Below are positions 1-64,000 of a stretch of DNA of 64,000 nt, in pieces. The stretch comes from Ectothiorhodospiraceae bacterium BW-2. Lineage in GTDB: Bacteria > Pseudomonadota > Gammaproteobacteria > Thiohalomonadales > Thiohalomonadaceae. Each line of letters starts with the position of its first letter. Within the stretch, counting starts at the first letter, position 1. A program made the position numbers and the translations under genes. The notes beneath the pieces were generated by a model. That model worked only from the letters and a program-made list of their open reading frames with translations. It did no database searches and was not told the DNA's origin. The stretch lies in contig CP032507.1 in assembly GCA_008375315.1 (NCBI GenBank), positions 2,938,071 to 3,002,070 on the forward strand. The letters are read 5' to 3'.

Positions 1-635
1 ATTGGCTAGTGGCGTTGGGTGATGAGGCTAAGCGTGGGGAGCCGATGGTGGTCTTTGAGGCGCTATTAAAGGCGATCGACTACCAGAGCTGGTTAAATGA
101 TAGCGCCGCATCGCTCAAACAGGCCGAGAAGCGCTGGGCGAATGTGATGGAGCTACAGAGCTGGTTGCAGAAGATGGTTGATGAGGCCGAGGGGGAGGTG
201 AAACTAAGCGACTTAGTGGCTCGATTAAGTCTGTTCGATATTTTAGAGCGGCAGAATGAGGAGAGCGATAGTGATGCGGTGCGCTTAATGACTCTCCACT
301 CGGCAAAGGGGCTGGAGTTCCCCACGGTCTATCTGGTCGGCATGGAGGAGGAGAGTCTGCCCCACCGCAATAGTATTGAGGCCGATACTATAGAGGAGGA
401 GCGGCGGCTCGCCTATGTCGGCATCACGAGGGCAGAGCGGCGGTTAGTGTTGAGCTATGCTAAAAAGCGCCGTCGGGGAGGGGAGATGGAGGTGCGTGAA
501 CCGAGCCGCTTTTTGGCCGAACTACCGGCTGAAGATCTACAGCGTTCAGGGGTTGGGGTCGAACGGACACCCGAGCAGCAGCAGGCGCACGGTTTAGCGC
601 AGTTAGCCAATCTCCGTGCGATGGTAGGAGCTTAA
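1..635 (+). CDS. rep: ATP-dependent DNA helicase Rep, C-terminal part (gene starts before the window)
   Basis: This is the C-terminal ~210 residues of a superfamily 1A 3'-5' DNA helicase, which helps replication forks through obstacles. The frame is open to the left edge, so the true start lies outside. Visible motifs are TLHSAKGLEFPTVYLVG (SF1 motif V region, about nt 290-340) and EERRLAYVGITRAERRL (motif VI, about nt 388-440). The tail with EPSRFLAELP resembles E. coli Rep more than UvrD. The stop is followed 3 nt later by the start of a DUF2288 gene, suggesting co-transcription. The N-terminal Walker motifs are not in the window, so Rep rather than UvrD/PcrA is inferred from the tail. Confidence 0.88.
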   Translation, partial: WLVALGDEAKRGEPMVVFEALLKAIDYQSWLNDSAASLKQAEKRWANVMELQSWLQKMVDEAEGEVKLSDLVARLSLFDILERQNEESDSDAVRLMTLHSAKGLEFPTVYLVGMEEESLPHRNSIEADTIEEERRLAYVGITRAERRLVLSYAKKRRRGGEMEVREPSRFLAELPAEDLQRSGVGVERTPEQQQAHGLAQLANLRAMVGA

Positions 636-638
636 CCG

Positions 639-950
639 ATGGCAGAGGAGCTAGAGCCGTTCGCACAACTGGAGCGACAAAAACTTAACCTAGAGACGGC
701 GGTTATCGGCTGGCACGACCTACAGCGCTTCTTTGCGGCAGGTAGGGTGCTACAGGTGGCCAAAACTCTCGATCTCATTGAGGTGGCGACCCAAATGGCG
801 CTCGATAACTCGCCGATGTGGCAACAGTGGCTACAGCTAGGGCTAGTTCGCGCGGTGGCCGACTGCCAAGCGGCGACATGGTATCGCGACAATACGCTGC
901 TCTGGGCGGTGGTGGTTAGGCCGTGGGTGTTGGTACAGAGGTATGAATGA
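639..950 (+). CDS. DUF2288 family protein
   Basis: A small soluble protein of 103 residues. Its pattern (IGWHDLQRFFAAGRVL, LDLIEVATQMALDN, and the end LLWAVVVRPWVLVQ) matches my recollection of DUF2288, a family known from gammaproteobacteria and cyanobacteria with no established function. Length is typical. It starts 3 nt after the rep stop, and its own stop overlaps the start of the downstream HDOD gene by 4 nt (ATGA), so the three genes look translationally coupled. No membrane segment or catalytic motif is visible. Confidence 0.7.
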   Translation: MAEELEPFAQLERQKLNLETAVIGWHDLQRFFAAGRVLQVAKTLDLIEVATQMALDNSPMWQQWLQLGLVRAVADCQAATWYRDNTLLWAVVVRPWVLVQRYE

Positions 951-1825
951 TGCCGATGTTAACGGTCGATAAAGAGGTTCAGCGGCTCGTTGCCACCATT
1001 CGGCGCGATTTTGAGGCCAATCGGCTACGGATCCCCTCTCTGCCCGATATTGCGCTACGGGTGCGGCAGGCGATTGAGCAGGAGAACCACTCTGCCCGCC
1101 ATATCGCCGAAATTATTCAGTTTGATCCGGCCATAGCCGCCAGAGTGATACAGCTAGCTAACAGCGTCCTGTTTCGCGGCAGCCGTAAGATCGAAAACAC
1201 CCTTGAGGCTGTCGCTCGTATCGGTCTAAATACTGTGCGCGATCTAACCATCAGCCTCTCGATGCAGCAGGTGATGGAGAGTTCTAATGAGCAGATCACC
1301 CTGAAAATGCGCCAGCTATGGCAGCACAGCGTCTATGTCGCCGCTATTAGCCGCGTCTTAGGGCGCATCGGCCCTGAGCTGGAGCCAGATAGGGCGCTAT
1401 TAGCCGGACTGCTGCACGATATTGGCGCGATTCCGGTACTGATCTATGCCGAATCCTCTCCCGAGTTAATCTATCAACCCTCACTATTAGAGCAGTTGAT
1501 AGAGAAGCTGCGGGGTCGTTTAGGGGTGATGCTGTTGCGTCGGTGGGAGTTTGCCGACTCAATTGCGATCATACCGATGGAGGTCGATCGCTGGCAGCGC
1601 AATCCAAGAGCGATGCCAGACTATGCCGATGTGGTGCTGTTAGCCAATATCTTTGCTAACTTTGGTCGCTCTAAGCGCTACAGTGGGCCGCCGCTACACA
1701 CGCTGCCCGCTTTTAACAAGTTCCCGCTAGGGGCGTTAGGTGCCGAAGGGGGGGTCGAGATTTTGGAAGAGGCGAAGGATGAGATTAAAGCGGTGCTGCG
1801 GGTGTTGGGGGGAAGCTCGCTATAG
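947..1825 (+). CDS. HDOD domain protein (signalling)
   Basis: This 292-residue protein is dominated by an HDOD domain, a relative of HD phosphohydrolases found in bacterial signal transduction. IPSLPDIALRVRQAIEQ opens the domain (about residues 29-45), followed by IIQFDPAIAARVIQLANS, and LLAGLLHDIGAIPVL carries the HD dipeptide (about residue 157). No receiver, GGDEF or EAL domain is attached, so its partner must act in trans. Start ATG ATG overlaps the preceding stop; either Met may be used. HDOD proteins generally lack proven enzyme activity and may act as regulatory scaffolds; the specific target is unknown. Confidence 0.85.
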   Translation: MMPMLTVDKEVQRLVATIRRDFEANRLRIPSLPDIALRVRQAIEQENHSARHIAEIIQFDPAIAARVIQLANSVLFRGSRKIENTLEAVARIGLNTVRDLTISLSMQQVMESSNEQITLKMRQLWQHSVYVAAISRVLGRIGPELEPDRALLAGLLHDIGAIPVLIYAESSPELIYQPSLLEQLIEKLRGRLGVMLLRRWEFADSIAIIPMEVDRWQRNPRAMPDYADVVLLANIFANFGRSKRYSGPPLHTLPAFNKFPLGALGAEGGVEILEEAKDEIKAVLRVLGGSSL

Positions 1826-1841
1826 TGTGGCGGTGAGTGGT

Positions 1842-2381
1842 CTATCGCTCAATGAGGCCGGCGATCTGATCGTCAATAGCCATCAAAATGGCGCTGTGGC
1901 CTCGTTCGCGGGTCGATTCGAGCGCTGTTTGAATCTTTTGCGGTATCCTAAGCTGCTGCTGCTCCATGTAGCGGGCGCTACCGAGTTTGATCTGCTGGTG
2001 GTTAATCTCTACCTCTATGCCGAGACTGAGATGATATTTCGACTCATGCTGCGCTGGCGGCTCTAATTCGTATCGTCTTGCCTGTTCTAAGATAGCCTTG
2101 GCTATCGAATGGGAGAACTTCTGTTCGGCAGCGGCGCTATATTGCAAAATCTTCTCTTTACTAAAGTGCTGCTCATCGGCAGAGACAATCGCGGCGATTT
2201 GTGGGGTATCGTCGCTGGGGTGGGGAGCCACTGCCATTTCGGTCTCAATACGCTGGGCCGGCAGTAACGCCTCCATTGGGGCGTGAGTTGGGGCCGTCGC
2301 TTTTTGTTGTCGTCGTTTAGATTGCAGATGCCACACTCCTGTGACGGAGGCGATTAGGACTAATCCGAACAGGTGAATCAT
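1842..2381 (-). CDS. Membrane-anchored fragment of a P1B-type ATPase nucleotide-binding domain
   Basis: A 179-residue ORF with an N-terminal hydrophobic segment (about residues 2-18), a low-complexity linker, then a stretch resembling the N-domain of heavy-metal P1B ATPases (about residues 75-177: KILQYSAAAEQKFSHSIAKA, GIEVEI, IKLGSARYME, RERGHSAILMAIDD). The phosphorylation DKTGT motif, transmembrane channel and hinge are absent. The SEHP-type ATP-binding motif reads FSHSI, so Pro is Ser after His91, and the GxG motif reads SLG. It stops where an intact ATPase would continue into the P-domain. It may be a degraded transporter remnant captured behind a membrane anchor, or a domesticated N-domain protein. 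No metal-transport partner is adjacent. Confidence 0.55.
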   Translation of the reverse strand: MIHLFGLVLIASVTGVWHLQSKRRQQKATAPTHAPMEALLPAQRIETEMAVAPHPSDDTPQIAAIVSADEQHFSKEKILQYSAAAEQKFSHSIAKAILEQARRYELEPPAQHESKYHLSLGIEVEINHQQIKLGSARYMEQQQLRIPQKIQTALESTRERGHSAILMAIDDQIAGLIER

Positions 2382-2448
2382 TTTGCTAACTGTAACTCGG
2401 CCTTGTGTTTCATGATCGTCAGGTTTGCGATTGCTATTATGCCCCCCC

Positions 2449-2482
2449 CTCCAACCTCCCTCCGCTGGGGGGAGGGTTGGAG
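2449..2482 (-). terminator. GC-rich stem-loop downstream of the rhodanese gene
   Basis: CTCCAACC (2449-2456) pairs with GGTTGGAG (2475-2482), and an inner C-rich/G-rich stem closes on a GCT loop. It lies 15 nt beyond the rhodanese stop on the minus strand. There is no clear U-tract, so terminator activity is an inference. It resembles other C-rich/G-rich hairpins in this window. Confidence 0.35.
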
Positions 2483-2496
2483 TGGTGGGGCTGAGA

Positions 2497-2934
2497 TTAG
2501 GGACGCGCCACTAGATGGGTGGTGAGTAGGTAGCGTTCAAAGCCGCCGTAGAGAAGTTTGACATTCTCAAAGCCATCTAAACGCAGCGCTAAAGCGACTT
2601 GGGAGGCGAATGAGCCGCTGTTACAGTAGGCTAAAATCGGTTTGTCTCGTGGTAATTTATCCCGATTGGCATAGACTTGGCGCCATTCGATATTGACCGC
2701 ATTAGGGATATGGGCCTTGGCATACTGTTCCGCATCACGAACATCGAGAATGTAAAATTTAGCATAATCTGCCTCGGGAATCTGTTCCGCTGTGATCTGT
2801 CCTGCTCCATAAGAGATAAAGTCGAAATACTCCTGCAAAGCATCACTCACGATCGGATCGGCTTCGGCGTAGAGTGGTGTTATCGGGGCAAGCAGTAAGT
2901 TGCCCACCAGTAAGGGTAAGTAAATTTTCACCAT
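2497..2934 (-). CDS. Periplasmic single-domain rhodanese
   Basis: Predicted 145-residue rhodanese-like protein for handling sulfane sulfur outside the cytoplasm. I chose the ATG at 2934 because AAGGAGA sits just upstream and the resulting protein opens with a signal peptide (VKIYLPLLVGNLLLAPITPLYA, cleavage near residue 23). A longer reading to 2994 would run into the upstream gene and has no such support. The rhodanese fold shows YILDVRDAEQYAKAHIPNA and the active loop CNSGSFAS with Cys104 as persulfide-carrying residue. It lies 10 nt after the methyltransferase gene, which it likely follows in one transcript. Confidence 0.85.
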   Translation of the reverse strand: MVKIYLPLLVGNLLLAPITPLYAEADPIVSDALQEYFDFISYGAGQITAEQIPEADYAKFYILDVRDAEQYAKAHIPNAVNIEWRQVYANRDKLPRDKPILAYCNSGSFASQVALALRLDGFENVKLLYGGFERYLLTTHLVARP

Positions 2935-2944
2935 ATTTTTCTCC

Positions 2945-3562
2945 TTAACTCTGTTTTTGTAAACGAAAATAGCAAAAGTGCTGCACTTTGCCACTCGGTG
3001 TCTGATGCGCTTCTCGTTGTGTCTCTAGTAGAGAGAAATCGGCACCTAGGGTTTGGGTCAGCTTTTCGGCATCGTAGCGCTCTACCGGCAGATGACTGCA
3101 CTGCTCTGGCCCATCTGGGGCGAAGGTGGCGATAATCAAGTGGCCGTTAGGCTGTAGGGCTCTCTCTAGTACAGTCAGGTACTGTTTGCGCTCCTCTGCG
3201 GTGGTCAAAAAATGGAATACGGCTCGATCATGCCATAGTTGGTAGCGTTTAGGGGGGGTAAACGCGGTAATATCACTCTCTAACCAGGTCACTTGTTGCG
3301 TCTGTGCAGGAGTTAAGCGAGCTTTGGCGTGTGCTAAAGCCGCTGCTGCAATATCTAATACGCTAATATCCTGATAGCCTGCGGCTAGCAGTTTATCAAC
3401 TAGATAGGAGGCACCACCGCCGACATCAATCAAAGGTTGGGTCTGTTTTATGCCTGTATTATGAATTAGATTCAGGGAGTATTCGGGCATAGTTTGATAC
3501 CAGCTAACCTCGCCGGGCTGTTTTTGCTGATACACCGTCTCCCAGTGCGCTTTTCTCTCCAC
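2945..3562 (-). CDS. Class I SAM-dependent methyltransferase
   Basis: A 205-residue cytoplasmic methyltransferase. LIDVGGGASYLVDKLL is the glycine-rich SAM-binding motif I, SVLDIA the acidic end of strand 2, and LWHDRAVFHFLT resembles motif IV. The opening AHWETVYQQKQPGEVSWYQ is typical of small-molecule methyltransferases related to the thiopurine/tellurite-resistance group. Neighbouring rhodanese genes hint at a sulfur, selenium or metalloid substrate, but no residue identifies it. The gene leads a two-gene minus-strand unit. An AT-rich stretch (3575-3620) lies upstream and may carry the promoter. Confidence 0.8.
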   Translation of the reverse strand: MERKAHWETVYQQKQPGEVSWYQTMPEYSLNLIHNTGIKQTQPLIDVGGGASYLVDKLLAAGYQDISVLDIAAAALAHAKARLTPAQTQQVTWLESDITAFTPPKRYQLWHDRAVFHFLTTAEERKQYLTVLERALQPNGHLIIATFAPDGPEQCSHLPVERYDAEKLTQTLGADFSLLETQREAHQTPSGKVQHFCYFRLQKQS

Positions 3563-3973
3563 TCTGTCTGCTCCTTTTGGTATTCAATTTATTTGTTGAA
3601 TAGTTGAGTATAGTCAGGGGAGGGGGGATGTCAAGCGCTTATTCTGCTGTGAATTGCTTCAGCTATTTCAGGCTCTTAGGGTAGTTGAGAGAGGAGGGGG
3701 TGGGGGGAGTTGCAGAGAGGGCGCAGTGGTCTGGCTATGCGATGGGTCGGTGCTTTGGAGATTAGGGGCGTGATGATTCTGGTGAAGGGGATGGGGGTGG
3801 GGGGAGTTAAGCTAAGTTTAAGTTAAGTTAAGTTAATGAATTTATTTGGTTAATTTTTTTGTCTCTTTTGGGTTAAAAAAATTGCTGTGGGGGGGTTGTG
3901 GTTTAGAACATTTCTGGTATTCTGGGGCCACTGTTCGAGTGGAGCAAAAAACAGTTCTTGATTTTTTATTTAT
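3563..3973. other. Non-coding stretch between the methyltransferase gene and the CRISPR flank
   Basis: About 410 bases without a supportable gene. It has G-rich tracts (3620-3800), a short AGTTA-type tandem repeat (3805-3835), then an AT-rich part leading to the decayed sequence at about 3970-4320. No clear promoter or RNA gene was recognised. Confidence 0.5.
3805..3835. repeat. AGTTA short tandem repeat
   Basis: Five-base units AGTTA/AGCTA/AGTTTA recur about six times in a row, with the last three exact. This is a simple-sequence tract of unknown role. Confidence 0.7.
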
Positions 3974-4321
3974 TTGTCATTAGAATTTTCCACCGTAGAT
4001 AGGTTATCTACAAGCGCGAAAGTTTTGCGTGCCATGGTTAGAGTCGAAGTCGAATCGCAAGGTTGTTCTCTGTTCAGGATGAACGTCGAGGCAATTTTTA
4101 TGGCGCAAGCTGGGTTTCGATGGCTGAAACTGCCCATGTTGCCGGTGTTGACCGGCCATCCGGTTGGGACTGCTCAACCAGGACTCCAGTTGCTCGCCCG
4201 CAAGGGTGTTATCAACGGAGAGCGAATTACCAAAAACCGCCATGAGCAACTTTGCTTAGGTTTTTGGGAACAGTATAGTTATTCCACTGCTGCTCATTTA
4301 AAATTTGGTAAAAAATGGTAA
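3974..4321 (+). pseudogene. Decayed coding sequence upstream of the CRISPR array, possible TnpB-like 3' end
   Basis: Overlapping short reading frames cover this stretch, none convincing as an intact protein. One frame (4063-4245) ends in QKPP and a stop at 4243-4245. That stop sits at the same point of a ~49-bp sequence as the stop (ending EKLP) of the decayed TnpB-like gene at 7326-7672, which lies inverted on the other side of the array. This suggests the remains of the 3' end of a related element, but the upstream protein sequence does not visibly align with TnpB. Frames shift relative to each other, as expected of a pseudogene. Confidence 0.35.
4231..4278 (+). repeat. Inverted flanking repeat, copy A (upstream of the CRISPR array)
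   Basis: Forty-eight bases spanning CCATGAGCAACTTTGC and TAGGTTTTTGGGAACAG. They match, in opposite orientation, 7292-7340 with about five differences including one indel. The copy ends about 130 bases before the first CRISPR repeat. Conservation continues some 30 bases past the shared stop codon, as expected for a transposon end or guide-RNA scaffold rather than only protein coding. Confidence 0.85.
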
Positions 4322-4410
4322 TTGAAAAAATCGTCAACTTTTTGACGGCGGGATTTTCCGCCAAGCCCATTCATAACCGTTTGATTCTTAAGCTGAAATT
4401 AAGGGTAGCG
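4322..4410 (+). promoter_or_regulatory. Probable CRISPR leader
   Basis: An 89-base AT-leaning segment directly before the first repeat, on the side from which crRNA would be transcribed. Two adjacent perfect hairpins stand out: CGTCAA/TTGACG at 4332-4347 and GGCGG/CCGCC at 4347-4362. Leader assignment follows from repeat orientation; the promoter itself is not resolved. Confidence 0.5.
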
Positions 4411-6270
4411 GTATGAGACCTTCCCCGTTTTGTAGGGGATTAAGACCCATACCCCCAGGTGGTTGTCATGAGGTTGTCCAGTATGAGACCTTCCCCGTTT
4501 TGTAGGGGATTAAGACCCTCCAGGTAATCCACTACTTCGCTTTTCTTCCGAGTATGAGACCTTCCCCGTTTTGTAGGGGATTAAGACTTATTTGTCCCTG
4601 CTATCTTGATCTATATCGGTATGAGACCTTCCCCGTTTTGTAGGGGATTAAGACTTATTTGTCCCTGCTATCTTGATCTATATCGGTATGAGACCTTCCC
4701 CGTTTTGTAGGGGATTAAGACGTTTCTATGCGCTGCACACGCCGCCAACCTGGGCGGTATGAGACCTTCCCCGTTTTGTAGGGGATTAAGACAACTAATC
4801 GCGCTCATACAGCGCACTGTGTTTTGGTATGAGACCTTCCCCGTTTTGTAGGGGATTAAGACTCGATTTCGCCCAATGATTTTTTGAGTGAATACCGTAT
4901 GAGACCTTCCCCGTTTTGTAGGGGATTAAGACGTGCCACAGGCTGGCACCCTCGGGTCTGGCGTATCGTATGAGACCTTCCCCGTTTTGTAGGGGATTAA
5001 GACCCTTCCAACGACCCTCACCTTCGTTCTGCTACTGGGTATGAGACCTTCCCCGTTTTGTAGGGGATTAAGACGTCTCTACTATTTCAATCTTCTGCTC
5101 CCGGCACCAGTATGAGACCTTCCCCGTTTTGTAGGGGATTAAGACGTTAAAAAACGCGTAACCCCACGTAGTGGGCACCGTATGAGACCTTCCCCGTTTT
5201 GTAGGGGATTAAGACATGCCCGGGGAGTGTGATGTTGAAACCACATTGGTATGAGACCTTCCCCGTTTTGTAGGGGATTAAGACTCGAGAAAATCCTCGA
5301 TGGTTAGTCGTGCTCCGATCGTATGAGACCTTCCCCGTTTTGTAGGGGATTAAGACGGTCGAGTTCAACGCTATTTCCCGTGGCTTCCTCGTATGAGACC
5401 TTCCCCGTTTTGTAGGGGATTAAGACCGCGATATCTTCAGATACCGCTGAAAAGTCTTCGTATGAGACCTTCCCCGTTTTGTAGGGGATTAAGACAATAC
5501 ATTTGTTTTTATGACGCTACCATTTTCGGTATGAGACCTTCCCCGTTTTGTAGGGGATTAAGACCATGGCAATAACTCCAATTTTTACAGTATTTCGAGG
5601 TATGAGACCTTCCCCGTTTTGTAGGGGATTAAGACGAAAAATCAGGCCAAAAGTCAACCCCAGTGGCGGGGTATGAGACCTTCCCCGTTTTGTAGGGGAT
5701 TAAGACGCACCACTCCTCCTGTATGTCGAAGTAAAATGAATGTATGAGACCTTCCCCGTTTTGTAGGGGATTAAGACGGAAGGCCTCTATGAGCTCCTCG
5801 TCAAATATTGGCGGTATGAGACCTTCCCCGTTTTGTAGGGGATTAAGACTCGACCATAAGGTGATACTCCTCCGTTGCTGGCAGGGTATGAGACCTTCCC
5901 CGTTTTGTAGGGGATTAAGACCACTACTTTTCAGGTGTTTAGAAAACTCATTTTTGTATGAGACCTTCCCCGTTTTGTAGGGGATTAAGACATCACTTCC
6001 CGCCTACAATCTGTCAGGCGATACGGTATGAGACCTTCCCCGTTTTGTAGGGGATTAAGACGTGAGACATTACATCTCCATTGACGGCAGATAACGTATG
6101 AGACCTTCCCCGTTTTGTAGGGGATTAAGACGGGCCTCGTGAAGCGGCTTTAACAGAAAGGGAGGTATGAGACCTTCCCCGTTTTGTAGGGGATTAAGAC
6201 CGGATTTCCGGTAGCCTCCTCGTACCACTCAAGGGTATGAGACCTTCCCCGTTTTGTAGGGGATTAAGAC
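4411..6270 (+). CRISPR. CRISPR array, 27 identical 36-nt repeats and 26 spacers of 31-36 nt
   Basis: The repeat begins GTATGAGACC and ends GGGGATTAAGAC. All 27 copies I read are identical, including the last one, so there is no decayed end. Each contains TCCCC/GGGGA that can fold into a 5-bp stem with an 8-nt loop. The last 8 bases, ATTAAGAC, resemble the ATTGAAAC-type 5' handle of processed crRNAs in class 1 (type I/III) systems, so I infer transcription on the + strand and the leader at the left. Spacers 3 and 4 are identical. No cas gene occurs anywhere in the window, so the effector must be encoded elsewhere or be missing. Repeat uniformity argues for recent or continuing maintenance. The subtype cannot be settled from the repeat alone. 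Confidence 0.98.
4588..4685 (+). repeat. Duplicated CRISPR spacer-repeat unit
   Basis: Spacers at 4588-4618 and 4655-4685 are the same 31 bases, separated by one repeat. They are also the shortest spacers in the array. A unit duplication by recombination or slippage explains this better than two independent acquisitions. Confidence 0.95.
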
Positions 6271-6466
6271 ACCAAAGACATCGGGAAATGTTTGTCCAAT
6301 AAATACTTAACCATTTAACCATTTAATAGCGACTCTACCCAACAACAACTCATTAATAATCAACGCCACAGCAGCAAGCTATCTTCCCTTTGATGTGACA
6401 CGGCGCGACCGTTTAGCGCGGTACTAGATGCTGATCTACCCCTTACTGCGCAAATTCAATAGTTAT

Positions 6467-6500
6467 CCCTCCTAACGCTGCTTCGCATGGTAGGGGAGGG
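6467..6500. repeat. C-rich/G-rich intergenic inverted repeat
   Basis: CCCTCC-TA at the left pairs with TA-GGGGAGGG at the right around a GC-containing loop. It resembles the hairpins at 2449, 11024 and 15497 and may be a terminator or a REP-like element. Confidence 0.4.
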
Positions 6501-6524
6501 CTAATTTTGCTACACTAATGGCCG

Positions 6525-6537
6525 TGATAGTCTATCA
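6525..6537. promoter_or_regulatory. Candidate operator of the ArsR-type regulator
   Basis: TGATAG-T-CTATCA is a perfect 6+6 palindrome 56 bases before the start codon of the ArsR-rhodanese gene. ArsR-family dimers bind such dyads and usually repress their own gene. A plausible -35-like TTGCTA lies at 6507-6512, which would place the palindrome on the -10 region. No binding evidence is available. Confidence 0.4.
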
Positions 6538-6592
6538 AGTCACTACAAGTAACCACTTTAAAAGTAGAGCAGAGTAGAGCAAGGTTTTACGC

Positions 6593-7261
6593 ATGGCAAA
6601 CACCAACTTTAAGCAAGATATTTTCGGTCAGTTTGCCCGTATTGGCAAAGCGCTGGGTAATAGTCACCGGCTCGAAATTCTCGAATTTTTAGCGCAGTGT
6701 GAATACAATGTAGAGAGTCTAGCACGACTCGGCGGTTTAAGCGTGGCCAACGCCTCGCAGCACTTGCAACACCTACGCCAAGCGGGCCTAGTCGCGACTC
6801 GAAAAGAGGGGCTGCATGTCTATTACCGCCTAGCCGACAGAGATATTATTGAGCTAATGCGAGTGTTGCGGCGAGTCGCCGAGCGCAATTTGGCCGAAGT
6901 CGATAGACTAGTCAATAGCTACCTAAAAACCAAAGATGAGCTAGAACCGATCCCAGCTAAAGAGCTACTACAGCGAGTGCGCGAAGGGTTGGTGACCGTA
7001 CTAGATGTCCGACCGCCGGAGGAGTTTGCCGCTGGCCACCTACCGGGTGCCGTCAATGTCCCGCTTGATGAACTAGAGCGATTGTGGTCGAGCTTCAACC
7101 CTGAGCGGGAGATTGTCGCCTACTGTCGTGGCCCCTATTGCGTACTCGCCTACAGCGCAGTGGAGCGGCTGCGTGCGCACGGCCTGCAAGCACGACGGCT
7201 AGAAGATGGGTATCCTGAGTGGAAGGCGGCGGGGTTGCCGATCAGCTCCATTGCTCAATAG
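6593..7261 (+). CDS. ArsR/SmtB-type HTH regulator fused to a rhodanese domain
   Basis: A 222-residue cytoplasmic fusion. Residues ~12-95 form an ArsR winged helix (GKALGNSHRLEILEFLAQ, then SVANASQHLQHLRQAGLV as recognition helix, and EGLHVYYRLAD as wing). Residues ~120-218 form a rhodanese domain with VLDVRPPEEFAAGHLPGA and the active loop CRGPYC, giving Cys178 and Cys183. Such fusions are known and are thought to respond to reactive sulfur species or to carry persulfide. The CxxxxC pair could form a di- or tetrasulfide switch. There is no downstream partner gene in the same direction, so it may control itself or distant genes. A dyad upstream (6525-6537) is a candidate operator. Confidence 0.85.
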   Translation: MANTNFKQDIFGQFARIGKALGNSHRLEILEFLAQCEYNVESLARLGGLSVANASQHLQHLRQAGLVATRKEGLHVYYRLADRDIIELMRVLRRVAERNLAEVDRLVNSYLKTKDELEPIPAKELLQRVREGLVTVLDVRPPEEFAAGHLPGAVNVPLDELERLWSSFNPEREIVAYCRGPYCVLAYSAVERLRAHGLQARRLEDGYPEWKAAGLPISSIAQ

Positions 7262-7291
7262 CGCTGTGCTGCGCTATGACCACGATCACGA

Positions 7292-7340
7292 CTATAACTG
7301 TTCCTAAAAACCTACGCAAAGTTGCTCATGGCAGTTTTTC
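7292..7340 (-). repeat. Inverted flanking repeat, copy B (at the 3' end of the decayed TnpB-like gene)
   Basis: Forty-nine bases, inverted relative to 4231-4278 with about five differences. It begins in the last codons of the TnpB-like remnant, spans its TGA stop (7326-7328) and continues about 34 bases beyond. Confidence 0.85.
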
Positions 7341-7672
7341 AGGGTCGGACAACCGTGCCAGCACATTTCGTGCAGCGTTCTGGTCTGCCTGTAACACAAC
7401 CCCGTCGAAACAGTAAATGCCCGATATCGGGGCGGTGAGGTCTTTTGCCGCAATCACGGCGGCTTTATCAACAACCTTATGAACCGAATGGCGCGACCTT
7501 CCTTCAGCCAGCCATCACCAATCTGGCGATCCGAGAGACCCACGCCACCGACAGACCCAAACCTCTGCCAGACCTCGGTACGCACTTAGCCAAGCCGACG
7601 CGCCTGCTCGCGCAATGCGGCGACTTTGCCCTTATTCGGGCGTTTTGCGTTCAGAATTCGCGTGACCCTCAT
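7326..7672 (-). pseudogene. Decayed TnpB/Cas12-like RuvC nuclease gene with internal deletion
   Basis: The minus strand has a near-perfect ribosome site (AAAGGAGG) before ATG at 7670-7672. The reading starts MRVTRILNAKRPNKGK and continues through LREQARRLG, an in-frame TAA, then VRTEVWQRFGSVGG and LSDRQI. This is like the N-terminus of TnpB/OrfB-type proteins. After a frame change, the 3' part reads VVDKAAVIAAKDLTAPI and YCFDGVVLQADQNAARN, the typical RuvC-II and RuvC-III/zinc-ribbon end, then VLARLSDPEKLP and stop. The expected catalytic Glu of the EDL motif is Lys. Only about 115 codons remain of a protein usually 350-500 residues long, so most of the middle is deleted. The gene is dead, but its 3' end is duplicated beyond the CRISPR array. 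Confidence 0.6.
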
Positions 7673-7737
7673 TCGCACACCTCCTTTGGTAACTGAATGG
7701 GCCTATCGGGAAAATCCTCCTTGATCTCCAACGCCAA

Positions 7738-8121
7738 CTACAATGACAACTCCATCACCCCATCCATCTCTACCTGCGCCCCCTTAGGCAGCGAAGCAAC
7801 CCCGATGGCCGCCCGCGCCGGATAGGGCTCGGTAAAATAGTCGGCCATCACTTGGTTCACTAGCGTAAAGTGGCCTAAATCGGTAAGAAAGATAGTCAGT
7901 TTCGCGATATCTTGTAGCGAACCGCCCGCCGCTTCAGTAACCGCCGCTAGGTTATCAAAGACTTGGCGAATTTGAGCCTCAATGTCACCGCTGTTTAGCG
8001 TCATAGTTGCCGGAACCAGCGGAATCTGCCCCGACAGATAGACCGTACTGCCGCAACGCACCGCTTGGGAGTAAGTACCGATGGCCTGTGGCGCTTTGTC
8101 GGTGTAGATAACTTCTTTCAT
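7738..8121 (-). CDS. ridA: RidA family reactive intermediate/imine deaminase
   Basis: A 127-residue RidA/YjgF/UK114 protein, which hydrolyses reactive enamines and imines made by PLP enzymes. I chose ATG 8121 because it gives the family-typical opening [20 protein letters not shown], with GGAG about ten bases upstream; an in-frame start at 8145 would add eight atypical residues. The active-site Arg of [13 protein letters not shown] and the Glu of GAQVEMDGV are present. It lies 51 bases downstream of spoT on the same strand. A spoT-ridA order is common in gammaproteobacteria, so co-transcription with rpoZ and spoT is likely. Confidence 0.93.
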
Positions 8122-8172
8122 CCTCATCTCCAGTCTAGTTAGCAATACTATAATATGATCCTGAGGGGGAGA

Positions 8173-10332
8173 TTAACTGCCACGGCTAATCTTCAAGATA
8201 TTATCGACTCGACGCAGGCGCCGCATGACAGCGGCTAGCTCCTCGCGGCCATGAACCGCTAGCGTTAGATTCATTGTAGCCGTAACGCCGTCACTCTTGT
8301 CGATATTAATATTGTCGATATTAATCCCTAAGGCCGAAATGGTAGCGGCAACGGTGGCTAAGACACCACGCTTATTAGTGACACTCACGCGCAGATCAGT
8401 CAGAAATAGCGAACCGGCAACCGAATCCCAAGTCACATCGACCCACTTTTGCGGATGTTTTTGGTAGGTGGCCAGATTATTGCACTGACAGGTATGGATC
8501 ACCACGCCACGCCCCGAAGTAAGGTAGCCGAAGATAGGATCACCCGGGATCGGACGACAACATTTTGCGTAGGTTACAATGCTCCCCTCAGTGCCGTGAA
8601 TCGCGAGAGCGCTTTTGGTATCAGCAGAGGGTGGCGTGAGCAGCTCAGAGTCAAGTTCAGACTTAGCAGGTTCAGATCCTCCCGACTCCCCCTCCCGCTG
8701 TAGCAGCTCTTTGGCGATAAGCGGCGCTAGATGATTGCCAAAGCCGATTTCGGCAAAGAGCTGTTCGCTCTGGTTGAGCTGCCATTTAGAGAGACGAGGC
8801 TCGATTAATTGAGCCTGCTCTAACTCTTTTAGGCTATGGTGCATCGCTTTTAGGGCTGAGTCGAGCAGCCGCCAACCTAGTTGAATCGCCTCATGGCGTT
8901 GAATGTTCTTCAGATAGTTGCGAATACTAGACCGCGCCTTGGCCGTGGCGACAAACTGAAGCCATGAGGGGTTGGGGTGAGCTTTAGGATCGGTAATAAT
9001 CTCTACCCGTTGTCCATTATGGAGCGAGAGATGGAGCGGGGCGGGGCGGCCATCGATACGAGCAGCGATACAGTGATCGCCTACCCCAGTATGGACGCTA
9101 TAGGCAAAATCGACCACAGTCGCCCCCCGTGGTAGAACCGTAATCTCCCCTTTGGGGGTAAAGAGATAGACCTGATCGGGAAAGAGATCGAGTTTGACAT
9201 TTTCGAGAAACTCCTGCGGATCACCGGCGTTCTGCTGCATCTCCAACAGCTTCTGCATCCACTCCCGCACCCGCGATTCGGTGGCGTGAATCGCCTGCTC
9301 TCCCGATTTATAGAGCCAGTGGGAGACGATACCGTACTCGGCCTCCCGCTCCATCTCTTCGGTTCTAATCTGTACATTAATCGGGAAACCGTAGCTGCTC
9401 TGCAACGAAGTGTGTAGCGACTGATAGCCGTTAATTTTAGGAATAGCGATATAGTCTTTAAATTTTCCCGGTACCGGCTTAAACAGATTGTGAATGATCC
9501 CTAAGGCACGATAGCAGGCATCGACATTCGTGACAATAATCCGAACCCCGAATAGATCGGTCACCTCTTTAAAGGAGCAATGCTTATCACGCATCTTCCG
9601 ATAGATGCTGTAGAGATGTTTGTCACGACCGATGACCGTCGCCTCTAGCCCCTCCTGTTGCAGTCGCTCCTCAATCGCGGAGATAATCTTCTTGAACAGC
9701 GGACGGCGGTTACCGCAGACGCGCCGCAGCACCTGCTCTAGTATCTCATAGCGGCGGGGGTGGTAGGCGGCGAAACCTAAGGTCTCTAGCTCAAGCCGAA
9801 TTTGGTTAATGCCGAGTCTAAGGGCTATCGGGGCATATATCTCCAGCGTCTCTACCGCGATACGACGCCGTTTGTCGGGACGCATCACCGAAAGAGTACG
9901 CATATTGTGCAGCCTATCGGCAAGTTTGATAATGATGACTCGAACATCTTTTACCATCGCTAGCACCATTTTGCGAAAATTTTTCGCCTGCGCCTCTAGC
10001 TTAGAGTGTGACTGAATATTGTTTAGTTTGCTAACGCCATCAACAAGGTAGGCGACCTCCTCACCAAAGTCCTCTACCAGCTTATCTCTCGCTGTGGGGG
10101 TATCTTCAATCACATCGTGCAAGATACCGGCGATAACCGTCTGATAGTCGAGCCGTAGCTCGGCTAAAATTCGGGCAACGGCAAGTGGATGGTAGATATA
10201 GGGCTCACCACTGACTCGGCGCTGCCCCTCATGAGCTTCGGCACCAAATAGGTAGGCTTGATAGACCTCTGTTACCTGCTCTTTGGGCAGATAGCTCTCT
10301 AACAGATCGCAGAGGTCGCTCATCATAAACAT
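8173..10332 (-). CDS. spoT: Bifunctional (p)ppGpp synthetase/hydrolase SpoT
   Basis: A 719-residue stringent-response enzyme that makes and degrades (p)ppGpp. The hydrolase HD domain is intact: YHPL at His48 and LHDVIEDT with His72-Asp73, which separates it from RelA. The synthetase domain follows (GRDKHLYSIYRKM, VTDLFGVRIIV, KDYIAIPKINGYQSLHT), then TGS (VYLFTPKGEITVLPRGATVV), a zinc-finger-like region with CCRPIPGDPIFGY, and a C-terminal ACT domain. Full length fits the family. Start choice among the close Met codons 1, 3 and 4 is uncertain. It sits 23 bases downstream of rpoZ, the classic order. Confidence 0.95.
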   Translation of the reverse strand: MFMMSDLCDLLESYLPKEQVTEVYQAYLFGAEAHEGQRRVSGEPYIYHPLAVARILAELRLDYQTVIAGILHDVIEDTPTARDKLVEDFGEEVAYLVDGVSKLNNIQSHSKLEAQAKNFRKMVLAMVKDVRVIIIKLADRLHNMRTLSVMRPDKRRRIAVETLEIYAPIALRLGINQIRLELETLGFAAYHPRRYEILEQVLRRVCGNRRPLFKKIISAIEERLQQEGLEATVIGRDKHLYSIYRKMRDKHCSFKEVTDLFGVRIIVTNVDACYRALGIIHNLFKPVPGKFKDYIAIPKINGYQSLHTSLQSSYGFPINVQIRTEEMEREAEYGIVSHWLYKSGEQAIHATESRVREWMQKLLEMQQNAGDPQEFLENVKLDLFPDQVYLFTPKGEITVLPRGATVVDFAYSVHTGVGDHCIAARIDGRPAPLHLSLHNGQRVEIITDPKAHPNPSWLQFVATAKARSSIRNYLKNIQRHEAIQLGWRLLDSALKAMHHSLKELEQAQLIEPRLSKWQLNQSEQLFAEIGFGNHLAPLIAKELLQREGESGGSEPAKSELDSELLTPPSADTKSALAIHGTEGSIVTYAKCCRPIPGDPIFGYLTSGRGVVIHTCQCNNLATYQKHPQKWVDVTWDSVAGSLFLTDLRVSVTNKRGVLATVAATISALGINIDNINIDKSDGVTATMNLTLAVHGREELAAVMRRLRRVDNILKISRGS

Positions 10333-10355
10333 GGCAAAAGGGCCGGTAGAGCGAG

Positions 10356-10589
10356 CTATCCGGTGGGATCGGCAAAGGTTCTGCGCCGTGGCGGGGCACT
10401 ATAGCTGGCGGCGTCAATTTTGTTAGCGGCTATCTCCCGCAGCGCCATTACCGTCGCCTTGTCGTTCTCCCACGGCAGATCGGTATCGGCACCATTGCTC
10501 AATTGGCGAGCGCGTCTGGCCGCGACCAGCACCAATTGAAAACGGTTATCGACATACTTTAAACAATCCTCCACGGTAACCCGCGCCAT
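10356..10589 (-). CDS. rpoZ: RNA polymerase omega subunit
   Basis: A 77-residue omega subunit, which assists folding and assembly of the beta' subunit. It begins [22 protein letters not shown] and has [15 protein letters not shown], both family hallmarks. I start it at 10589, where AAGGAGAG lies upstream; the longer reading to 10652 adds a non-conserved leader. It heads the rpoZ-spoT-ridA unit. The E. coli neighbour gmk is not present. The 226 bases up to the divergent DUF2892 gene probably hold both promoters. Confidence 0.93.
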
Positions 10590-10816
10590 ACTTCTCTCCT
10601 TAATCTCGGTTCGTGTATCGCTATATAAACATATAGTGAAAGGGGGCATCATAGATCAGCTAGCCCATAGGCACCAGTGGTGCGGAGCAATTTTTTTGTC
10701 TCGTTAGCGTTGTTTATGTGGCAATCGAAAAAAATTGGAGCCGTTAACCGTTGAACTATCCCTTTTAAAGCACTATTAGGCGGTAGTTGATTGTTGATGA
10801 GTAAATGAGGTGCAGT

Positions 10817-11008
10817 ATGAAGATGAATGTTGGTGGGATTGATCGGGGAGTACGGATTGTGGCGGGTGCCGCGCTTATCGGCTGGGCGCTGATGGGTGGG
10901 CCGATTTGGGCCTGGATTGGGGTGGTGCCGCTAGCGACCGGAGCGATCGGCTTTTGTGCCCTTTATCCACTCCTAGGGATCAATACCTGTCAGATCAAGG
11001 AGCAGTAA
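10817..11008 (+). CDS. DUF2892 inner-membrane protein (YgaP-like membrane part)
   Basis: A 63-residue protein with an opening KMNVGGIDRGVRIVAGAALI and two hydrophobic stretches (about residues 14-26 and 32-52), ending YPLLGINTCQIKEQ. This matches DUF2892, the membrane part of YgaP-type rhodaneses, here without a rhodanese domain. I start at 10817 because GAGGT sits six bases upstream; ATG 10805 would add four residues. It is monocistronic, divergent from rpoZ. A sulfur-related role is plausible given other rhodanese genes in the window but not shown. Confidence 0.8.
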   Translation: MKMNVGGIDRGVRIVAGAALIGWALMGGPIWAWIGVVPLATGAIGFCALYPLLGINTCQIKEQ

Positions 11009-11023
11009 GCTACCTTCCCCATC

Positions 11024-11047
11024 CCCTCCCTCCCGCTAGGGGGGGCT
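11024..11047. repeat. C-rich/G-rich hairpin after the DUF2892 gene
   Basis: CCCTCCCTCCC, GCTA loop, then GGGGGGG pairs with one or more G-T wobbles. It is placed 16 bases after the DUF2892 stop, consistent with a terminator or REP-like element. There is no U-tract. Confidence 0.35.
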
Positions 11048-11149
11048 GTTTCCTGTTAATCGCGCCTGATGGCAAGTTGCGTTTGATGCAACGAGGCCTG
11101 ATCGCATAGACTATGCGGCTCCAACTGTTACAAATTAGCGGAGCTGACC

Positions 11150-12562
11150 ATGCAAGCCAAAACACTCTACGATAAGTTATGGGATGACCATCTGGTGCGA
11201 ACTGAAGCCGATGGCACCTCACTGCTCTATATCGATCGCCATCTGGTGCACGAAGTGACCTCACCACAGGCGTTTGAGGGTTTGCGTCTAGCAGGACGGC
11301 GGCCTTGGCGTACCGAGTCGGTCTTAGCCGTACCCGATCACAATGTGCCGACGACAGATCGCTCCTTGGGGGTGAGTGATCCTATCGCCAAACTTCAGCT
11401 CGATACCCTAGAGCGCAACTGTCGTGAGTTTGGCATCACCCGCTTTGCGATGGAGGATATTCGCCAAGGGATTGTTCATGTCATCGGCCCTGAGCAGGGG
11501 GCGACACTCCCTGGGATGAGTGTGGTGTGTGGCGACTCTCATACCTCGACCCATGGCGCTTTTGGAGCGCTAGCGCACGGAATAGGGACCTCTGAGGTGG
11601 AGCATGTGTTGGCTACGCAGTGTCTGGTACAGCGCAAGATGAAAAATATGCGCATTCGGGTCGATGGGCCGGTGCCGGAGGGGGTGGGCGCTAAAGATAT
11701 CGTGTTGGCCATTATTGGCGTCACTGGCACCGCCGGGGGGACCGGTTATGCGATTGAGTTTGCCGGTCGTGCGATTGAGGAGCTATCGATTGAGGGCCGA
11801 ATGACCCTCTGTAACATGGCGATTGAGGCCGGTGCCCGCGCCGGCATGGTGGCGGTCGATGAGAAGAGTATCGACTACTTCCGTGATCGCCCCTATGCCC
11901 CCAAAGGGGCGCTATGGGATCGCGCCGTCACCGCTTGGCGGCAGCTCCACTCCGATGAGGGGGCTGTGTTTGATCGGGAGCTAGTTATCGATGCCACCGC
12001 CCTAAAACCGCAGCTCACTTGGGGAACCTCCCCCGAAATGGTGGTGGCCATCGACCAAACCGTGCCCGATCCGACCGCTGAGGCCGATAGCGTTCGAGCC
12101 GAGGGGATGCGGCGTGCATTAGCCTACATGGGGTTAACGGCAGGCACCCCTATGCGTGATATTGCCGTCGATAGAGTCTTTATCGGCTCCTGTACGAACT
12201 CCCGTATCGAAGATCTGCGCGAGGCCGCGGCAGTCGCTAAAGGTTATCAAGTCGCCGCATCGGTTAAGCAGGCGCTGGTGGTGCCCGGGTCGGGGTTGGT
12301 CAAACAGCAGGCGGAGGCGGAGGGGCTCGATAGAGTCTTTATTGAGGCCGGTTTTCAGTGGCGTGAGCCTGGCTGCTCTATGTGTCTGGCGATGAATGCC
12401 GATAGACTCGAACCTGGGGAGCGCTGCGCTTCGACCTCAAATCGTAATTTTGAGGGGCGACAGGGGCAGGGGGGACGCACCCATCTTGTGAGTCCGGCGA
12501 TGGCCGCCGCCGCTGCTATTCGTGGCCACTTTATCGATTTTCGGGAGATAACTCATGGATAA
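11150..12562 (+). CDS. leuC: 3-isopropylmalate dehydratase large subunit
   Basis: This 470-residue subunit, with LeuD, isomerises 2-isopropylmalate to 3-isopropylmalate in leucine synthesis. It carries the aconitase-type [4Fe-4S] cysteines in FIGSCTNSR and in CSMCLAMN, the start motif [12 protein letters not shown], and [20 protein letters not shown]. Length is normal. The start ATG has a plausible GGAG site about eight bases before it. The end overlaps leuD by 8 bases, indicating translational coupling. It is the first of four genes leuC-leuD-leuB-asd on the same strand. No leader peptide rich in Leu codons was recognised upstream. Confidence 0.97.
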
Positions 12563-13196
12563 ATTTCCACACCCCTTTACCGGCTTGGTCGCACCGTTAG
12601 ATCGCAGTAATGTCGATACCGATGCGATTATTCCGAAGCAGTTTTTAAAGTCGATTCAGCGCAGCGGCTTTGGCCCTAATCTGTTTGATGAGTGGCGCTA
12701 TCTCGACCACGGCGAGCCGGGGAGGGAGAGTCACTCGCGCCCGCTTAATCCCGACTTTGTTCTCAATCAGCCGCGCTACCAAGGGGCGACCGTGCTGCTG
12801 ACGCGGGAGAACTTCGGCTGTGGTTCGTCACGCGAACACGCCCCATGGGCGCTATTAGATTACGGTTTTCGGGTGGTTATTGCCCCAAGCTTTGCCGATA
12901 TCTTTTTTAACAACTGCTTTAAAAATGGTATCTTGCCGCTCGTGTTAACGCCAGAGCAGGTAACGCAGCTCTTTTGGCAGTGTGAGGCGGAGGTGGGGTA
13001 TCGGCTGGTGGTCGATCTAAAGGCGCAGCAGCTAATCGCATCCGCTGGCGTTACCTTTCCCTTTGAGATCGATCCGTTTCGAAAACAGTCTCTGCTAGAG
13101 GGGCTAGACGATATCGGCTTAACGCTACAGCACCGAGAGGAGATCGCCGCCTATGAGGCAAAAAGGCAGCAGCAAGCACCGTGGCTATTTGGTTAA
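12555..13196 (+). CDS. leuD: 3-isopropylmalate dehydratase small subunit
   Basis: A 213-residue swivel subunit of isopropylmalate isomerase. Visible hallmarks are [21 protein letters not shown] and the substrate-binding loop [16 protein letters not shown], with [16 protein letters not shown] in the core. Overlapping the end of leuC by 8 bases ensures stoichiometric production of the heterodimer. leuB follows after 36 bases. Length and motifs are standard; nothing is missing. Confidence 0.97.
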
Positions 13197-13232
13197 GTCG
13201 CCCGAATATAGTTTGAACTACTTGGAGCAAAA

Positions 13233-14324
13233 ATGAGTCATAAAATTGCCATCCTGCCCGGTGACGGTATCGGCCAGGAGATTGTCGCTGAAGCGGTCAA
13301 GGTGCTGCAGGTACTGCAGCAGGAGTATGGTCTTAACCTTGAGACCGAAGAGGCACCGGTCGGCGGTACCGCCTATGATATCGCCGGCCACCCCCTGCCC
13401 GACTCGACCCTAAAGCTAGCGCAAGAGGCCGATGCGGTACTCTTAGGTGCGGTAGGGGGGTATCAGTGGGAGTCGCTGCCAATCGCGGTGCGACCAGAGA
13501 GGGGATTACTCGGGCTGCGAGCAGAGCTAGGGCTGTTTGCCAATCTGCGTCCAGCGATTCTCTACCCGCAGTTAGCCGACGCCTCGACCCTCAAAAATGA
13601 GATAGTCTCTGGACTCGATATCATGATTGTGCGCGAACTAACGGGGGGGATCTACTTTGGTCAGCCACGGGGGGTGCGCCACCTCGATAGCGGTGAGAGG
13701 CAGGGCTACAACACGCTAGTCTATAGCGAACATGAGATTCGCCGTATCGCCAAAGTCGCCTTTGAGATTGCCATGAAGCGCAATAAAAAGATCTGCTCGG
13801 TCGATAAGGCCAATGTGTTGGAGTGTACCGAGCTATGGCGCGAAGTGGTGAGTGAGGAGGCGAAGCGTTATCCTGACATCGAACTTAGCCATCTCTATGT
13901 CGATAACGCCGCCATGCAGCTAGTGCGGGCACCAAAACAGTTCGATGTCATGGTCACTACCAATATGTTTGGCGATATTCTGTCAGATTGTGCCGCGATG
14001 CTCACCGGTTCGATTGGGATGCTCCCCTCAGCCTCACTCGATGCGAACAGCAAGGGGATGTATGAGCCGATTCACGGCTCAGCGCCCGATATCGCCGGCA
14101 AAAATATCGCTAATCCACTCGCGACCATCCTCTCGGTCGCTATGTTGGTTAAATATAGTCTCAATCGTAGCGATCTCTGCGCTAAAATTGAGCAGGCGAC
14201 CCGACAGGTGCTCGATAGTGGCAAACGCACTGCCGATATTATGGCACCGGGGTGTGAGCCGATCTCGACGACCCAGATGGGCGAGGCGGTCTGTGAGCAG
14301 CTGCGGCAATTGGCCGCACATTAG
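13233..14324 (+). CDS. leuB: 3-isopropylmalate dehydrogenase
   Basis: A 363-residue NAD-dependent beta-decarboxylating dehydrogenase producing the precursor of 2-oxoisocaproate. [18 protein letters not shown] forms the N-terminus, [14 protein letters not shown] the substrate site, VDKANVL carries the catalytic Lys region, and MFGDILSD plus [11 protein letters not shown] line the metal/cofactor pocket. An AGGAG-like site is weak; TTGGAG lies about seven bases before the ATG. It is third in the leucine operon, between leuD and asd. Confidence 0.97.
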
Positions 14325-14357
14325 ACACATTGTAGAAGCAACTTTCAGGAGATAAAT

Positions 14358-15473
14358 ATGAAAAAAGTGGGCCTCATTGGCTGGCGTGGCATGGTCGGTT
14401 CGGTGCTGATGCAGCGACTACAGCAGGAGGGTGATTTTGCCTCATTTGAGCCGATATTTTTTACCACTTCCCAGGTGGGTCAGGCCGGCCCCGACATTGG
14501 CCAACCTGTCGCCCCGCTAAAAGATGCCAATGAGATTAGCGAGCTACAGCAGATGGACGCTATCGTCACCTGCCAAGGGGGAGACTATACCGAAAAGGTC
14601 TATCAACCGCTACGAGAGAGCGGCTGGAGTGGCTACTGGATCGATGCCGCCTCGACACTGCGGATGAGAGATGAGGCGATTATCATCCTCGATCCAGTCA
14701 ATCGAGCCGTGATTGATCGCGGTATGAGTGAGGGGGTTAAGAGCTATATTGGCGGTAACTGTACCGTTAGTCTCATGTTAATGGCCATTGGCGGCCTGTT
14801 TGAACAGGATCTCATTGAGTGGGTTACCCCGATGACCTATCAGGCCGCCTCTGGGGCGGGTGCTCGCAATATGCGCGAGTTGATTAGCCAGATGGGGGCG
14901 ATTCACGCCAATGTGGCCGATAAACTCAACGATCCGGCCAGCGCCATTCTCGATATTGATCGCCAAGTCGCGGAGTTTATTCGCTCTGATGACTATCCGC
15001 TACAGCAGTGGCCGGTTCCTTTGGCCGGTTCGCTAATTCCGTGGCTCGACTCACAACTACCGAGTGGCCAGAGTCGTGAGGAGTGGAAGGCGGAGGTCGA
15101 GACCAATAAAATTTTGGGTCGTAGCGACAGGCCAGTGCCGATTGATGGGCTCTGTGTTCGGGTCGGCGCGATGCGTAGCCACTCTCAGGCGCTCACGATC
15201 AAGCTCAAGCAGGATGTGCCGTTAAGTGAGGTAGAGCAGTTAATCGCCGCCCATAACGATTGGGTGAGCGTGGTGCCGAACGATAAAGAGCTCTCCATGC
15301 GGCAGCTAACTCCCGCTGCGGTGACCGGTACGCTAACCGTGCCTGTCGGTAGGATGCGTAAACTGAGTATGGGGCCGGAGTACCTCTCCGCTTTTACCGT
15401 AGGGGATCAGTTACTATGGGGAGCGGCAGAGCCGCTGCGGCGGATGCTGCAGATTGTGGTGCAGGGGGGCTAG
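14358..15473 (+). CDS. asd: Aspartate-semialdehyde dehydrogenase
   Basis: A 371-residue enzyme reducing beta-aspartyl phosphate to the semialdehyde used for lysine/diaminopimelate, threonine and methionine. The start [20 protein letters not shown] binds NADP, and [10 protein letters not shown] places the catalytic cysteine at Cys135, the same number as in E. coli. This is the gammaproteobacterial class of Asd. It follows leuB by 33 bases with GGAG before the ATG. leuB-asd adjacency is seen in other gammaproteobacteria. A perfect 22-bp palindrome 24 bases after the stop probably ends the operon. Confidence 0.97.
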
Positions 15474-15496
15474 GCTAAAGAGTGGCTGATCGGAGT

Positions 15497-15518
15497 CCCT
15501 CCCCTAGCTAGGGGAGGG
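15497..15518. terminator. Perfect palindrome between convergent asd and peroxiredoxin genes
   Basis: CCCTCCCCTAG is followed directly by its exact complement CTAGGGGAGGG, an 11+11 palindrome. It lies between two convergent genes, so a bidirectional terminator is likely. A-rich sequence follows on one side (AAAAAA at 15529-15534). Confidence 0.6.
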
Positions 15519-15550
15519 AGTTAAGAGCAAAAAACAGGACAGAATGGCAT

Positions 15551-16276
15551 TTAGCCAAGATAGTTGGCTAAATCGTCCGAACCGCCGATATGTTGGCCAT
15601 TAATGAAGATCTGCGGTACGGTATTGCGAGCTGTGATCGCCCGTACCGCCCGCTCACTGGTATCACTACCGAGCACAATCTCCTCAAAATCTTTACCACG
15701 CTCGCGTAGCATCTCTTTGGCCTTGGCGCAGAAGGGGCAGCCGGGCTTAGTAAAGATAGCGATATCGGCCGGTTTATCGGCGTTGGGGTTAATATAGGCC
15801 AGCATTGTATCGGCATCGGAGACCTTAAAGGGATCGCCCGGCTCGTTCGGCTCGACAAACATCTTCTCAACGATGCCATCTTTGACCAGCATCGAGTAGC
15901 GCCAGGAGCGTTTACCGAAACCGAGGGCGCTTTTATCAACCAGCATTCCCATTCCGTCAGAGAACTCGCCGTTACCATCGGCGAGCAGGGTGACATTTTC
16001 GGCCTGCTGATCCTTGCCCCAGGCGTGCATGACGAAGGCGTCGTTAACCGATAGACAGACAATCTCATCGACGCCGTTGCTGTGCAGCGCCGCCGCTAAC
16101 TCGTTGTAACGCGGCAGATGGCTGGAGGAGCAGGTAGGGGTGTAGGCACCGGGGAGGCTAAATACCACCACGGTACGCCCCTTAAACAGCTCATCGGAGC
16201 TAACATCGGTTAACTGGCCATCACAAATCTGCTTAAATGTGACCTGTGGAACGGCTTGACCCTCTTTGTGTGACAT
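15551..16276 (-). CDS. Peroxiredoxin-glutaredoxin fusion (hybrid Prx5)
   Basis: A 241-residue peroxidase that reduces hydrogen and alkyl peroxides with electrons from glutathione through its own glutaredoxin. Residues ~8-160 are a Prx5-type peroxiredoxin, with peroxidatic Cys49 in PGAYTPTCSSSHLP. Residues ~171-241 are glutaredoxin with CPFC (Cys180, Cys183) and TVPQIFINGQHIGGSDDL for glutathione binding. Such hybrids are known from Haemophilus and other proteobacteria. AGGAG precedes the start. The gene is transcribed towards asd and appears monocistronic. No OxyR gene lies nearby. Confidence 0.95.
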   Translation of the reverse strand: MSHKEGQAVPQVTFKQICDGQLTDVSSDELFKGRTVVVFSLPGAYTPTCSSSHLPRYNELAAALHSNGVDEIVCLSVNDAFVMHAWGKDQQAENVTLLADGNGEFSDGMGMLVDKSALGFGKRSWRYSMLVKDGIVEKMFVEPNEPGDPFKVSDADTMLAYINPNADKPADIAIFTKPGCPFCAKAKEMLRERGKDFEEIVLGSDTSERAVRAITARNTVPQIFINGQHIGGSDDLANYLG

Positions 16277-16448
16277 AAATTTCTCCTGTCGTTTAGGTTA
16301 AAGGAATTTGAGATGTTAAGGTGTCTGCTCAATCTATGGGGCTAGTATAGGGGCGCTTTTTTCATAGGTAAAATCGTTTATGTTTATTAACTAGATTGGA
16401 ATGAACAATCATTGGGCAATCTTTTAGGGGTTTTAAGGGAGAGCCGAC

Positions 16449-17249
16449 ATGGCAAAGCGGTATGGCGGTGAGTTGATCTATTGTGGGCAAGATCGCTATG
16501 GGGTGCTGGAGGTGGTCGATAACGGTATTGAGCGCTCACTCCACTTCGGCTCCCCGCCGGTACAGAGCTCGATGCTACTGCACGATCCCGACTACCCCTA
16601 TTTGAGCTATATTCGGGCGATGTTGACCGCGCTACTCTTCTGTCCCGAACCGAAACGGGTACTGGTGATAGGCTTAGGCGGCGGAACGCTGGTGCGCTAT
16701 TTGGTGAACTACTGTCGTGCTAAAGAGATCGATATCGTCGAGCTGCGTCCAGCCGTGGTCAGGCTCGCACAGAGCTACTTTATGCTCCCCGATGAGCCGC
16801 AGCTAACTCTCTATCAAGAGGATATTCGCCGTTATCAGCGCCGTCATCGACCTAAAGCGCACTACGATCTGATTTTGGTCGATGCCTTCAGTGAACAGGG
16901 GTTGGCGAGTGCGGTGGCCGAGAGCGACTTTTTTGCCTATCTTCACCAAGTGGCAAGGCCGGAAGCGGTGGTGGCGATGAATGTCTGGATCGAGCAGCGC
17001 TCGGCGCTTATGTGGCTCAAGGAGCAGCTCAACGCCTTTTTTGGCCACAATGCCTTAGCGCTATCGGTACCGGGCAAGGCGAACCAAATTCTGTTTGCCG
17101 CAGGGGAGGGCAATCAGCTAGAGGCGCAGCTAACAGAGCTTAAACCGCTAGCGCTGACTCTACAGCTCCAGAGTCGGGTGGAGTTTAGTCAGCTATTAAG
17201 GCGCTTGCAGCAGGAGAATCGTAAGCGCTGGTTGGGGCTGTTTGGTTAG
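16449..17249 (+). CDS. Spermidine-synthase-like aminopropyltransferase/methyltransferase-fold protein
   Basis: A 266-residue protein with the SpeE Rossmann fold: VLVIGLGGGTLVRYLVNYC is the nucleoside-binding glycine loop, IDIVELRPAVV the acidic strand end, and YDLILVDAFSEQGL the DxF-like catalytic region. The N-terminal tetramerisation domain is short. Many such paralogues are not true spermidine synthases, and key polyamine-binding residues cannot be confirmed here, so substrate is left open. It is preceded by GGGAGAG. No polyamine gene such as speD or speA is nearby. Confidence 0.75.
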   Translation: MAKRYGGELIYCGQDRYGVLEVVDNGIERSLHFGSPPVQSSMLLHDPDYPYLSYIRAMLTALLFCPEPKRVLVIGLGGGTLVRYLVNYCRAKEIDIVELRPAVVRLAQSYFMLPDEPQLTLYQEDIRRYQRRHRPKAHYDLILVDAFSEQGLASAVAESDFFAYLHQVARPEAVVAMNVWIEQRSALMWLKEQLNAFFGHNALALSVPGKANQILFAAGEGNQLEAQLTELKPLALTLQLQSRVEFSQLLRRLQQENRKRWLGLFG

Positions 17250-17364
17250 TTGAGTTAGGGCAGGCTATGACGCATGGAGGATTTAGGATATTATACCTTG
17301 GTTGAGAACAGGTATTCATCTATCGTTGTATAGGCTATCGGATAAACAGTAACGGAGTAAAAAA

Positions 17365-17817
17365 GTGAGTGAAAATACGATTCTATTCGGGCTGCTGATT
17401 ATTATTGTCATGCTAGCTATTGTGATTAAATACCTGCGTGAGGCTATGGCAACGCGCTACGGCTACGCCTCAGCTAAACCGGGTAGAGCACATCCGGTAA
17501 AGCGGCTTCGGGCAGATGATGAGCACCATAGCAGCACCACGGCAACGACAGCGGCGGCTGTCACCGGGGTGACCGCTGCTGTGGCCTTTGCCGCGATGGA
17601 GAGTGACGATTATATGTCGGACGAAACAGTGATAAACGATAGCGGGATAGAGATTAACCCAGCTAATGGCCTACCGATGGTTGATGGTGTAGGTAGCGTT
17701 GATATTGAGGGGAATCCTTACGGTTTCGATAGCAGCTTTAGTGATAGCGATAGCGATAGTGGCAGCGATATCTCCGGTTTTGATGATACCTTTTCATCCT
17801 CCTCTGACGACTGGTAG
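17365..17817 (+). CDS. Hypothetical single-pass membrane protein with acidic Ser/Asp tail
   Basis: 150 residues with an N-terminal transmembrane helix (about residues 6-26), a basic segment, an Ala/Thr-rich linker (TTATTAAAVTGVTAAVAFAA), then the phrase NPANGLPMVDGVGSVDIEGN and a tail of Asp-Ser repeats ending SSSSDDW. The tail is very acidic. TAACGGAG lies before the GTG start. I do not recognise a named family. The GLPM...DIEGNPYG phrase looks like a conserved motif rather than low complexity. The protein probably faces the cytoplasm or periplasm with a disordered end; function unknown. It adjoins the mobile island that starts 90 bases later. Confidence 0.6.
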   Translation: MSENTILFGLLIIIVMLAIVIKYLREAMATRYGYASAKPGRAHPVKRLRADDEHHSSTTATTAAAVTGVTAAVAFAAMESDDYMSDETVINDSGIEINPANGLPMVDGVGSVDIEGNPYGFDSSFSDSDSDSGSDISGFDDTFSSSSDDW

Positions 17818-17907
17818 TCACAGCGGGTATTTTGGCGAGCCTTTATGGCTTAGCCAATTTAACCTAATGTTCTAACATAACCTATGGACTGATTGCCGAG
17901 TAACTAT

Positions 17908-18270
17908 TCAGGGGTGAATTTCCATAAACTCTGGCCACTTTCCATTGTAGAGCAGTCGCAAAGCCTTAGCTGGGGATACCCCATTCTTCTGGCAGGTAGA
18001 GAGGTAGCTGCGAATTCTGGCAAACATCATAGCTCCCTCCTTTGAGCGGAAACATCCAGAGATTTTCTGCTGAACCTTGCTCATACGCAGATCGCGCTCT
18101 CCCTGATTGTTAGTAAACGGCACTTCAAGCTCCACCATGAAGCGCAGGACATCCTCCTCGTACGCCAACAGATGTTCCAGTAAGTTTCTGGATTTAGAAC
18201 GCTTTAACCGTCCTCGCTGCCCTTTTTTTCGTTGAGACTCATCCGTAACCTTACGCCACCATAGCGTAAA
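17908..18270 (-). pseudogene. IS66 transposase C-terminal fragment, inverted
   Basis: On the minus strand, about 120 codons encode the end of an IS66 TnpC transposase: TLWWRKVTDESQRKKGQRG, PFTNNQGERDLRMSKVQQKI with the catalytic Glu region, SGCFRSKEGAMMFARIRSYL and a normal C-terminus. The upstream part is missing: beyond about 18270 the frame runs into the antisense of tnpA. The fragment therefore lies head to head with the other IS66 genes on the + strand. Its first ~23 bases recur inverted at 19601-19623. Confidence 0.85.
18245..18267 (-). repeat. 23-bp inverted repeat at IS66 breakpoint, left copy
   Basis: Identical, in opposite orientation, to 19601-19623. It encodes the LWWRKVT part of TnpC in both places and marks the point where the C-terminal fragment was separated. 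Confidence 0.9.
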
Positions 18271-18326
18271 AAGCCCCGAAAAATTTGTTTCACTACTCCC
18301 CTGATGAACCACAGAGGAGAACAGAG

Positions 18327-18713
18327 ATGCTGAACCCCACCCTAGCAGCCGTATCACAGGCCTTTAAAGATTGGCGGGAGAACCCGGAAAAGAGCGCGCG
18401 AAGCCGAATTCCCGAGGCGCTGCAACAACAAACCGTAGCGTTAATAGGCCACTACCCGGTGAGCCACATACTCAAAGCGCTGCGCATCAATTACCGTCAA
18501 CTCAGTAGCTGGAAGAAGAGCTGGGAGGAGAACAACACCATCCCGGGATTCATCGCGCTTGAACCGTCAGAGCCGACTAGCGAACCTCTTTTGGCTCTCA
18601 AATGGACGACCGAAACCACTACCGGTCGACCATTGAGTGTGGAGGGTGAGTTATCACCGGAACAATGGCGGCAACTACTGCCCCTGCTCAGCCAGATGGG
18701 AGCTAACTCATGA
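18327..18713 (+). CDS. tnpA: IS66 accessory protein TnpA
   Basis: 128 residues beginning LNPTLAAVSQAFKDWRENPE, with a helix-turn-helix-like region HYPVSHILKALRINYRQLSS. It matches the first ORF of IS66-type elements. I start at 18327, where GAGGAGAAC lies upstream, rather than 18285. Its last codons overlap tnpB by 4 bases (ATGA), the usual coupled arrangement. It appears intact, but the element as a whole is broken. Confidence 0.8.
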   Translation: MLNPTLAAVSQAFKDWRENPEKSARSRIPEALQQQTVALIGHYPVSHILKALRINYRQLSSWKKSWEENNTIPGFIALEPSEPTSEPLLALKWTTETTTGRPLSVEGELSPEQWRQLLPLLSQMGANS

Positions 18714-18967
18714 TCTACCTCACAGAACAGACTCCGGTGATGATAGCGACAGCACCGGCTGATTTTCGCCGTGGCATCGACGGCTTTGTCGCGCTGTGCC
18801 AACACCAACTCGGCCAACAGCCGCGCTCAGGCACCGTATTCACCTTTATCAACCGCTCCAAAACGATGATTCGCCTGCTGGTCTATGAGAACAATGGTTA
18901 CTGGCTGATGACCAAGCGCCTCTCCAAAGGCAAATACCGGGGTTGCCTCGCCCAGCAGAGCCGATAA
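18710..18967 (+). CDS. tnpB: IS66 Orf2 family protein TnpB
   Basis: 85 residues with the family pattern VMIATAPADFRRGIDGFVAL, GTVFTFINRSKTMIRLLVYE and GYWLMTKRLSKGKY. It is needed with TnpA and TnpC for IS66 transposition, but its biochemical role is unclear. The C-terminal end looks shorter or altered compared with the usual ~115 residues: after KGKYRG the expected W-rich end is replaced by CLAQQSR, so it may already be truncated. It overlaps tnpA by 4 bases. Confidence 0.8.
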   Translation: MIYLTEQTPVMIATAPADFRRGIDGFVALCQHQLGQQPRSGTVFTFINRSKTMIRLLVYENNGYWLMTKRLSKGKYRGCLAQQSR

Positions 18968-19617
18968 GTGCGATTAAGGCACAACAACTACGCCAACTCC
19001 TCTCAAATTTGGTAAAATGGCACCATCTGGATGACACACCCAACCGGATTTTGAATCAGGGCACGATTCTGAAGCCTGACAGAAGGAGCGGTCAACTTAA
19101 ACCCCGCAGCGGTACTTTCACTTCCGGCTTAATCGCGACACTGGAGAGTGGCCAACAAATCGTGCTCTACCAGACCGATATTGGCCATGCCGGAGAGTTG
19201 ATCGATGAGATTCTGCGTCTGCGCCATTCCGGGTTAGCCAAACCCACTATCATGTGCGATGCGCTCAGTCGCAATCTGCCTACGGTGCTGGATGAAACAC
19301 AGCGACACGATACATTCTGCAACAGCCACTGTAGGCGGGGGTTTGTGGATGTGGCAGAGCTGCATCCGGATAAAGTCCCGTGGGTGTTAGCGCTCTACGA
19401 CCCGGTGTGGCACCACGATGCTCACTGCAAGAAGGAGAAGTACACCCCGGCAGAGCGGCTGGCTTACCATCAGCAGCACTCACTACCGCTGATGGCGCAG
19501 CTCAAACAGTGGGGCGAGGCGCAGATTGAGAGTGGCGATACCGAGCCTACTGCCTCCCCCTCCCTCTGTTTAAGTCTATCAGGCCGGCTCCGAGGCCGTC
19601 ACGCTATGGTGGCGTAA
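18943..19617 (+). pseudogene. tnpC: Truncated IS66 transposase TnpC (central part)
   Basis: 224 codons resembling the middle of IS66 TnpC: ILNQGTILKPDRRSGQLKPR, IVLYQTDIGHAGELIDEIL, MCDALSRNLPTV, NSHCRRGFVDVAE and WVLALYDPVWHHDA. The zinc-finger N-terminus is absent and the reading shifts frame before LWWRKVT, giving a stop at 19615-19617. The C-terminal domain exists only as an inverted fragment at 17908-18270. The protein would lack the catalytic Glu and be inactive. Confidence 0.8.
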
Positions 19618-19623
19618 GGTTAC
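19601..19623 (+). repeat. 23-bp inverted repeat at IS66 breakpoint, right copy
   Basis: Exact opposite-orientation match of 18245-18267. Sequence to its right no longer encodes IS66 transposase. Confidence 0.9.
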
Positions 19624-19630
19624 ACTCGGT

Positions 19631-19733
19631 TTCCCAAATTATTTCGGCAGCGGTTGAGCAGAAGCTCATCAAGCTCGACCCGGGCGCTCCCGACTCCCGT
19701 AAATATGCGAGGTACATTCCCCATTGGGCTTAA
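19631..19733 (+). pseudogene. Unassigned C-terminal coding remnant
   Basis: An open stretch reads QIISAAVEQKLIKLDPGAPD then SRKYARYIPHWA and stop at 19731-19733. It has normal coding composition but no start and is cut by the IS66 breakpoint on the left. I cannot name the family. The region up to 19896 is otherwise AT-rich and non-coding, with a near-palindrome TGATATT/AATATCA around 19783-19797. Confidence 0.35.
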
Positions 19734-19896
19734 CCTTATTTCATTTTAACTGCAATGATAGCATCAACAAAATATATGTCATTGATATTAAATATCATTG
19801 TTATTTCATCGCAACCGGAACTAGCCACTATTTAGAGGCAAAAGGTCAAACATGAACGCCGATACAATCCCTGAGTGTCAAGATACCCTGAGACCA

Positions 19897-19928
19897 CCCC
19901 TGATGAGAAATGAATGTAGAATCAGGGG
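19897..19928. repeat. 8-bp inverted repeat near the left end of the IS3 element
   Basis: CCCCTGAT at 19897-19904 pairs with ATCAGGGG at 19921-19928. It lies just before the orfA ribosome site and may be part of the IS end or a structure limiting read-through into the transposase. Confidence 0.5.
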
Positions 19929-19948
19929 GGCAACAGAGGAGATACACG

Positions 19949-20353
19949 ATGCCCAAAGATACTACCGTTTTACCCTCCAACGAGGTTACCGACCCCGATG
20001 AAGAGAAGCGCTCCTACCGCAAATTTAGTGAGGAAGAGAAGCTTCGGATCCTAGCAGAAGCAGAGCAGTGCAAGGAGCCGGGTCAGCTAGGCGAGCTGCT
20101 GCGCAAAGAGCAGATCTACAGCTCCCATCTGACCAAATGGCGCCGACAACTGCAAGCACAGGGGCAGGCTGGCCTGAAAGGGAAACAGAGTGGTCGCAAA
20201 CCGAGCCTAGACAAGCGAGATAAGGAGATAGAGCGTTTAAAGAAGGAAATTCAGCGTCTTAGCCAACGGTTACAGCAGACCGAAGGGGTGATTGCGCTCC
20301 AAAAAAAAGCCTTCAGCTTATTGGAGCAGATGAACACAGAGATAAGCTTATGA
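19949..20353 (+). CDS. IS3-family transposase OrfA
   Basis: 134 residues with a helix-turn-helix DNA-binding domain (KRSYRKFSEEEKLRILAEAE, then LGELLRKEQIYSSHLTKWRR) and a leucine-rich coiled coil (about residues 85-125) for multimerisation. GAGGAGAT lies before ATG 19949, so I prefer it over 19910. Its stop overlaps orfB by ATGA. It appears intact. Confidence 0.88.
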   Translation: MPKDTTVLPSNEVTDPDEEKRSYRKFSEEEKLRILAEAEQCKEPGQLGELLRKEQIYSSHLTKWRRQLQAQGQAGLKGKQSGRKPSLDKRDKEIERLKKEIQRLSQRLQQTEGVIALQKKAFSLLEQMNTEISL

Positions 20354-21399
20354 GATTAGTTGAAAAAGAGTGCCCCAGTTCGGTGAGCATAAGAGCCGCT
20401 TGCGATAGCCTAGCGCTCTCGCGTGCAGGCTACTACCGCCGACAGGCTCCGGTTGTCTCCCCCCGAGCGAGCCTTCCAAGACCCGTCGCAGCCAATGCGC
20501 TGAGTGAGGCAGAGAGGCAAGCCGTTCTGGGGCTTTTGAACAGCGAACGATTCTATGACCAACCTCCGGCAGAGATCTATGCTAGCCTGCTGGATGAAGG
20601 GAAATATTACTGTTCAATCAGTACGATGTATCGGATCCTTCGTGCTAATCAACAGACGGGAGAGCGGCGAGCTCAAAAACCGGCCAAATCACACGCTATC
20701 CCCCGATTACGGGCGACCCGCCCGAATGAGGTTTGGACATGGGATATCACTAAGCTTCCCACCACAGAGCAGGGTAACTTCTTGAATCTCTATGTGGTGA
20801 TGGATCTCTACAGCCGTTTTATTGTGGCTTGGATGGTCTCAAGGAAGGAGAATAGTGAGCTCTCCAAGCTGTTAATCAGTGACGCAGCGGCTCGCTATCG
20901 GGTCGCGCTCAGTGGCTTAACACTGCATCAGGATAGAGGTGTGCCGATGACCGCCAGAGGCTATCTCGACTTGATGGCCGAACTGGGGATCACCTGCTCC
21001 CACAGCCGTCCACGAGTCAGTAACGACAATCCGTTTAGCGAGAGTCAATTTAAAACACTCAAGCAACAACCCGATTATCCTCAACGATTTACAGGAGTTG
21101 ACCATGCCAGAATATGGTTTAGTGACTATGTTGACTGGTACTGTTTCCACCACCACCATCGAGGGATTGCGTGGTTCACTCCAGAGCAGGTATTTACCGG
21201 TCGTTACAAGGAGGTTAGCGAGCAGCGTGAACAGGCGCTGAAGCAGGCCTATCAGCAGCATCCGAAACGCTTTATTCATGGTGAGCCCAAGGTTAAGCAA
21301 CCCCCTACTGAGGTATGGATTAACCCCGCTCTACCGGAGGAGGGGGTGGGGTCGCTGGAGGTCAACTATCCAACCCTGAATAGAGCGAAGGAGAGATGA
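20350..21399 (+). CDS. IS3-family transposase OrfB (DDE integrase core)
   Basis: 349 residues. An N-terminal HTH_21 region (SIRAACDSLALSRAGYYRRQ) is followed by an rve core with the complete DDE triad: Asp in VWTWDITKLPT, Asp in TLHQDRGVP and Glu in NPFSESQFKTLK, with 35 residues between the last two. All key residues are present, so the enzyme may be active. It starts in the ATGA overlap with orfA; coupling rather than -1 frameshifting seems used here, although a fused product cannot be excluded. The intact element sits next to decayed restriction-modification genes. Confidence 0.92.
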   Translation: MRLVEKECPSSVSIRAACDSLALSRAGYYRRQAPVVSPRASLPRPVAANALSEAERQAVLGLLNSERFYDQPPAEIYASLLDEGKYYCSISTMYRILRANQQTGERRAQKPAKSHAIPRLRATRPNEVWTWDITKLPTTEQGNFLNLYVVMDLYSRFIVAWMVSRKENSELSKLLISDAAARYRVALSGLTLHQDRGVPMTARGYLDLMAELGITCSHSRPRVSNDNPFSESQFKTLKQQPDYPQRFTGVDHARIWFSDYVDWYCFHHHHRGIAWFTPEQVFTGRYKEVSEQREQALKQAYQQHPKRFIHGEPKVKQPPTEVWINPALPEEGVGSLEVNYPTLNRAKER

Positions 21400-21471
21400 G
21401 TGACGGTGCCGCTAGTGGGTCTATCGTCGATGGCTTTAGCCGGTTGTGGTGGCTGAATGACAGAGCGTTAT

Positions 21472-21524
21472 CCATAGCCCGCCCCCCGGAGACCCCCTTA
21501 TTATCGTAGGGGGGCGGGCTGTGG
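21472..21524. repeat. Long GC-rich hairpin downstream of the IS3 element
   Basis: A 16-bp stem with a single mismatch or wobble: CCATAGCCCGCCCCCC at 21472-21487 and GGGGGGCGGGCTGTGG at 21509-21524, with a 21-base loop. It may be a strong transcription terminator or the end of a non-autonomous mobile repeat. The sequence between 21400 and 21744 contains no supportable gene. Confidence 0.75.
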
Positions 21525-21744
21525 GTAACGCGGTGCAGGAGGGAGGTTCCTAGATTAGGGGTTGCAGTTCGCCTTGCAGCTCCCCCTTGCTGAAGGGCTT
21601 GGCTCTTGCGGCAAAGGGCCATGAGGGTCATGTTCGCTCCTTGTTGCGTCATGACTCAACATAGGCGAAATTTGCCGGTGAGGGCAGTGGCAATCACCGG
21701 CTAGATTTAGAGCTTTATTTTTTTAACAACTGGTCTCAAATTAC

Positions 21745-22095
21745 TTGACAGCTTCCGCAATCGTCTCCAAAGTCTGGAGTTTCTGCATCACCCTGCGTGA
21801 TGACGGGGTGGGTTATGGTGACTACCTGGAGCAGCTTACCTACCTCATCTTCCTCAAAATGGCCGACGAGTACAGCAAGCCACCCCATAGCCGTGATGTG
21901 GGGATACCCGAGCAGTACAACTGGGAGAGCCTGCGCCTGAAAAAAGGCGCGGAACTGGAAAGTCACTACATCACCCTGCTGAGAGAACTTGGCACCGGCA
22001 AGGGAATGCTGGGGCAGATATTCACCAAAGCCCAGAACAAGATACAAGACCCCGCCAAGCTCTCTCGCTTGATTGAGATGGTCAACGACACCTAA
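21745..22095 (+). pseudogene. hsdM: Type I restriction-modification HsdM, N-terminal fragment ended by a nonsense codon
   Basis: 116 codons match the N-terminal helical domain of HsdM: IVSKVWSFCITLRDDGVGYG, DYLEQLTYLIFLKMADEYSK, VGIPEQYNWESLRLKKGAEL and GQIFTKAQNKIQDPAKLSRL. After MVNDT a TAA stop occurs, yet the same frame continues WVMMGADTKG, as in intact HsdM where Gln precedes WVM. This points to a CAA-to-TAA change. Similarity ends soon after, so the catalytic NPPF methyltransferase domain, hsdS and hsdR are missing. The only start is TTG at 21745, another sign of decay. Confidence 0.85.
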
Positions 22096-22178
22096 TGGGT
22101 AATGATGGGAGCCGACACTAAAGGCACTATCAAGGCTAGAAAGTACATCCAATCTCACAGACACAGGTGATTTCGGCA

Positions 22179-22390
22179 GCAAGATTTAAGCCTATACGAG
22201 TAATGTTCTACTATCCAAATCGGACGCAGGCAAAAGGAATGCAAGAGACACTAGAAACCCTCTATAAAGGCATTGGCGGAGAGTACCATTGGGGGGTAAT
22301 GCGTGGGACTATGTAAAGAACCGAACAGGATTTGATTTGAAAGCCTTGCTTGAGAGAATTGCAGAAGAAAATGCACACGAAGATGAGTGA
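22179..22390 (+). pseudogene. Restriction-endonuclease-like remnant with frameshift
   Basis: Two frames join to read FKPIRVMFYYPNRTQAKGMQ and ETLETLYKGIGGEYHWG, then, after a shift, NAWDYVKNRTGFDLKALLER and IAEENAHEDE with stop at 22388-22390. I recall this pattern from ApaLI-type restriction endonucleases, though without a search this is tentative. The N-terminal part is lost. It follows the hsdM fragment, so a decayed defence locus is likely here. Confidence 0.4.
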
Positions 22391-22562
22391 AATTGTCAAT
22401 AAAATATATTTGGGTGATTACCGCTCACGCCGGCGATTATTAAACGGGCGCACGATCTTGATATTCTCTACAGTTACGGTAAACAGCTACTGCGGCTGCC
22501 GCAGCAGATCGAAAAGTGGGTCGAACGGCGGATGGAGAGCCGTTAGTAAGGGCGGTAGGGGG
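22391..22562. other. Remnant sequence between the defence-gene debris and msbA
   Basis: Part of this stretch (22450-22546, + strand) reads AHDLDILYSYGKQLLRLPQQ then IEKWVERRMESR and stop, like the end of a real protein whose front is lost. I cannot assign it. It is convergent with msbA, ending 16 bases from the msbA stop. Confidence 0.3.
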
Positions 22563-24311
22563 TTAAGCCGCAGCGGCATTAAACTGCATTCGATGCAGCG
22601 CCGCATAGAGGCCATCTAGCTGTAGTAGCTGCTGATGGCTCCCCTGTTCAGCGATAACGCCTCTATCTAGCACAATAATGCGATCAGCGTTTTCAATGGT
22701 AGAGAGGCGGTGGGCGATTACCAGCGTCGTCCGCCCCTCCATTAACCTCTCTAGTGCTGCCTGAATATGGCGCTCTGATTCAGTATCGAGGGCAGAGGTC
22801 GCTTCATCTAGAATCAGAATGGGGGCATCTTTAAGTAGCGCTCTGGCAATAGCGAGCCGCTGCCGCTGGCCGCCGGAGAGCATGACCCCATTTTCGCCGA
22901 CGATGGTATGAAACCCCTCCGGTAGCTGCTCGATAAACTCCAGCGCATGGGCCTGCTCGGTGGCGAGCCGTAGCTGCTGTTGGCTCACCTGTTCGAGCTG
23001 TCCATAGGCGATATTGTGGGCGATGGTATCGTTGAAGAGGGTGATATTCTGGCTTACTAGCGCAATATGTTGTCGCAGTGAGCTGAGGCTAAGGGCATTA
23101 ATCGGAACACCATCAATCGTAATCTCCCCCTCGCTACAGAGATAGAAGCGCGGTAGGAGATTGACTAAGGTGGTCTTGCCGCCGCCGGAGCGGCCGACTA
23201 GGGCTACCCTCTCCCCGGGTTGAATATCGAGTTCAATCTCTTTAAGCACTTGGCGCTGCGGCTGATTCGGGTAGTTAAAACTGACCTTGCGGTAGCGAAT
23301 CGCCCCCTGACAGCCACTTAGCTGCTGTTGACCCTGATCGGGCTCCGGTGGGGCATCGATAAAGTTAAAGATACTACGAGCACCGGCGACGCCGCGCTGT
23401 AGATTGGCGGTAATGCGGGTGAGGCGCTTCATCGGCGCTAACATTAACATCATGGCGCTAATAAAGGAGATAAAGCTACCGACACTTAAATCGGGTTGCC
23501 GTAGTGCAAAGGCGATCACTAGCGCCGCTGAGGTGGCCGAAATGAGCTGTACTACCGGCACCGAAGCGGCACTGGTGGCCAATAGCTTCATATTGAGGCG
23601 ACGGTTATCCTCATTGGCCTGTTCAAAACGGTATCGCTCATAGGGTTGGCCGCCAAAACTCTTCACTTCGCGCTGCCCCTCAATTACCTCTTCGGCGATG
23701 TGGCTAACACTGCCCATCGACTCCTGAATACGGTGGCTATAGCGACGAAAACGGCGGTTAATGGCATTAATGGTAGCGGCGACAAAGGGGGTGCCGAGCA
23801 TTAGAATAAGGGCTAACTGCCAGTCGATATAGAACATCCAGCCGAGTAGGCCGATAATGGTGAGCGTATCCCGAATCATGACGGTAATGATATCGGTGGC
23901 AGCGAGAGCTACCTGTTCGACATCGTAGATCAGTTTGGAGATGATCGTGCCGGCAGGGGAGGTGTCGTAGAAGGTGACCGGCAGGCGTAGCATCTGACTA
24001 AACATCTCTGTTCGTAGTGTTTTAATCACGGTTCTAGCAACCCAAGCCATATAGTACTCGGCCAGATAGCCGGCGATACCGCGCACCAAAAATAGCCCAA
24101 TTAACACATACGGCGTCCAGTGGATAATCTCCTCATCGCGCTCGACAAAACTGCCATCGAGCATCGGCTTCATTAGTGCGGCAAAGCCGGTCTCGGTCGC
24201 GGCGACCAGAATTAGCCCGATAATGGCGATGAGAAAGAGCCGCCAGTGGGGCAGAATATAGCCGAGCAGGCGTCGATAGACCGTCCAAGTGCTCTGTGAA
24301 CTTGACATCAC
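22563..24311 (-). CDS. msbA: Lipid A export ATP-binding/permease protein MsbA
   Basis: A 582-residue half-transporter that flips lipid A-core across the inner membrane. Six transmembrane helices occupy about residues 20-310. The ABC domain shows Walker A GRSGGGKTT, signature LSGGQRQR, Walker B ILILDEATSALD and the switch VIAHRLSTI. The start overlaps exbD by 4 bases. exbB-exbD-msbA is a familiar gammaproteobacterial order, normally followed by lpxK; here the mobile/decayed island follows instead. Length is typical. A general multidrug ABC exporter is the alternative, but the context favours MsbA. Confidence 0.9.
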   Translation of the reverse strand: MMSSSQSTWTVYRRLLGYILPHWRLFLIAIIGLILVAATETGFAALMKPMLDGSFVERDEEIIHWTPYVLIGLFLVRGIAGYLAEYYMAWVARTVIKTLRTEMFSQMLRLPVTFYDTSPAGTIISKLIYDVEQVALAATDIITVMIRDTLTIIGLLGWMFYIDWQLALILMLGTPFVAATINAINRRFRRYSHRIQESMGSVSHIAEEVIEGQREVKSFGGQPYERYRFEQANEDNRRLNMKLLATSAASVPVVQLISATSAALVIAFALRQPDLSVGSFISFISAMMLMLAPMKRLTRITANLQRGVAGARSIFNFIDAPPEPDQGQQQLSGCQGAIRYRKVSFNYPNQPQRQVLKEIELDIQPGERVALVGRSGGGKTTLVNLLPRFYLCSEGEITIDGVPINALSLSSLRQHIALVSQNITLFNDTIAHNIAYGQLEQVSQQQLRLATEQAHALEFIEQLPEGFHTIVGENGVMLSGGQRQRLAIARALLKDAPILILDEATSALDTESERHIQAALERLMEGRTTLVIAHRLSTIENADRIIVLDRGVIAEQGSHQQLLQLDGLYAALHRMQFNAAAA

Positions 24312-24727
24312 GACTCCCCACTCTGGGTGGTGGCGAACAAAATTTGAGTTAACTGCAAGCGAGAGAGTACATCGAGCGCCGTCATTACCGCCTGATGGGG
24401 GGTCGCTCTGTCGGCATTAATAATCACTTTAGGCTGCTGTAGTGCCATCGAGGTCTGTTGCAGAGCGTTGTAGAGGGTGTGGGGTTTTGAGTTGCCAACC
24501 GCTTTGCCGTTAATAAAGTAGTCGCCGGCGGCATTAATGGAGAGCTGTAGCGTGATACCCTGCTCTGGCGGCTGCTCTTGAGCCGCCTGGGGTAGTTCGA
24601 TGCTAAGCTGACTTTCGCGCTCAAAAGTGGTCGAGACCATAAAGAAGATGAGCAGCAGAAAGACGACATCAATCAGCGGGGTGAGGTTTAGTTCGACCTC
24701 CTCGGTGGGGCGGTGGCGAAATCTCAT
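24308..24727 (-). CDS. exbD: ExbD/TolR family energy-transducing protein
   Basis: 139 residues with a short cytoplasmic N-terminus, one transmembrane helix LTPLIDVVFLLLIFFMVSTT holding the proton-conducting Asp20, and a periplasmic domain. It works with ExbB to harvest the proton gradient for outer-membrane transport or envelope processes. Overlaps of 4 bases on both sides (exbB upstream, msbA downstream) mark tight coupling. No tonB is adjacent; this exbBD-msbA copy may serve lipid trafficking rather than siderophore uptake, which is an inference. Confidence 0.9.
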   Translation of the reverse strand: MRFRHRPTEEVELNLTPLIDVVFLLLIFFMVSTTFERESQLSIELPQAAQEQPPEQGITLQLSINAAGDYFINGKAVGNSKPHTLYNALQQTSMALQQPKVIINADRATPHQAVMTALDVLSRLQLTQILFATTQSGES

Positions 24728-25341
24728 CGGCTCACCGGCCGTTCACCGTGAATCATCTCGACCAGTCGCAGCGCCTCCTCCTCCATTCTAAGGGCTAACA
24801 TATCGACTCTATGGCGAAAATGGCGATAGAAGGCGAGGGATACAATCGCAACAGAGAGCCCTGTAGCGGTGGTAATCAGTGCCTCTGAGATGCCGCCTGC
24901 CAAGATGGTCGGATCGCCCACTCCGGCGGCGGTAATGGCGGCAAAGACCTTAATCATGCCGATCACGGTACCGAGTAGGCCGAGCAGCGGGGTAATGGAG
25001 GCGATCGTGCCGAGGGCGTTGAGATAGCGCTCCATCTCGCCGACAGCCTGTCGTCCCGCCTCCTCAATCACCTCTTTCATCACCTCTCGCTCGGCGGTGA
25101 GATGGGTTAAACCGGCAGCCAAGACTCGTCCGAGGGGGGAGGTAAGCGCTAGCTGTTCGATGTGTTGGTTAGTGAGCTTGCCCTCAATGTGGAGCTTCCA
25201 GAGGCCGTTAACCAGATTGGGGGGGGCGATTCGTCTCTGGCGTAGCACTAGCAGCCGTTCGATAATAATGGTCATGGCAAAGATGGAGCAGAGCAGAATC
25301 GGTACCATTAGCCAGCCACCGGCTATCATCAGTTCAAGCAA
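24724..25341 (-). CDS. exbB: ExbB/TolQ/MotA family proton channel protein
   Basis: 205 residues with three transmembrane helices (about 10-30, 108-130, 150-175). The conserved MotA/TolQ/ExbB core reads LNALGTIASITPLLGLLGTV then IGMIKVFAAI and SEALITTATGLSVAI. It partners the downstream ExbD, overlapping it by 4 bases. It starts 47 bases after the M23 peptidase stop, so it could belong to the same long minus-strand transcript. Confidence 0.92.
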   Translation of the reverse strand: MLELMIAGGWLMVPILLCSIFAMTIIIERLLVLRQRRIAPPNLVNGLWKLHIEGKLTNQHIEQLALTSPLGRVLAAGLTHLTAEREVMKEVIEEAGRQAVGEMERYLNALGTIASITPLLGLLGTVIGMIKVFAAITAAGVGDPTILAGGISEALITTATGLSVAIVSLAFYRHFRHRVDMLALRMEEEALRLVEMIHGERPVSR

Positions 25342-25388
25342 TGTTATCTCCCTGTCGTTAAACTCAAGTTCGTCATCTTATCACTCTC

Positions 25389-26261
25389 TTATTGCTCTGG
25401 ATGGTTAGGGGCATCCAGTCGCGCTATGATCTCTTCGCTCAAAAAGAGCGCCGGATCGACCCTGACGCCGTTGAGACTCACCGTCCAGTGGAGGTGGGGG
25501 CCGGTGACTCTGCCGGTCATACCGACAGTGGCGATTCGCTCTTTGGCGCTGATCTGGTCGCCAATGTCAACCTCAATCGAGTTCAGGTGGCAGATCATGG
25601 TGATTAACCCTTGACCGTGATCGATAAAGATCGTCTTACCGTTAAAAAAGTAGTCACCGATTTCGGTAATAACGCCATCGGCGGGGGCGAACACCGGTGT
25701 CCCTTCGGGGGCGGCGATATCCATACCGCTATGGGGGCGACGCGGTTGGCCATTAAAGAAGCGTTTGTGGCCAAAGTGGCCGCTGAGCCGCCCCTCGACG
25801 GGAAGGTGCAGTTCGGCACTGGTGTTGACTTCACGCCATTTGGCAAAGGCGGCGCGGCTCCGCTTTTGTTCGCTATAGATACGCTCCATATCCTGCTTAT
25901 AGGGGGTCACTTGGCGGTTATTAGCGAGGGTAATATGGGATTCGGGGTAGGCCTTATCGACTACCTGTAGAGAGTGCTGTCGGGGGGCGGGACTCTCTGG
26001 ATGGTGCGACTCGATAGTTAGACTACCGGGGGGGTAGTCGAGGGCGATACCGACTAACGCTTTATAGCGCCCCCCCCGCTCGGTCACCAGCAGTCGCTGT
26101 TCGGCGTGGTAGGCGCTCGGTAGCTCACTGTCGGCTGTCGCCGGGCCTAAATCGACTATAGCGATGCCGCCGGGGACAGCGCTATGGCGGGGAGAGGCGC
26201 TAGCGAGGGGGGAGCTTAAAAGTAGGGTTAACAGTAGCAGTAGCGGGGGGGTAACTCTCAT
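25389..26261 (-). CDS. Periplasmic M23 (LytM-type) metallopeptidase
   Basis: 290 residues with a signal peptide (VTPPLLLLLTLLLSSPLASA). The C-terminal M23 domain (about residues 155-265) has zinc ligands in HSGMDIAAPEGTPVFAPADG (HxxxD) and in GPHLHW (HxH), with LSGHFGHKRFFNGQPRRPH before them. The motif set is complete, so it is probably an active peptidoglycan endopeptidase rather than an EnvC-type activator. It starts 2 bases after the xseA stop, implying coupled translation. Confidence 0.92.
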   Translation of the reverse strand: MRVTPPLLLLLTLLLSSPLASASPRHSAVPGGIAIVDLGPATADSELPSAYHAEQRLLVTERGGRYKALVGIALDYPPGSLTIESHHPESPAPRQHSLQVVDKAYPESHITLANNRQVTPYKQDMERIYSEQKRSRAAFAKWREVNTSAELHLPVEGRLSGHFGHKRFFNGQPRRPHSGMDIAAPEGTPVFAPADGVITEIGDYFFNGKTIFIDHGQGLITMICHLNSIEVDIGDQISAKERIATVGMTGRVTGPHLHWTVSLNGVRVDPALFLSEEIIARLDAPNHPEQ

Positions 26262-26263
26262 GG

Positions 26264-27670
26264 CTAAACTGTCTCGGGGTTAAGTTCGATAATTTGGCTC
26301 AAAATTCTCCCTTGTTGTAGCTGGGTTACGATGAGCTCTCCTGTTGTTAGCTGCTCTGTATGGCGTAGCAGCGTGCCATCGCGCTGGCGATGGGTGGTGG
26401 AGTAGCCCCGTTCAAGGGTTGCAAGTGGACTGACACTGTGGAGTTGAGCTAGTAAGGTCTGAAAATGGTGGCGACTCTGCTGTAGCCGCCGTTCAAGCTG
26501 GTGCCCTAACCGCTGCGGCTGCCGCGCTAACTGTTGTTGTTGCTGCGCTAGTCGCTGCTCAATGAGTTGTCGTAGGCGGTAGTGGGTGCGATCGAGCCGC
26601 TGCTGCTGCTGAAACAGCCGCTGTAGCGGGGAGTGTCGTTGTAGTGCGGTGAGGGCCTGTTCTAGTCGCCATCGAGCCGTCGCTAGCTGCTGTCCTAGCG
26701 GCTGCTGTAGTCGCCACTCTAGTTGATCGAGCCGCTGCATCGTCTGCTGTAGCTGTGGCGGCGGGCGGGTAAAGGGCTGTTGCAGATAGTGCCACCGCTG
26801 CTGTCGCTGCTGCTGCTGCTGCTGTACCGTTCGCAGTAGCTGTTGTGTTAACCCGATTAGCCGCTGCTTTAGTTCGTTGCCATCGGGCGAGATCTGTTCG
26901 GCGGCGGCGGAGGGGGTGGCGGCTCGTAGATCGGCGACCCAGTCGGCGAGGGTGGTATCGATCTCATGGCCTACAGCGCTGACGGTGACAAGGTTACTAT
27001 TAGCAATCGCTCTAACCACAGCTTCATCGTTAAAGAGCGCTAAATCTTCGGCCGAACCGCCACCACGGCCAATAATCAGCAGATCACACTCTTGGCGACG
27101 ATTAGCGGTGGCGATCGCGGCTAAAATAGCCTCCTGCGCCCCGTCACCCTGGACTCGGGTGGGGTAGAGAATGAGCTCAATGGCGGCAAAGCGCTCTCTC
27201 ATCACGGCGATAATATCGCGCACTGCCGCGCCATCGGCGGAGGTAATGATGCCAACCCGATGGGGAAAGGGGGGGAGTGGGCGTCTGCGTTCGGCGGCAA
27301 ATAGCCCCTCAGCCTCTAGTTTAGCTTTTAACTGCTCAAAGCGGCGCTGTAGCTCACCGGTGCCGGCTCGGCGCAGCTCTAGTGCAGTTAGTTGAAACTC
27401 ACCACGGGGCTCGTAAAGGGTCGGTTTAACCCACGCCTCCAGCTCCATGCCGTTGGTCGGCTCAAAGGTGAGGTGGGCGGCACGGTTACGAAAGAGGGTG
27501 CAGCGAATTTGGGTAAACTCATCTTTTAGAGTGAAGTAGCGGTGGCCGGAGCGGGCGAGCACCATGCCGCTAACTTCGCCACAGACCCAAAGGAGGCCGA
27601 GGCCTCCTTCAAGCACTACCCGCGCCTCCCGATTGAGCTGGGAGACGCTATAGAGGGTCGTCTCGTTCAA
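26264..27670 (-). CDS. xseA: Exodeoxyribonuclease VII large subunit
   Basis: 468 residues. The N-terminal OB fold (VSQLNREARVVLEGGLGLLW, VCGEVSG) precedes the catalytic region with VGIITSADGAAVRDIIAVM, IGRGGGSAEDLALFNDEAV and VGHEIDTTLADWVADLRAAT. A long Gln-rich coiled coil (about residues 270-400) follows, where the small subunits bind. The small subunit gene xseB is not in the window. The gene begins 3 bases after the livK-like stop and ends 2 bases before the M23 gene. Coding bias is rich in CAG, which explains the Q-runs. Confidence 0.95.
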   Translation of the reverse strand: MNETTLYSVSQLNREARVVLEGGLGLLWVCGEVSGMVLARSGHRYFTLKDEFTQIRCTLFRNRAAHLTFEPTNGMELEAWVKPTLYEPRGEFQLTALELRRAGTGELQRRFEQLKAKLEAEGLFAAERRRPLPPFPHRVGIITSADGAAVRDIIAVMRERFAAIELILYPTRVQGDGAQEAILAAIATANRRQECDLLIIGRGGGSAEDLALFNDEAVVRAIANSNLVTVSAVGHEIDTTLADWVADLRAATPSAAAEQISPDGNELKQRLIGLTQQLLRTVQQQQQQRQQRWHYLQQPFTRPPPQLQQTMQRLDQLEWRLQQPLGQQLATARWRLEQALTALQRHSPLQRLFQQQQRLDRTHYRLRQLIEQRLAQQQQQLARQPQRLGHQLERRLQQSRHHFQTLLAQLHSVSPLATLERGYSTTHRQRDGTLLRHTEQLTTGELIVTQLQQGRILSQIIELNPETV

Positions 27671-27673
27671 ACT

Positions 27674-28798
27674 CTACTGTAGCGCCGTTTTAGTCGCGTC
27701 AGCGTGCCACTCGTAGATGACGAATTTGAAATCTTTTAAGTCACCATTTGGCTGATACTGCACTTTACCGATGGGGGTATCGAAGCTGTGGCTGCGAATG
27801 AAGTTGGCGATTTTAACGGTATCGAGGGTACCGGTTGCCTTAATCGAATCGGTAATAATCTGTACCGCAGCATAGGCAGGCATCACAAAGGGGCCGGTGG
27901 GGTCTTCGCCTTTAGCCTCGAACGCTTTGACCAGATCGCGGTTTTGCGGCAAAGTGGTAAAGTCGGCAGGTAGGGTGACATAGAGCCCTTCGGATGCCTC
28001 ACCGGCGATGGCGCTGATGTCTCTATTGCCCACCCCCTCTGGCCCCATGAATTTGCCCTTAAAGCCCTGCTCGCGCGACTGGCGCAGAATGAGACCTAGT
28101 TCAGGATGGTAGCCGCCGTAATAGACAAAATCGACATTGCGGCTCTTCATTTTGGTAATGAGGGCTGAAAAATCTTTTTGATCTTTAGTCACCCCCTCGT
28201 AGAGCACAACATTAACTCCCATGCTCTCAACGGTCTGTTTGACCTCATCGGCAATCCCCTGACCATACTGCTGCTTATCGTGAATAATGGCCAACTGTTT
28301 GGGTTGAATCGAGTTGGCAATGTAGCGACCGGCGACCGGTCCTTGCTGGCTATCGAGGCCGATGGTGCGGAAAATCATCTCAAACCCGCGCTCGGTAATC
28401 GCCGGACTAGTCGATGCGGGGGTGATCATTAAGACCTGCTCATCTTCGTAGATATCGGAGGCCGGTTGGGTCGAACCGGAGCAGAGGTGGCCGACGACAA
28501 AGCGGATGTCTTCATTAATAACCTTGTTGGCGACAGCGACCGCCTGTTTCGGTTCGCAGACATCATCCATCAAGACCGCTTCGAGCTGCATACCGTTAAC
28601 GCCCCCTTGGGCATTAATCCGCTCGATGGCCATTTTAGCGCCGCTCATCTGCATATCACCATACTGGGCAACAGGGCCGGTAATCGGACCGACAATGGCA
28701 ATTTTGAGCACATCGGCGGCTAAGAGGGCAGTCGAGCTGCCAAGAAGCAGGGTACCGAGCAGGGTCGGTATCCCTTTTTTGCGGTTAAGTTTCATCAT
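27674..28798 (-). CDS. livK: Branched-chain amino acid ABC transporter substrate-binding protein
   Basis: 374 residues with a signal peptide (KKGIPTLLGTLLLGSSTALLAA, cleavage near residue 28) and a type I periplasmic binding fold: LKIAIVGPITGPVAQYGDMQ, VIGHLCSGSTQPASD and IMITPASTSPAITERGF-like segments. This is the Leu/Ile/Val-binding family, although related proteins bind other amides or aromatic acids. GAGGTGG precedes the ATG. No permease or ATPase genes of the transporter lie beside it, so it is an orphan binding protein in front of xseA. Confidence 0.85.
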   Translation of the reverse strand: MMKLNRKKGIPTLLGTLLLGSSTALLAADVLKIAIVGPITGPVAQYGDMQMSGAKMAIERINAQGGVNGMQLEAVLMDDVCEPKQAVAVANKVINEDIRFVVGHLCSGSTQPASDIYEDEQVLMITPASTSPAITERGFEMIFRTIGLDSQQGPVAGRYIANSIQPKQLAIIHDKQQYGQGIADEVKQTVESMGVNVVLYEGVTKDQKDFSALITKMKSRNVDFVYYGGYHPELGLILRQSREQGFKGKFMGPEGVGNRDISAIAGEASEGLYVTLPADFTTLPQNRDLVKAFEAKGEDPTGPFVMPAYAAVQIITDSIKATGTLDTVKIANFIRSHSFDTPIGKVQYQPNGDLKDFKFVIYEWHADATKTALQ

Positions 28799-29216
28799 CC
28801 ACCTCTTTATGGGTTAACTCTAATTTGTAACGGCGCTAAACATACTGGATTAGTGCCTCGCGGTTCAAGTAAATTGTTTATTGATGGTTGATTGGCGGCG
28901 ACTATCATTTAGGGCAAGCGAGTTAAAAGTAGAGTTATAACAGGAGATTAGAGATCGTTGCCTCATGGGCACCCACAGGGGGGTGCCCCTACGCAAGCAC
29001 AAATCGGGTCAACGGAAAGCAAATGACATTGATTTAGTCGAGCCTAATTCGTAGATCAAACTGCTTAAACGCTGCATAATATCTGGTATGGGTGGGGCTC
29101 CTGTGAAATTGCTTGTTTTTCAGGATGCTATTAACTTCCCGCCGCCCCCTTAAATTTTGGGCGCAGATAGTAACGGTTAGCGCAATAGTCTCAACTAGAG
29201 AGCAGGGTGTCAAAAA
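28799..29216. other. Intergenic region between divergent livK-like and coiled-coil genes
   Basis: About 420 bases, no gene seen. It holds an 8-bp-stem hairpin at 28967-28988 and probably the promoters of both flanking genes, which I could not place with confidence. Confidence 0.5.
28967..28988. repeat. Hairpin GGGCACCC/GGGTGCCC
   Basis: Perfect 8-bp stem (28967-28974 with 28981-28988) and a 6-base loop. The sequence style, GGGCACCC...GGGTGCCCCTAC, resembles short dispersed repeats found between genes in several bacteria, so it may be a non-autonomous repeat copy. Confidence 0.6.
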
Positions 29217-30134
29217 ATGTTAGCGGAAGAGGATATCTCCTTTATTAAGAACCACATAGGGGGATGGTTAGCCGAGCAGTCACTAGGAAAGCCACCGGTT
29301 GTCTATGAGATTGAACTACGGGAACGGATGGTCCGAGTTGAGGAGGCGCTAAAGAATCAGGGTGAGGAGTTTAAAGCCCAGCGTGAGCTCATTCGTGACC
29401 TTATGCTTCAAATGGATAAGCGCTTTGAGCAGATGGCCGAAGAGAATAGACGGCTGTTTGAGCAGGAGGGGGGCCAGACCGATAAGCGATTTGAGTATGC
29501 GTTGACACAGACCGATAAGCGGTTTGAGCATGCGTTGGCCCAGGCCGATAAGCGGTTTGAGCAGATGGCTGAAGAGAATAGACTGCGGTTTGAGCAGGGG
29601 GAGGCCCAGGCCGATAAGCGCTTTGAGCAGATGGCCGAAGAGAATAGACGGCTGTTTGAGTATGCGTTGGCCCAGACCGATAAGCGGTTTGAGTATGCGT
29701 TGGCCCAGACCGATAAGCGGTTTGAGCATGCGTTGGCCCAGACCGATAAGCGCTTTGAGCAGATGGCCGAAGAGAATAGACGGCGGTTTGAGCAGGGGGA
29801 GGCCCAGACCGATAAGCGCTTTGAGCATACGTTGACACAGATCGATAAGCGCTTTGAGCAGATGGCCGAAGAGAATAGACGGCGGTTTGAGCAGGGGGAG
29901 GCCCAGACCGATAAGCGGTTTGAGCATGCGTTGACACAGATCGATAAGCGCTTTGAGCAGATGGCCGAAGAGAATAGACGGCGGTTTGAGCAGATCGATA
30001 AACGGCTCGATCTGCAACATAATGAGATTATGGCGATTCATCTGGAGATTAAGCAGCAGATGCGCTGGTTTTTTGCAACGACTGTCGCAGTGGGTGGCTT
30101 GGTTGTGGCGGTACTGCGGCTCTGGCCTGTTTGA
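29217..30134 (+). CDS. Hendecad-repeat coiled-coil protein with C-terminal membrane anchor
   Basis: 305 residues. Residues ~66-265 are built from units of 11 or 22 residues: short TDKRFEHALAQ and long DKRFEQMAEENRRRFEQGEA. DKRFE occurs 12 times at spacings of 11 or 22. This is a hendecad pattern, expected to give a long, nearly straight coiled-coil stalk. A transmembrane helix follows at the end (WFFATTVAVGGLVVAVLRLW), leaving the stalk cytoplasmic or periplasmic depending on topology. The N-terminus (residues 1-60) is non-repetitive and acidic. I recognise no named family. Repeats at DNA level are nearly identical, suggesting recent expansion and possible length variation. Confidence 0.75.
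   Translation: MLAEEDISFIKNHIGGWLAEQSLGKPPVVYEIELRERMVRVEEALKNQGEEFKAQRELIRDLMLQMDKRFEQMAEENRRLFEQEGGQTDKRFEYALTQTDKRFEHALAQADKRFEQMAEENRLRFEQGEAQADKRFEQMAEENRRLFEYALAQTDKRFEYALAQTDKRFEHALAQTDKRFEQMAEENRRRFEQGEAQTDKRFEHTLTQIDKRFEQMAEENRRRFEQGEAQTDKRFEHALTQIDKRFEQMAEENRRRFEQIDKRLDLQHNEIMAIHLEIKQQMRWFFATTVAVGGLVVAVLRLWPV
29412..30010 (+). repeat. 33/66-bp coding repeats
   Basis: DNA units of 33 and 66 bases starting at GATAAGC(G)GTTTGAG recur 12-13 times with few changes. They encode the hendecads of the surrounding gene. Their near identity makes recombination or slippage likely and produces long antisense open frames that are not genes. Confidence 0.9.
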
Positions 30135-30184
30135 ATTGCAAAGATAGCCCCCTTTAGCGCCGTCACAAGAAGGCCACCATATTG

Positions 30185-30283
30185 ATGACAGGGGTAGCCG
30201 TTGTGGCCACGATTGGCGTTATAATGGGCAACTTAGTTATCCTGTTTGTCCGAAATTATCAGCCGTGGGAGCGGATTCATTAG
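30185..30283 (+). CDS. Possible 32-residue membrane peptide or gene remnant
   Basis: ATG to TAG encodes TGVAVVATIGVIMGNLVILF then VRNYQPWERIH. It consists of one hydrophobic helix with a short basic-aromatic tail. It resembles the membrane tail of a protein like the preceding one, so a remnant of a duplicated neighbour is as likely as a true small gene. No strong ribosome site precedes it. Confidence 0.25.
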   Translation: MTGVAVVATIGVIMGNLVILFVRNYQPWERIH

Positions 30284-30358
30284 TAAAATCAGGTGATTGT
30301 TATCGGTTTTGGGGCAATCTTGCCGCTAACCGCTCTTAGCTGTCGCCTAGCGAATTGA

Positions 30359-33300
30359 ATGGAATTGATCTTGGCAGCCAAAAAAGCAGTAACAAAACGA
30401 CCCTCAGCAACCAATACGCCTCGGCGTAAAAAGAGTAGTGAGCCACAGCGGCAGCTACAGCTCGGCTCGCGCCTACGGGAGGTAGCGGCGATACTTTTGG
30501 CCGCCCTTGCGTTGTTTCTGCTATTAGCGCTAATTAGCTTCCATCCGAGCGATCCCGCCTTTACCCATAACCAGTCCAACGGCTCTTACCACAACTTTGG
30601 CGGTCAGATAGGCGCTTGGATTGCCGATGTGGTGCTGCACGGTTTTGGCATGGTAGCCTATCTACTGCCGCTGATGCTGGCCTATTTGACCTATACCATT
30701 TTGCGGGAGCGCAAACAGCTAGAGGGGAGTATCTTCTGGCTACTGATGCTAATTAAATGGGGCGGGTTACTGGTTATCATCTTTAGTGGCTGCGGTTTAG
30801 CTCACATGCACTATGTGGTGCCAGATCGCGATCTGATCCCAGATGCCGATGTCGCCGGTGGGGTGTTTGGTGATGTTGTGGCGACCCACATAGCGATCCC
30901 ACTGCTAGGTTTTCTAGGCTCGACCCTAATTCTGTTGGCGCTGCTACTGACCGGCATTACCCTGCTAACTGGACTCTCTTGGCTCTGGTTGATGGAGGTG
31001 ACCGGTATGCATACCCTACAGGGGGTCGCTTGGATGCGCCAGATAGGGGAGGGGGCATGGCAGCAGCTAGCCGATAGAGTCTCTCAGTGGCAGGAGCAGC
31101 GCCAGCTACGCCGAGCCGAGAAGGCGGCAGAGCGCGACTATGAATTGCGTCAGCTTGAGTATGAGTCGATGCCACTAGAGGAGGCACTAGAGGAGGCTGT
31201 TGATCTGTCCGAACCGGTGGAGAGGCGGCCAGTGATTATCCACTCTCGCCCCGATTCGATAGCGGATGATAAACCCGAGCCCGAGTCAACATTAGCGCCA
31301 GAGCCAGAACCAGAGCCGCCACCTAAGCCTGCGATGGCGAGTGCTATGGTCGCGTCGCTCTCTCAAGCGGCTGTTATCTTTAGCCACGCCGCGAAGGAGC
31401 GCGAGTTAGCGCCCGAACCGGAGCCGCCGTTAGCTGTGGCTGACGAACTTGAGAGTTTCGATAACTCGACTGTGGTGACGCGAGATCGAATTGAACCGAC
31501 TCTGAATTGGGATGAGGATCTACTGGAGGAGGCGCTAAACGATGTAGAGCAGAGTCGGCCTCTGCCAAAGGTTAGCCTTAATAGCGCTGCGATCGAGAGC
31601 GTTAAGGAGGATGATATCGAAGAGTTAGAGCCGCCCCAGCCAAAACCAGCGCCTGCGCTAGAGCCCGTGCCAGTCTCCATGCCAGAACCTGAGCCAGAAC
31701 CTGAGCCAGAACCGGAGCCAGAACCGGAGCCAGAACCGGAGCCAAAACCGGAGCCAGAACTGGAGCCAGAGGCTGCGCCCGTACCAGACTCAGAGCCTAT
31801 GCCTGAACACGATTGGGAGCCACACGCCCCAAGTCTCCTCTCAGAAGAGGCGGCATGGGAGGAGGAGGATGAGGCGCAAGAGGATCAACTTCACGAGGCA
31901 CCGACAGAGCCAGCGCCCAAACCGATCCACCACTTTCAGCGCAATGAGCGGTCGACACTCCCACCAGGGTACGGTTTAACCGCAGATAACCTGCCTAAAC
32001 TGGAGCTACTCGATGAGCCGCCGGAGAATCGAATCTCCATCAACGAAGATGAGCTAGTGCGGATGTCGCGGCTGCTGGAGGATACGCTGAAAAACTACAA
32101 AATTGACGCCGAGGTACAATCAGTCAATCCCGGGCCGGTGGTGACCTGTTATGAGATTCAGCCCGCCCCCGGCGTGAAGGGGAGTCAAATTACCAACCGC
32201 GCTATCGATATCGCCCGTTCACTCTCGCAGGTGAGTGTGCGGGTGGTCGAAGTGATTGCCGGCAAGACGACAATTGGACTTGAGATCCCCAACAAAAATC
32301 GGGAGATGGTCTTTTTAAGCGAAACATTAAGCTCCCGTGAGTATCGAGAGAACCCCTCCCCGCTGACCATGGCGCTAGGCAAAGATATTGGCGGTAATCC
32401 GGTGGTAGCCGATCTGGCCAAAATGCCCCACCTGCTAGTAGCCGGCGCGACCGGTACCGGCAAATCGGTAGGAATCAACACAATGATATTGAGTATCCTC
32501 TACCGGACTACCCCAAAACAGGTGCGGCTGCTACTGATCGATCCGAAGGTAGTCGAGCTATCGGTCTATAACGATATTCCCCACCTGCTCGCTCCGGCAG
32601 TGACCGATATGAAAGATGCCGCTAACGCCCTACGCTGGTGTGTGGCCGAGATGGAGCGGCGCTATAAACTGATGGCCACCCTTAAGGTGAGAAATATCGC
32701 CGGCTACAATAAAATTATTAATGATGCCTTAGCTGCCGGGCAGAGCATTGCCGATCCACTCTTTCAACCCGATCCTGCCGGTATCGGTGCCCAGCAGCCC
32801 AAGGCACTAGAGCCACTACCCTTTATTGTGGTGATAGTCGATGAGCTGGCCGATATGATGATGGTGGTCGGTAAAAAGGTGGAGGAGCTGATTGCTCGCC
32901 TGACCCAAAAGGCGCGGGCGGCGGGAATCCACCTCATACTAGCCACCCAACGCCCCTCAGTCGATGTCTTAACCGGTCTGATTAAGGCCAATGTGCCGAC
33001 CCGCCTCGCGTTTAAGGTCGCCTCTAAAATCGACTCCCGCACCGTGCTCGATCAGATGGGAGCCGAAACACTACTCGGCATGGGTGATATGCTCTATCTG
33101 CCGCCGGGGCAGGAGCCGATTCGAGCCCACGGCGCCTTTGTCAGTGATGATGAGGTCAAAAAAGTGGTAGAGGTACTGAAAACCACTGGCGCACCCGACT
33201 ATGAAGATGCCATAGTCAACGGCTACGATGAGTCAGAGGGGGGCGAGGCGCTCTTTCCCGGAGATCCACTGGCCATAGAGGGGGCAGCAGGGGGAGATCG

Positions 33301-33502
33301 CGAACTCGATCCACTCTACGACCAAGCGGTGCAGATTGTTATCGAAACCCGCAGAGCGTCAGTCTCCGGTATTCAGCGCCGACTTCAGGTAGGGTACAAC
33401 CGTGCGGCACGCATGGTTGATGATATGGAGGTGGCAGGGCTGGTGAGTTCGATAAAATCGAACGGCCAGCGCGACATACTGGTGCCGCCGCCGCAAAATT
33501 AG
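30359..33502 (+). CDS. ftsK: DNA translocase FtsK
   Basis: 1047 residues, the septal DNA pump that resolves and segregates chromosomes. It has four N-terminal membrane helices (about residues 42-225), a long charged linker with Pro-Glu repeats (about 442-473 densest), then the RecA-like motor with Walker A GATGTGKS (near residue 700), Walker B region [13 protein letters not shown], and the C-terminal gamma winged helix [20 protein letters not shown] that reads KOPS sites. Length is within family range. The start is uncertain: no clear ribosome site precedes ATG 30359, and a downstream Met is not obvious because the membrane region begins soon after. It is followed 13 bases later by a chemoreceptor gene. 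Confidence 0.95.
31681..31770 (+). repeat. 12-bp Pro-Glu codon repeats in the ftsK linker
   Basis: Units near GAGCCAGAACCG repeat about seven times, encoding PEPEPE. They are likely to vary in number between strains. The linker is known to tolerate length change in FtsK. Confidence 0.9.
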
Positions 33503-33515
33503 TGGAGGAAGAGAC

Positions 33516-35069
33516 ATGGCGTTATTAAATCGGTTTGCTATCAAAACCAGATTGAGTATCAGTGTCGTCGTGGCGATCGTCGGAATGGGAGTGGTGGCTG
33601 GGCTACTGCTCCACTCCAAACACTCGGCGTTAATGGCTGAAAAGCGCCTGACCACCCGCTATGTGGTCGAAGTCGCGATGTCGATAGTCAACGACTACGC
33701 CGCCCAAGCCGCGAGTGGGGCGCTCACTCAGCAGGCTGCCAAACAGAGCGCACTCGCACAGCTCAAACAGATCCGATACGGTGACGGGGACTACCTATGG
33801 GTTAACGATATGGCACCGGTGATGGTGATGCACCCGATCAAACCGGCACTCGATGGCAAACCGCTCGCTGACATTAAAGACTCGAATGGGAAACGGCTAT
33901 TTATGGCGTTTGTGCAGGTGGTTAAGAGGCAGCAAGCCGGCTATGTTGACTACTATTGGCCTAAACCTGGCTTTGAGGAGCCGGTGGCCAAAGTCTCCTA
34001 TGTCAGCGGCTTTCAGCCGTGGGGGTGGATTGTCGGCTCTGGTATCTATGTCGATGATGTTAATCAGACCTTTTGGCAAAATGTCTGGATGAGTCTGGTC
34101 GTTGTCGGGGTGATGATTACCGCGATTGTGGCCCTTAACCTAGCGACCATTCGCTCTATTCGTCAGGAGCTAGAGCGAGCGATGAGCTTCTCAGGTTCGA
34201 TTGCAACTGGCGATTTGACCCAAAAAGTGGAGATCGATAGCGATGATGAGATAGCCCAAGTGCTCTATGCGCTGCAACAGATGCAGAACGAGCTACAGCG
34301 GGTGGTGCATGAGGTGAATCAGGGGAGCTGCCAGGTCGAACAGACGGCGATTGAGATTGCTAGCGGCAGTCACGAACTCTCCAATAGAACCCAAGCCCAG
34401 GCGAGTATGGTGGAGCAGACAGCCTCCTCTATGGAGCAGATGACAGGGTCAGTGCGGCAGACGGCCAACAGCACCTATCAAGCCAAAACGCTAGCCCACA
34501 ACGCTCGTACCAATGCTGAGCAGGGGGTAGAGCTTATCGGCAGAGCCATTGAGGCGATGAGTGAGATTAGCCGCTCTTCAGAGAAGATCGCTGCTATTAT
34601 TTCGGTGATTGACGAAATCGCCTTTCAGACCAATCTATTAGCGCTAAATGCGGCTGTCGAGGCGGCCCGTTCAGGGGAGCATGGGCGTGGATTTGCTGTC
34701 GTCGCCGGCGAGGTCAGGGCGTTAGCCCAGCGCAGCGCCGCAGCGGCGCGGGAGAGCAAGCAGCTCATTGAGGAGTCGGTCTGTCGCGTCAATAGCGGCA
34801 CCGAAGTGGTGCAACAGATGCACCATAGCCTCAACACCATTGTCGAATCGGTGCTACAAGTTGGCGATATTATTACCGAAATCGCCGCCGCCGCGACCGA
34901 GCAGTCAAAAGGGATCGAGCAGGTAAATAGCGCCGTGACTCAGATGGATAGCGGCATTCAACAAAATGCAGCCATGGTCGAGCAGACTGCAGCAGCGGCA
35001 AAGATGTTGCAGCAGGAGGCGGAGCGCTTGGTTAAGTTGATGCACTTTTTTCGTACCGATAACGGGTAA
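33516..35069 (+). CDS. Methyl-accepting chemotaxis protein with single Cache domain
   Basis: 517 residues. TM1 (about 10-29) is followed by a periplasmic sCache_2-type sensor (about 35-185; [44 protein letters not shown]), TM2 (about 190-210), HAMP and a cytoplasmic signalling hairpin with [20 protein letters not shown] and [20 protein letters not shown]. The CheA/CheW contact tip is intact. No NWETF-like CheR tether ends the protein. GGAGG lies before the ATG. Ligands of such Cache domains are often small organic acids, but none can be named. The gene separates ftsK from lolA, which are normally adjacent. Confidence 0.95.
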
Positions 35070-35082
35070 CAGAGGTAGCTAC

Positions 35083-35709
35083 ATGGCGCGTATTATCGCA
35101 ATGATCATCGTGGTGTGGGTGACAACCATCGGCGCGGCCACGGCGGCTGAGAGTCGTCAGCGGTTAGAGCAGTTTCTTGACGATCTTACGACGCTGCGAG
35201 CCGAGATTGTGCAGACAGTACTCAACCCGAGAATGGAGCTGATTGAGGAGAGCCTTGGCCAGTTAATTCTCCACCGTCCGGGGCGCTTTCGGCTCGACTA
35301 CTACCACCCCTACGAGCTAAGCTATATCGCCGATGGGGAGTCTATCTGGATCTACGATAAGGACTTAGAGCAGGTGAGCGTGAAGCCGCAACAGGATGCT
35401 CTCGGTAGCACACCGGCGCTACTCCTCTCCGGCCAAGAGCCGTTAAACCACTCGTTTACCGTTGAGGAGATTGGAGAGCAAAATGGCTTCTTCTGGCTCA
35501 ATCTCTACCCTAAACAGAGCGACGCGAGTTTCAATACCATTCGGCTAGCGATTGAGGGTCAGACGCTACGAGCCATTGAGATGATCGACGGTTTTGGCCA
35601 GACAACCCGCCTGCTGCTACAAAAGGTGGAGCGCAATCCGGTGCTAGAGAGGCACCTGTTTCAGTTTCAACCGCCTGAGGGGGTCGATGTGATAGGCGAG
35701 GTACCGTAA
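35083..35709 (+). CDS. lolA: Outer-membrane lipoprotein carrier protein LolA
   Basis: 208 residues with a signal peptide ending ATAA (about residue 21). LolA carries lipoproteins across the periplasm from LolCDE to LolB. The family pattern is visible: LRAEIVQTVLNPRMELIEES, GQLILHRPGRFRLDYYHPYE and GESIWIYDKDLEQVSVKP. Length is normal. AGAGGTAG precedes the ATG. It lies 13 bases after the chemoreceptor gene and 1 base before the lipoprotein gene that follows, so the three are probably co-transcribed. Confidence 0.93.
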   Translation: MARIIAMIIVVWVTTIGAATAAESRQRLEQFLDDLTTLRAEIVQTVLNPRMELIEESLGQLILHRPGRFRLDYYHPYELSYIADGESIWIYDKDLEQVSVKPQQDALGSTPALLLSGQEPLNHSFTVEEIGEQNGFFWLNLYPKQSDASFNTIRLAIEGQTLRAIEMIDGFGQTTRLLLQKVERNPVLERHLFQFQPPEGVDVIGEVP

Positions 35710-35710
35710 A

Positions 35711-37405
35711 TTGCTAACTCGTGGCCCGATGGCAGGAGCGGTGCTGTTCGCCGCCCTCATTAACTTAGGCGGGTGTCAATCCGCCGCCGACGATAGCACT
35801 GTGAACGACTCGCAGTTAGCCAGCGCACCCTCCCAAAGCATCGTTAAGGGGCCGTCTCACTGGTCTGGCAAAGTTAGCTATACCGATAGACTCTATCACA
35901 GCACAGCCCTGACCAAAGAGGAGCGCCAGCGCCCCTTGCAGGGGGTATCGCTGGAGCTACTCGATACCCAACTGCAACCTATCGCTACCACTCAGAGCGA
36001 CAAAAATGGCCATTTTAGCTTGACTGTCGATAGCCATAGCCATAGCAGCGTCAGCCGTATTCGCTTTAAGGCGACCGCGATAACAGAGGGAGGCTATCAG
36101 TTAAACCTCTATAACAACGGCCAGCAGCTCTACCGCCACGACCACTATTTGAACGACAGCACTGGCGATAGCGAGATAGAACTGCGATTCGATGATCCCT
36201 CCCTCGCTGGCGGGATGAATATGCTCGATGTCTTAACCCAAGCGATGCAGTTTTTAGCCGCCCACCGCCCCGATAAACCGGCACTGCCTCCGCTCGATAT
36301 CTACTGGCAGGCGGGAGAGAGTCGCGGCACCTACTTCTGTGACGAGTATGATGGTATTGACTGCGTGAATGGCCCCGGAATGTATGTTAGCGATAGTCGT
36401 AGCGATTCGGACAGCTATGACGATGATGTCCTCTGGCACGAATTTGGCCACTACATTGAATATGCACTGGGGATCTCCGACTCCCCCGGCGGCTACCACT
36501 TTGTTACCGATGAGGCGCTCGATCTGCGTTTAAGCTGGAGCGAGGGGTACGCCTCCTATGTGATGGCAGCGATTAAGCAGTGGCTAGTGGCGCAAACGCC
36601 CGAGGCGCTCTCGACGACTGCACACAATCGGGTGACCAACTATGTCGATACCCGTCTCTTTAACGGCTGGTCGTTCGATTTTGCCAATCGCGATCAAGGG
36701 CTCTGCAGCGGGGGTGACGACTGCTACCTCTACGCCTCCAACGAAGTGGCGGTGAGCCAAATTCTATGGCAACTCGATCAGGCCTACGGCACAGAGCAGC
36801 TCTGGCCACTCATTGACCAAGCGCTTCCAGCGGCTAAAGCAAAAGGGGAGTGGATCCACTTAGAGCGGCTGTGGGAGGCGGCGCTAGCACGCTTTGGCGA
36901 GCCTGAACGCCCAACCCTAGAGGCGATCTTTGCCGAGCGGTGGGTGTTTATGCAGCCCGATGCGTTTGAGAGTGACAATACGCTTGATGCCACCCTGCCG
37001 CTCAACGATTGTCGCGACACTGCGGTTAACCAGACCTGCCTTAGCCAAGCGCATACCCTCTACGGCGAGGGCGATATCGATGTGGTGCGGCTACAACTAG
37101 CCGATCATAGAACCTATCGGATCGAGACCTTTGATCTACGCAACGGTGCCGACACCCTAATAACGCTCTACAGTGAAGGGGGAGGGGAGCTATTAGAAGA
37201 TGACGATAACGATAATCGTAACTATGTCACCTCCCCCCCCGATCAACTCAACGATGGCTCTAATTTGCGCTCCGGACTCACCTTTACTCCTAACCGCAGT
37301 GGTCTGTTCTATGTGAGCGTGCAATCCTCCCCTGAACAGGCGACTCTCGCCCCCTTTGCCGGTAAATATGGCAGCTACCGGCTTAGAGTGTCAGTCGTAC
37401 GATGA
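35711..37405 (+). CDS. Putative zinc-metallopeptidase lipoprotein (HExxH) with PPC-like C-terminus
   Basis: 564 residues from a TTG start that follows the lolA stop directly; GAGG lies upstream. The alternative ATG 35729 would lose the basic n-region of the signal. A lipobox LGGC puts the lipidated Cys at residue 22. Domains: a carboxypeptidase-regulatory-like beta domain (about 75-150; PLQGVSLELLDTQLQPIATT), then a gluzincin core with HEFGH (His243, Glu244, His247) and probable third ligand Glu278 in SWSEGYASY, and a pre-peptidase C-terminal-like domain (about 455-562). It is probably an outer-membrane-anchored protease facing periplasm or outside. I do not recognise a named family. Being next to lolA may be chance or may reflect lipoprotein handling. 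Confidence 0.7.
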   Translation: MLTRGPMAGAVLFAALINLGGCQSAADDSTVNDSQLASAPSQSIVKGPSHWSGKVSYTDRLYHSTALTKEERQRPLQGVSLELLDTQLQPIATTQSDKNGHFSLTVDSHSHSSVSRIRFKATAITEGGYQLNLYNNGQQLYRHDHYLNDSTGDSEIELRFDDPSLAGGMNMLDVLTQAMQFLAAHRPDKPALPPLDIYWQAGESRGTYFCDEYDGIDCVNGPGMYVSDSRSDSDSYDDDVLWHEFGHYIEYALGISDSPGGYHFVTDEALDLRLSWSEGYASYVMAAIKQWLVAQTPEALSTTAHNRVTNYVDTRLFNGWSFDFANRDQGLCSGGDDCYLYASNEVAVSQILWQLDQAYGTEQLWPLIDQALPAAKAKGEWIHLERLWEAALARFGEPERPTLEAIFAERWVFMQPDAFESDNTLDATLPLNDCRDTAVNQTCLSQAHTLYGEGDIDVVRLQLADHRTYRIETFDLRNGADTLITLYSEGGGELLEDDDNDNRNYVTSPPDQLNDGSNLRSGLTFTPNRSGLFYVSVQSSPEQATLAPFAGKYGSYRLRVSVVR

Positions 37406-37419
37406 TAACAGGTGACTCT

Positions 37420-40071
37420 ATGTCTCATACGCTTCCCCCTCGAACCATTCTCATTGTTGATGATAGTCAGCTCTACCTTAATGTATTAAATAAAATACTA
37501 GAAGATGAGTACCATATTAAACTGGCAAAAGATGGCCAAGAGGCGATTTCACAAGCAAAATCGGCTCCTATTCCCGATATGATTCTATTAGATATCGAAC
37601 TGCCAGATATGGATGGATATCAAGTATTAAGCCACTTACAACAAGATGAGCAGACTCAGCAGATTCCGGTTATCTTCATTACCTCAAAGAGTGAAGAGAG
37701 TGATGAAGAGAGGGGGCTCAGGCGGGGCGCTGTTGACTATATTAGTAAACCTATCTCCAAAACCATCGTTCGGGCTAGAGTGAAGACACACCTGACTCTG
37801 CTCTCCTATCAGCAGCAGTTAGAGGAGCGGGTAAAACAGCGCACTGCGGAGCTAGAGCAGATGCAGAACTCACTACGAGAGGCGATGCAAAATCTGTTGA
37901 CAGTGGAGGTCACCGCCGGCGTGTACTGGATTCAGATACCGGAGGCAGAGCTCTACATTTTGTGTGGTTGCCCAGGAGAGGTCGTTAAGCATTTAAAAAA
38001 GCAGGGGTTTATTAAGAGAGTCTCGCGCGAGGGGGTCGAGTATGAGAGTGGTCCGAATGTCATTTTGCTCTCCGATCTGCTAGTGCAAAATGGCAATATC
38101 TCAAATCTTGCCGAGTTTCCGGTGCTACAGATGCTCTATCGGCAGGGAATGATACTACCGGGGCACCCGAATAATCGTGGGGTGAAGCCGCTGCTAGTCG
38201 GATCGCGTGAGCAGGTCGAAGCGCAGCTAAGCTATATCCACTGTGGTAACTATGGTTTAACGACCCTTGAGGAGATGATGGCGTGTGGCGCGAGTAGGGA
38301 GGAGGCGGAACGCTACATGAAAATCAAGCTCCACTTCGCTTTTAACGCCATCCACCCTCCCGATAAATTTATCGATAGCCTCATCCTAGAGGGGGAGGCG
38401 CGCGAAATAAGAAACGGGGTCACTGTCGAGCGAATCGCGGCCAATGAGTTTCGGTTTCAGTACCGCGGCAAAGAGACCACCGTTAACCTCACTCTGCCTG
38501 CGGGCGTCGTCTATGAACAGCCCTATACCTTAGGTCGGCACCATGTGGAGCGCCACTACCTCTCGGTACTTCATTCGGGTGAGGGGGATGGCTGGGATGC
38601 CAATCGCCCTAGCATGAGCGCTATTTTAATCTTTCAGGGGCGTATCTTTCTGGTCGATGCCGGGCCTAATGTGATGAGCTCACTAACGGCGCTCGGAATC
38701 GATATTAGCGAAGTGGAGGGGATTTTTCATACCCACTGCCACGATGATCACTTTGCCGGACTTCCTGCCCTTATTCGTACCGATAGAAAGTTAACATATT
38801 TCGCCTCGCCACTGGTGCGGGCCTCGGTGGCGAAAAAATTTGCCGCGCTGGTCTCGTTAACCGAGAGGGAGTTTGAGCGCTTCTTTGAGGTGCGCGATCT
38901 CAATTTTAACCAGTGGAACGATTGTGACGGACTCGAAGTCATGCCCCTCTACTCGCCCCATCCGGTTGAGAATAATCTGTTTCTGTTTAAAGCCATCGAT
39001 AGTGACGGCCAAGAGAAGAGTTATGCCCACTGGGCCGATCTATCGGCCTTTTCAGTACTGGATGCGATGTTGCAAAACTACCCCGAGTTGGGCCGTGACT
39101 ATATAGAGCAGATTAAACAGCACTATCTAACCGCGGCAGATATAAAAAAGATCGATATCGGTGGGGGGTTAATTCATGGTATGGCGCAAGATTTTAAGGG
39201 GGATAACTCTAACAGGTTGCTACTAGCACACATCGATAGAGAGCTAACCCTGAATGAGTTGGAGATTGGATCGGCCTCCTATTTTGGGGTGCTAGATACC
39301 CTCATTGCCGGCGAGCAGGACTACCTGCGGGTTCGGGCCGCTTACTATGTCGGGACACTCTTCTCGAAAGTAAGTAAAAACCAACTGCGAATTTTATTGG
39401 ACTGCCCTATTGTGGAGCTAAATGCTGGGACACTTATCGTTCGTTTAGATAGGGTGTGTGATCATATCTATATCGTCCTCTCTGGCACAGTAGCCTATAT
39501 TGACGCCGCTAACAGAGTGCACAATACCCTAGCCTACGGCTCATTTATTGGCATCCAGACGCTGTTAAATGATAGCTGCCTTGATCGGGGTACCTATATT
39601 GCCGTCTCTCACTGTCGATTGTTATCGATATCGAGCCGGTTATTTAACTATTTTCTGGAGAAGAACCAGCTCCTAGACTCTATGCAGCAGATTATTACCA
39701 AAGTGAGCTTTTTACGCCGCACTTGGCTCTTTGGGGAGGAGATTACCTTTTTAACCCTAGAGTCGATGTTAGAGTATATCCAATATCACCAATGCGATAG
39801 AGGCGAGATCATTCACGCCAACCCAACGGATAGACTCTATCTTATTGAAACCGGTTCTGTTGAGTGGCTAAATAGTTTTGGTGAGGTGGAGTTTACTCTT
39901 CAGGCCGGCGAATTTTTTGGCGAAGCCCACTATGTCGATATTGTGCACTATCGTATGGCAGAGGGTGTCAAGCTAGTCTCGCTGCCGCTGGAGAAGATGC
40001 AGCAGATTCCCATTGTCTATTGGAAGATGCTGGAGACGATGAGTAAGCGAAATAAAGCGCTCTTCTCCTAG
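37420..40071 (+). CDS. Response regulator fused to metallo-beta-lactamase fold and two cNMP-binding-like domains
   Basis: 883 residues from ATG 37420 (AGGTGA upstream); an in-frame ATG at 37402 overlaps the previous stop. Residues ~6-125 form a receiver domain (TILIVDDSQ, acceptor Asp58 in MILLDIELPDMDGY, Lys in YISKPIS). A coiled coil (~130-160) and a region without recognised domain (~165-380) follow. The metallo-beta-lactamase region has His439xHis441xAsp443His444 in FHTHCHDDHFAG and later HP and HW/HG ligands. The C-terminus holds two beta-roll segments resembling cyclic-nucleotide-binding domains (~650-730 and ~790-870). No histidine kinase is adjacent. It probably hydrolyses a phosphodiester or similar substrate under control of phosphorylation and a nucleotide, an inference from domains only. 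Confidence 0.8.
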   Translation: MSHTLPPRTILIVDDSQLYLNVLNKILEDEYHIKLAKDGQEAISQAKSAPIPDMILLDIELPDMDGYQVLSHLQQDEQTQQIPVIFITSKSEESDEERGLRRGAVDYISKPISKTIVRARVKTHLTLLSYQQQLEERVKQRTAELEQMQNSLREAMQNLLTVEVTAGVYWIQIPEAELYILCGCPGEVVKHLKKQGFIKRVSREGVEYESGPNVILLSDLLVQNGNISNLAEFPVLQMLYRQGMILPGHPNNRGVKPLLVGSREQVEAQLSYIHCGNYGLTTLEEMMACGASREEAERYMKIKLHFAFNAIHPPDKFIDSLILEGEAREIRNGVTVERIAANEFRFQYRGKETTVNLTLPAGVVYEQPYTLGRHHVERHYLSVLHSGEGDGWDANRPSMSAILIFQGRIFLVDAGPNVMSSLTALGIDISEVEGIFHTHCHDDHFAGLPALIRTDRKLTYFASPLVRASVAKKFAALVSLTEREFERFFEVRDLNFNQWNDCDGLEVMPLYSPHPVENNLFLFKAIDSDGQEKSYAHWADLSAFSVLDAMLQNYPELGRDYIEQIKQHYLTAADIKKIDIGGGLIHGMAQDFKGDNSNRLLLAHIDRELTLNELEIGSASYFGVLDTLIAGEQDYLRVRAAYYVGTLFSKVSKNQLRILLDCPIVELNAGTLIVRLDRVCDHIYIVLSGTVAYIDAANRVHNTLAYGSFIGIQTLLNDSCLDRGTYIAVSHCRLLSISSRLFNYFLEKNQLLDSMQQIITKVSFLRRTWLFGEEITFLTLESMLEYIQYHQCDRGEIIHANPTDRLYLIETGSVEWLNSFGEVEFTLQAGEFFGEAHYVDIVHYRMAEGVKLVSLPLEKMQQIPIVYWKMLETMSKRNKALFS

Positions 40072-40155
40072 AGGGAGACGGGGTTGAACTCATCAGCCTC
40101 CCGACCCCATAACAGCCCCTATTAACCTTAATAACGATACAGGAGAGAGAGCCGG

Positions 40156-41199
40156 ATGCGTCCTGCCCATATTCATACCATACTAGAACAGGAGTTTTTA
40201 AGCACCCGCGAGGGACACCACACCCCAGTCATGCTCTGGGGGCCGCCGGGGGTGGGGAAGTCGCAGATGGTGCAGCAGGTAGGGCAGCGGCACAACATCG
40301 GCGTTATCGATATACGCCTATCGCAGATGGAGCCGAGTGATCTGCGCGGTATTCCGTTTCGCTCCGGCGCGACTGTTGAGTGGGCTCCCCCAGCGCTGTT
40401 GCCCCATAGCGATCGTCACGGCGAGGAGGGGATCCTCTTTTTAGACGAGATCACCTCCGCCCCCCCTAGCGTCTCTGCTGCCGCCTACCAGCTCATTTTG
40501 GATCGCAAATTGGGGGAGTACCAAGTCCCCGATGGCTGGGCGATTATCGCCGCCGGTAACCGTCAGGGGGATCGCGGCGTGACCTATACCATGCCGGCCC
40601 CCCTAGCGAACCGCTTTGCCCACTTTGAGGTCGAAACCCATCTTGATGATTGGGTTAGCTGGGCCTATGCCCACCAAATTGATGAGGGGATTATCGCCTT
40701 TTTACGCTTTCGCCCCGAGCTACTGTTTGACTTTGATCCGGCGCATAATCCGATCGCCTTCCCTTCGCCCCGTTCGTGGGAGTTTGCCCATCGGGCGCTG
40801 CGCAAATTTGGTCAAATGCCGGCACTGCTGCTCGACTCACTCCAGGCGTGTGTGGGGCCGGCGGCGGGGATTGAAGTCCACGCTTTTATTAACAATCTCG
40901 ATAAGTTACCCGATATCGACGCCATTTTACGCGGTGAACAGCTACCGATTCCGCGCGAGGTAGATCTACAGTACGCCATCGCCTCCGCCTTGGTGGGTCG
41001 GGCGATTCGTGCCCGCGATGAGGGCAAGGGGGGCGAGGTGTATGGCAAGGTATTGAACTACGCTTCGATGTTTCATGAGAAGGAGATGGGGATCATGCTA
41101 GTCTCCGATCTCCACCGTGCCGTCGGCCAAGAGCTCTTTAGTGTGGCTGAATTTGCCCCTTGGGCTAACCAAGTCGCCGCAGTGATGCTCTATGTATAG
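40156..41199 (+). CDS. MoxR-type AAA+ ATPase
   Basis: 347 residues. Walker A GPPGVGKS (residues 29-36), Walker B ILFLDEITS (about 93-101), sensor 1 IIAAGNRQGD and the arginine-containing PLANRFAHFEVE are present. Such chaperone-like ATPases insert metals or assemble complexes together with a VWA protein. The next gene, overlapping by 8 bases, encodes exactly such a VWA partner. GGAGAGAG precedes the start. Substrate of the pair is unknown. Confidence 0.9.
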   Translation: MRPAHIHTILEQEFLSTREGHHTPVMLWGPPGVGKSQMVQQVGQRHNIGVIDIRLSQMEPSDLRGIPFRSGATVEWAPPALLPHSDRHGEEGILFLDEITSAPPSVSAAAYQLILDRKLGEYQVPDGWAIIAAGNRQGDRGVTYTMPAPLANRFAHFEVETHLDDWVSWAYAHQIDEGIIAFLRFRPELLFDFDPAHNPIAFPSPRSWEFAHRALRKFGQMPALLLDSLQACVGPAAGIEVHAFINNLDKLPDIDAILRGEQLPIPREVDLQYAIASALVGRAIRARDEGKGGEVYGKVLNYASMFHEKEMGIMLVSDLHRAVGQELFSVAEFAPWANQVAAVMLYV

Positions 41200-42418
41200 T
41201 AGCGCTGAGATAGCCGCTATTGAGATTAAACTGGCAGCCGCTAGGACGAGGCTAATTCTCGATAAGCCCTTCTTAGGGGCGCTGGTGCTGCGTCTGCCGC
41301 TAGTGCTTGCCGATAGCCACTGGTGCAAAACCACTGCGACCGATGCGAAAGCGCTCTACTACAACCCCGACTATATCGAACCGCTCAATTTAGCCCAAAC
41401 CCAGTTTATATTGGCCCACGAAGCACTCCACTGTGCCCTGTCGCACTTTGCTCGCCGCCACCATCGGGATAAGTTTCGTTGGGATATCGCGTGTGACTTC
41501 GCCATCAACCAGCTACTCGTGGCTGAAGGGATGACCCTCACTAGCGATGCGATCCCCCCTAATCCCGAATTTGAGGGGTTGACGGCGGAGGAGATCTACC
41601 CGTTGCTAGATGAGGACGATAGACTCACCCCACACGACGATCACCTCTATGACCAAGAGAGTGAGAGCGACGGGGGCGCTCAAGAGGACGATGGGGGACA
41701 AGGCGACTCTAAACTGAGCGGTGGTCAAGGGGGGAAGGGGCAGCAGGATCAGGGTGGCGCCTCCAAGCCGAAGCCGCTCACGCCTAATGAGCAGGAGCAG
41801 CTAGCGGTACAGTGGTCGCAACGCATGGCGGGAGCGGCTCAAAATGCGCTGCAGTCGGGCAAACTAGGCGGGGCGCTGGCGCGAATGATTGACCACCTGC
41901 TACAGCCACAACTACCGTGGCGAAACCTGCTCGCCCGCTATATGACCGCGACCGCACGCAATGACTACAACTACTCCCGACCCTCTCGCCGAGAGGGAGA
42001 GGCGATTATGCCGAGCCTAAAGAGCCACGAGCTTAAGGTGGTGGTAGCACTCGATACTAGCGGTTCGGTGAGCGATGAGGAGATGCGCCAGTTTCTCTCG
42101 GAGGTCAATGCGATTAAAGCGCAAATGGCCGCTAGGGTGACGCTACTGGCCTGCGATGCCGAACTGGCCGACGATGGGCCATGGGTTTACGAGCCGTGGG
42201 AGGCGTTTAGCCTGCCGCGAGAGTTTATCGGCGGTGGTGGCACCGACTTTGAACCGGCGATTCGCTGGGCTGAGGAGCAGTCTCCTCAGCCCGATCTGCT
42301 GCTCTACTTTACCGACGCTCAGGGACATTTTCCTAGCCTTGAACCGCCATTTCCGGTTATCTGGTTAGTGAAGGGGAAGCAGCAGGTGCCTTGGGGGCAG
42401 CGGATTCAGCTAAATTAG
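41192..42418 (+). CDS. DUF2201-type putative metallopeptidase with VWA-like domain
   Basis: 408 residues. An N-terminal zinc-peptidase-like domain has HEALH (His76, Glu77, His80) in FILAHEALHCALSHFARRHH and DIACDFAINQLL. A Gly/Gln-rich, acidic linker (about 145-195) leads to a C-terminal VWA-like domain with MIDAS motif DTSGS at Asp288 and TDFEPAIRWAEEQ. This two-domain layout belongs to the DUF2201 family and usually accompanies MoxR ATPases. The 8-base overlap with the ATPase gene supports a two-protein machine. The 3' end overlaps the convergent P-loop gene by 4 bases. Confidence 0.88.
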   Translation: MYSSAEIAAIEIKLAAARTRLILDKPFLGALVLRLPLVLADSHWCKTTATDAKALYYNPDYIEPLNLAQTQFILAHEALHCALSHFARRHHRDKFRWDIACDFAINQLLVAEGMTLTSDAIPPNPEFEGLTAEEIYPLLDEDDRLTPHDDHLYDQESESDGGAQEDDGGQGDSKLSGGQGGKGQQDQGGASKPKPLTPNEQEQLAVQWSQRMAGAAQNALQSGKLGGALARMIDHLLQPQLPWRNLLARYMTATARNDYNYSRPSRREGEAIMPSLKSHELKVVVALDTSGSVSDEEMRQFLSEVNAIKAQMAARVTLLACDAELADDGPWVYEPWEAFSLPREFIGGGGTDFEPAIRWAEEQSPQPDLLLYFTDAQGHFPSLEPPFPVIWLVKGKQQVPWGQRIQLN

Positions 42419-43443
42419 TGAATGATCTCGAAAATACGCCGAAAATCCTTCTCCATACTCATTAAGATCGGAATATCGGTAAAGCTCTGAATCTCCCGCA
42501 TCGCTAGCGGAGAGCTAGAGCAGAGTCCCGAAATGGCATCAGGCACCAGATCAAACTCCTCTTTTAACATCCGCAGCCCGCCATAGACCGCAGTGGAGTC
42601 GGGGGCGCAGAAGATAAGCCGAGAGAGCCGCTCCCGTACCGGAGGCGATTTGAGCAGCATCGCCGTCTCCCGCTGAAAGATACCGTCGGCAAACTCCATC
42701 ACCAGATAGTTCTTCGGATTATTGCCATACATCATGTCGATATCGTGAAACATCTTCAGTAGCTGCTGCTGATCGAGCAGATAGGAGGAGGGGTGGCCAA
42801 AGTAGGTAAAATCGGCAATATGTTCAGCGCCACAATCGTTCATTAACAGAATATCTTTCAGGCTGGCCGTACCGGTCACCTTGGCGGCACGAACCCGCCG
42901 CCCCATCGAAGAGAGGGCGTAGCAGCAGGCTGCCGCCGCCTCGGTTTTGCCGCTGTTCATGGCGGTGCCGATACACAAAATCAGCCGCGCTCCCTCGCCC
43001 TGACGCTCCGATCTTGTCGGCTTAATGAGCAGATGGCTGCGGCTATTAATCACCTCGCCACTCTCCTGACAGGCGTAGCCGAGGAGCTTAACTCGGGTCG
43101 CCATGCCGATGAGCTGATTTTGCTGCGTCACCTCCCCGACCACTCCGCCGCGACTGAAGAGATCGACCGTATCGCGATAGTCAGCAGGTACCCGCCCCTC
43201 ATACTGATCGGGGGCGTAGCGGTTCCCGAAGACAAAAATCGACCGAGTGCCGATATTGAGCGTATGCAGCCGCCCGGAGCGGCTCTCGATATTGCGATGG
43301 TGCCCTAGCGCCATCACCTCACCAAAGATGAGATCGCCCACCTCCGGTGTCTTATGGCAGTGGCTATCGTAGCGTTTAATGAGCGATTTGGGCACGGCAT
43401 AGGCCGCACTCGGAACGATGCAGTTGGATTTAATCTTTTCCAA
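42415..43443 (-). CDS. P-loop NTPase of uncertain family (DUF1611-like C-terminal part)
   Basis: 342 residues, soluble. The N-terminal ~150 residues form a beta-rich region (VGDLIFGEVMALGHHRNIES, VPADYRDTVDLFSRGGVVGE) of unknown fold. The C-terminal half begins with a P-loop RLILCIGTAMNSGKTEAAAA and continues like a dethiobiotin-synthetase or DUF1611 type enzyme (RVRAAKVTGTASLKDILLMN, YLVMEFADGIFQRET). Lys of NSGKT would bind phosphate. I cannot assign a reaction. It is transcribed alone and converges with the MoxR/VWA pair; the isoaspartyl peptidase gene diverges 210 bases away. Confidence 0.55.
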   Translation of the reverse strand: MEKIKSNCIVPSAAYAVPKSLIKRYDSHCHKTPEVGDLIFGEVMALGHHRNIESRSGRLHTLNIGTRSIFVFGNRYAPDQYEGRVPADYRDTVDLFSRGGVVGEVTQQNQLIGMATRVKLLGYACQESGEVINSRSHLLIKPTRSERQGEGARLILCIGTAMNSGKTEAAAACCYALSSMGRRVRAAKVTGTASLKDILLMNDCGAEHIADFTYFGHPSSYLLDQQQLLKMFHDIDMMYGNNPKNYLVMEFADGIFQRETAMLLKSPPVRERLSRLIFCAPDSTAVYGGLRMLKEEFDLVPDAISGLCSSSPLAMREIQSFTDIPILMSMEKDFRRIFEIIH

Positions 43444-43653
43444 GCAGAGAATCCTCGAAAAAAGTCACAGAAGATGGCCGTTAAAAGAGCAGTAGGCTAT
43501 GATAGCGGCCACGAATGGGGTGGAAAAATACACCGATTACTGCAGAGCGCCAAACAGTTTTTTGGAGAACGGCCCGAAAAGGGGTAGAGGCAAGCGAATG
43601 GGGGGTCTTTTTTTGCCCACAAGATAGGTTTAACAGAAGTAGGTAGCAGTGGA

Positions 43654-44604
43654 GTGACAACAGAGAACCGATTTTCGTTAATGGTTCATGGCGGGGCTGG
43701 TGAGCTGAGAAATCTGACCTCAGAGAGGCAAAAACGCCCCTACATTGAGAGCATCTGCCGAGTACTGGATCAGGGTCGAGAGATTTTGGCCCAAGGGGGT
43801 AGAGCGCTGGAAGCGGTTGAGGCGTGCGCGATTATGTTGGAGAATGATCCCCTCTTCAATGCTGGCCGAGGTTCGGTCCTCAATGAGGAGGGGAGGGTAG
43901 AGATGGATGCCGCCATTATGGACGGCGAGAGCCTGCAAGCCGGAGCCGTGGCCGGTGTGATCGGGGTGAAAAATCCAATTCAGCTCGCTAGCTTGGTCTT
44001 GAGCCGTTGCGAACATGTGATGCTCATTGGTGAGGGGGCGATGAAGTTTGGACAGCGCTTTGCCGTACCGACCGAGCCGGAGGCGTGGTTCTATACCCAA
44101 GAGCGAATCGAACAGTGGCAACGGGCACGAGAGAGCGATAGCATCGGTCTCGATCACGACGATGCCGCCTCCCTAATTCCAAAAGAGGGGGCCGACAAAT
44201 ATGGCACCATCGGCGTGGTTGCCCGCGATAACTACAGCGGCTTGGCGGCGGCGACCTCTACCGGTGGCATTGTCAATAAACGGTTTGGCCGCGTGGGCGA
44301 CTCCCCGATTATCGGCGCTGGCGTCTATGCCGATAGTGAGAGCTGCGCTGTCTCCTGTACCGGATTTGGGGAAGATTTTTTACGCACCACGCTAGCTAAA
44401 CGCATTGCCGACATTATCGACTTGACGGCTGTGAGCGCTCCTGAGGCGGCTAGCTCTGCCATCGACTACCTAGTTCGTCGGGTGAATGGCAGAGGCGGGG
44501 TGATTGTCATCGACCGCGAGGGTAACTGCGGTGCCGCACTCTCGACTCGGCGTATGATTCATGGCTGGATAGAGCATGGTGGCGACAATCAGTGTCGCTT
44601 TTAA
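43654..44604 (+). CDS. iaaA: Isoaspartyl peptidase/L-asparaginase (Ntn hydrolase)
   Basis: 316 residues from a GTG start, which gives the family opening FSLMVHGGAGELRN. The precursor self-cleaves before Thr185 in KYGTIGVVARDNYSGLAAAT, the new N-terminal nucleophile. GRGSVLNEEGRVEMDAAIMD and STGGIVNKRFGRVGDSPIIG line the active site. It removes isoaspartyl residues from peptides or hydrolyses asparagine. The upstream ribosome site is weak (GGTAGCAG), so expression may be low. It stands directly before the polyketide synthase genes, separated by 58 bases that include a hexamer repeat, but a role in that pathway is not implied. Confidence 0.9.
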   Translation: MTTENRFSLMVHGGAGELRNLTSERQKRPYIESICRVLDQGREILAQGGRALEAVEACAIMLENDPLFNAGRGSVLNEEGRVEMDAAIMDGESLQAGAVAGVIGVKNPIQLASLVLSRCEHVMLIGEGAMKFGQRFAVPTEPEAWFYTQERIEQWQRARESDSIGLDHDDAASLIPKEGADKYGTIGVVARDNYSGLAAATSTGGIVNKRFGRVGDSPIIGAGVYADSESCAVSCTGFGEDFLRTTLAKRIADIIDLTAVSAPEAASSAIDYLVRRVNGRGGVIVIDREGNCGAALSTRRMIHGWIEHGGDNQCRF

Positions 44605-44612
44605 TTTTAAAG

Positions 44613-44636
44613 TTAGATTTAGATTTAGATTTAGAC
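44613..44636. repeat. Hexanucleotide TTAGAT tandem repeat in the PKS 5' region
   Basis: Three exact TTAGAT units and a fourth TTAGAC, ending 27 bases before the PKS start codon. A change of unit number would alter spacing of promoter or leader elements. Confidence 0.85.
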
Positions 44637-44662
44637 TGTTACTGTAAATTTTGAGGGAATCG

Positions 44663-47600
44663 ATGAGCGAGAGTAAAACCGACTATCGCGCCTTAATGAC
44701 TAAGGCACTATTAGAGATTAAACAGTTAAAGGCGCAGCTAGCCGAGAGTGAACTGCGGCAGCGGGAGCCGATTGCGGTCATTGGCCGTGCCTGTCGCTTT
44801 CCTGGGGGGAGCGATAGCCCCGAAAACTACTGGCAGATGCTCTCTAACGGCACCGATGCGATTGTAGAGACCCCCCCCGAACGCTGGTCGGTGGCGCAGT
44901 TTGTCGATCCTGATCCTGAGGCACCGGGCAAAATATGTACCGCTTTAGGGGGGTATATCGATCAATCGCCGGCGCTGTTTGATGCCGCCTTTTTCTCAAT
45001 CTCACCGCGGGAGGCACAGAGCATGGATCCGCAGCAGCGACTCTTATTAGAGCTCTGCTGGGAGGCGCTAGAGGATGCGGCCATTGTGCCCGAGTCGCTG
45101 TTTCAGAGCCGTACTGGGGTCTTTATCGGCGTCAGTAGCCTCGATAACGCTACGCGTCTAATTGGCGATGCGTTAATGAGCGATATCGACGCCTACTACG
45201 GCACCGGCTGCGCCCTCGCGCCGATTGCAGGGCGCATCTCCTACCAGTTTGGTCTCACCGGCCCCAGCTTTATTGTCGATACCGCCTGCTCCTCCTCACT
45301 GCTATCACTCCATCTTGCTTGCGAAAGTCTGCGCCGTAGAGAGTGCGATTTGGCGCTTGGCAGCGGCGTGCAGCTACTGACCCACCCCGGCATCTCCATC
45401 GCCTTTACCAAAGCGCGTATGCTCTCGGTCGATGGCCACTGCAAGAGTTTTGACGCCGAAGCAAACGGCTATGTGCGCGGCGAAGGGGGCGGGGTGGCGG
45501 TACTAAAACGGCTCGCCGATGCCGAGCGCGACGGTGATACCCTTTTAGCCGTTATTCGCGGTTCAGCCGTCAATCAAGATGGCCCTAGCGGCGGGCTGAC
45601 CGTACCGAGCGGCCCCTCTCAGGAGGCGGTGGTGAAGCAGGCGCTCGCGAGCGGTCATATCGATCCGGCTGAGGTAAACTATATCGAAGCGCACGGCACC
45701 GGTACCCCCCTAGGTGATCCGATTGAGATCGGGGGGCTAGGGGCGCTGTTTGGTCGCTATCGCTCCGCCGACTCGCCACTCTATATCGGCTCGGTAAAGA
45801 CCAATATCGGCCATCTGGAGGCCGGAGCCGGTATCGCTAGTTTTCTGAAGGTGGTTGAGGCGCTGCAGCGGCAGCAGCTTCCGCCCCATCTTAATTTCAA
45901 GACCCCTAACCCATTGATTCGGTGGGCTGAACTCCCTGTCAAAATCCCGACCACCCTCACCCCATGGCAACCGGCGGTGGCGGGGGGGCGACGAACGGCC
46001 GGCATTAGCTCGTTCGGTTTTAGCGGTACCAATGTCCACTTAGTTGTCTCAGAGCCGCCACCGCAGCCGGCACCGGCCCCCTCTGAAGCGCCACTGCCGT
46101 GGCAGTTACTGCCGCTCGCGGCCAAGAGCCGAACTGCGCTACAGCAGTTAGCCGCTCGCTATCTCCAAAGGCTGCAACAGCCGCAGGCGAACTGGCCAGC
46201 CATCGCCCACTCGGCGGCGATGAGTCGCAGCCACTTTAACTACCGTTTAGGGGTCGCCGCCGCCGATGGTAGCAGTGCGATAGGGCTACTACAACAGGTC
46301 GCCGAGGGTCACTGGCCGCTCGAAGTGGCCCATGGTGAGGCGGTGGAGGGGGAGAGGCCACGGATCGCGTTTCTCTTTAGTGGTCAAGGATCGCAGTATC
46401 GCGGAATGGGGGCCGAGCTCTATCGGGCCGATACCCCCTTTCGGCAGACGCTAGATCGCTGCAATACGGTGCTACAGCCGCTGTTAGGTCGGCCACTGAC
46501 CGAGCTGCTGTTTGAGGCGGAGGAGGGGGTGTTAGATCAGACCGGAGTCACCCAGCCCGCCCTCTATGCGCTGGAGGTCTCACTCGCGGCGCTGTGGCGT
46601 TGGTGCGGTATTGAGCCGGTGGCGCTGCTTGGCCATAGTGTCGGTGAGTATGCCGCTGCCGCAGTTGCGGGCGTCTTTACGATTGAGGAGGGGGCAAGAT
46701 TGATTGCCGAGCGGGCGCGGCTGATGCAGGCGCTGCCAGAGGGGGGGGCGATGTGCGCTATTTTGACCGATCTTACCGCCATTGAGACGGCGATTGAGGC
46801 GGCGGGGTTGAGTTCGAAGCTGGTCGTTGCCACCCGCAACGGCCCTGCTAACAGCGTCATCTCCGGTGAGACGGCGGCCGTGAACCAACTCGCGCAGCAG
46901 TTTGAGGGCGCGGGGGTCGAGGTGCGTCCTCTTGCGGTCTCTCACGCCTTCCACTCGCCGTTAATGGAGCCGATATTGGCACCGTTTAGGGCAGTGGCGA
47001 CCACGATTAGCTACCAGGCTCCCAAGATTGCGCTCTACTCTAATCTGACAGGTCGTGTTGCCGGTCGTGAGATAGCGACTGCCGACTACTGGGTAGATCA
47101 TATTCGGCAGCCGGTCGATTTTGCAGGTGGAATGGGGGCGCTATTAGAGCAGGGGATAGATCTATTGATCGAAATCGGCCCAAAGCCGGTACTGTTAGGG
47201 ATGGGGCGTGCGCTTGCCGAGAGGCGGGGGCTGAGGCTGGGGACGAGTTTAGATCGCTGGCGCCCCTCGCTGCGACGCAATCGGAGTGAGTGGTCGCAGT
47301 GGTTACATAGCGTTGCTGCCTGTTGGTGTCACGGGGCTGAGATCGCGTGGGAGCGACTCGGCAGTGGGCGAGCCTCGCTACCGACCTATCCGTTTCAGCG
47401 CCGTCGCTACTGGCATGAGGTCGAGCTTGATCGCAAAGGGGGGGATGCGTTTTATGGCGAGCAGGCGCTAGATCAGCCGCTACTGGAGCGGCGGTTACAC
47501 TCCCCTCTCCTGAGTGAGCGGCTGTTTGAGAGTCGCTTTTCGCTCTCACGGCTCCCCTTTTTGGATGACCACCGTATTTTTGGCGAGTTGGTTGTCGCTG

Positions 47601-50185
47601 GGGCCTCCCATTTAGCGCTCATTTTAGGGGCGATGCAGGTTGAGAGCGGGCAGAGAGGGTGTCGGTTAGAGTCGGTGATGTTTCCGCAGGCGCTGGTGAT
47701 TTTGCAGGGGGGCGAGCGGACGGTGCAGCTAGCGCTCACTCCACTGGCGGAGGGGGCGGGTCGCTACCGTTTTCGTTTGGTGAGCTTCTCGCTTGAGCGG
47801 CAAGATATGCGTGTTCACGCCCAAGGCGAGGTGGTGCCGATCGCTGATGAGACTGGTGAGGCTGGTGAGGCTGGTGGCTCTGTCGCGCCGGTCGCACGGG
47901 AGCCGATTTGGCAGCGCTGTCAGCAGGCCATCGCGGTCGAGTCGGTCTATCAGACTCAGGCAGAGCGCCACATTGTGGTCGGTGCAGGCTATCGTTGGCT
48001 AGAGCAGGTTCGGCTCGGCGAGGGGGAGGCGGTCGCTAGCTTCACTCCCCCGGCAGGGCTGGAGCGGGAGGTGGCTCGCTATCAGCTCCACCCGGGGTTA
48101 ATCGACTCCTGCTTTGGGGTGTTGGTGATGACCCATCCGATGGCAGTTGAAGAGAGCTTTATTCCGTTTGCCCTAGAGGCGCTGGAGCTACAGCGTCCGC
48201 CACAGCAGGGGGAGAGGCTATGGACTCATGCACGGCTGCGGCGTGAGAGTCTCAGCGCCGAACGGTTGGTGGGCGATATTGAACTCTATAGTGACCAGGG
48301 GGAGCCTATCGCCCGCTTTATTGGCCTTGAGGGGCGGAAAGCGAGTCAAGCGGCGCTGCTCGCTTCGCTCGGTGGGGGGTTAGAGAACCACCTCTACCGA
48401 CCGCAGTGGCAACCGCTATCGACAGCGGCCCCTACCTCTACGGCGGTGAGCGGCGAGTGGCTGTTAATTGCCGATAGTGGCGGCGTGGCGACAGCGCTAG
48501 CTGCAGCGCTGCGGCAGGGAGGGGCGAGTCGGGTTGTTATCGCCGAGGCCGAGTGTGATCGCTGGGAGGCGCTGCTCAAGCGGGATGACTCGGCTCCGTG
48601 GCAGGGGGTTGTACTGCTCTCGTCGCTCAATGAGCGCCAAGATGAGGGCAGCGAAGCGCAACAGCAGCGACTCTACGGCACCGCACTGACGCTACTACAG
48701 CAGCTACTACAGCACCCACGAGCGCAGCAGCTCTGGTGGGTGACCGAACAGGTGTGGCCGGTGAGCGGGAGCGAGAGTCGGCGACAGCCGTGGCAGGCGA
48801 CGCTATGGGGGCTCGGTAAGAGCGCTCTGTTAGAGCAGAGTCAGCTAGCTGTTCGCATGGTCGATTTAGCCACCGCCTCTGCCGAGGCGCAGGCGCAGCA
48901 GCTCCTACAGGCGCTAGCGCACGCTGATGAGCCGCTGCTAGCATGGCGCGAGGGGCAGCTCTTTGGCCAACGAGTTGTCGCAGTGGAGCGCTCTACCCTC
49001 TCGCCGCCGCGTCGCTTTACCCCCGAACGCAGCTATCTCATTACTGGCGGGCTCGGCGGGTTAGGGCTGGCGCTGGCCGAGTGGTTAGTGGCTGAAGGGG
49101 TGACCTCCCTGCTACTAACAACCCGTAGCGAGCCGACTCGTGAACAGCTAACGCGACTCGAACAGCTACGAGAGCAGGGGGCTAGGGTGGCGCTGCTACG
49201 GGCCGATATTAGCCAGCTCGATCAGCTAGCCGACGCGCTAGAGCGGCTGCCGGGCGATCTACCGGCGTTGGTGGGCATCTTCCATCTTGCGGGGGTGGTT
49301 GACGATGGTGCGGTGGCGCAGCTAGCGTGGGCACAGGCTTACCGCCCCCTAGCGGCCAAGGTGGCCGCCACCCACCATCTGCTGCGCTTAACCGCTGCCA
49401 TGCCGCTGGAGTTTATCGCCCTCTTCTCCTCAGTGACCTCACTCTTAGGGGGGGTCGGGCAGGCGAACTATGCCGCCGCTAACAGCTACCTCGATGCCGT
49501 GGCCGCAGCCTACCCTGAGCGGCCTATCGTCGCGCTCAACTGGGGGCCGTGGAGCGATATCGGCATGGCCGCTAGGTTAGCTGAGCGGGAGCTGCAGCGT
49601 ATTCGAGAGCAGGGGGTGGCACTGATTGCTCCGCGTGAGGCGCTACAGCTCCTGCCGCAGCTCTTAGGTGGGGCCATACCGCAGCTAGCGATATTACCCT
49701 TCGACTGGCATCGATTTCAGGCGGCGCTACCGACGATGGTCGCGCCACTGCGCCCCGATGATCCCCTTCAGGCAGAGGGGGGGGCGCTGCTACGACAGCT
49801 ACAGCCGCTTCCCCCCTCCCGGCGCCACTCAGAGCTGCTGCGCTATCTGAGCGCGATTGTGGTTGATGTACTGCGCCTAGAGCCTGAGAGCGAGATTAAC
49901 CCACGCGAGCGACTGTTCGATCTCGGCATCGACTCGCTGATGGCGGTGGAGCTTAAAAATCGGCTCCAGCTCGATCTACAGCAACCGATTAGCTCAACGC
50001 TGCTGTTTGACTACCCCACGCTGGAGTCGCTAAACGACTATCTGCTCAAACAGCTACTCGCATCAGCGTTCGTGGCCGAACAGAATGAGAAGAGGGGTGA
50101 GACGACGACAGCGCTTGATCAGCTAAGCGAAGAGGAGGCCGAAGCGGCACTGCTAGCCGAGCTAGCGAAGTTAGAGTCAGAATAG
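44663..50185 (+). CDS. Type I modular polyketide synthase, KS-AT-DH-KR-ACP
   Basis: 1840 residues from ATG 44663, chosen for GAGGG just upstream. A helical N-terminus (~1-35) resembles a docking segment. KS (~36-460): Cys209 in DTACSSS, His344 in EAHGTGT, His384 in KTNIGH. AT (~575-870): Ser659 in GHSVGEY and His764 in SHAFHSP, the HAFH pattern of malonyl-CoA-specific domains. DH (~940-1230): His970 and Asp1148 present, but the usual HxxxGxxxxP has Ala instead of Pro. KR (~1300-1640): GGLGGLG, Tyr1603 in QANYAAAN, VDD pointing to B-type stereochemistry. ACP: Ser1758 in GIDSL. The end LSEEEAEAALLAELAKLES looks like a C-terminal docking helix. No enoylreductase, methyltransferase or thioesterase. 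It sits 49 bases from the second synthase. Confidence 0.95.
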   Translation: MSESKTDYRALMTKALLEIKQLKAQLAESELRQREPIAVIGRACRFPGGSDSPENYWQMLSNGTDAIVETPPERWSVAQFVDPDPEAPGKICTALGGYIDQSPALFDAAFFSISPREAQSMDPQQRLLLELCWEALEDAAIVPESLFQSRTGVFIGVSSLDNATRLIGDALMSDIDAYYGTGCALAPIAGRISYQFGLTGPSFIVDTACSSSLLSLHLACESLRRRECDLALGSGVQLLTHPGISIAFTKARMLSVDGHCKSFDAEANGYVRGEGGGVAVLKRLADAERDGDTLLAVIRGSAVNQDGPSGGLTVPSGPSQEAVVKQALASGHIDPAEVNYIEAHGTGTPLGDPIEIGGLGALFGRYRSADSPLYIGSVKTNIGHLEAGAGIASFLKVVEALQRQQLPPHLNFKTPNPLIRWAELPVKIPTTLTPWQPAVAGGRRTAGISSFGFSGTNVHLVVSEPPPQPAPAPSEAPLPWQLLPLAAKSRTALQQLAARYLQRLQQPQANWPAIAHSAAMSRSHFNYRLGVAAADGSSAIGLLQQVAEGHWPLEVAHGEAVEGERPRIAFLFSGQGSQYRGMGAELYRADTPFRQTLDRCNTVLQPLLGRPLTELLFEAEEGVLDQTGVTQPALYALEVSLAALWRWCGIEPVALLGHSVGEYAAAAVAGVFTIEEGARLIAERARLMQALPEGGAMCAILTDLTAIETAIEAAGLSSKLVVATRNGPANSVISGETAAVNQLAQQFEGAGVEVRPLAVSHAFHSPLMEPILAPFRAVATTISYQAPKIALYSNLTGRVAGREIATADYWVDHIRQPVDFAGGMGALLEQGIDLLIEIGPKPVLLGMGRALAERRGLRLGTSLDRWRPSLRRNRSEWSQWLHSVAACWCHGAEIAWERLGSGRASLPTYPFQRRRYWHEVELDRKGGDAFYGEQALDQPLLERRLHSPLLSERLFESRFSLSRLPFLDDHRIFGELVVAGASHLALILGAMQVESGQRGCRLESVMFPQALVILQGGERTVQLALTPLAEGAGRYRFRLVSFSLERQDMRVHAQGEVVPIADETGEAGEAGGSVAPVAREPIWQRCQQAIAVESVYQTQAERHIVVGAGYRWLEQVRLGEGEAVASFTPPAGLEREVARYQLHPGLIDSCFGVLVMTHPMAVEESFIPFALEALELQRPPQQGERLWTHARLRRESLSAERLVGDIELYSDQGEPIARFIGLEGRKASQAALLASLGGGLENHLYRPQWQPLSTAAPTSTAVSGEWLLIADSGGVATALAAALRQGGASRVVIAEAECDRWEALLKRDDSAPWQGVVLLSSLNERQDEGSEAQQQRLYGTALTLLQQLLQHPRAQQLWWVTEQVWPVSGSESRRQPWQATLWGLGKSALLEQSQLAVRMVDLATASAEAQAQQLLQALAHADEPLLAWREGQLFGQRVVAVERSTLSPPRRFTPERSYLITGGLGGLGLALAEWLVAEGVTSLLLTTRSEPTREQLTRLEQLREQGARVALLRADISQLDQLADALERLPGDLPALVGIFHLAGVVDDGAVAQLAWAQAYRPLAAKVAATHHLLRLTAAMPLEFIALFSSVTSLLGGVGQANYAAANSYLDAVAAAYPERPIVALNWGPWSDIGMAARLAERELQRIREQGVALIAPREALQLLPQLLGGAIPQLAILPFDWHRFQAALPTMVAPLRPDDPLQAEGGALLRQLQPLPPSRRHSELLRYLSAIVVDVLRLEPESEINPRERLFDLGIDSLMAVELKNRLQLDLQQPISSTLLFDYPTLESLNDYLLKQLLASAFVAEQNEKRGETTTALDQLSEEEAEAALLAELAKLESE

Positions 50186-50234
50186 ATTGTGAGCCGACTT
50201 GTTACTATCTTTACATTTAGGGATTCTATAGACC

Positions 50235-53200
50235 ATGACGGAAATATCACCCACTAAACGGGCGCTACTCGCTCTGCAGGAGATGCAGGCAAAGGTAGCT
50301 AAACTAGAGGCGCAACAGCGGGAGCCGATTGCGGTGGTAGCGATGGCGTGCCACCTTCCCGGTGGGGTTAACTCGCCGCAACAGTTAAGGACTCTCTTGC
50401 AGCAGCAGGGGGAGGGGATTGTTGAAATCCCCCCCGAGCGGTGGGATGTTGACGCCTACTACGATCCCGATCCTGACGTGGCAGGAAAGTCGTACACCCG
50501 TTACGGGGGTTTTTTGAGTGATATCGACCAGTTTGACCCCGCCTTCTTTGGTATCTCACCGCGAGAAGCGCACTCGATCGATCCACAGCAGCGGCTGCTG
50601 CTACAGACCGCATGGGAGGCGCTAGAGAATGGCGGCTTTGACCCTAACGCCCTCTATGGCAGCAACACCGGCGTCTATGTGGGGGTGAGTAATTTTGAGT
50701 ATGGTGCCCATCTGATCTGGCCCGACGATGTGCGCCAAATCAGCGCCTACGCCGGTACGGGGGGCTCATTGGGGGTGACTGCCGGACGGCTCTCCTACAC
50801 TTTCGGTTTTACCGGCCCGAGTCTTATTGTCGATACCGCCTGCTCCTCCTCTCTGATTACCACCCATCTGGCGATGCAGGCGCTACGGCTCGGTGAGTGC
50901 GATATGGCGCTCTCAGCTGGGGTGAACCTAATTCTAGGCCCCGAGACCCATATCAACTTCTGCAAGGCGCGTATGTTGAGCGCCGATGGTCGCTGCAAAA
51001 CCTTCTCCGCTGCCGCTGATGGCTATGCTCGCGGTGAAGGGGTGGGGGTGTTGGTGTTAAAGCGGCTCGCCGATGCTGAGCGCGATGGCGATACGATTTT
51101 GGCGCTACTGCGCGGCTCGGCGGTTAATCAAGATGGCCCAAGTGGCGGCTTAACGGTACCGAACGGCCCCTCACAAGTTAAGGTGATTGAACAGGCGTTA
51201 GCCGCTGCGGCCTTAACCCCTGCGCAGATAGGCTATCTCGAAGCCCACGGCACCGGTACGGCGCTGGGCGATCCGATTGAGATGGGGGCGATAGGGAGCG
51301 TCTTTGCCGCAGCCGAGCGGGCGCAGCCGCTCTGGGTCGGCTCGATTAAGACCAATATCGGCCACTTAGAGTCGGCTGCCGGTATCGCCGGTCTAATGAA
51401 GGCGATTTTATCGCTACACCATGGTGAAATTTACAGCCATCGCCACTTTCACGAGCCGAGTCCCTATATCGACTGGGCGTCGCTGCCGGTGGTCATCCCG
51501 ACCGAGTTAACCCCATGGTTAACCGAGGAGCGCTTCGCCGGGGTTAGCTCTTTTAGCTTTAGTGGCACCAACGCCCACCTTATCCTCTCCAACTATCGTG
51601 ACGCTGATGATCAGGGTAGGGATCAGGGTGAGGGCGGGGCGCTCAAGCCCGTCGCTCCCCCCACCCAGCGACGACTACTGCCCCTATCGGCCAAAAGCGA
51701 GGCGGGGCTAATGGCGTTAGCAGAGCGCTACGCCACGGCGCTAGAGCAGCTCCCGTTGGCAAAGTGGCATCCATTTGTCGCCGCCGCCGCTCGGGGGCGA
51801 GGCCACTATAGCCACCGCTTAGCGCTGGTCGCCGACTCGCCGCAACAGGCGGCGCTGCGGCTACGGGAGGGGGGAGTCGAACAGGGGCGGGCGGGTGCCG
51901 CTTCGCGACGCCTAGCGCTACTCTTTACCGGTCAGGGGGCACAATACCCTGGTATGGGGCGGGAGCTCTATGAGAGTGAACCGCTGTTTCGACAGACGCT
52001 AGAGCGCTGTGACGCCATCGCCACACCGCTACTTGGGGTATCGCTGCTAGAGCTGCTCTATCAACGAGAGGTGGATGAGGGGCTGGAGGCTGAGTTTGCC
52101 CGTACCGATTTGACACAACCTCTGCTGTTTGCCATCGAGTACGCGCTAGCTCAACTCTGGCTCAGTTGGGAGATCGAAGTGGAAGCGGTCATGGGACACA
52201 GTGTCGGCGAGCTGGTGGCTGCGACGGTGGCCGGCCTCTGGTCGTTAGAACAGGGGATGAGGCTGGTCTGCCAGCGCGGTAAGTTGATGGCAGAGCGGTG
52301 TCAGCACGGGGCGATGATCGCAGTGACCCTAAGCGAAGCGGCGCTTAGCGAGCGGTTGCGCTCGTTCGATAGCCAACAGGTGACGCTAGCGACAATGAAT
52401 GGCCCCGAGAGTGTCACCGTCGCCGGAGAGAGCCGAGCGGTAGCGGCACTGCAGCAGCAGCTAGAGCGTGACGGCATCGAGGTGAAGCGGCTACGGGTCT
52501 CCCACGCCTTCCATTCGCCACTGGTCGAACCGATGGTCGAACCTTTTCGTCACGCGGTGGAAGCGGTGACGATGCAGCCACTACAGCTAGCGCTAGTGAG
52601 TAATGTGAGTGGCACTTTTATCGATAACGATGAGGCGGCCTCTGCCGACTACTGGTGTCGCCATATTCGCCAGCCAGTCCAGTTTCAGCGCGGGATTAAG
52701 ACGCTGCTCGATAGCGGCATCGATACTTTTATCGAGATAGGCCCTAAACCGCTGTTAACGGCGCTAGGCGAGTCAATTGCCGCCGCAAGGGGGGACGAGA
52801 GAGCGCTACTGTGGCTCCCCTCGCTGCGCTATAGCCGCCCCCCGTGGCAGCAGCTACTCCAGAGTCTGGCTCGACTCTACTGCCACGGTGTCGATCAGGC
52901 GGTGCGGGGGGTGGCTCCAGCGACGGCTCGCTATGCGGTGACACTGCCGACGATGGCCTTTATCACTGATCGTTACTGGCTAGAGTCGAGCTCCTCCCCC
53001 GCGCGTGCCGGCCACCCCCTCTTAGGGGAGCGAATCGACTCCCCGCTACTGCCAGAAGGGGCGCTCTTTCACAACTCGCTCTCCACCTTGACGGTTAGCT
53101 TTTTAGCCCACCACCAGATTTTTGGCCAAGTTGTGCTACCGGCAGCGGCCCATATCGAGATGGCACTGACGGCGGCGGTGGCGCTATTAGGTCAGGGGGC

Positions 53201-56200
53201 GGAGCTACAAGCGGTGACGATTGAGCAGGCACTGGTGCTCCCCCCCGAGGCGGAACTACCGCTACAGATGGTGGTTGAGCGTCAGCAAGATCACTACCGC
53301 TTTACCCTCTATGCCCAGCGGAGTCATCAGTGGCAGCGCCATACCAGTGGCGAACTCGTCCCAAAGAGCCAGCTCTCGCCACAACGAATCGACTTAGCGG
53401 CGCTACAGCAGCGCTGCCAACAGCCCTATCCGGTGGCGGAGTACTATCGCCTAACCCGCTCGGTCGGGATTGAACATGGCGAAGATTTTCAGGCGGTCAC
53501 CGCGCTCTGGTTAGGGGAGGGGGAGGTGTTGGCGCAATTAGAGCTCCCGACGACGCTGAGCGCGACAGCGAGCGACTTTCAGCTCCATCCGGTGCTGTTA
53601 GATGCCGCCTTTCAGATGGTGGGGGTGCCGCTACTGGCCCGTCACACCCCCTTCCTGCCGGTAGGGCTAGAGCAGCTACGCTGCTATCGCCGTTTACCGA
53701 CTAACCTCTGGTGCCGCGTTATCGCCCCGACCCCTGAGGGGGAGATTAGCCGCTTTGATGCCGATCTACAGCTACTCGATGAGAGCGGTGAGGTGGTGGC
53801 CGATGTGGTGGCGCTCCATTTTCAAAAGGTAGATCCCTCCGCTTTAGCCCTAACCGATACCCGCTACGATAGCTGGCTCTATCGTCTCGATTGGCCGATA
53901 GAGTCGCTGGTCTGTGGTAGTGCGGCGGCGCTGACCGGCCCTAAGGCGATAGCGGCTGAGCTAGCGCCGTTACAGCGGCAGCTACTCGACTCGTGCCGTT
54001 TCTACCGCCCCCTCTTTGAGCGGCTAGAGGCGTTGGCAGCCGCTTTAGTCTGCCAAGCGCTGCTCGATTGTGGGTGGCAGGCGGCGGTCGGTAGTCGTGG
54101 AACAGTGATCGAGCTAATAGCGCAGCTAGCGATTATTGAGAGTCAGCGAGCGCTATTTCGGCGCTCGCTGCAGATCCTAAGCGAGACGGGGATTTTGGCG
54201 TTAGAGGGGGAGCATTGGCAGCTATTAGAGCCACTGTTGCCGTTAAATCGGGCCGAGGTTGAGGCGCTACAGCACGATTTTATCGAGGCGGCAGCGGAGA
54301 TTACCCTTACCCTTCGTTGTGGCCAGGCGTTAGCGCAGGTCTGGCGGGGAGAGATCGAGCCGCTACAGCTCCTCTTTCCAGAGGGCGACTTGGGGGTGAC
54401 GACGCTGCTCTATCAGCACTCAGTCGGGGCGAAGGCGATTAATCAGCTCTTAGCTGCGGCGGTGAGACGCGCGATGGCCACGCTGCCGCTAAATCGGGCA
54501 GTGCGTATTGTCGAAATTGGCGGGGGGACTGGAGGCACCACAGTGCAGCTACTGCCGCAGCTCCCACCGCAGCGCTGCGACTACCTCTTTAGCGATATCT
54601 CCAGCCACTTTACCCGCCTCGCCGAGCAGCAGTTTGCTGGTGACTACCCCTTTGTTCGTTATGGGGTTATCGATATCGAACAGGGGGCTGATGCGGCGCT
54701 GCATGGGCAGTTCGATTTGGTCATTGCCGCCAATGTGGTCCACGCCACGGCCGATTTAGCGACCACTATCGACCACTGTCGGCAGCTACTCGCTCCGGAT
54801 GGGGTGGTGATCTTGCTGGAGGCGGCCGCGAAACAGCGCTGGCTCGATCTCAGTTTTGGGATGACAGAGGGGTGGTGGCGTTTTGGTGGCCGTGATGCGA
54901 TGCGCCACGACTACCCCTTACTAACCGCCGCACAGTGGCAGCAGCTGTTACCGCAGTGGGGGCTCAGCGAGGTGGCGCTACTCACCCCCGATCAGCTCGG
55001 TGAGGGGGAGTTTATTAAGCAGAGCGTGATTATGGCTCGCGGCGAGAGGGCGGCGGTAGCGCCGCTAGCAGGTCGTTGGCTGCTCTTAGGCGCAGCCGAT
55101 GAGTGCGCGTTGTTTGCTAACCAGTTTGAGCAGGTAGAGTCGTTCACTGTCGCCGCCTGGCAGCAGCTAGATAGAGAGGCGCTACAGCCGTGGCAGGGGG
55201 CGTTACTCCTCTATCCGCTCTCACTCGACACCACTCAGCCACTCTCGACGCAGTGGCGGCAGCTCTGCCAGCCGCTGCTACAGTGGCTATCGCTAGCACC
55301 GACGATACCGCTAACGCTAGTGAGCCAGTACGATGCGACTCTGACCACGGCGCCGCTCTCCTCCCTGCTGCATGGGATTGTGCGTACAGTCGCGAATGAG
55401 CAGCCCCAGTGTCAGCTTCGTCTGCTTGAGTTGACGACCGAGATATCGCCCTCAGAGAGGGTGGCGATGGTGATGGAGGAGCTGCGAAACGGTGAGGGTG
55501 AGACGATCGTCACTATCGATAGTGACGGTCGCCATCTAGCACGACTACACGATGCCGATACGACCCACCGCGCCGTCGTGGCTATCGATGCTGAGGCGAG
55601 CTACCTAATCAGTGGCGGTTTAGGGGAGCTGGGGTTGGAGATGGCTCGCTATCTGGTGCAGCAGGGGGCGCGTTATCTGCTGCTCATCGGCCGCTCTCAA
55701 CCGTCGTCAGAGGCAGAGGCGCTACTGAGCGAACTCCGGCAGCAGGGGGCTGAGCTTGAGATAGCTCAACTTGATATTAGCGATCAACACGCGCTGCAAC
55801 AGCTACTGCAACAGCCTCGCCCGCCGTTAAAGGGGGTGATTCATGCGGCGGGTAATCTGGCAGATGGGGTGCTACAGCAGATGAGCTGGGCGCAGTTTGA
55901 GTCTCTTCTGCCCGCTAAAGTGGCGGGGGCTTGGGCGCTGCATCAGGCGACACTCGAACAACCGCTGGATCTCTTCATTCTACTCTCCTCCGTCGCCTCG
56001 ATCTTTGCCCCGCCTGGGCAAGGCAACTATGCCGCCGCTAACGCCTTTTTGGATCAGTTAGCACGATTGCGGCAGCGCCAAGGGCTACCGGCGCTGGTGA
56101 TTAACTGGGGTGCTTGGTCGGAGAAGGGGTTGGCGGTTCGTAAAGGCGATTTAGCTCAGATCGAAACGCAGGGGGTAGGGACGCTGACAACCGCAGCGGG

Positions 56201-56741
56201 GATGGCGATATTTGACCGCATCTATCGCTGGCAGGGGCAGGTCGTGGCGGTGCCGATTGAGTGGCCGAAGCTACTCCAGCTACAGCGTGAGCTGCCACTG
56301 CTAAACCACTACCGCCAGCGGCAGCAAAGAGCGGATGCTGAGGGAAGCGAGTTGCAAGGGGCGGTGTGGCTAGAGGAGTTAACACAGCTACCGTACAGTG
56401 AGCAGCGTGAACAGCTATTATTGGCGGTCAAGCAGCAGGTAGCGAAGGTACTTGGCAGCCGTGTCGAGAGTCTCGATATCGATACCGGTCTGTTCGATTT
56501 AGGGATGGACTCACTCACCTCGGTAGAGCTGCGCAATCAGCTACAGAGCCACTTTGGGCTCGATCTCCCCTCGACACTGCTGTTTAAATACCCCAATATC
56601 GCCGCTGTAAGTGACTATCTGCTAGGAGAGCTGTTCGATAACGACCCACCCGAGCCAACATCGGCGAGTGAGACCGACATCGCCACAATGAGTGATGCGG
56701 AGCTAGAGGCGTTAATTAACAGTGAGTTAGAGGATTTATAA
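50235..56741 (+). CDS. Type I modular polyketide synthase, KS-AT-DH-cMT-KR-ACP
   Basis: 2168 residues. The N-terminal helix (~1-33, RALLALQEMQAKVAKLEAQQ) can dock to the upstream synthase. KS: Cys203, His338, His377. AT: Ser656 in GHSVGE, His760 in SHAFHSP, malonyl type. DH: His960 in HQIFGQVVLP, a canonical motif, and Asp1123. A C-methyltransferase (~1310-1560) shows VEIGGGTGGTTVQLLPQL at ~1426 and FDLVIAANVVHAT. KR (~1580-1970): SGGLGELGLE, Tyr1932 in GQGNYAAANAF, LAD of a B-type. ACP: Ser2093 in GMDSL. The tail SDAELEALINSELEDL is a docking-like helix, suggesting a further partner. There is no thioesterase or reductase, so chain release must be done elsewhere. Expected action on the chain is two-carbon extension with alpha-methylation and dehydration to a 2-methyl-2-enoyl unit; this is inferred from domains. 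Confidence 0.95.
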   Translation: MTEISPTKRALLALQEMQAKVAKLEAQQREPIAVVAMACHLPGGVNSPQQLRTLLQQQGEGIVEIPPERWDVDAYYDPDPDVAGKSYTRYGGFLSDIDQFDPAFFGISPREAHSIDPQQRLLLQTAWEALENGGFDPNALYGSNTGVYVGVSNFEYGAHLIWPDDVRQISAYAGTGGSLGVTAGRLSYTFGFTGPSLIVDTACSSSLITTHLAMQALRLGECDMALSAGVNLILGPETHINFCKARMLSADGRCKTFSAAADGYARGEGVGVLVLKRLADAERDGDTILALLRGSAVNQDGPSGGLTVPNGPSQVKVIEQALAAAALTPAQIGYLEAHGTGTALGDPIEMGAIGSVFAAAERAQPLWVGSIKTNIGHLESAAGIAGLMKAILSLHHGEIYSHRHFHEPSPYIDWASLPVVIPTELTPWLTEERFAGVSSFSFSGTNAHLILSNYRDADDQGRDQGEGGALKPVAPPTQRRLLPLSAKSEAGLMALAERYATALEQLPLAKWHPFVAAAARGRGHYSHRLALVADSPQQAALRLREGGVEQGRAGAASRRLALLFTGQGAQYPGMGRELYESEPLFRQTLERCDAIATPLLGVSLLELLYQREVDEGLEAEFARTDLTQPLLFAIEYALAQLWLSWEIEVEAVMGHSVGELVAATVAGLWSLEQGMRLVCQRGKLMAERCQHGAMIAVTLSEAALSERLRSFDSQQVTLATMNGPESVTVAGESRAVAALQQQLERDGIEVKRLRVSHAFHSPLVEPMVEPFRHAVEAVTMQPLQLALVSNVSGTFIDNDEAASADYWCRHIRQPVQFQRGIKTLLDSGIDTFIEIGPKPLLTALGESIAAARGDERALLWLPSLRYSRPPWQQLLQSLARLYCHGVDQAVRGVAPATARYAVTLPTMAFITDRYWLESSSSPARAGHPLLGERIDSPLLPEGALFHNSLSTLTVSFLAHHQIFGQVVLPAAAHIEMALTAAVALLGQGAELQAVTIEQALVLPPEAELPLQMVVERQQDHYRFTLYAQRSHQWQRHTSGELVPKSQLSPQRIDLAALQQRCQQPYPVAEYYRLTRSVGIEHGEDFQAVTALWLGEGEVLAQLELPTTLSATASDFQLHPVLLDAAFQMVGVPLLARHTPFLPVGLEQLRCYRRLPTNLWCRVIAPTPEGEISRFDADLQLLDESGEVVADVVALHFQKVDPSALALTDTRYDSWLYRLDWPIESLVCGSAAALTGPKAIAAELAPLQRQLLDSCRFYRPLFERLEALAAALVCQALLDCGWQAAVGSRGTVIELIAQLAIIESQRALFRRSLQILSETGILALEGEHWQLLEPLLPLNRAEVEALQHDFIEAAAEITLTLRCGQALAQVWRGEIEPLQLLFPEGDLGVTTLLYQHSVGAKAINQLLAAAVRRAMATLPLNRAVRIVEIGGGTGGTTVQLLPQLPPQRCDYLFSDISSHFTRLAEQQFAGDYPFVRYGVIDIEQGADAALHGQFDLVIAANVVHATADLATTIDHCRQLLAPDGVVILLEAAAKQRWLDLSFGMTEGWWRFGGRDAMRHDYPLLTAAQWQQLLPQWGLSEVALLTPDQLGEGEFIKQSVIMARGERAAVAPLAGRWLLLGAADECALFANQFEQVESFTVAAWQQLDREALQPWQGALLLYPLSLDTTQPLSTQWRQLCQPLLQWLSLAPTIPLTLVSQYDATLTTAPLSSLLHGIVRTVANEQPQCQLRLLELTTEISPSERVAMVMEELRNGEGETIVTIDSDGRHLARLHDADTTHRAVVAIDAEASYLISGGLGELGLEMARYLVQQGARYLLLIGRSQPSSEAEALLSELRQQGAELEIAQLDISDQHALQQLLQQPRPPLKGVIHAAGNLADGVLQQMSWAQFESLLPAKVAGAWALHQATLEQPLDLFILLSSVASIFAPPGQGNYAAANAFLDQLARLRQRQGLPALVINWGAWSEKGLAVRKGDLAQIETQGVGTLTTAAGMAIFDRIYRWQGQVVAVPIEWPKLLQLQRELPLLNHYRQRQQRADAEGSELQGAVWLEELTQLPYSEQREQLLLAVKQQVAKVLGSRVESLDIDTGLFDLGMDSLTSVELRNQLQSHFGLDLPSTLLFKYPNIAAVSDYLLGELFDNDPPEPTSASETDIATMSDAELEALINSELEDL

Positions 56742-56780
56742 GGGCTACTTAATGATGAATAGAGAGAGGGATAGAGCATA

Positions 56781-57986
56781 GTGATAGGTGCCGATATAAC
56801 AGAGCAGTTAGCGCTCATTGAACGGGGGGCAGCGGAGATTCTGCCCCAAGAGGCGTTGGTTAAAAAGCTACAACGGGGCGAACCGTTAACGATTAAGGCC
56901 GGTTTTGATCCCACCGCGCCCGATCTCCATCTAGGCCATACGGTGCTAATTAACAAACTGCGCCAGTTTCAGCAGCTTGGCCATCGGGTTAAATTTTTAA
57001 TTGGCGATTTTACCGCCACGATTGGCGATCCGACCGGAAAGAGTGCCACCCGGCCGACACTCACCGTAGCTGAGGTGGCGGAAAATAGCCAAACCTACCA
57101 GCGGCAGATCTTTAAAATTCTCGACCCAGAGCTGACCGAGATCTGTTTTAACTCCGCTTGGATGGGAAAGATGGATGCGGCCGGATTAATCGCCCTAGCC
57201 GCGCAACATACGGTGGCTCGAATGCTAGAGCGCGATGACTTTAGCAAGCGCTATCAAGCCGGGCAGCCGATTGCGATTCATGAGTTTCTCTATCCACTGG
57301 TGCAGGCCTATGACTCAGTTGCAATGAGGGCCGATGTCGAGCTTGGGGGAACCGACCAAAAGTTTAATCTGCTCGTCGGGCGACAGCTCCAAGAGAGTAT
57401 GGGGCTAGAGCCACAGGTGGTACTCACCATGCCGCTATTAGAGGGGCTTGATGGGGTGCAGAAGATGTCCAAATCCCTCGGCAACTATATCGGCATCGAT
57501 GAGCCGCCCGATGAGCAGTTTGGCAAATTGATGTCTATCTCCGATGAGTTGATGTGGCGCTACTTTGAGCTTCTCAGCTTTAAGCCGATGGCTGAGATCG
57601 AACAGCTACGCCATGAGATGGCGGCCGGTAAGAATCCACGCGATATTAAATTAATGCTAGGCGTCGAAATGGTTGACCGCTTTCACGGTGAGGGGGCAGG
57701 AGAGAGGGCACAGCAGAACTTTTTAAACCGATTTCAGAAGGGGCAGTTACCAGATGAGATCGAGTCGGTAACGCTCGATAGTGGCGGTGAGGGGGTGATG
57801 ATCGCAGCACTGCTCAAAGCGGCAGGGCTAGTGCAATCGAGCGGCGAGGGGATACGGATGGTCAAACAGGGGGCGGTTAAACTCGATGGCGAAAGGGTGA
57901 GTGACAGCAAACGGCTGCTAGAGGCCGGTAGCGAGGCTATCGTTCAGGTCGGTAAGCGGCGTATTGCCAAGATTAAGGTCAACTAA
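56781..57986 (+). CDS. tyrS: Tyrosyl-tRNA synthetase
   Basis: 401 residues, class I aminoacyl-tRNA synthetase of the TyrRS-Z (eubacterial long-branch) type. The HIGH motif is HLGH at residues 50-53, and KMSKS reads KMSKS in [23 protein letters not shown] and [19 protein letters not shown] bind tyrosyl adenylate. An S4 RNA-binding domain is at the C-terminus (about 340-400). The start is GTG 56781; upstream AGAGAGGGA is a modest ribosome site. It abuts the FAD oxidoreductase gene without a gap, and starts 39 bases after the PKS operon. Confidence 0.95.
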
Positions 57987-59201
57987 GTGGTCGATGTTAC
58001 CCTTATCGGCGGTGGTGTCGCCGGACTATGGCTGCTCAACCGCCTTAAACAGCAGGGCTATTCGGTGGTTCTGTGTGAACGAGGTGCGATTGGAGCAGGT
58101 CAAACCGGTTACTCTCAAGGCATCATTCATGGAGGGGTGAAATATGCTCTAAACGGTATCGTCAATGATGCCTCTGAGGCGATTGCAGCCATGCCGCAGC
58201 GCTGGCGGCAGGCGTTAGACGGTCAAGGTGAGATCGATTTAAGTGGCGTTAAGCTGTTAGCACCGCAGCAGCTACTCTGGTCATCGGCGGCGATCACCTC
58301 TCGTCTAGCCGGTTTTTTTGCCAGCCAATTGATGCGCAGCCGGATGGAGCGCCTGCCGCAAGCCGACTACCCCGCTATCTTTGCCCATGCCGACTTTAAG
58401 GGGCAGCTCTATCGGCTGCACGAGCCGGTACTCGACACCCACTCGCTATTAAGCGAACTAGTGAAACCCTACCGCACCTCCATCGTCACCGGTGCTGAGC
58501 TCCAGCTACAGCGATCTGCACATAGAGAGGGGGGGTGGCACTGTTCTCATGCGCAGACCCAAACGCAGTGGTCTAGTCGGGCGCTGGTCTTGACTGCGGG
58601 TGAGGGGAGCGGTGCTCTACTGCAGCAGTTACAGCAGCGACAGCCAGAGATGAAGCTGCGGCCGTTACAGATGGTGATGGTGCGTGGGGAGGCGCTCTCC
58701 CCCCTCTATGCCCACGCCCTCGGTGCCTCCGCCGCGCCGAAGTTGACCCTCACCACCCACTACGATAGCCAGGGGCGGACACTCTGGTATCTGGGGGGAG
58801 AGCTATCGGAGCAGGGGGTAACGAGACAGAGTGCGGCCCAGCTTCAGGTGGCAAAGCAGCAGCTCTCGGAGCTTATGCCGTGGCTCGAACAGCGTCAGTT
58901 ACAGTGGGCGACTCTACCGATTAATCGGGCCGAGGGGATTCATCGTGACGGCTCTAGGCCGACCGAGCCCTTTATCGCCTGTTGTGATGAGGAGCGGTTA
59001 ATGACCGCATGGCCGACTAAACTTGCCTTTGCGCCGTTACTGGCAGAGAGGGTGGAGGGCATCTTACAACGGTGGCGACTAGCGCCAGGCTGCGCCGATA
59101 ACGATGCGCCTATCTTTGATAGCAAGGTCGATATCTCGCCACTGCCGTGGCAGAGAGAGTCGTTATGGTCTAACGGTAACATAAATATAGAGGGACAATA
59201 G
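57987..59201 (+). CDS. FAD-dependent oxidoreductase of the DAO family
   Basis: 404 residues with an N-terminal dinucleotide-binding fold VTLIGGGVAGLWLLNRLKQQ and VVLCERGAIGAGQTGYSQG. The GQTGYSQGIIHGG segment is typical of the glycerol-3-phosphate/2-hydroxyglutarate oxidase branch, where it covers the isoalloxazine ring. Substrate is not clear; several residues of named members cannot be verified. GTG at 57987 follows the tyrS stop with no spacer, so it is translationally coupled. A single stop-start junction also links it to metZ. Confidence 0.75.
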   Translation: MVDVTLIGGGVAGLWLLNRLKQQGYSVVLCERGAIGAGQTGYSQGIIHGGVKYALNGIVNDASEAIAAMPQRWRQALDGQGEIDLSGVKLLAPQQLLWSSAAITSRLAGFFASQLMRSRMERLPQADYPAIFAHADFKGQLYRLHEPVLDTHSLLSELVKPYRTSIVTGAELQLQRSAHREGGWHCSHAQTQTQWSSRALVLTAGEGSGALLQQLQQRQPEMKLRPLQMVMVRGEALSPLYAHALGASAAPKLTLTTHYDSQGRTLWYLGGELSEQGVTRQSAAQLQVAKQQLSELMPWLEQRQLQWATLPINRAEGIHRDGSRPTEPFIACCDEERLMTAWPTKLAFAPLLAERVEGILQRWRLAPGCADNDAPIFDSKVDISPLPWQRESLWSNGNINIEGQ

Positions 59202-60386
59202 ATGTTTGAGTGGAGCGAGTGGCAGTTAGAGACCCAAGCGGTACGCGCCGGTCAGCAGTTAACCTGCGAAGGGGAGCAGAGTGAGCCTATTTTTCCGACC
59301 TCCAGCTTTCGATTTACATCGGCACAGCAGGCGGCAGATCGCTTTTCGGGGGTCGAGGCGGGGAATATCTACTCCCGTTTTACCAACCCGACTGTGCGTA
59401 CCTTTGAGCAGCGACTAGCGGCGATGGAGGGGGGGGAGCGCTGCGTTGCCACCAGCTCCGGCATGGCGGCGATTCTGGCCACCTGCATGGGGTTATTGCA
59501 ACAGGGTGATCATATTGTCGCCTCACAATCTGTCTTTGGTACCACCACCGTGCTGTTTAATAACTACATGGCTAAATTTGGCGTGACTACCACCTTTGTC
59601 AACTTGACCGATATTGACGCCTGGCAACAGGCGATCACTTCCCAAACTCGGCTGCTGTTCTTGGAGACCCCCTCCAATCCTGTCACCGACCTTGCCGATA
59701 TTGCGCAGCTAGCTGAATTGGCCCAGCGGCACCACTGCTGGTTAGCGGTCGATAACTGTTTCTGTACGCCGGTGCTACAGCGTCCGCTAGCTCTCGGTGC
59801 TGATCTTGTGATCCACTCAGCCACCAAATATCTCGATGGGCAGGGGCGAGCCATCGGGGGGGCGGTGGTGGGGCGTGAGGAGCTGATGAAGGAGGTGTTC
59901 GCCTTTTTACGCACCGCAGGGCCGACGATGAGCCCCTTTAATGCTTGGATATTTCTAAAGGGGTTAGAGACGCTATCGCTGCGGATGGAGCGCCACTGTC
60001 ACAACGCCCTACAGCTAGCGACATGGCTAGAGCAGCAGCCGGCCGTTGAACGGGTTAACTTTCCCGGTCTCACTAGCCACCCCCAACACCGGCTGGCGAA
60101 AGAGCAGCAGTCGGGGCCGGGGGGGCTGCTCTCCTTTACGGTCAAAGGGGGGCGAGCGGCGGCGTGGCAGGTTGTCGATGCGACTCGCATCTGCTCTATT
60201 ACCGCCAATTTAGGTGACACAAAAACCACCATTACCCATCCGGCGACCACAACCCATGGCCGTTTAAGCGAAGAGCAGCGCCAAGCGGCGGGGATTGACG
60301 AGGGGCTATTGCGAATCTCGGTCGGGCTCGAAGCGGTGACCGATCTACAGGCCGACCTAGCACGGGGACTCGATGGACTATCCTAA
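59202..60386 (+). CDS. metZ: O-succinylhomoserine sulfhydrylase
   Basis: 394 residues, a PLP enzyme of the Cys/Met metabolism family that makes homocysteine directly from O-succinylhomoserine and sulfide. The PLP lysine is Lys209 in HSATKYLDGQGRAIGG; SSGMAAILATCM and TNPTVRTFEQRLAAMEGGE bind the cofactor. The PFNAWIFLKGLETLSLRMER segment matches MetZ better than cystathionine gamma-synthase. The start is directly after the oxidoreductase stop, and the end overlaps the DUF455 gene by 14 bases. Direct use of sulfide fits a sulfur-rich habitat. Confidence 0.92.
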   Translation: MFEWSEWQLETQAVRAGQQLTCEGEQSEPIFPTSSFRFTSAQQAADRFSGVEAGNIYSRFTNPTVRTFEQRLAAMEGGERCVATSSGMAAILATCMGLLQQGDHIVASQSVFGTTTVLFNNYMAKFGVTTTFVNLTDIDAWQQAITSQTRLLFLETPSNPVTDLADIAQLAELAQRHHCWLAVDNCFCTPVLQRPLALGADLVIHSATKYLDGQGRAIGGAVVGREELMKEVFAFLRTAGPTMSPFNAWIFLKGLETLSLRMERHCHNALQLATWLEQQPAVERVNFPGLTSHPQHRLAKEQQSGPGGLLSFTVKGGRAAAWQVVDATRICSITANLGDTKTTITHPATTTHGRLSEEQRQAAGIDEGLLRISVGLEAVTDLQADLARGLDGLS

Positions 60387-61191
60387 ACTGCTTGAGGCGC
60401 TACTAGAGTCGGAACCGGCTCAAAAAGTGGCGCAAACAGGGCAGCTATGGCAGCAGTGGCAAGCGGGAGGGTGGCGAGACGGAGAGGGTACCTCAGCGTT
60501 ACCCCAATCGGTCACGGTGCCGGGGCGACCTGAACGCTTGGCCTTAGTCGCTTCGCGTGATCTACCGCGCCGCAAACCGACCACCCCAGAGGGGCGGGCG
60601 ATCCTACTCCACTCGCTAGTTCACATTGAGTTTAATGCCATTAATCTAGCACTCGATGCCGCCTACCGCTTTCGGACACTCCCCGCAGCCTATCTGGCCG
60701 ACTGGTTACAGGTGGCCGCCGAAGAGGCCTACCACTTTAGTCTGCTAAATAGCCACTTAAACCATTTAGGCTACCGCTATGGCGACTATCCGGCCCACAA
60801 TGGCCTATGGGAGATGGCGTTAAAAACGGCAGATAGCCCGCTAGCGCGAATGGCACTGGTGCCGCGAACCTTAGAGGCAAGAGGGCTAGATGTCACCCCC
60901 ACGATTCAAACCAAGCTGCGAGATAATGGTGATGCCAACGCCGCCTTATTGCTGGAAATCATCTTTCGCGATGAGATAGGCCATGTCGCGATCGGCAACC
61001 GCTGGTTTAACTACCTCTGTCAGCAGCAGGGGCTAGAACCTACGGCGACCTTTCTACAGCTCTTTGAACAGTATGGCGTCTCCCCACCCCGCCCCCCCTT
61101 CGCCCGTGAGGCGAGATATCAGGCCGGCTTTAGCGCCGCAGAGCTCGATTACCTAGAGTTTGGGGGAGCCACTACCGTTATTAAGGGCTAA
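60373..61191 (+). CDS. DUF455 ferritin-like protein
   Basis: 272 residues with a ferritin-like helical bundle. Putative di-metal ligands occur in HSLVHIEFNAINLALDAAYR, VAAEEAYHFSLLNSHL and EIIFRDEIGHVAIG (E, ExxH, E, ExxH pattern). This corresponds to DUF455, a relative of MiaE-type oxygenases with no firmly known substrate. It starts inside the last codons of metZ (14-base overlap), so the two are coupled, which is unusual and may point to a shared pathway. The stop is 14 bases from the convergent cytochrome gene. Confidence 0.85.
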   Translation: MDYPKLLEALLESEPAQKVAQTGQLWQQWQAGGWRDGEGTSALPQSVTVPGRPERLALVASRDLPRRKPTTPEGRAILLHSLVHIEFNAINLALDAAYRFRTLPAAYLADWLQVAAEEAYHFSLLNSHLNHLGYRYGDYPAHNGLWEMALKTADSPLARMALVPRTLEARGLDVTPTIQTKLRDNGDANAALLLEIIFRDEIGHVAIGNRWFNYLCQQQGLEPTATFLQLFEQYGVSPPRPPFAREARYQAGFSAAELDYLEFGGATTVIKG

Positions 61192-61205
61192 TAGGGTCGG
61201 GTTAA

Positions 61206-61901
61206 CTAATAGAAAGCGCTCACCTCAGGCTCGGGTGCTAGCCATAGCAGGAGCACGACTATAGCCACCGCAAGCAGTAGCGTCAGCACCATACGCCAGA
61301 GCGGCGCAGGCGGATAGGTGCTGTAGCTATAGCGCCCCTCCCCTTTGCCTTTGACCATTGCGATGATTAGAGCCTCGCCCCGCAAACGGTAGAGAATAAT
61401 CGCACCGATATGGAGCCCCACCAGTGCCATAATCAGATTAAAATTGAGGTGGTGTAGCTGGGTTAGCCGTTCGGCGATCTCGGCAGAGACGGCACCATAC
61501 CACGGCCCCTCAAACAGAATATCGTCGTAGGCAAACAGCCCGCTTATCGCCTGTAGCAGCAACAGCAGTAGCATCGCGGCAACCGACCAGCCCCCTGCCG
61601 GATTGTGGCCTGGTGCATGGGGGGAGCGCCCCTTGAAGTAGTCGATAACCGCCTTAGGTGAGCGGATAAACTGGCTAAAGCGAGCATAATGGCTCCCCCA
61701 GAGCCCCCAAAAGAGCCGAAACAGTAGTAGCGTTAAGAGGGCGTAGCCACAGTAGCTGTGCCAGAGCATATTGCCCCTCTCCACCGTGATCCAAGCCCCA
61801 ATGAGCAGCAGCAGCAGTAACCAGTGAAACAGACGCACGCCAATATCCCATACCGGATAGCGAGGGTGATTGAGATTGACAGAGGATGACGATGACACCA
61901 T
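61206..61901 (-). CDS. Cytochrome b561-type membrane protein
   Basis: 231 residues with four main membrane helices and a fifth at the C-terminus. Likely heme b ligands are His in VRLFHWLLLLLLIGAWITVE, His in MLWHSYCGYALL, and His in LIMALVGLHIGAIILYRLRG. This resembles the di-heme cytochrome b of Ni,Fe-hydrogenase I and related b561 proteins which pass electrons between quinones and periplasmic partners. No partner cytochrome c or dehydrogenase is adjacent. It follows the SapC gene by 14 bases, probably in one transcript. Confidence 0.88.
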   Translation of the reverse strand: MVSSSSSVNLNHPRYPVWDIGVRLFHWLLLLLLIGAWITVERGNMLWHSYCGYALLTLLLFRLFWGLWGSHYARFSQFIRSPKAVIDYFKGRSPHAPGHNPAGGWSVAAMLLLLLLQAISGLFAYDDILFEGPWYGAVSAEIAERLTQLHHLNFNLIMALVGLHIGAIILYRLRGEALIIAMVKGKGEGRYSYSTYPPAPLWRMVLTLLLAVAIVVLLLWLAPEPEVSAFY

Positions 61902-61915
61902 CTCGACTCCGTAAA

Positions 61916-62641
61916 CTATGCCGACCGCTGGGGTTGGCGTAGCTGGTAGAGGCGGGTTAAGTGGTTAAATAGGGAGAGGGAGTTGAGATGGGCATAGATA
62001 AGCCCTAACGCTCGCTGCTTGCGCAGGGTTAGAAACTGCTCATCGGAGAGAGTATTGAGCGCCTCCTCATTCACCGCATAGAGTCCGGTCAGATTACGGT
62101 TCTGCGTCCCCTGCTTAAACTGTAGATTGAGGGGGCGTATTAGCTCTAGCTCCTGTAGCGTTTTGCAAAACTGTAGGGTTAACTGCTCCATCTGATGTAG
62201 CTCGGTGAGAAATTTGCGTACATTCTCCAGCAGCGGGCTCTCTTGACCCTCGTTATCAAACAGCGGCTGCCCCTCACTCTCATTGACCAGCTCGCTCTCC
62301 TCATCTAGGCAGATAGCATAGTTCTGCCCCTCAGCGCTGATCTCGGTCTGCGCTAACGAGAAGGGGTAGCGGCGCAAAATAGCCGGAATGTAGGGGGCGT
62401 TCCAGACTCCCTGCTCATCTAAAAACAGATTCTGCTCCTGCTCTAGGCCAAAAATTGTTGCTAACCGATACTGCTCACCGGCCTGAATCAGCACCACAGG
62501 GTAGGTGGTAGCGGCTTGGGGCAGTTCGTTCACCATCACGGTGGCGAGATTTAGCCCTTTGGCAAACTTGTAGTTAACTAACTGTTTTATTTTTGTTTTT
62601 TTATGTTGTTCCGTCGAAATGGGCACGATTTTTTTAAACAT
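61916..62641 (-). CDS. SapC family protein
   Basis: 241 residues, soluble. The sequence NYKFAKGLNLATVMVNELPQ, YPVVLIQAGEQYRLATIFGL, NLFLDEQGVWNAPYIPAILR and YPFSLAQ follows the SapC family (named from Campylobacter S-layer export genes). In gammaproteobacteria such genes are widespread and functionally undefined. The final ~60 residues are Gln/Leu-rich and helical. An AGGAGT-like site precedes the ATG. The 140-base gap to pcnB probably carries divergent promoters. Confidence 0.85.
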   Translation of the reverse strand: MFKKIVPISTEQHKKTKIKQLVNYKFAKGLNLATVMVNELPQAATTYPVVLIQAGEQYRLATIFGLEQEQNLFLDEQGVWNAPYIPAILRRYPFSLAQTEISAEGQNYAICLDEESELVNESEGQPLFDNEGQESPLLENVRKFLTELHQMEQLTLQFCKTLQELELIRPLNLQFKQGTQNRNLTGLYAVNEEALNTLSDEQFLTLRKQRALGLIYAHLNSLSLFNHLTRLYQLRQPQRSA

Positions 62642-62782
62642 GAATAGACTCCTGAAATGGCTGTATAGCGTATGTTAATAGGGACTCGAAGCAGTGCTAC
62701 GGCCCCTATTTTACCCACTTAGCTAGAGTCAGGGCAATGGAGTTGATTTGCCGCCAGAGTTAATCATGCTATGATTTAAGCC

Positions 62783-64000
62783 ATGATTAGATGGATTAAA
62801 CGCAAATTAGCGCTCTCCAGAGCCTCAGTGCTGCCTGTTGCTAGGCAGCCACAACGAGTGGCTGCAGCTCAGCTCAATATCGGCCTTGAGCAGATGGGAA
62901 AAAGCAGTGTTAAGGTGATGCAGAAGTTACATCAGGCGGGCTTTGAGGTCTCGATGGTTGGTGGCGGGGTGAGAGATCTACTGCTTCGCCAACGGCCTAA
63001 AGATTTCGATATTGTGACGAACGCTAGACCGGAACAGGTGCGTTCCCTGTTTCGTAATAGTCGGTTAATAGGGCGCCGATTCCGCTTAGCCCATGTCTAT
63101 TTTGGCAACGATATCGTTGAAGTGGCGACCTATCGTGGCAGTGATGAGAGCGGTCAAAAACTTAATGATGAGGGGATGGTACTGCGTGACAATGTCTATG
63201 GCGATCTACAGAGTGATGCTTGGCGACGCGACTTTACGGTTAACGCCCTCTACTTTGAGTTCGCCTCGCAGAGTGTTATCGACTATACCGGCGGCCTAGA
63301 GGATCTGAATCAGCGCAAACTAGTGACGATCGGCGAGCCACTGCTGCGTTTTCGTGAAGATCCGGTGCGAATGATTCGGGCGGTCAGGTTTGCCGCGAAA
63401 CTAGATCTCCAGCCGGATAGGGCGATTGACGCGGCGATTGAGCAGTCGGGTGCCTTGCTGCAAGGAGTCTCACCCTCTCGACTATTCGATGAGGCGGCAA
63501 AACTGTTTCTTACCGGACACGGTGAAGCGAGCTTTCGGCTGCTACGAACCTATGAGCTACTCCCGCTCCTCTATCCCCACCTCAATGAGACTCTACTGAG
63601 CGAGCCGATAACGGCGCGTTTTATCAAAGTGGCGCTGCAAAATAGCGATCGGCGTGTCGCGGAGGGGAGACCGGTCACCCCCGCCTTTCTGCTAGCGGCG
63701 CTGCTATGGCCGCAGGTAAATCGACTCATCGAAGGGGGAGATAGCTCCAGCGGGCAATATCTACAGCAGCTACAACAGATCGGAGATGAGGTGCTGACAC
63801 AGCAGCAGAGATATACCGCCGGCCCTCGGCGCCACCTAATGATGGCACGCGATATTTGGGTGGTACAGCATCGGTTGATCTTAAAGCGGCAACCGGAGCG
63901 GACTTTGGCAAACCCCAGTTTTCGGGCCGCCTTCGATTTTCTGCAACTACGAGCGCTCGCCGGAGAGGAGGAACTACAGCCACTGGTCGAGTGGTGGGAG
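62783..64000 (+). CDS. pcnB: Poly(A) polymerase I, N-terminal part (gene continues past the window)
   Basis: 406 codons visible, open to the right edge. The nucleotidyltransferase head is clear: VSMVGGGVRDLLLRQRPKDF with metal-binding Asp74 and Asp76, RRFRLAHVYF, RRDFTVNALYF and LRFREDPVRMIRAVRFAAKL. An additional RNA-binding region follows. The RFRLAHV and basic-rich N-terminus (IRWIKRKLALSRASVLP) favour PcnB over CCA-adding enzyme. It adds 3' poly(A) tails that promote RNA decay. Its usual neighbour folK may lie beyond the window. Confidence 0.94.
   Translation, partial: MIRWIKRKLALSRASVLPVARQPQRVAAAQLNIGLEQMGKSSVKVMQKLHQAGFEVSMVGGGVRDLLLRQRPKDFDIVTNARPEQVRSLFRNSRLIGRRFRLAHVYFGNDIVEVATYRGSDESGQKLNDEGMVLRDNVYGDLQSDAWRRDFTVNALYFEFASQSVIDYTGGLEDLNQRKLVTIGEPLLRFREDPVRMIRAVRFAAKLDLQPDRAIDAAIEQSGALLQGVSPSRLFDEAAKLFLTGHGEASFRLLRTYELLPLLYPHLNETLLSEPITARFIKVALQNSDRRVAEGRPVTPAFLLAALLWPQVNRLIEGGDSSSGQYLQQLQQIGDEVLTQQQRYTAGPRRHLMMARDIWVVQHRLILKRQPERTLANPSFRAAFDFLQLRALAGEEELQPLVEWWE

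Follow-up and report, generated by a model that had tools for sequence, protein, structure and literature searches.

The puwainaphycin (puw) pathway of cyanobacteria is described as a single 56.7 kb cluster in which a FAAL start is followed by a methylating PKS, a PKS module with an aminotransferase (AMT) giving a beta-amino acyl chain, and an NRPS ending in a release domain; the pathway is also reported to have an Asn/Gln-type A domain (PMC4219810). In mycosubtilin and iturin synthesis a FAAL start likewise occurs with an AMT, and MycA unites FAAL, PKS, AMT and NRPS parts within a single ORF (PMC4219810). The patellazole (ptz) genes of Ca. Endolissoclinum faulkneri, a genome-reduced symbiont of 1.48 Mb (PMC4552006), are reported to lie dispersed across the genome, with a separate trans-acting AT in the gene table, and an ancestral cluster broken by rearrangement is proposed (PMC3851785). 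Nemamide of C. elegans is made by a hybrid PKS-NRPS whose genes are reported to be spread over chromosomes (PMC8363725), and the olefin synthase line ends in an ST-TE module (PMC11837247).

We analyzed a 64,000-nucleotide stretch (the window) of a γ-proteobacterial genome, Ectothiorhodospiraceae bacterium BW-2 (G000), a single contig of 4.07 Mb that is 99.73% complete. Two adjacent synthases in it, PKS1 and PKS2, very probably form extension modules 2 and 3 of a single hybrid NRPS-PKS line encoded at six chromosomal places (Table 1). The initial annotation had seen in them a compact two-module PKS lacking loading and release parts and resembling no named pathway. Our results point instead to a longer line, its loading and release parts displaced elsewhere on the chromosome and its enzymology close to that of puwainaphycin and mycosubtilin.

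Table 1. PKS1, PKS2 and candidate partner genes in G000. Positions are those of the window, or distances from the PKS1-PKS2 pair.
Feature	Position	Strand	Architecture, motifs or basis
PKS1, 1840 aa	44663..50185	+	docking head-KS-AT-DH-KR-ACP-docking tail; proposed module 2
PKS1 N-terminal docking-like helix DYRALMTKALLEIKQLKAQL	44678..44764	+	translation; predicted partner, FAAL-PKS tail
PKS1 KS	44765..45898	+	Pfam; DTACSSS, HGTGT, KTNIGH
PKS1 AT	46370..47251	+	Pfam; GHSVGE, HAFH
PKS1 DH, atypical	47477..48358	+	Pfam; HRIFGELVVA, DSCFG
PKS1 KR	49031..49558	+	Pfam and motifs
PKS1 ACP	49844..50044	+	Pfam; GIDSL
PKS1 acidic C-terminal docking-like tail LSEEEAEAALLAELAKLESE	50108..50182	+	translation
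PKS2, 2168 aa	50235..56741	+	docking head-KS-AT-DH-cMT-KR-ACP-docking tail; proposed module 3
PKS2 N-terminal docking-like helix SPTKRALLALQEMQAKV	50244..50321	+	translation
PKS2 KS	50322..51449	+	Pfam and motifs
PKS2 AT	51921..52772	+	Pfam; GHSVGE, HAFH
PKS2 DH, canonical	53013..53840	+	Pfam; HQIFGQVVLP, LHPVLLDAAFQ
PKS2 C-methyltransferase	54510..54809	+	Pfam; EIGGGTG
PKS2 KR	55596..56123	+	Pfam and motifs
PKS2 ACP	56427..56621	+	Pfam; GMDSL
PKS2 acidic C-terminal docking-like tail MSDAELEALINSELEDL	56673..56738	+	translation; predicted partner, KS-AT protein
FAAL-PKS, starter synthase	776 kb		FAAL-ACP-KS-AT-DH-KR-ACP
KS-AT protein (L013)	1,482 kb		KS-AT, without ACP
A15 and B15	692 kb		ACP-AMT-C-A-PCP (A15); KS-AT-KR-ACP (B15)
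NRPS-TE	1,849 kb		TubC_N-C-A-PCP-sulfotransferase-C-A-PCP-TE
Type II TE and cyclic-peptide-type exporter	331 kb		

The domain order first read for the two synthases was borne out by motifs and by Pfam, with every domain above its gathering cut-off. Neither gene has an internal stop; upstream of the PKS1 ATG a longer TTG frame opens at 44651. The evidence covers 4,008 codons and curated domain scores and is far above chance. As in cis-AT modular systems, each module has KS, AT and ACP with active-site residues: the KS Cys/His/His, KR Ser-Tyr-Asn and ACP DSL motifs and the AT Ser are found in both proteins, and the MT glycine motif in PKS2. We take HAFH, present in both ATs, to mark malonyl specificity. 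The active sites had been called complete, which held for KS, AT, KR, ACP, MT and the PKS2 DH but failed for the PKS1 DH (DH1). DH1 departs from HxxxGxxxxP and DxxxQ/H at two positions. Its DSCFG form occurs in four of four orthologs, PKS1 itself included, and its HxxxGxxxxA form in three; in G136 the pattern matched no such DH1 motif. Because the departures recur in orthologs, DH1 appears to be altered or inactive as a conserved trait. The 2-methyl-dienoyl unit predicted earlier is uncertain, since DH1 is atypical and the starter synthase would add one more ketide.

Beside PKS1-PKS2 we saw neither a loading module nor any ER, TE, KSQ, PPTase or tailoring gene, in agreement with the initial annotation. 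The flanks encode a beta-aspartyl-peptidase-like asparaginase, TyrS, a DAO-type oxidoreductase, a Cys/Met PLP enzyme and a DUF455 protein, all ordinary genes. The neighboring tyrS was considered as a spare self-resistance copy and rejected, as it alone exceeded the cut-off and the other match scored 23.6 bits, below it. Rfam and tRNA scans of the window gave no matches.

Profile searches of G000 returned matches to 11 KS, four C, four TE and one PPTase. Besides the window pair, core synthase genes and their helpers lie at five other places, 331-1849 kb away, and provide candidate partners for a pair that very probably takes its chain from another enzyme and hands it on, as had been proposed. 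A FAAL with an ACP stands at the head of the starter synthase; its best fatty-acid models are AMP ligases, scored below curated cut-offs (432.5 of 775 bits; NCBIfam), and among solved structures it is related to a chain labelled polyketide synthase (E 2e-137) and to FadD32-type AMP ligases. For the A15 AMT the nearest solved chain is mycosubtilin synthase subunit A (E 6e-146), consistent with a MycA-type aminotransferase in a PKS module, here split over two proteins. NRPS modules with a terminal TE are also encoded, the inline sulfotransferase matches the CurM ST (E 1.9e-61), and the exporter exceeds the cut-off of TIGR01194 (cyclic peptide export). The possibility that the KS-AT gene is truncated was rejected because its orthologs in three related genomes (G056, G136 and G293) end nearly alike, also without an ACP. 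The G000 PPTase was not counted in the set; the chosen frame is 34.5-38.2% identical to the relatives' PPTase. By eye, two of the six places have transposase-like genes nearby, one of which splits a urease-like gene. A PUFA-like locus elsewhere in G000 also lies in pieces by eye.

G056, G136 and G293 encode orthologs of the set, allotted differently among contigs. On one G293 contig (C113) the order is B15, DUF697, exporter and type II TE, followed further on by FAAL-PKS, PKS1, an AsmA-like gene, PKS2 and KS-AT, all on one strand. The single cluster typical of FAAL beta-amino lipopeptides, absent from G000 with its six places, is thus largely present in G293. The KS-AT gene is directly 3' of PKS2 in all three relatives. 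Extender-unit-like genes adjoining KS-AT in G293 were not found in 12 G000 stretches, a small fraction of the genome. These relatives are multi-contig assemblies in which some separations may be contig breaks, and in G136 both PKS1 and PKS2 end near contig ends. Repeated megasynthase domains can mislead assemblers, and on this general point alone the separation of the genes might be an assembly error. We give this almost no weight, as each G000 piece lies inside a single contig with unrelated genes on both sides, and the independent G056 and G136 assemblies also separate the pieces, several with unrelated neighbors.

The proposed membership of A15 and NRPS-TE rests on co-occurrence, the adjacency of A15 and B15 in G000 and G056, ACP logic and the TubC_N head. 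Both genes lie off the G293 cluster contig, on other contigs, the KS-AT protein has neither an ACP nor a visible docking-type tail, and G293 has an ACP-like gene of 77-78 aa close to KS-AT. FAAL-PKS, PKS1, PKS2 and KS-AT could therefore be one system, with KS-AT passing the chain to a stand-alone ACP or releasing it, and A15-B15 with NRPS-TE a second, unrelated lipopeptide system. We consider this unlikely. B15, the exporter and the type II TE share the G293 contig with the front genes, and A15 adjoins B15. In a Nostocales protein (L082, from HT-58-2) KS-AT and the first part of A15 are fused: it aligns first with KS-AT, in pieces over 11-918, and further on with A15 (973-1621). We take this KS-AT-ACP-AMT protein to be puw-like from its layout. 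Orthologs of A15, B15 and the NRPS are also found in all four examined genomes with the KS-AT protein (in G136 the NRPS is in two contig pieces).

PKS1 and PKS2 do have the helical docking-like heads and acidic tails described for them, and scoring against 74 neighboring tail/head pairs was possible. By eye, the KS proteins of G000 have three such heads (PKS1, PKS2, KS-AT) and three tails (FAAL-PKS, PKS1, PKS2), which close into one chain. In a leave-one-locus-out test 17 of 21 pairings were right versus 7.0 by chance, and the collinear order ranked first of six on both scores, with a small margin on one (0.598 vs 0.595). The G000 docking ends thus seem to fit the G293 gene order best, narrowly. 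Taken singly, the PKS2 tail scored slightly higher with the PKS2 head than with that of KS-AT (0.517 vs 0.503; 0.241 vs 0.186). Such cross-scores are not low, and PKS1-PKS2 are the only adjacent front genes in G000, as might be expected if the pair acted alone or with several alternative partners in a small combinatorial set. The fixed G293 order, the equal numbers of heads and tails and the phylogeny, with clades by position, make this highly improbable compared with one line. In a KS tree of 195 rows, the sequences from the four genomes formed a single clade at each of five positions (SH-aLRT support 100, quick method). The PKS1 and PKS2 KSs grouped with modular type I PKSs, far from the FabF-like KS of G000, which sat on a branch of 7.65 in this tree without PUFA-type KSs. 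Six 300-base upstream regions shared an 8-mer in at most three of six, as did 76 of 200 mononucleotide shuffles, giving no sign beyond chance of a common upstream motif that would point to joint regulation.

The assembly-line genes are still under purifying selection. Third-position changes exceed second-position changes 2.4 to 4.6-fold in all 14 comparisons, and 13,872 codons run with no stop. All 16 front proteins keep the KS Cys motif, and the AT serine motif and KR Ser-Tyr-Asn were likewise found in all 20 and all 16 cases, respectively; the B15 KS motif reads NSACSTS/NTACSTS. Strict patterns missed the second KS His in PKS2 of G056 and G136, HGTGT in KS-AT of three genomes and the KR GGLG in PKS1 of three genomes. 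Together with retention of the same set in four genomes, this intactness argues against the scattered genes being relics of a broken cluster that no longer makes anything, which we find quite improbable despite the transposase-like genes, the split urease-like gene, the fragmented PUFA-like locus and the atypical DH1. Identity to the orthologs is 54.7-60.6% for the seven G000 megasynthases (PKS1 54.7-54.9%, PKS2 55.7-56.9%). Common inheritance of the pathway is possible because housekeeping identities between G000 and G136 fall in the range of the pathway proteins (nusA 62.7, infB 58.3, truB 54.3 and rbfA 35.3%), yet none of 19 other genomes of the same order had a full-length PKS1 match at 1e-200.

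The set probably encodes a FAAL-primed NRPS-PKS making a sulfotransferase-processed beta-amino lipopeptide, once clustered and since scattered by rearrangement. We infer its protein contacts, starter, amino acids and structure as follows. FAAL-PKS would activate a fatty acid, load its own ACP and add one malonate, keto-reduced and dehydrated. PKS1 would add a malonate with an active KR and a doubtful DH, and PKS2 another, followed by C-methylation, reduction and dehydration. The carrier-less KS-AT protein would then attach the final ketide to the ACP at the N-terminus of A15, where the AMT would form the beta-amine and C-A-PCP add an amino acid, presumably Asn by specificity code. After B15 had added a beta-hydroxy ketide, the TubC_N-headed NRPS would add two residues, presumably Thr then Gly by specificity codes, with a CurM-like sulfotransferase acting inline, and its TE would release the product. 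The type II TE would edit and the cyclic-peptide-type ABC transporter export. Docking ends would govern hand-over and adjacency of the genes would therefore be unneeded. With some reserve, we favor the fuller reading that a complete cis-AT NRPS-PKS line has stayed functional unclustered in full-sized bacterial genomes, with relatives at differing stages of break-up, docking ends alone setting hand-over and clustering dispensable, a KS-AT/ACP-AMT module split between unlinked genes, and the sulfotransferase acting mid-line on Thr.

The enzymology is of a known kind. Like puwainaphycin/minutissamide, the G000 line combines a FAAL start, a methylating PKS, an AMT module and an NRPS end (PMC4219810). 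It differs in having three full PKS modules before an AMT module split between two proteins, an inline sulfotransferase, a predicted short peptide and scattered genes. The FAAL start and AMT are also common to mycosubtilin/iturin; compared with MycA the G000 line has extra PKS modules, an inline ST and scattered genes. The PKS1 KS-AT is closest to CurL among solved chains. CurM, like the olefin synthase, ends in an ST-TE module, whereas the G000 ST lies between two NRPS modules. As in the described ptz pathway, core synthase genes of a large bacterial PKS occupy several chromosomal places. Unlike ptz, the ATs of G000 are in cis, its size and completeness are not those of a genome-reduced host-restricted symbiont, and its relatives are in several states, one mostly clustered. 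Nemamide is also a scattered hybrid PKS-NRPS but, as described, an animal one with two large synthases and trans-acting helpers. Among openly licensed PubMed Central papers we found no closer precedent than these systems.

The line thus seems to work like the FAAL beta-amino lipopeptide kind, but with scattered genes. Dispersal of assembly-line genes is uncommon and lets pathways go unnoticed in gene-cluster searches. Genome mining presumes that an assembly line is encoded by neighboring genes, and in G000 a rule-based cluster finder could be expected to return several partial clusters with no link between them. The four genomes, with differing adjacencies and one largely clustered, offer a direct test of cluster break-up and of whether docking ends are enough for an assembly line to go on working. 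In addition, the set would define a beta-amino lipopeptide pathway in which a sulfotransferase stands inline and the aminotransferase module is split; we found no description of this pathway in openly licensed PubMed Central papers.

No close cluster of known product was among the 80 loci retained from 183 relatives. Three loci (L066, L112 and L053) have like module layouts with different ends, the best pieces of L066 and L112 reaching at most about 49% identity.

Ectothiorhodospiraceae bacterium BW-2 (G000) has a 4.07 Mb genome in a single contig (99.73% complete), in which the window occupies C1:2938071-3002070. A domain search bore out the domain orders that the initial annotation had stated for the adjacent type I PKS genes PKS1 and PKS2. 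That annotation had also called their active sites complete; the KS, AT, KR and ACP motifs and the MT motif of PKS2 are indeed intact, but the DH of PKS1 departs from the usual motif at two positions. The variant is common to the orthologs, with a motif pattern search finding DSCFG in all four and HxxxGxxxxA in three of four. The genes neighboring the pair are unrelated, coding for an asparaginase/beta-aspartyl peptidase, TyrS (tyrS is single copy in G000), an oxidoreductase, a PLP enzyme and a DUF455 protein. The window also has transposase-like ORFs.

Coordinates of the PKS pair and of other features in G000 and related genomes (names followed by "by eye" were assigned by eye)
Feature	Sequence	Coordinates	Genome place
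PKS1, KS-AT-DH-KR-ACP	window	44663-50185	
PKS2, KS-AT-DH-cMT-KR-ACP	window	50235-56741	
ORFs resembling IS66- and IS3-type transposase genes (by eye)	window	18285-21399	
NRPS-PKS with two A, one C, KS, AT, TE	L014	4617-15823	G000 C1:1.70 Mb
Small membrane protein, M50-type-peptidase-like (by eye)	L015	8898-9569	G000
PUFA-synthase-like locus (by eye)	L016	2319-14469	G000 C1:14-26 kb
Split urease-accessory-like gene (by eye) with IS-like element	L252	1538-4243	G000 C1:2.65 Mb
Second copy of the IS-like element	L016	15860-17653	G000
Second FAAL-PKS and 889 aa KS	L199	3188-13640	G136 C33
HBDH-like, ACP, acyl-CoA-dehydrogenase-like, FkbH-like genes (by eye)	L290-L291	39958-43313	G293 C113
PPTase gene	L195	400-1107	
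PPTase gene	L250	15734-16447	
PPTase gene	L293	3336-4136	

The genome-wide search for partners proposed in the initial annotation found a FAAL starter synthase, thioesterases and further synthases in G000. A KS search returned 11 matches, the window pair included. The others were a 2450 aa FAAL-ACP-KS-AT-DH-KR-ACP protein (FAAL-PKS, in L012), a 1323 aa KS-AT protein without an ACP (L013), a KS-AT-KR-ACP protein (B15, in L015) adjoined by an ACP-AMT-C-A-PCP protein (A15), an NRPS-PKS that has a TE of its own (L014), a 419 aa frame judged FabF-like by eye (L007) and four from the PUFA-like locus, which is in pieces. A condensation-domain search matched A15, L014 and, twice, a 2838 aa TubC_N-C-A-PCP-sulfotransferase-C-A-PCP-TE protein (NRPS-TE). 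Searching for thioesterases also found a type II TE (TEII) adjoining an ABC exporter that scores over the cyclic-peptide-export cut-off, and a PPTase search gave one match. The window pair lies 331 to 1,849 kb from the five other places. The L014 NRPS-PKS is separate and self-contained; behind it lie two small SnoaL-like genes and one resembling an oxidoreductase gene (all three by eye).

Related genomes hold the orthologous set in other arrangements. The highest-identity PKS2 relative among the 80 loci kept (L048, 54%) is from the uncultured Thiotrichales MAG KR_bin-0880 (G056, the same genome as G292, contig numbers and places agreeing). There the PKS2 and KS-AT orthologs overlap by four bases, and the contigs with FAAL-PKS, PKS1, A15-B15-exporter-TEII and NRPS-TE are different from theirs. 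The peptidase-like gene between A15 and B15 in G000 was not seen between those of G056. In G136 the set is distributed over contigs in yet other combinations, with A15 separate from B15-exporter-TEII and NRPS-TE in two contig pieces. In G293 the following genes run in the same direction along a single contig: B15, DUF697, exporter, TEII, a cysC-like gene (by eye) and two membrane genes, continuing with FAAL-PKS, PKS1, an AsmA-like gene, PKS2 and KS-AT; A15 and NRPS-TE are on two contigs apart from it. The succession FAAL-PKS, PKS1, PKS2, KS-AT thus exists as an actual arrangement of genes. Adjacencies differ from genome to genome, and combined they rebuild most of one cluster.

Downstream of KS-AT, G293 has HBDH-like, ACP, acyl-CoA-dehydrogenase-like and FkbH-like genes, suggesting a hydroxy- or methoxymalonyl-type extender unit; a search of 12 G000 stretches turned up none of them. 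PPTase genes, one per genome in three genomes, are mutually 71.9-73.0% identical, and the part of the line that each lies close to differs between genomes (FAAL-PKS, A15 or NRPS-TE). G136 also encodes a second FAAL-PKS and, behind it, an 889 aa KS whose AT is degenerate and in which no ACP was seen, a further terminal KS lacking a carrier.

To gauge distribution, 274 genomes drawn from the class were searched with the KS-AT protein; 15, counting G000, matched at 1e-120. For its C-terminal AT half only G136 was listed besides G000, with no more than two candidates scored per genome. At 1e-200, KS-AT matched in three of four genomes in the order of G136, and PKS1 in three of 20 in the order of G000; besides G000 these are G001 and G006, whose matches are only partial (43-50%). 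G001, from the same family as G000, has numerous PKS pieces on contigs C8, C44, C54, C58, C77, C92, C98, C115, C120 and C122, several of them short; the parts compared were not orthologs of the assembly line. Nine proteins of the line diverge alike, with identities of 50.4-65.5% when G000 is compared with the other genomes and 71.4-83.0% among those (G136 NRPS left out). Phylogeny of the KS domains in a 195-row tree groups each of the five module positions into a single four-genome clade (support 100, quick method), with G000 outside the other three genomes every time.

The scattered genes show signs of maintenance. There is no internal stop in 13,872 codons of seven genes, and third-position differences exceed second-position differences 2.4 to 4.6 times in all 14 gene comparisons. 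GC3 is 0.63-0.67 in the seven megasynthase genes versus 0.60-0.62 in five ordinary genes. Orthologs conserve the KS Cys (16/16), AT Ser (20/20) and KR Ser-Tyr-Asn (16/16) patterns, the B15 KS having a variant ACSTS form; certain other strict motif patterns missed some orthologs. The scattered megasynthases are intact, in contrast to the PUFA-like locus, whose many overlapping frames could reflect decay or sequencing error. A urease-accessory-like gene some 2 kb away from TEII and the exporter is in two parts flanking an IS-like element, which over its 1794 bases is identical to the copy in L016.

Docking ends were compared using 75 neighboring tail/head pairs from the 80 loci (74 pairs from 42 loci with the ortholog L048 excluded). 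In leave-one-locus-out trials the true pairing came top in 17 of 21 loci, against 7.0 expected. For G000, the order running from FAAL-PKS through PKS1 and PKS2 to KS-AT came first among six by either score; its lead was clear in one (1.646 versus 1.521) and very narrow in the other (0.598 versus 0.595). Taken singly, the PKS2 tail scored slightly higher with the PKS2 head than with that of KS-AT. The B15 tail, EEEWEEGVL, resembles by eye tails preceding NRPS proteins with APKG-type heads (L058 and L124); Pfam assigns the head of the G000 NRPS to TubC_N.

The enzymology of the line belongs with that of puwainaphycin and mycosubtilin (PMC4219810; PMC13252402), and three starter strategies are treated in PMC13252402. 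For patellazoles, the PKS genes of a genome-reduced bacterial symbiont are reported to be scattered, with cluster break-up as the explanation, as proposed for the G000 line (PMC3851785); most pateamine genes are divided between two loci separated by 40 kb (PMC7157528). In searches of openly licensed papers, no cis-AT NRPS-PKS line with scattered genes came up for a bacterium of comparable genome size.

A single cyanobacterial protein of 1643 aa (L082) aligns through residues 11-918, in pieces, with KS-AT and through residues 973-1621 with A15 residues 14-649. On this alignment, the best reading is that KS-AT and the beginning of A15 together make up a single module split in two. The closest solved chain to the A15 AMT region is mycosubtilin synthase subunit A. 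A FAAL-loaded starter would undergo three malonyl extensions, one C-methylated among them, and a fourth that is then beta-aminated; Asn, a beta-hydroxy ketide, Thr and Gly would follow before TE release. The A-domain codes DATKVGEVG, DFWNIGMVH and DILQLGMVW presumably specify Asn, Thr and Gly. A CurM-like sulfotransferase is located between the predicted Thr and Gly modules, and its donor could come from the cysC-like gene of the G293 cluster.
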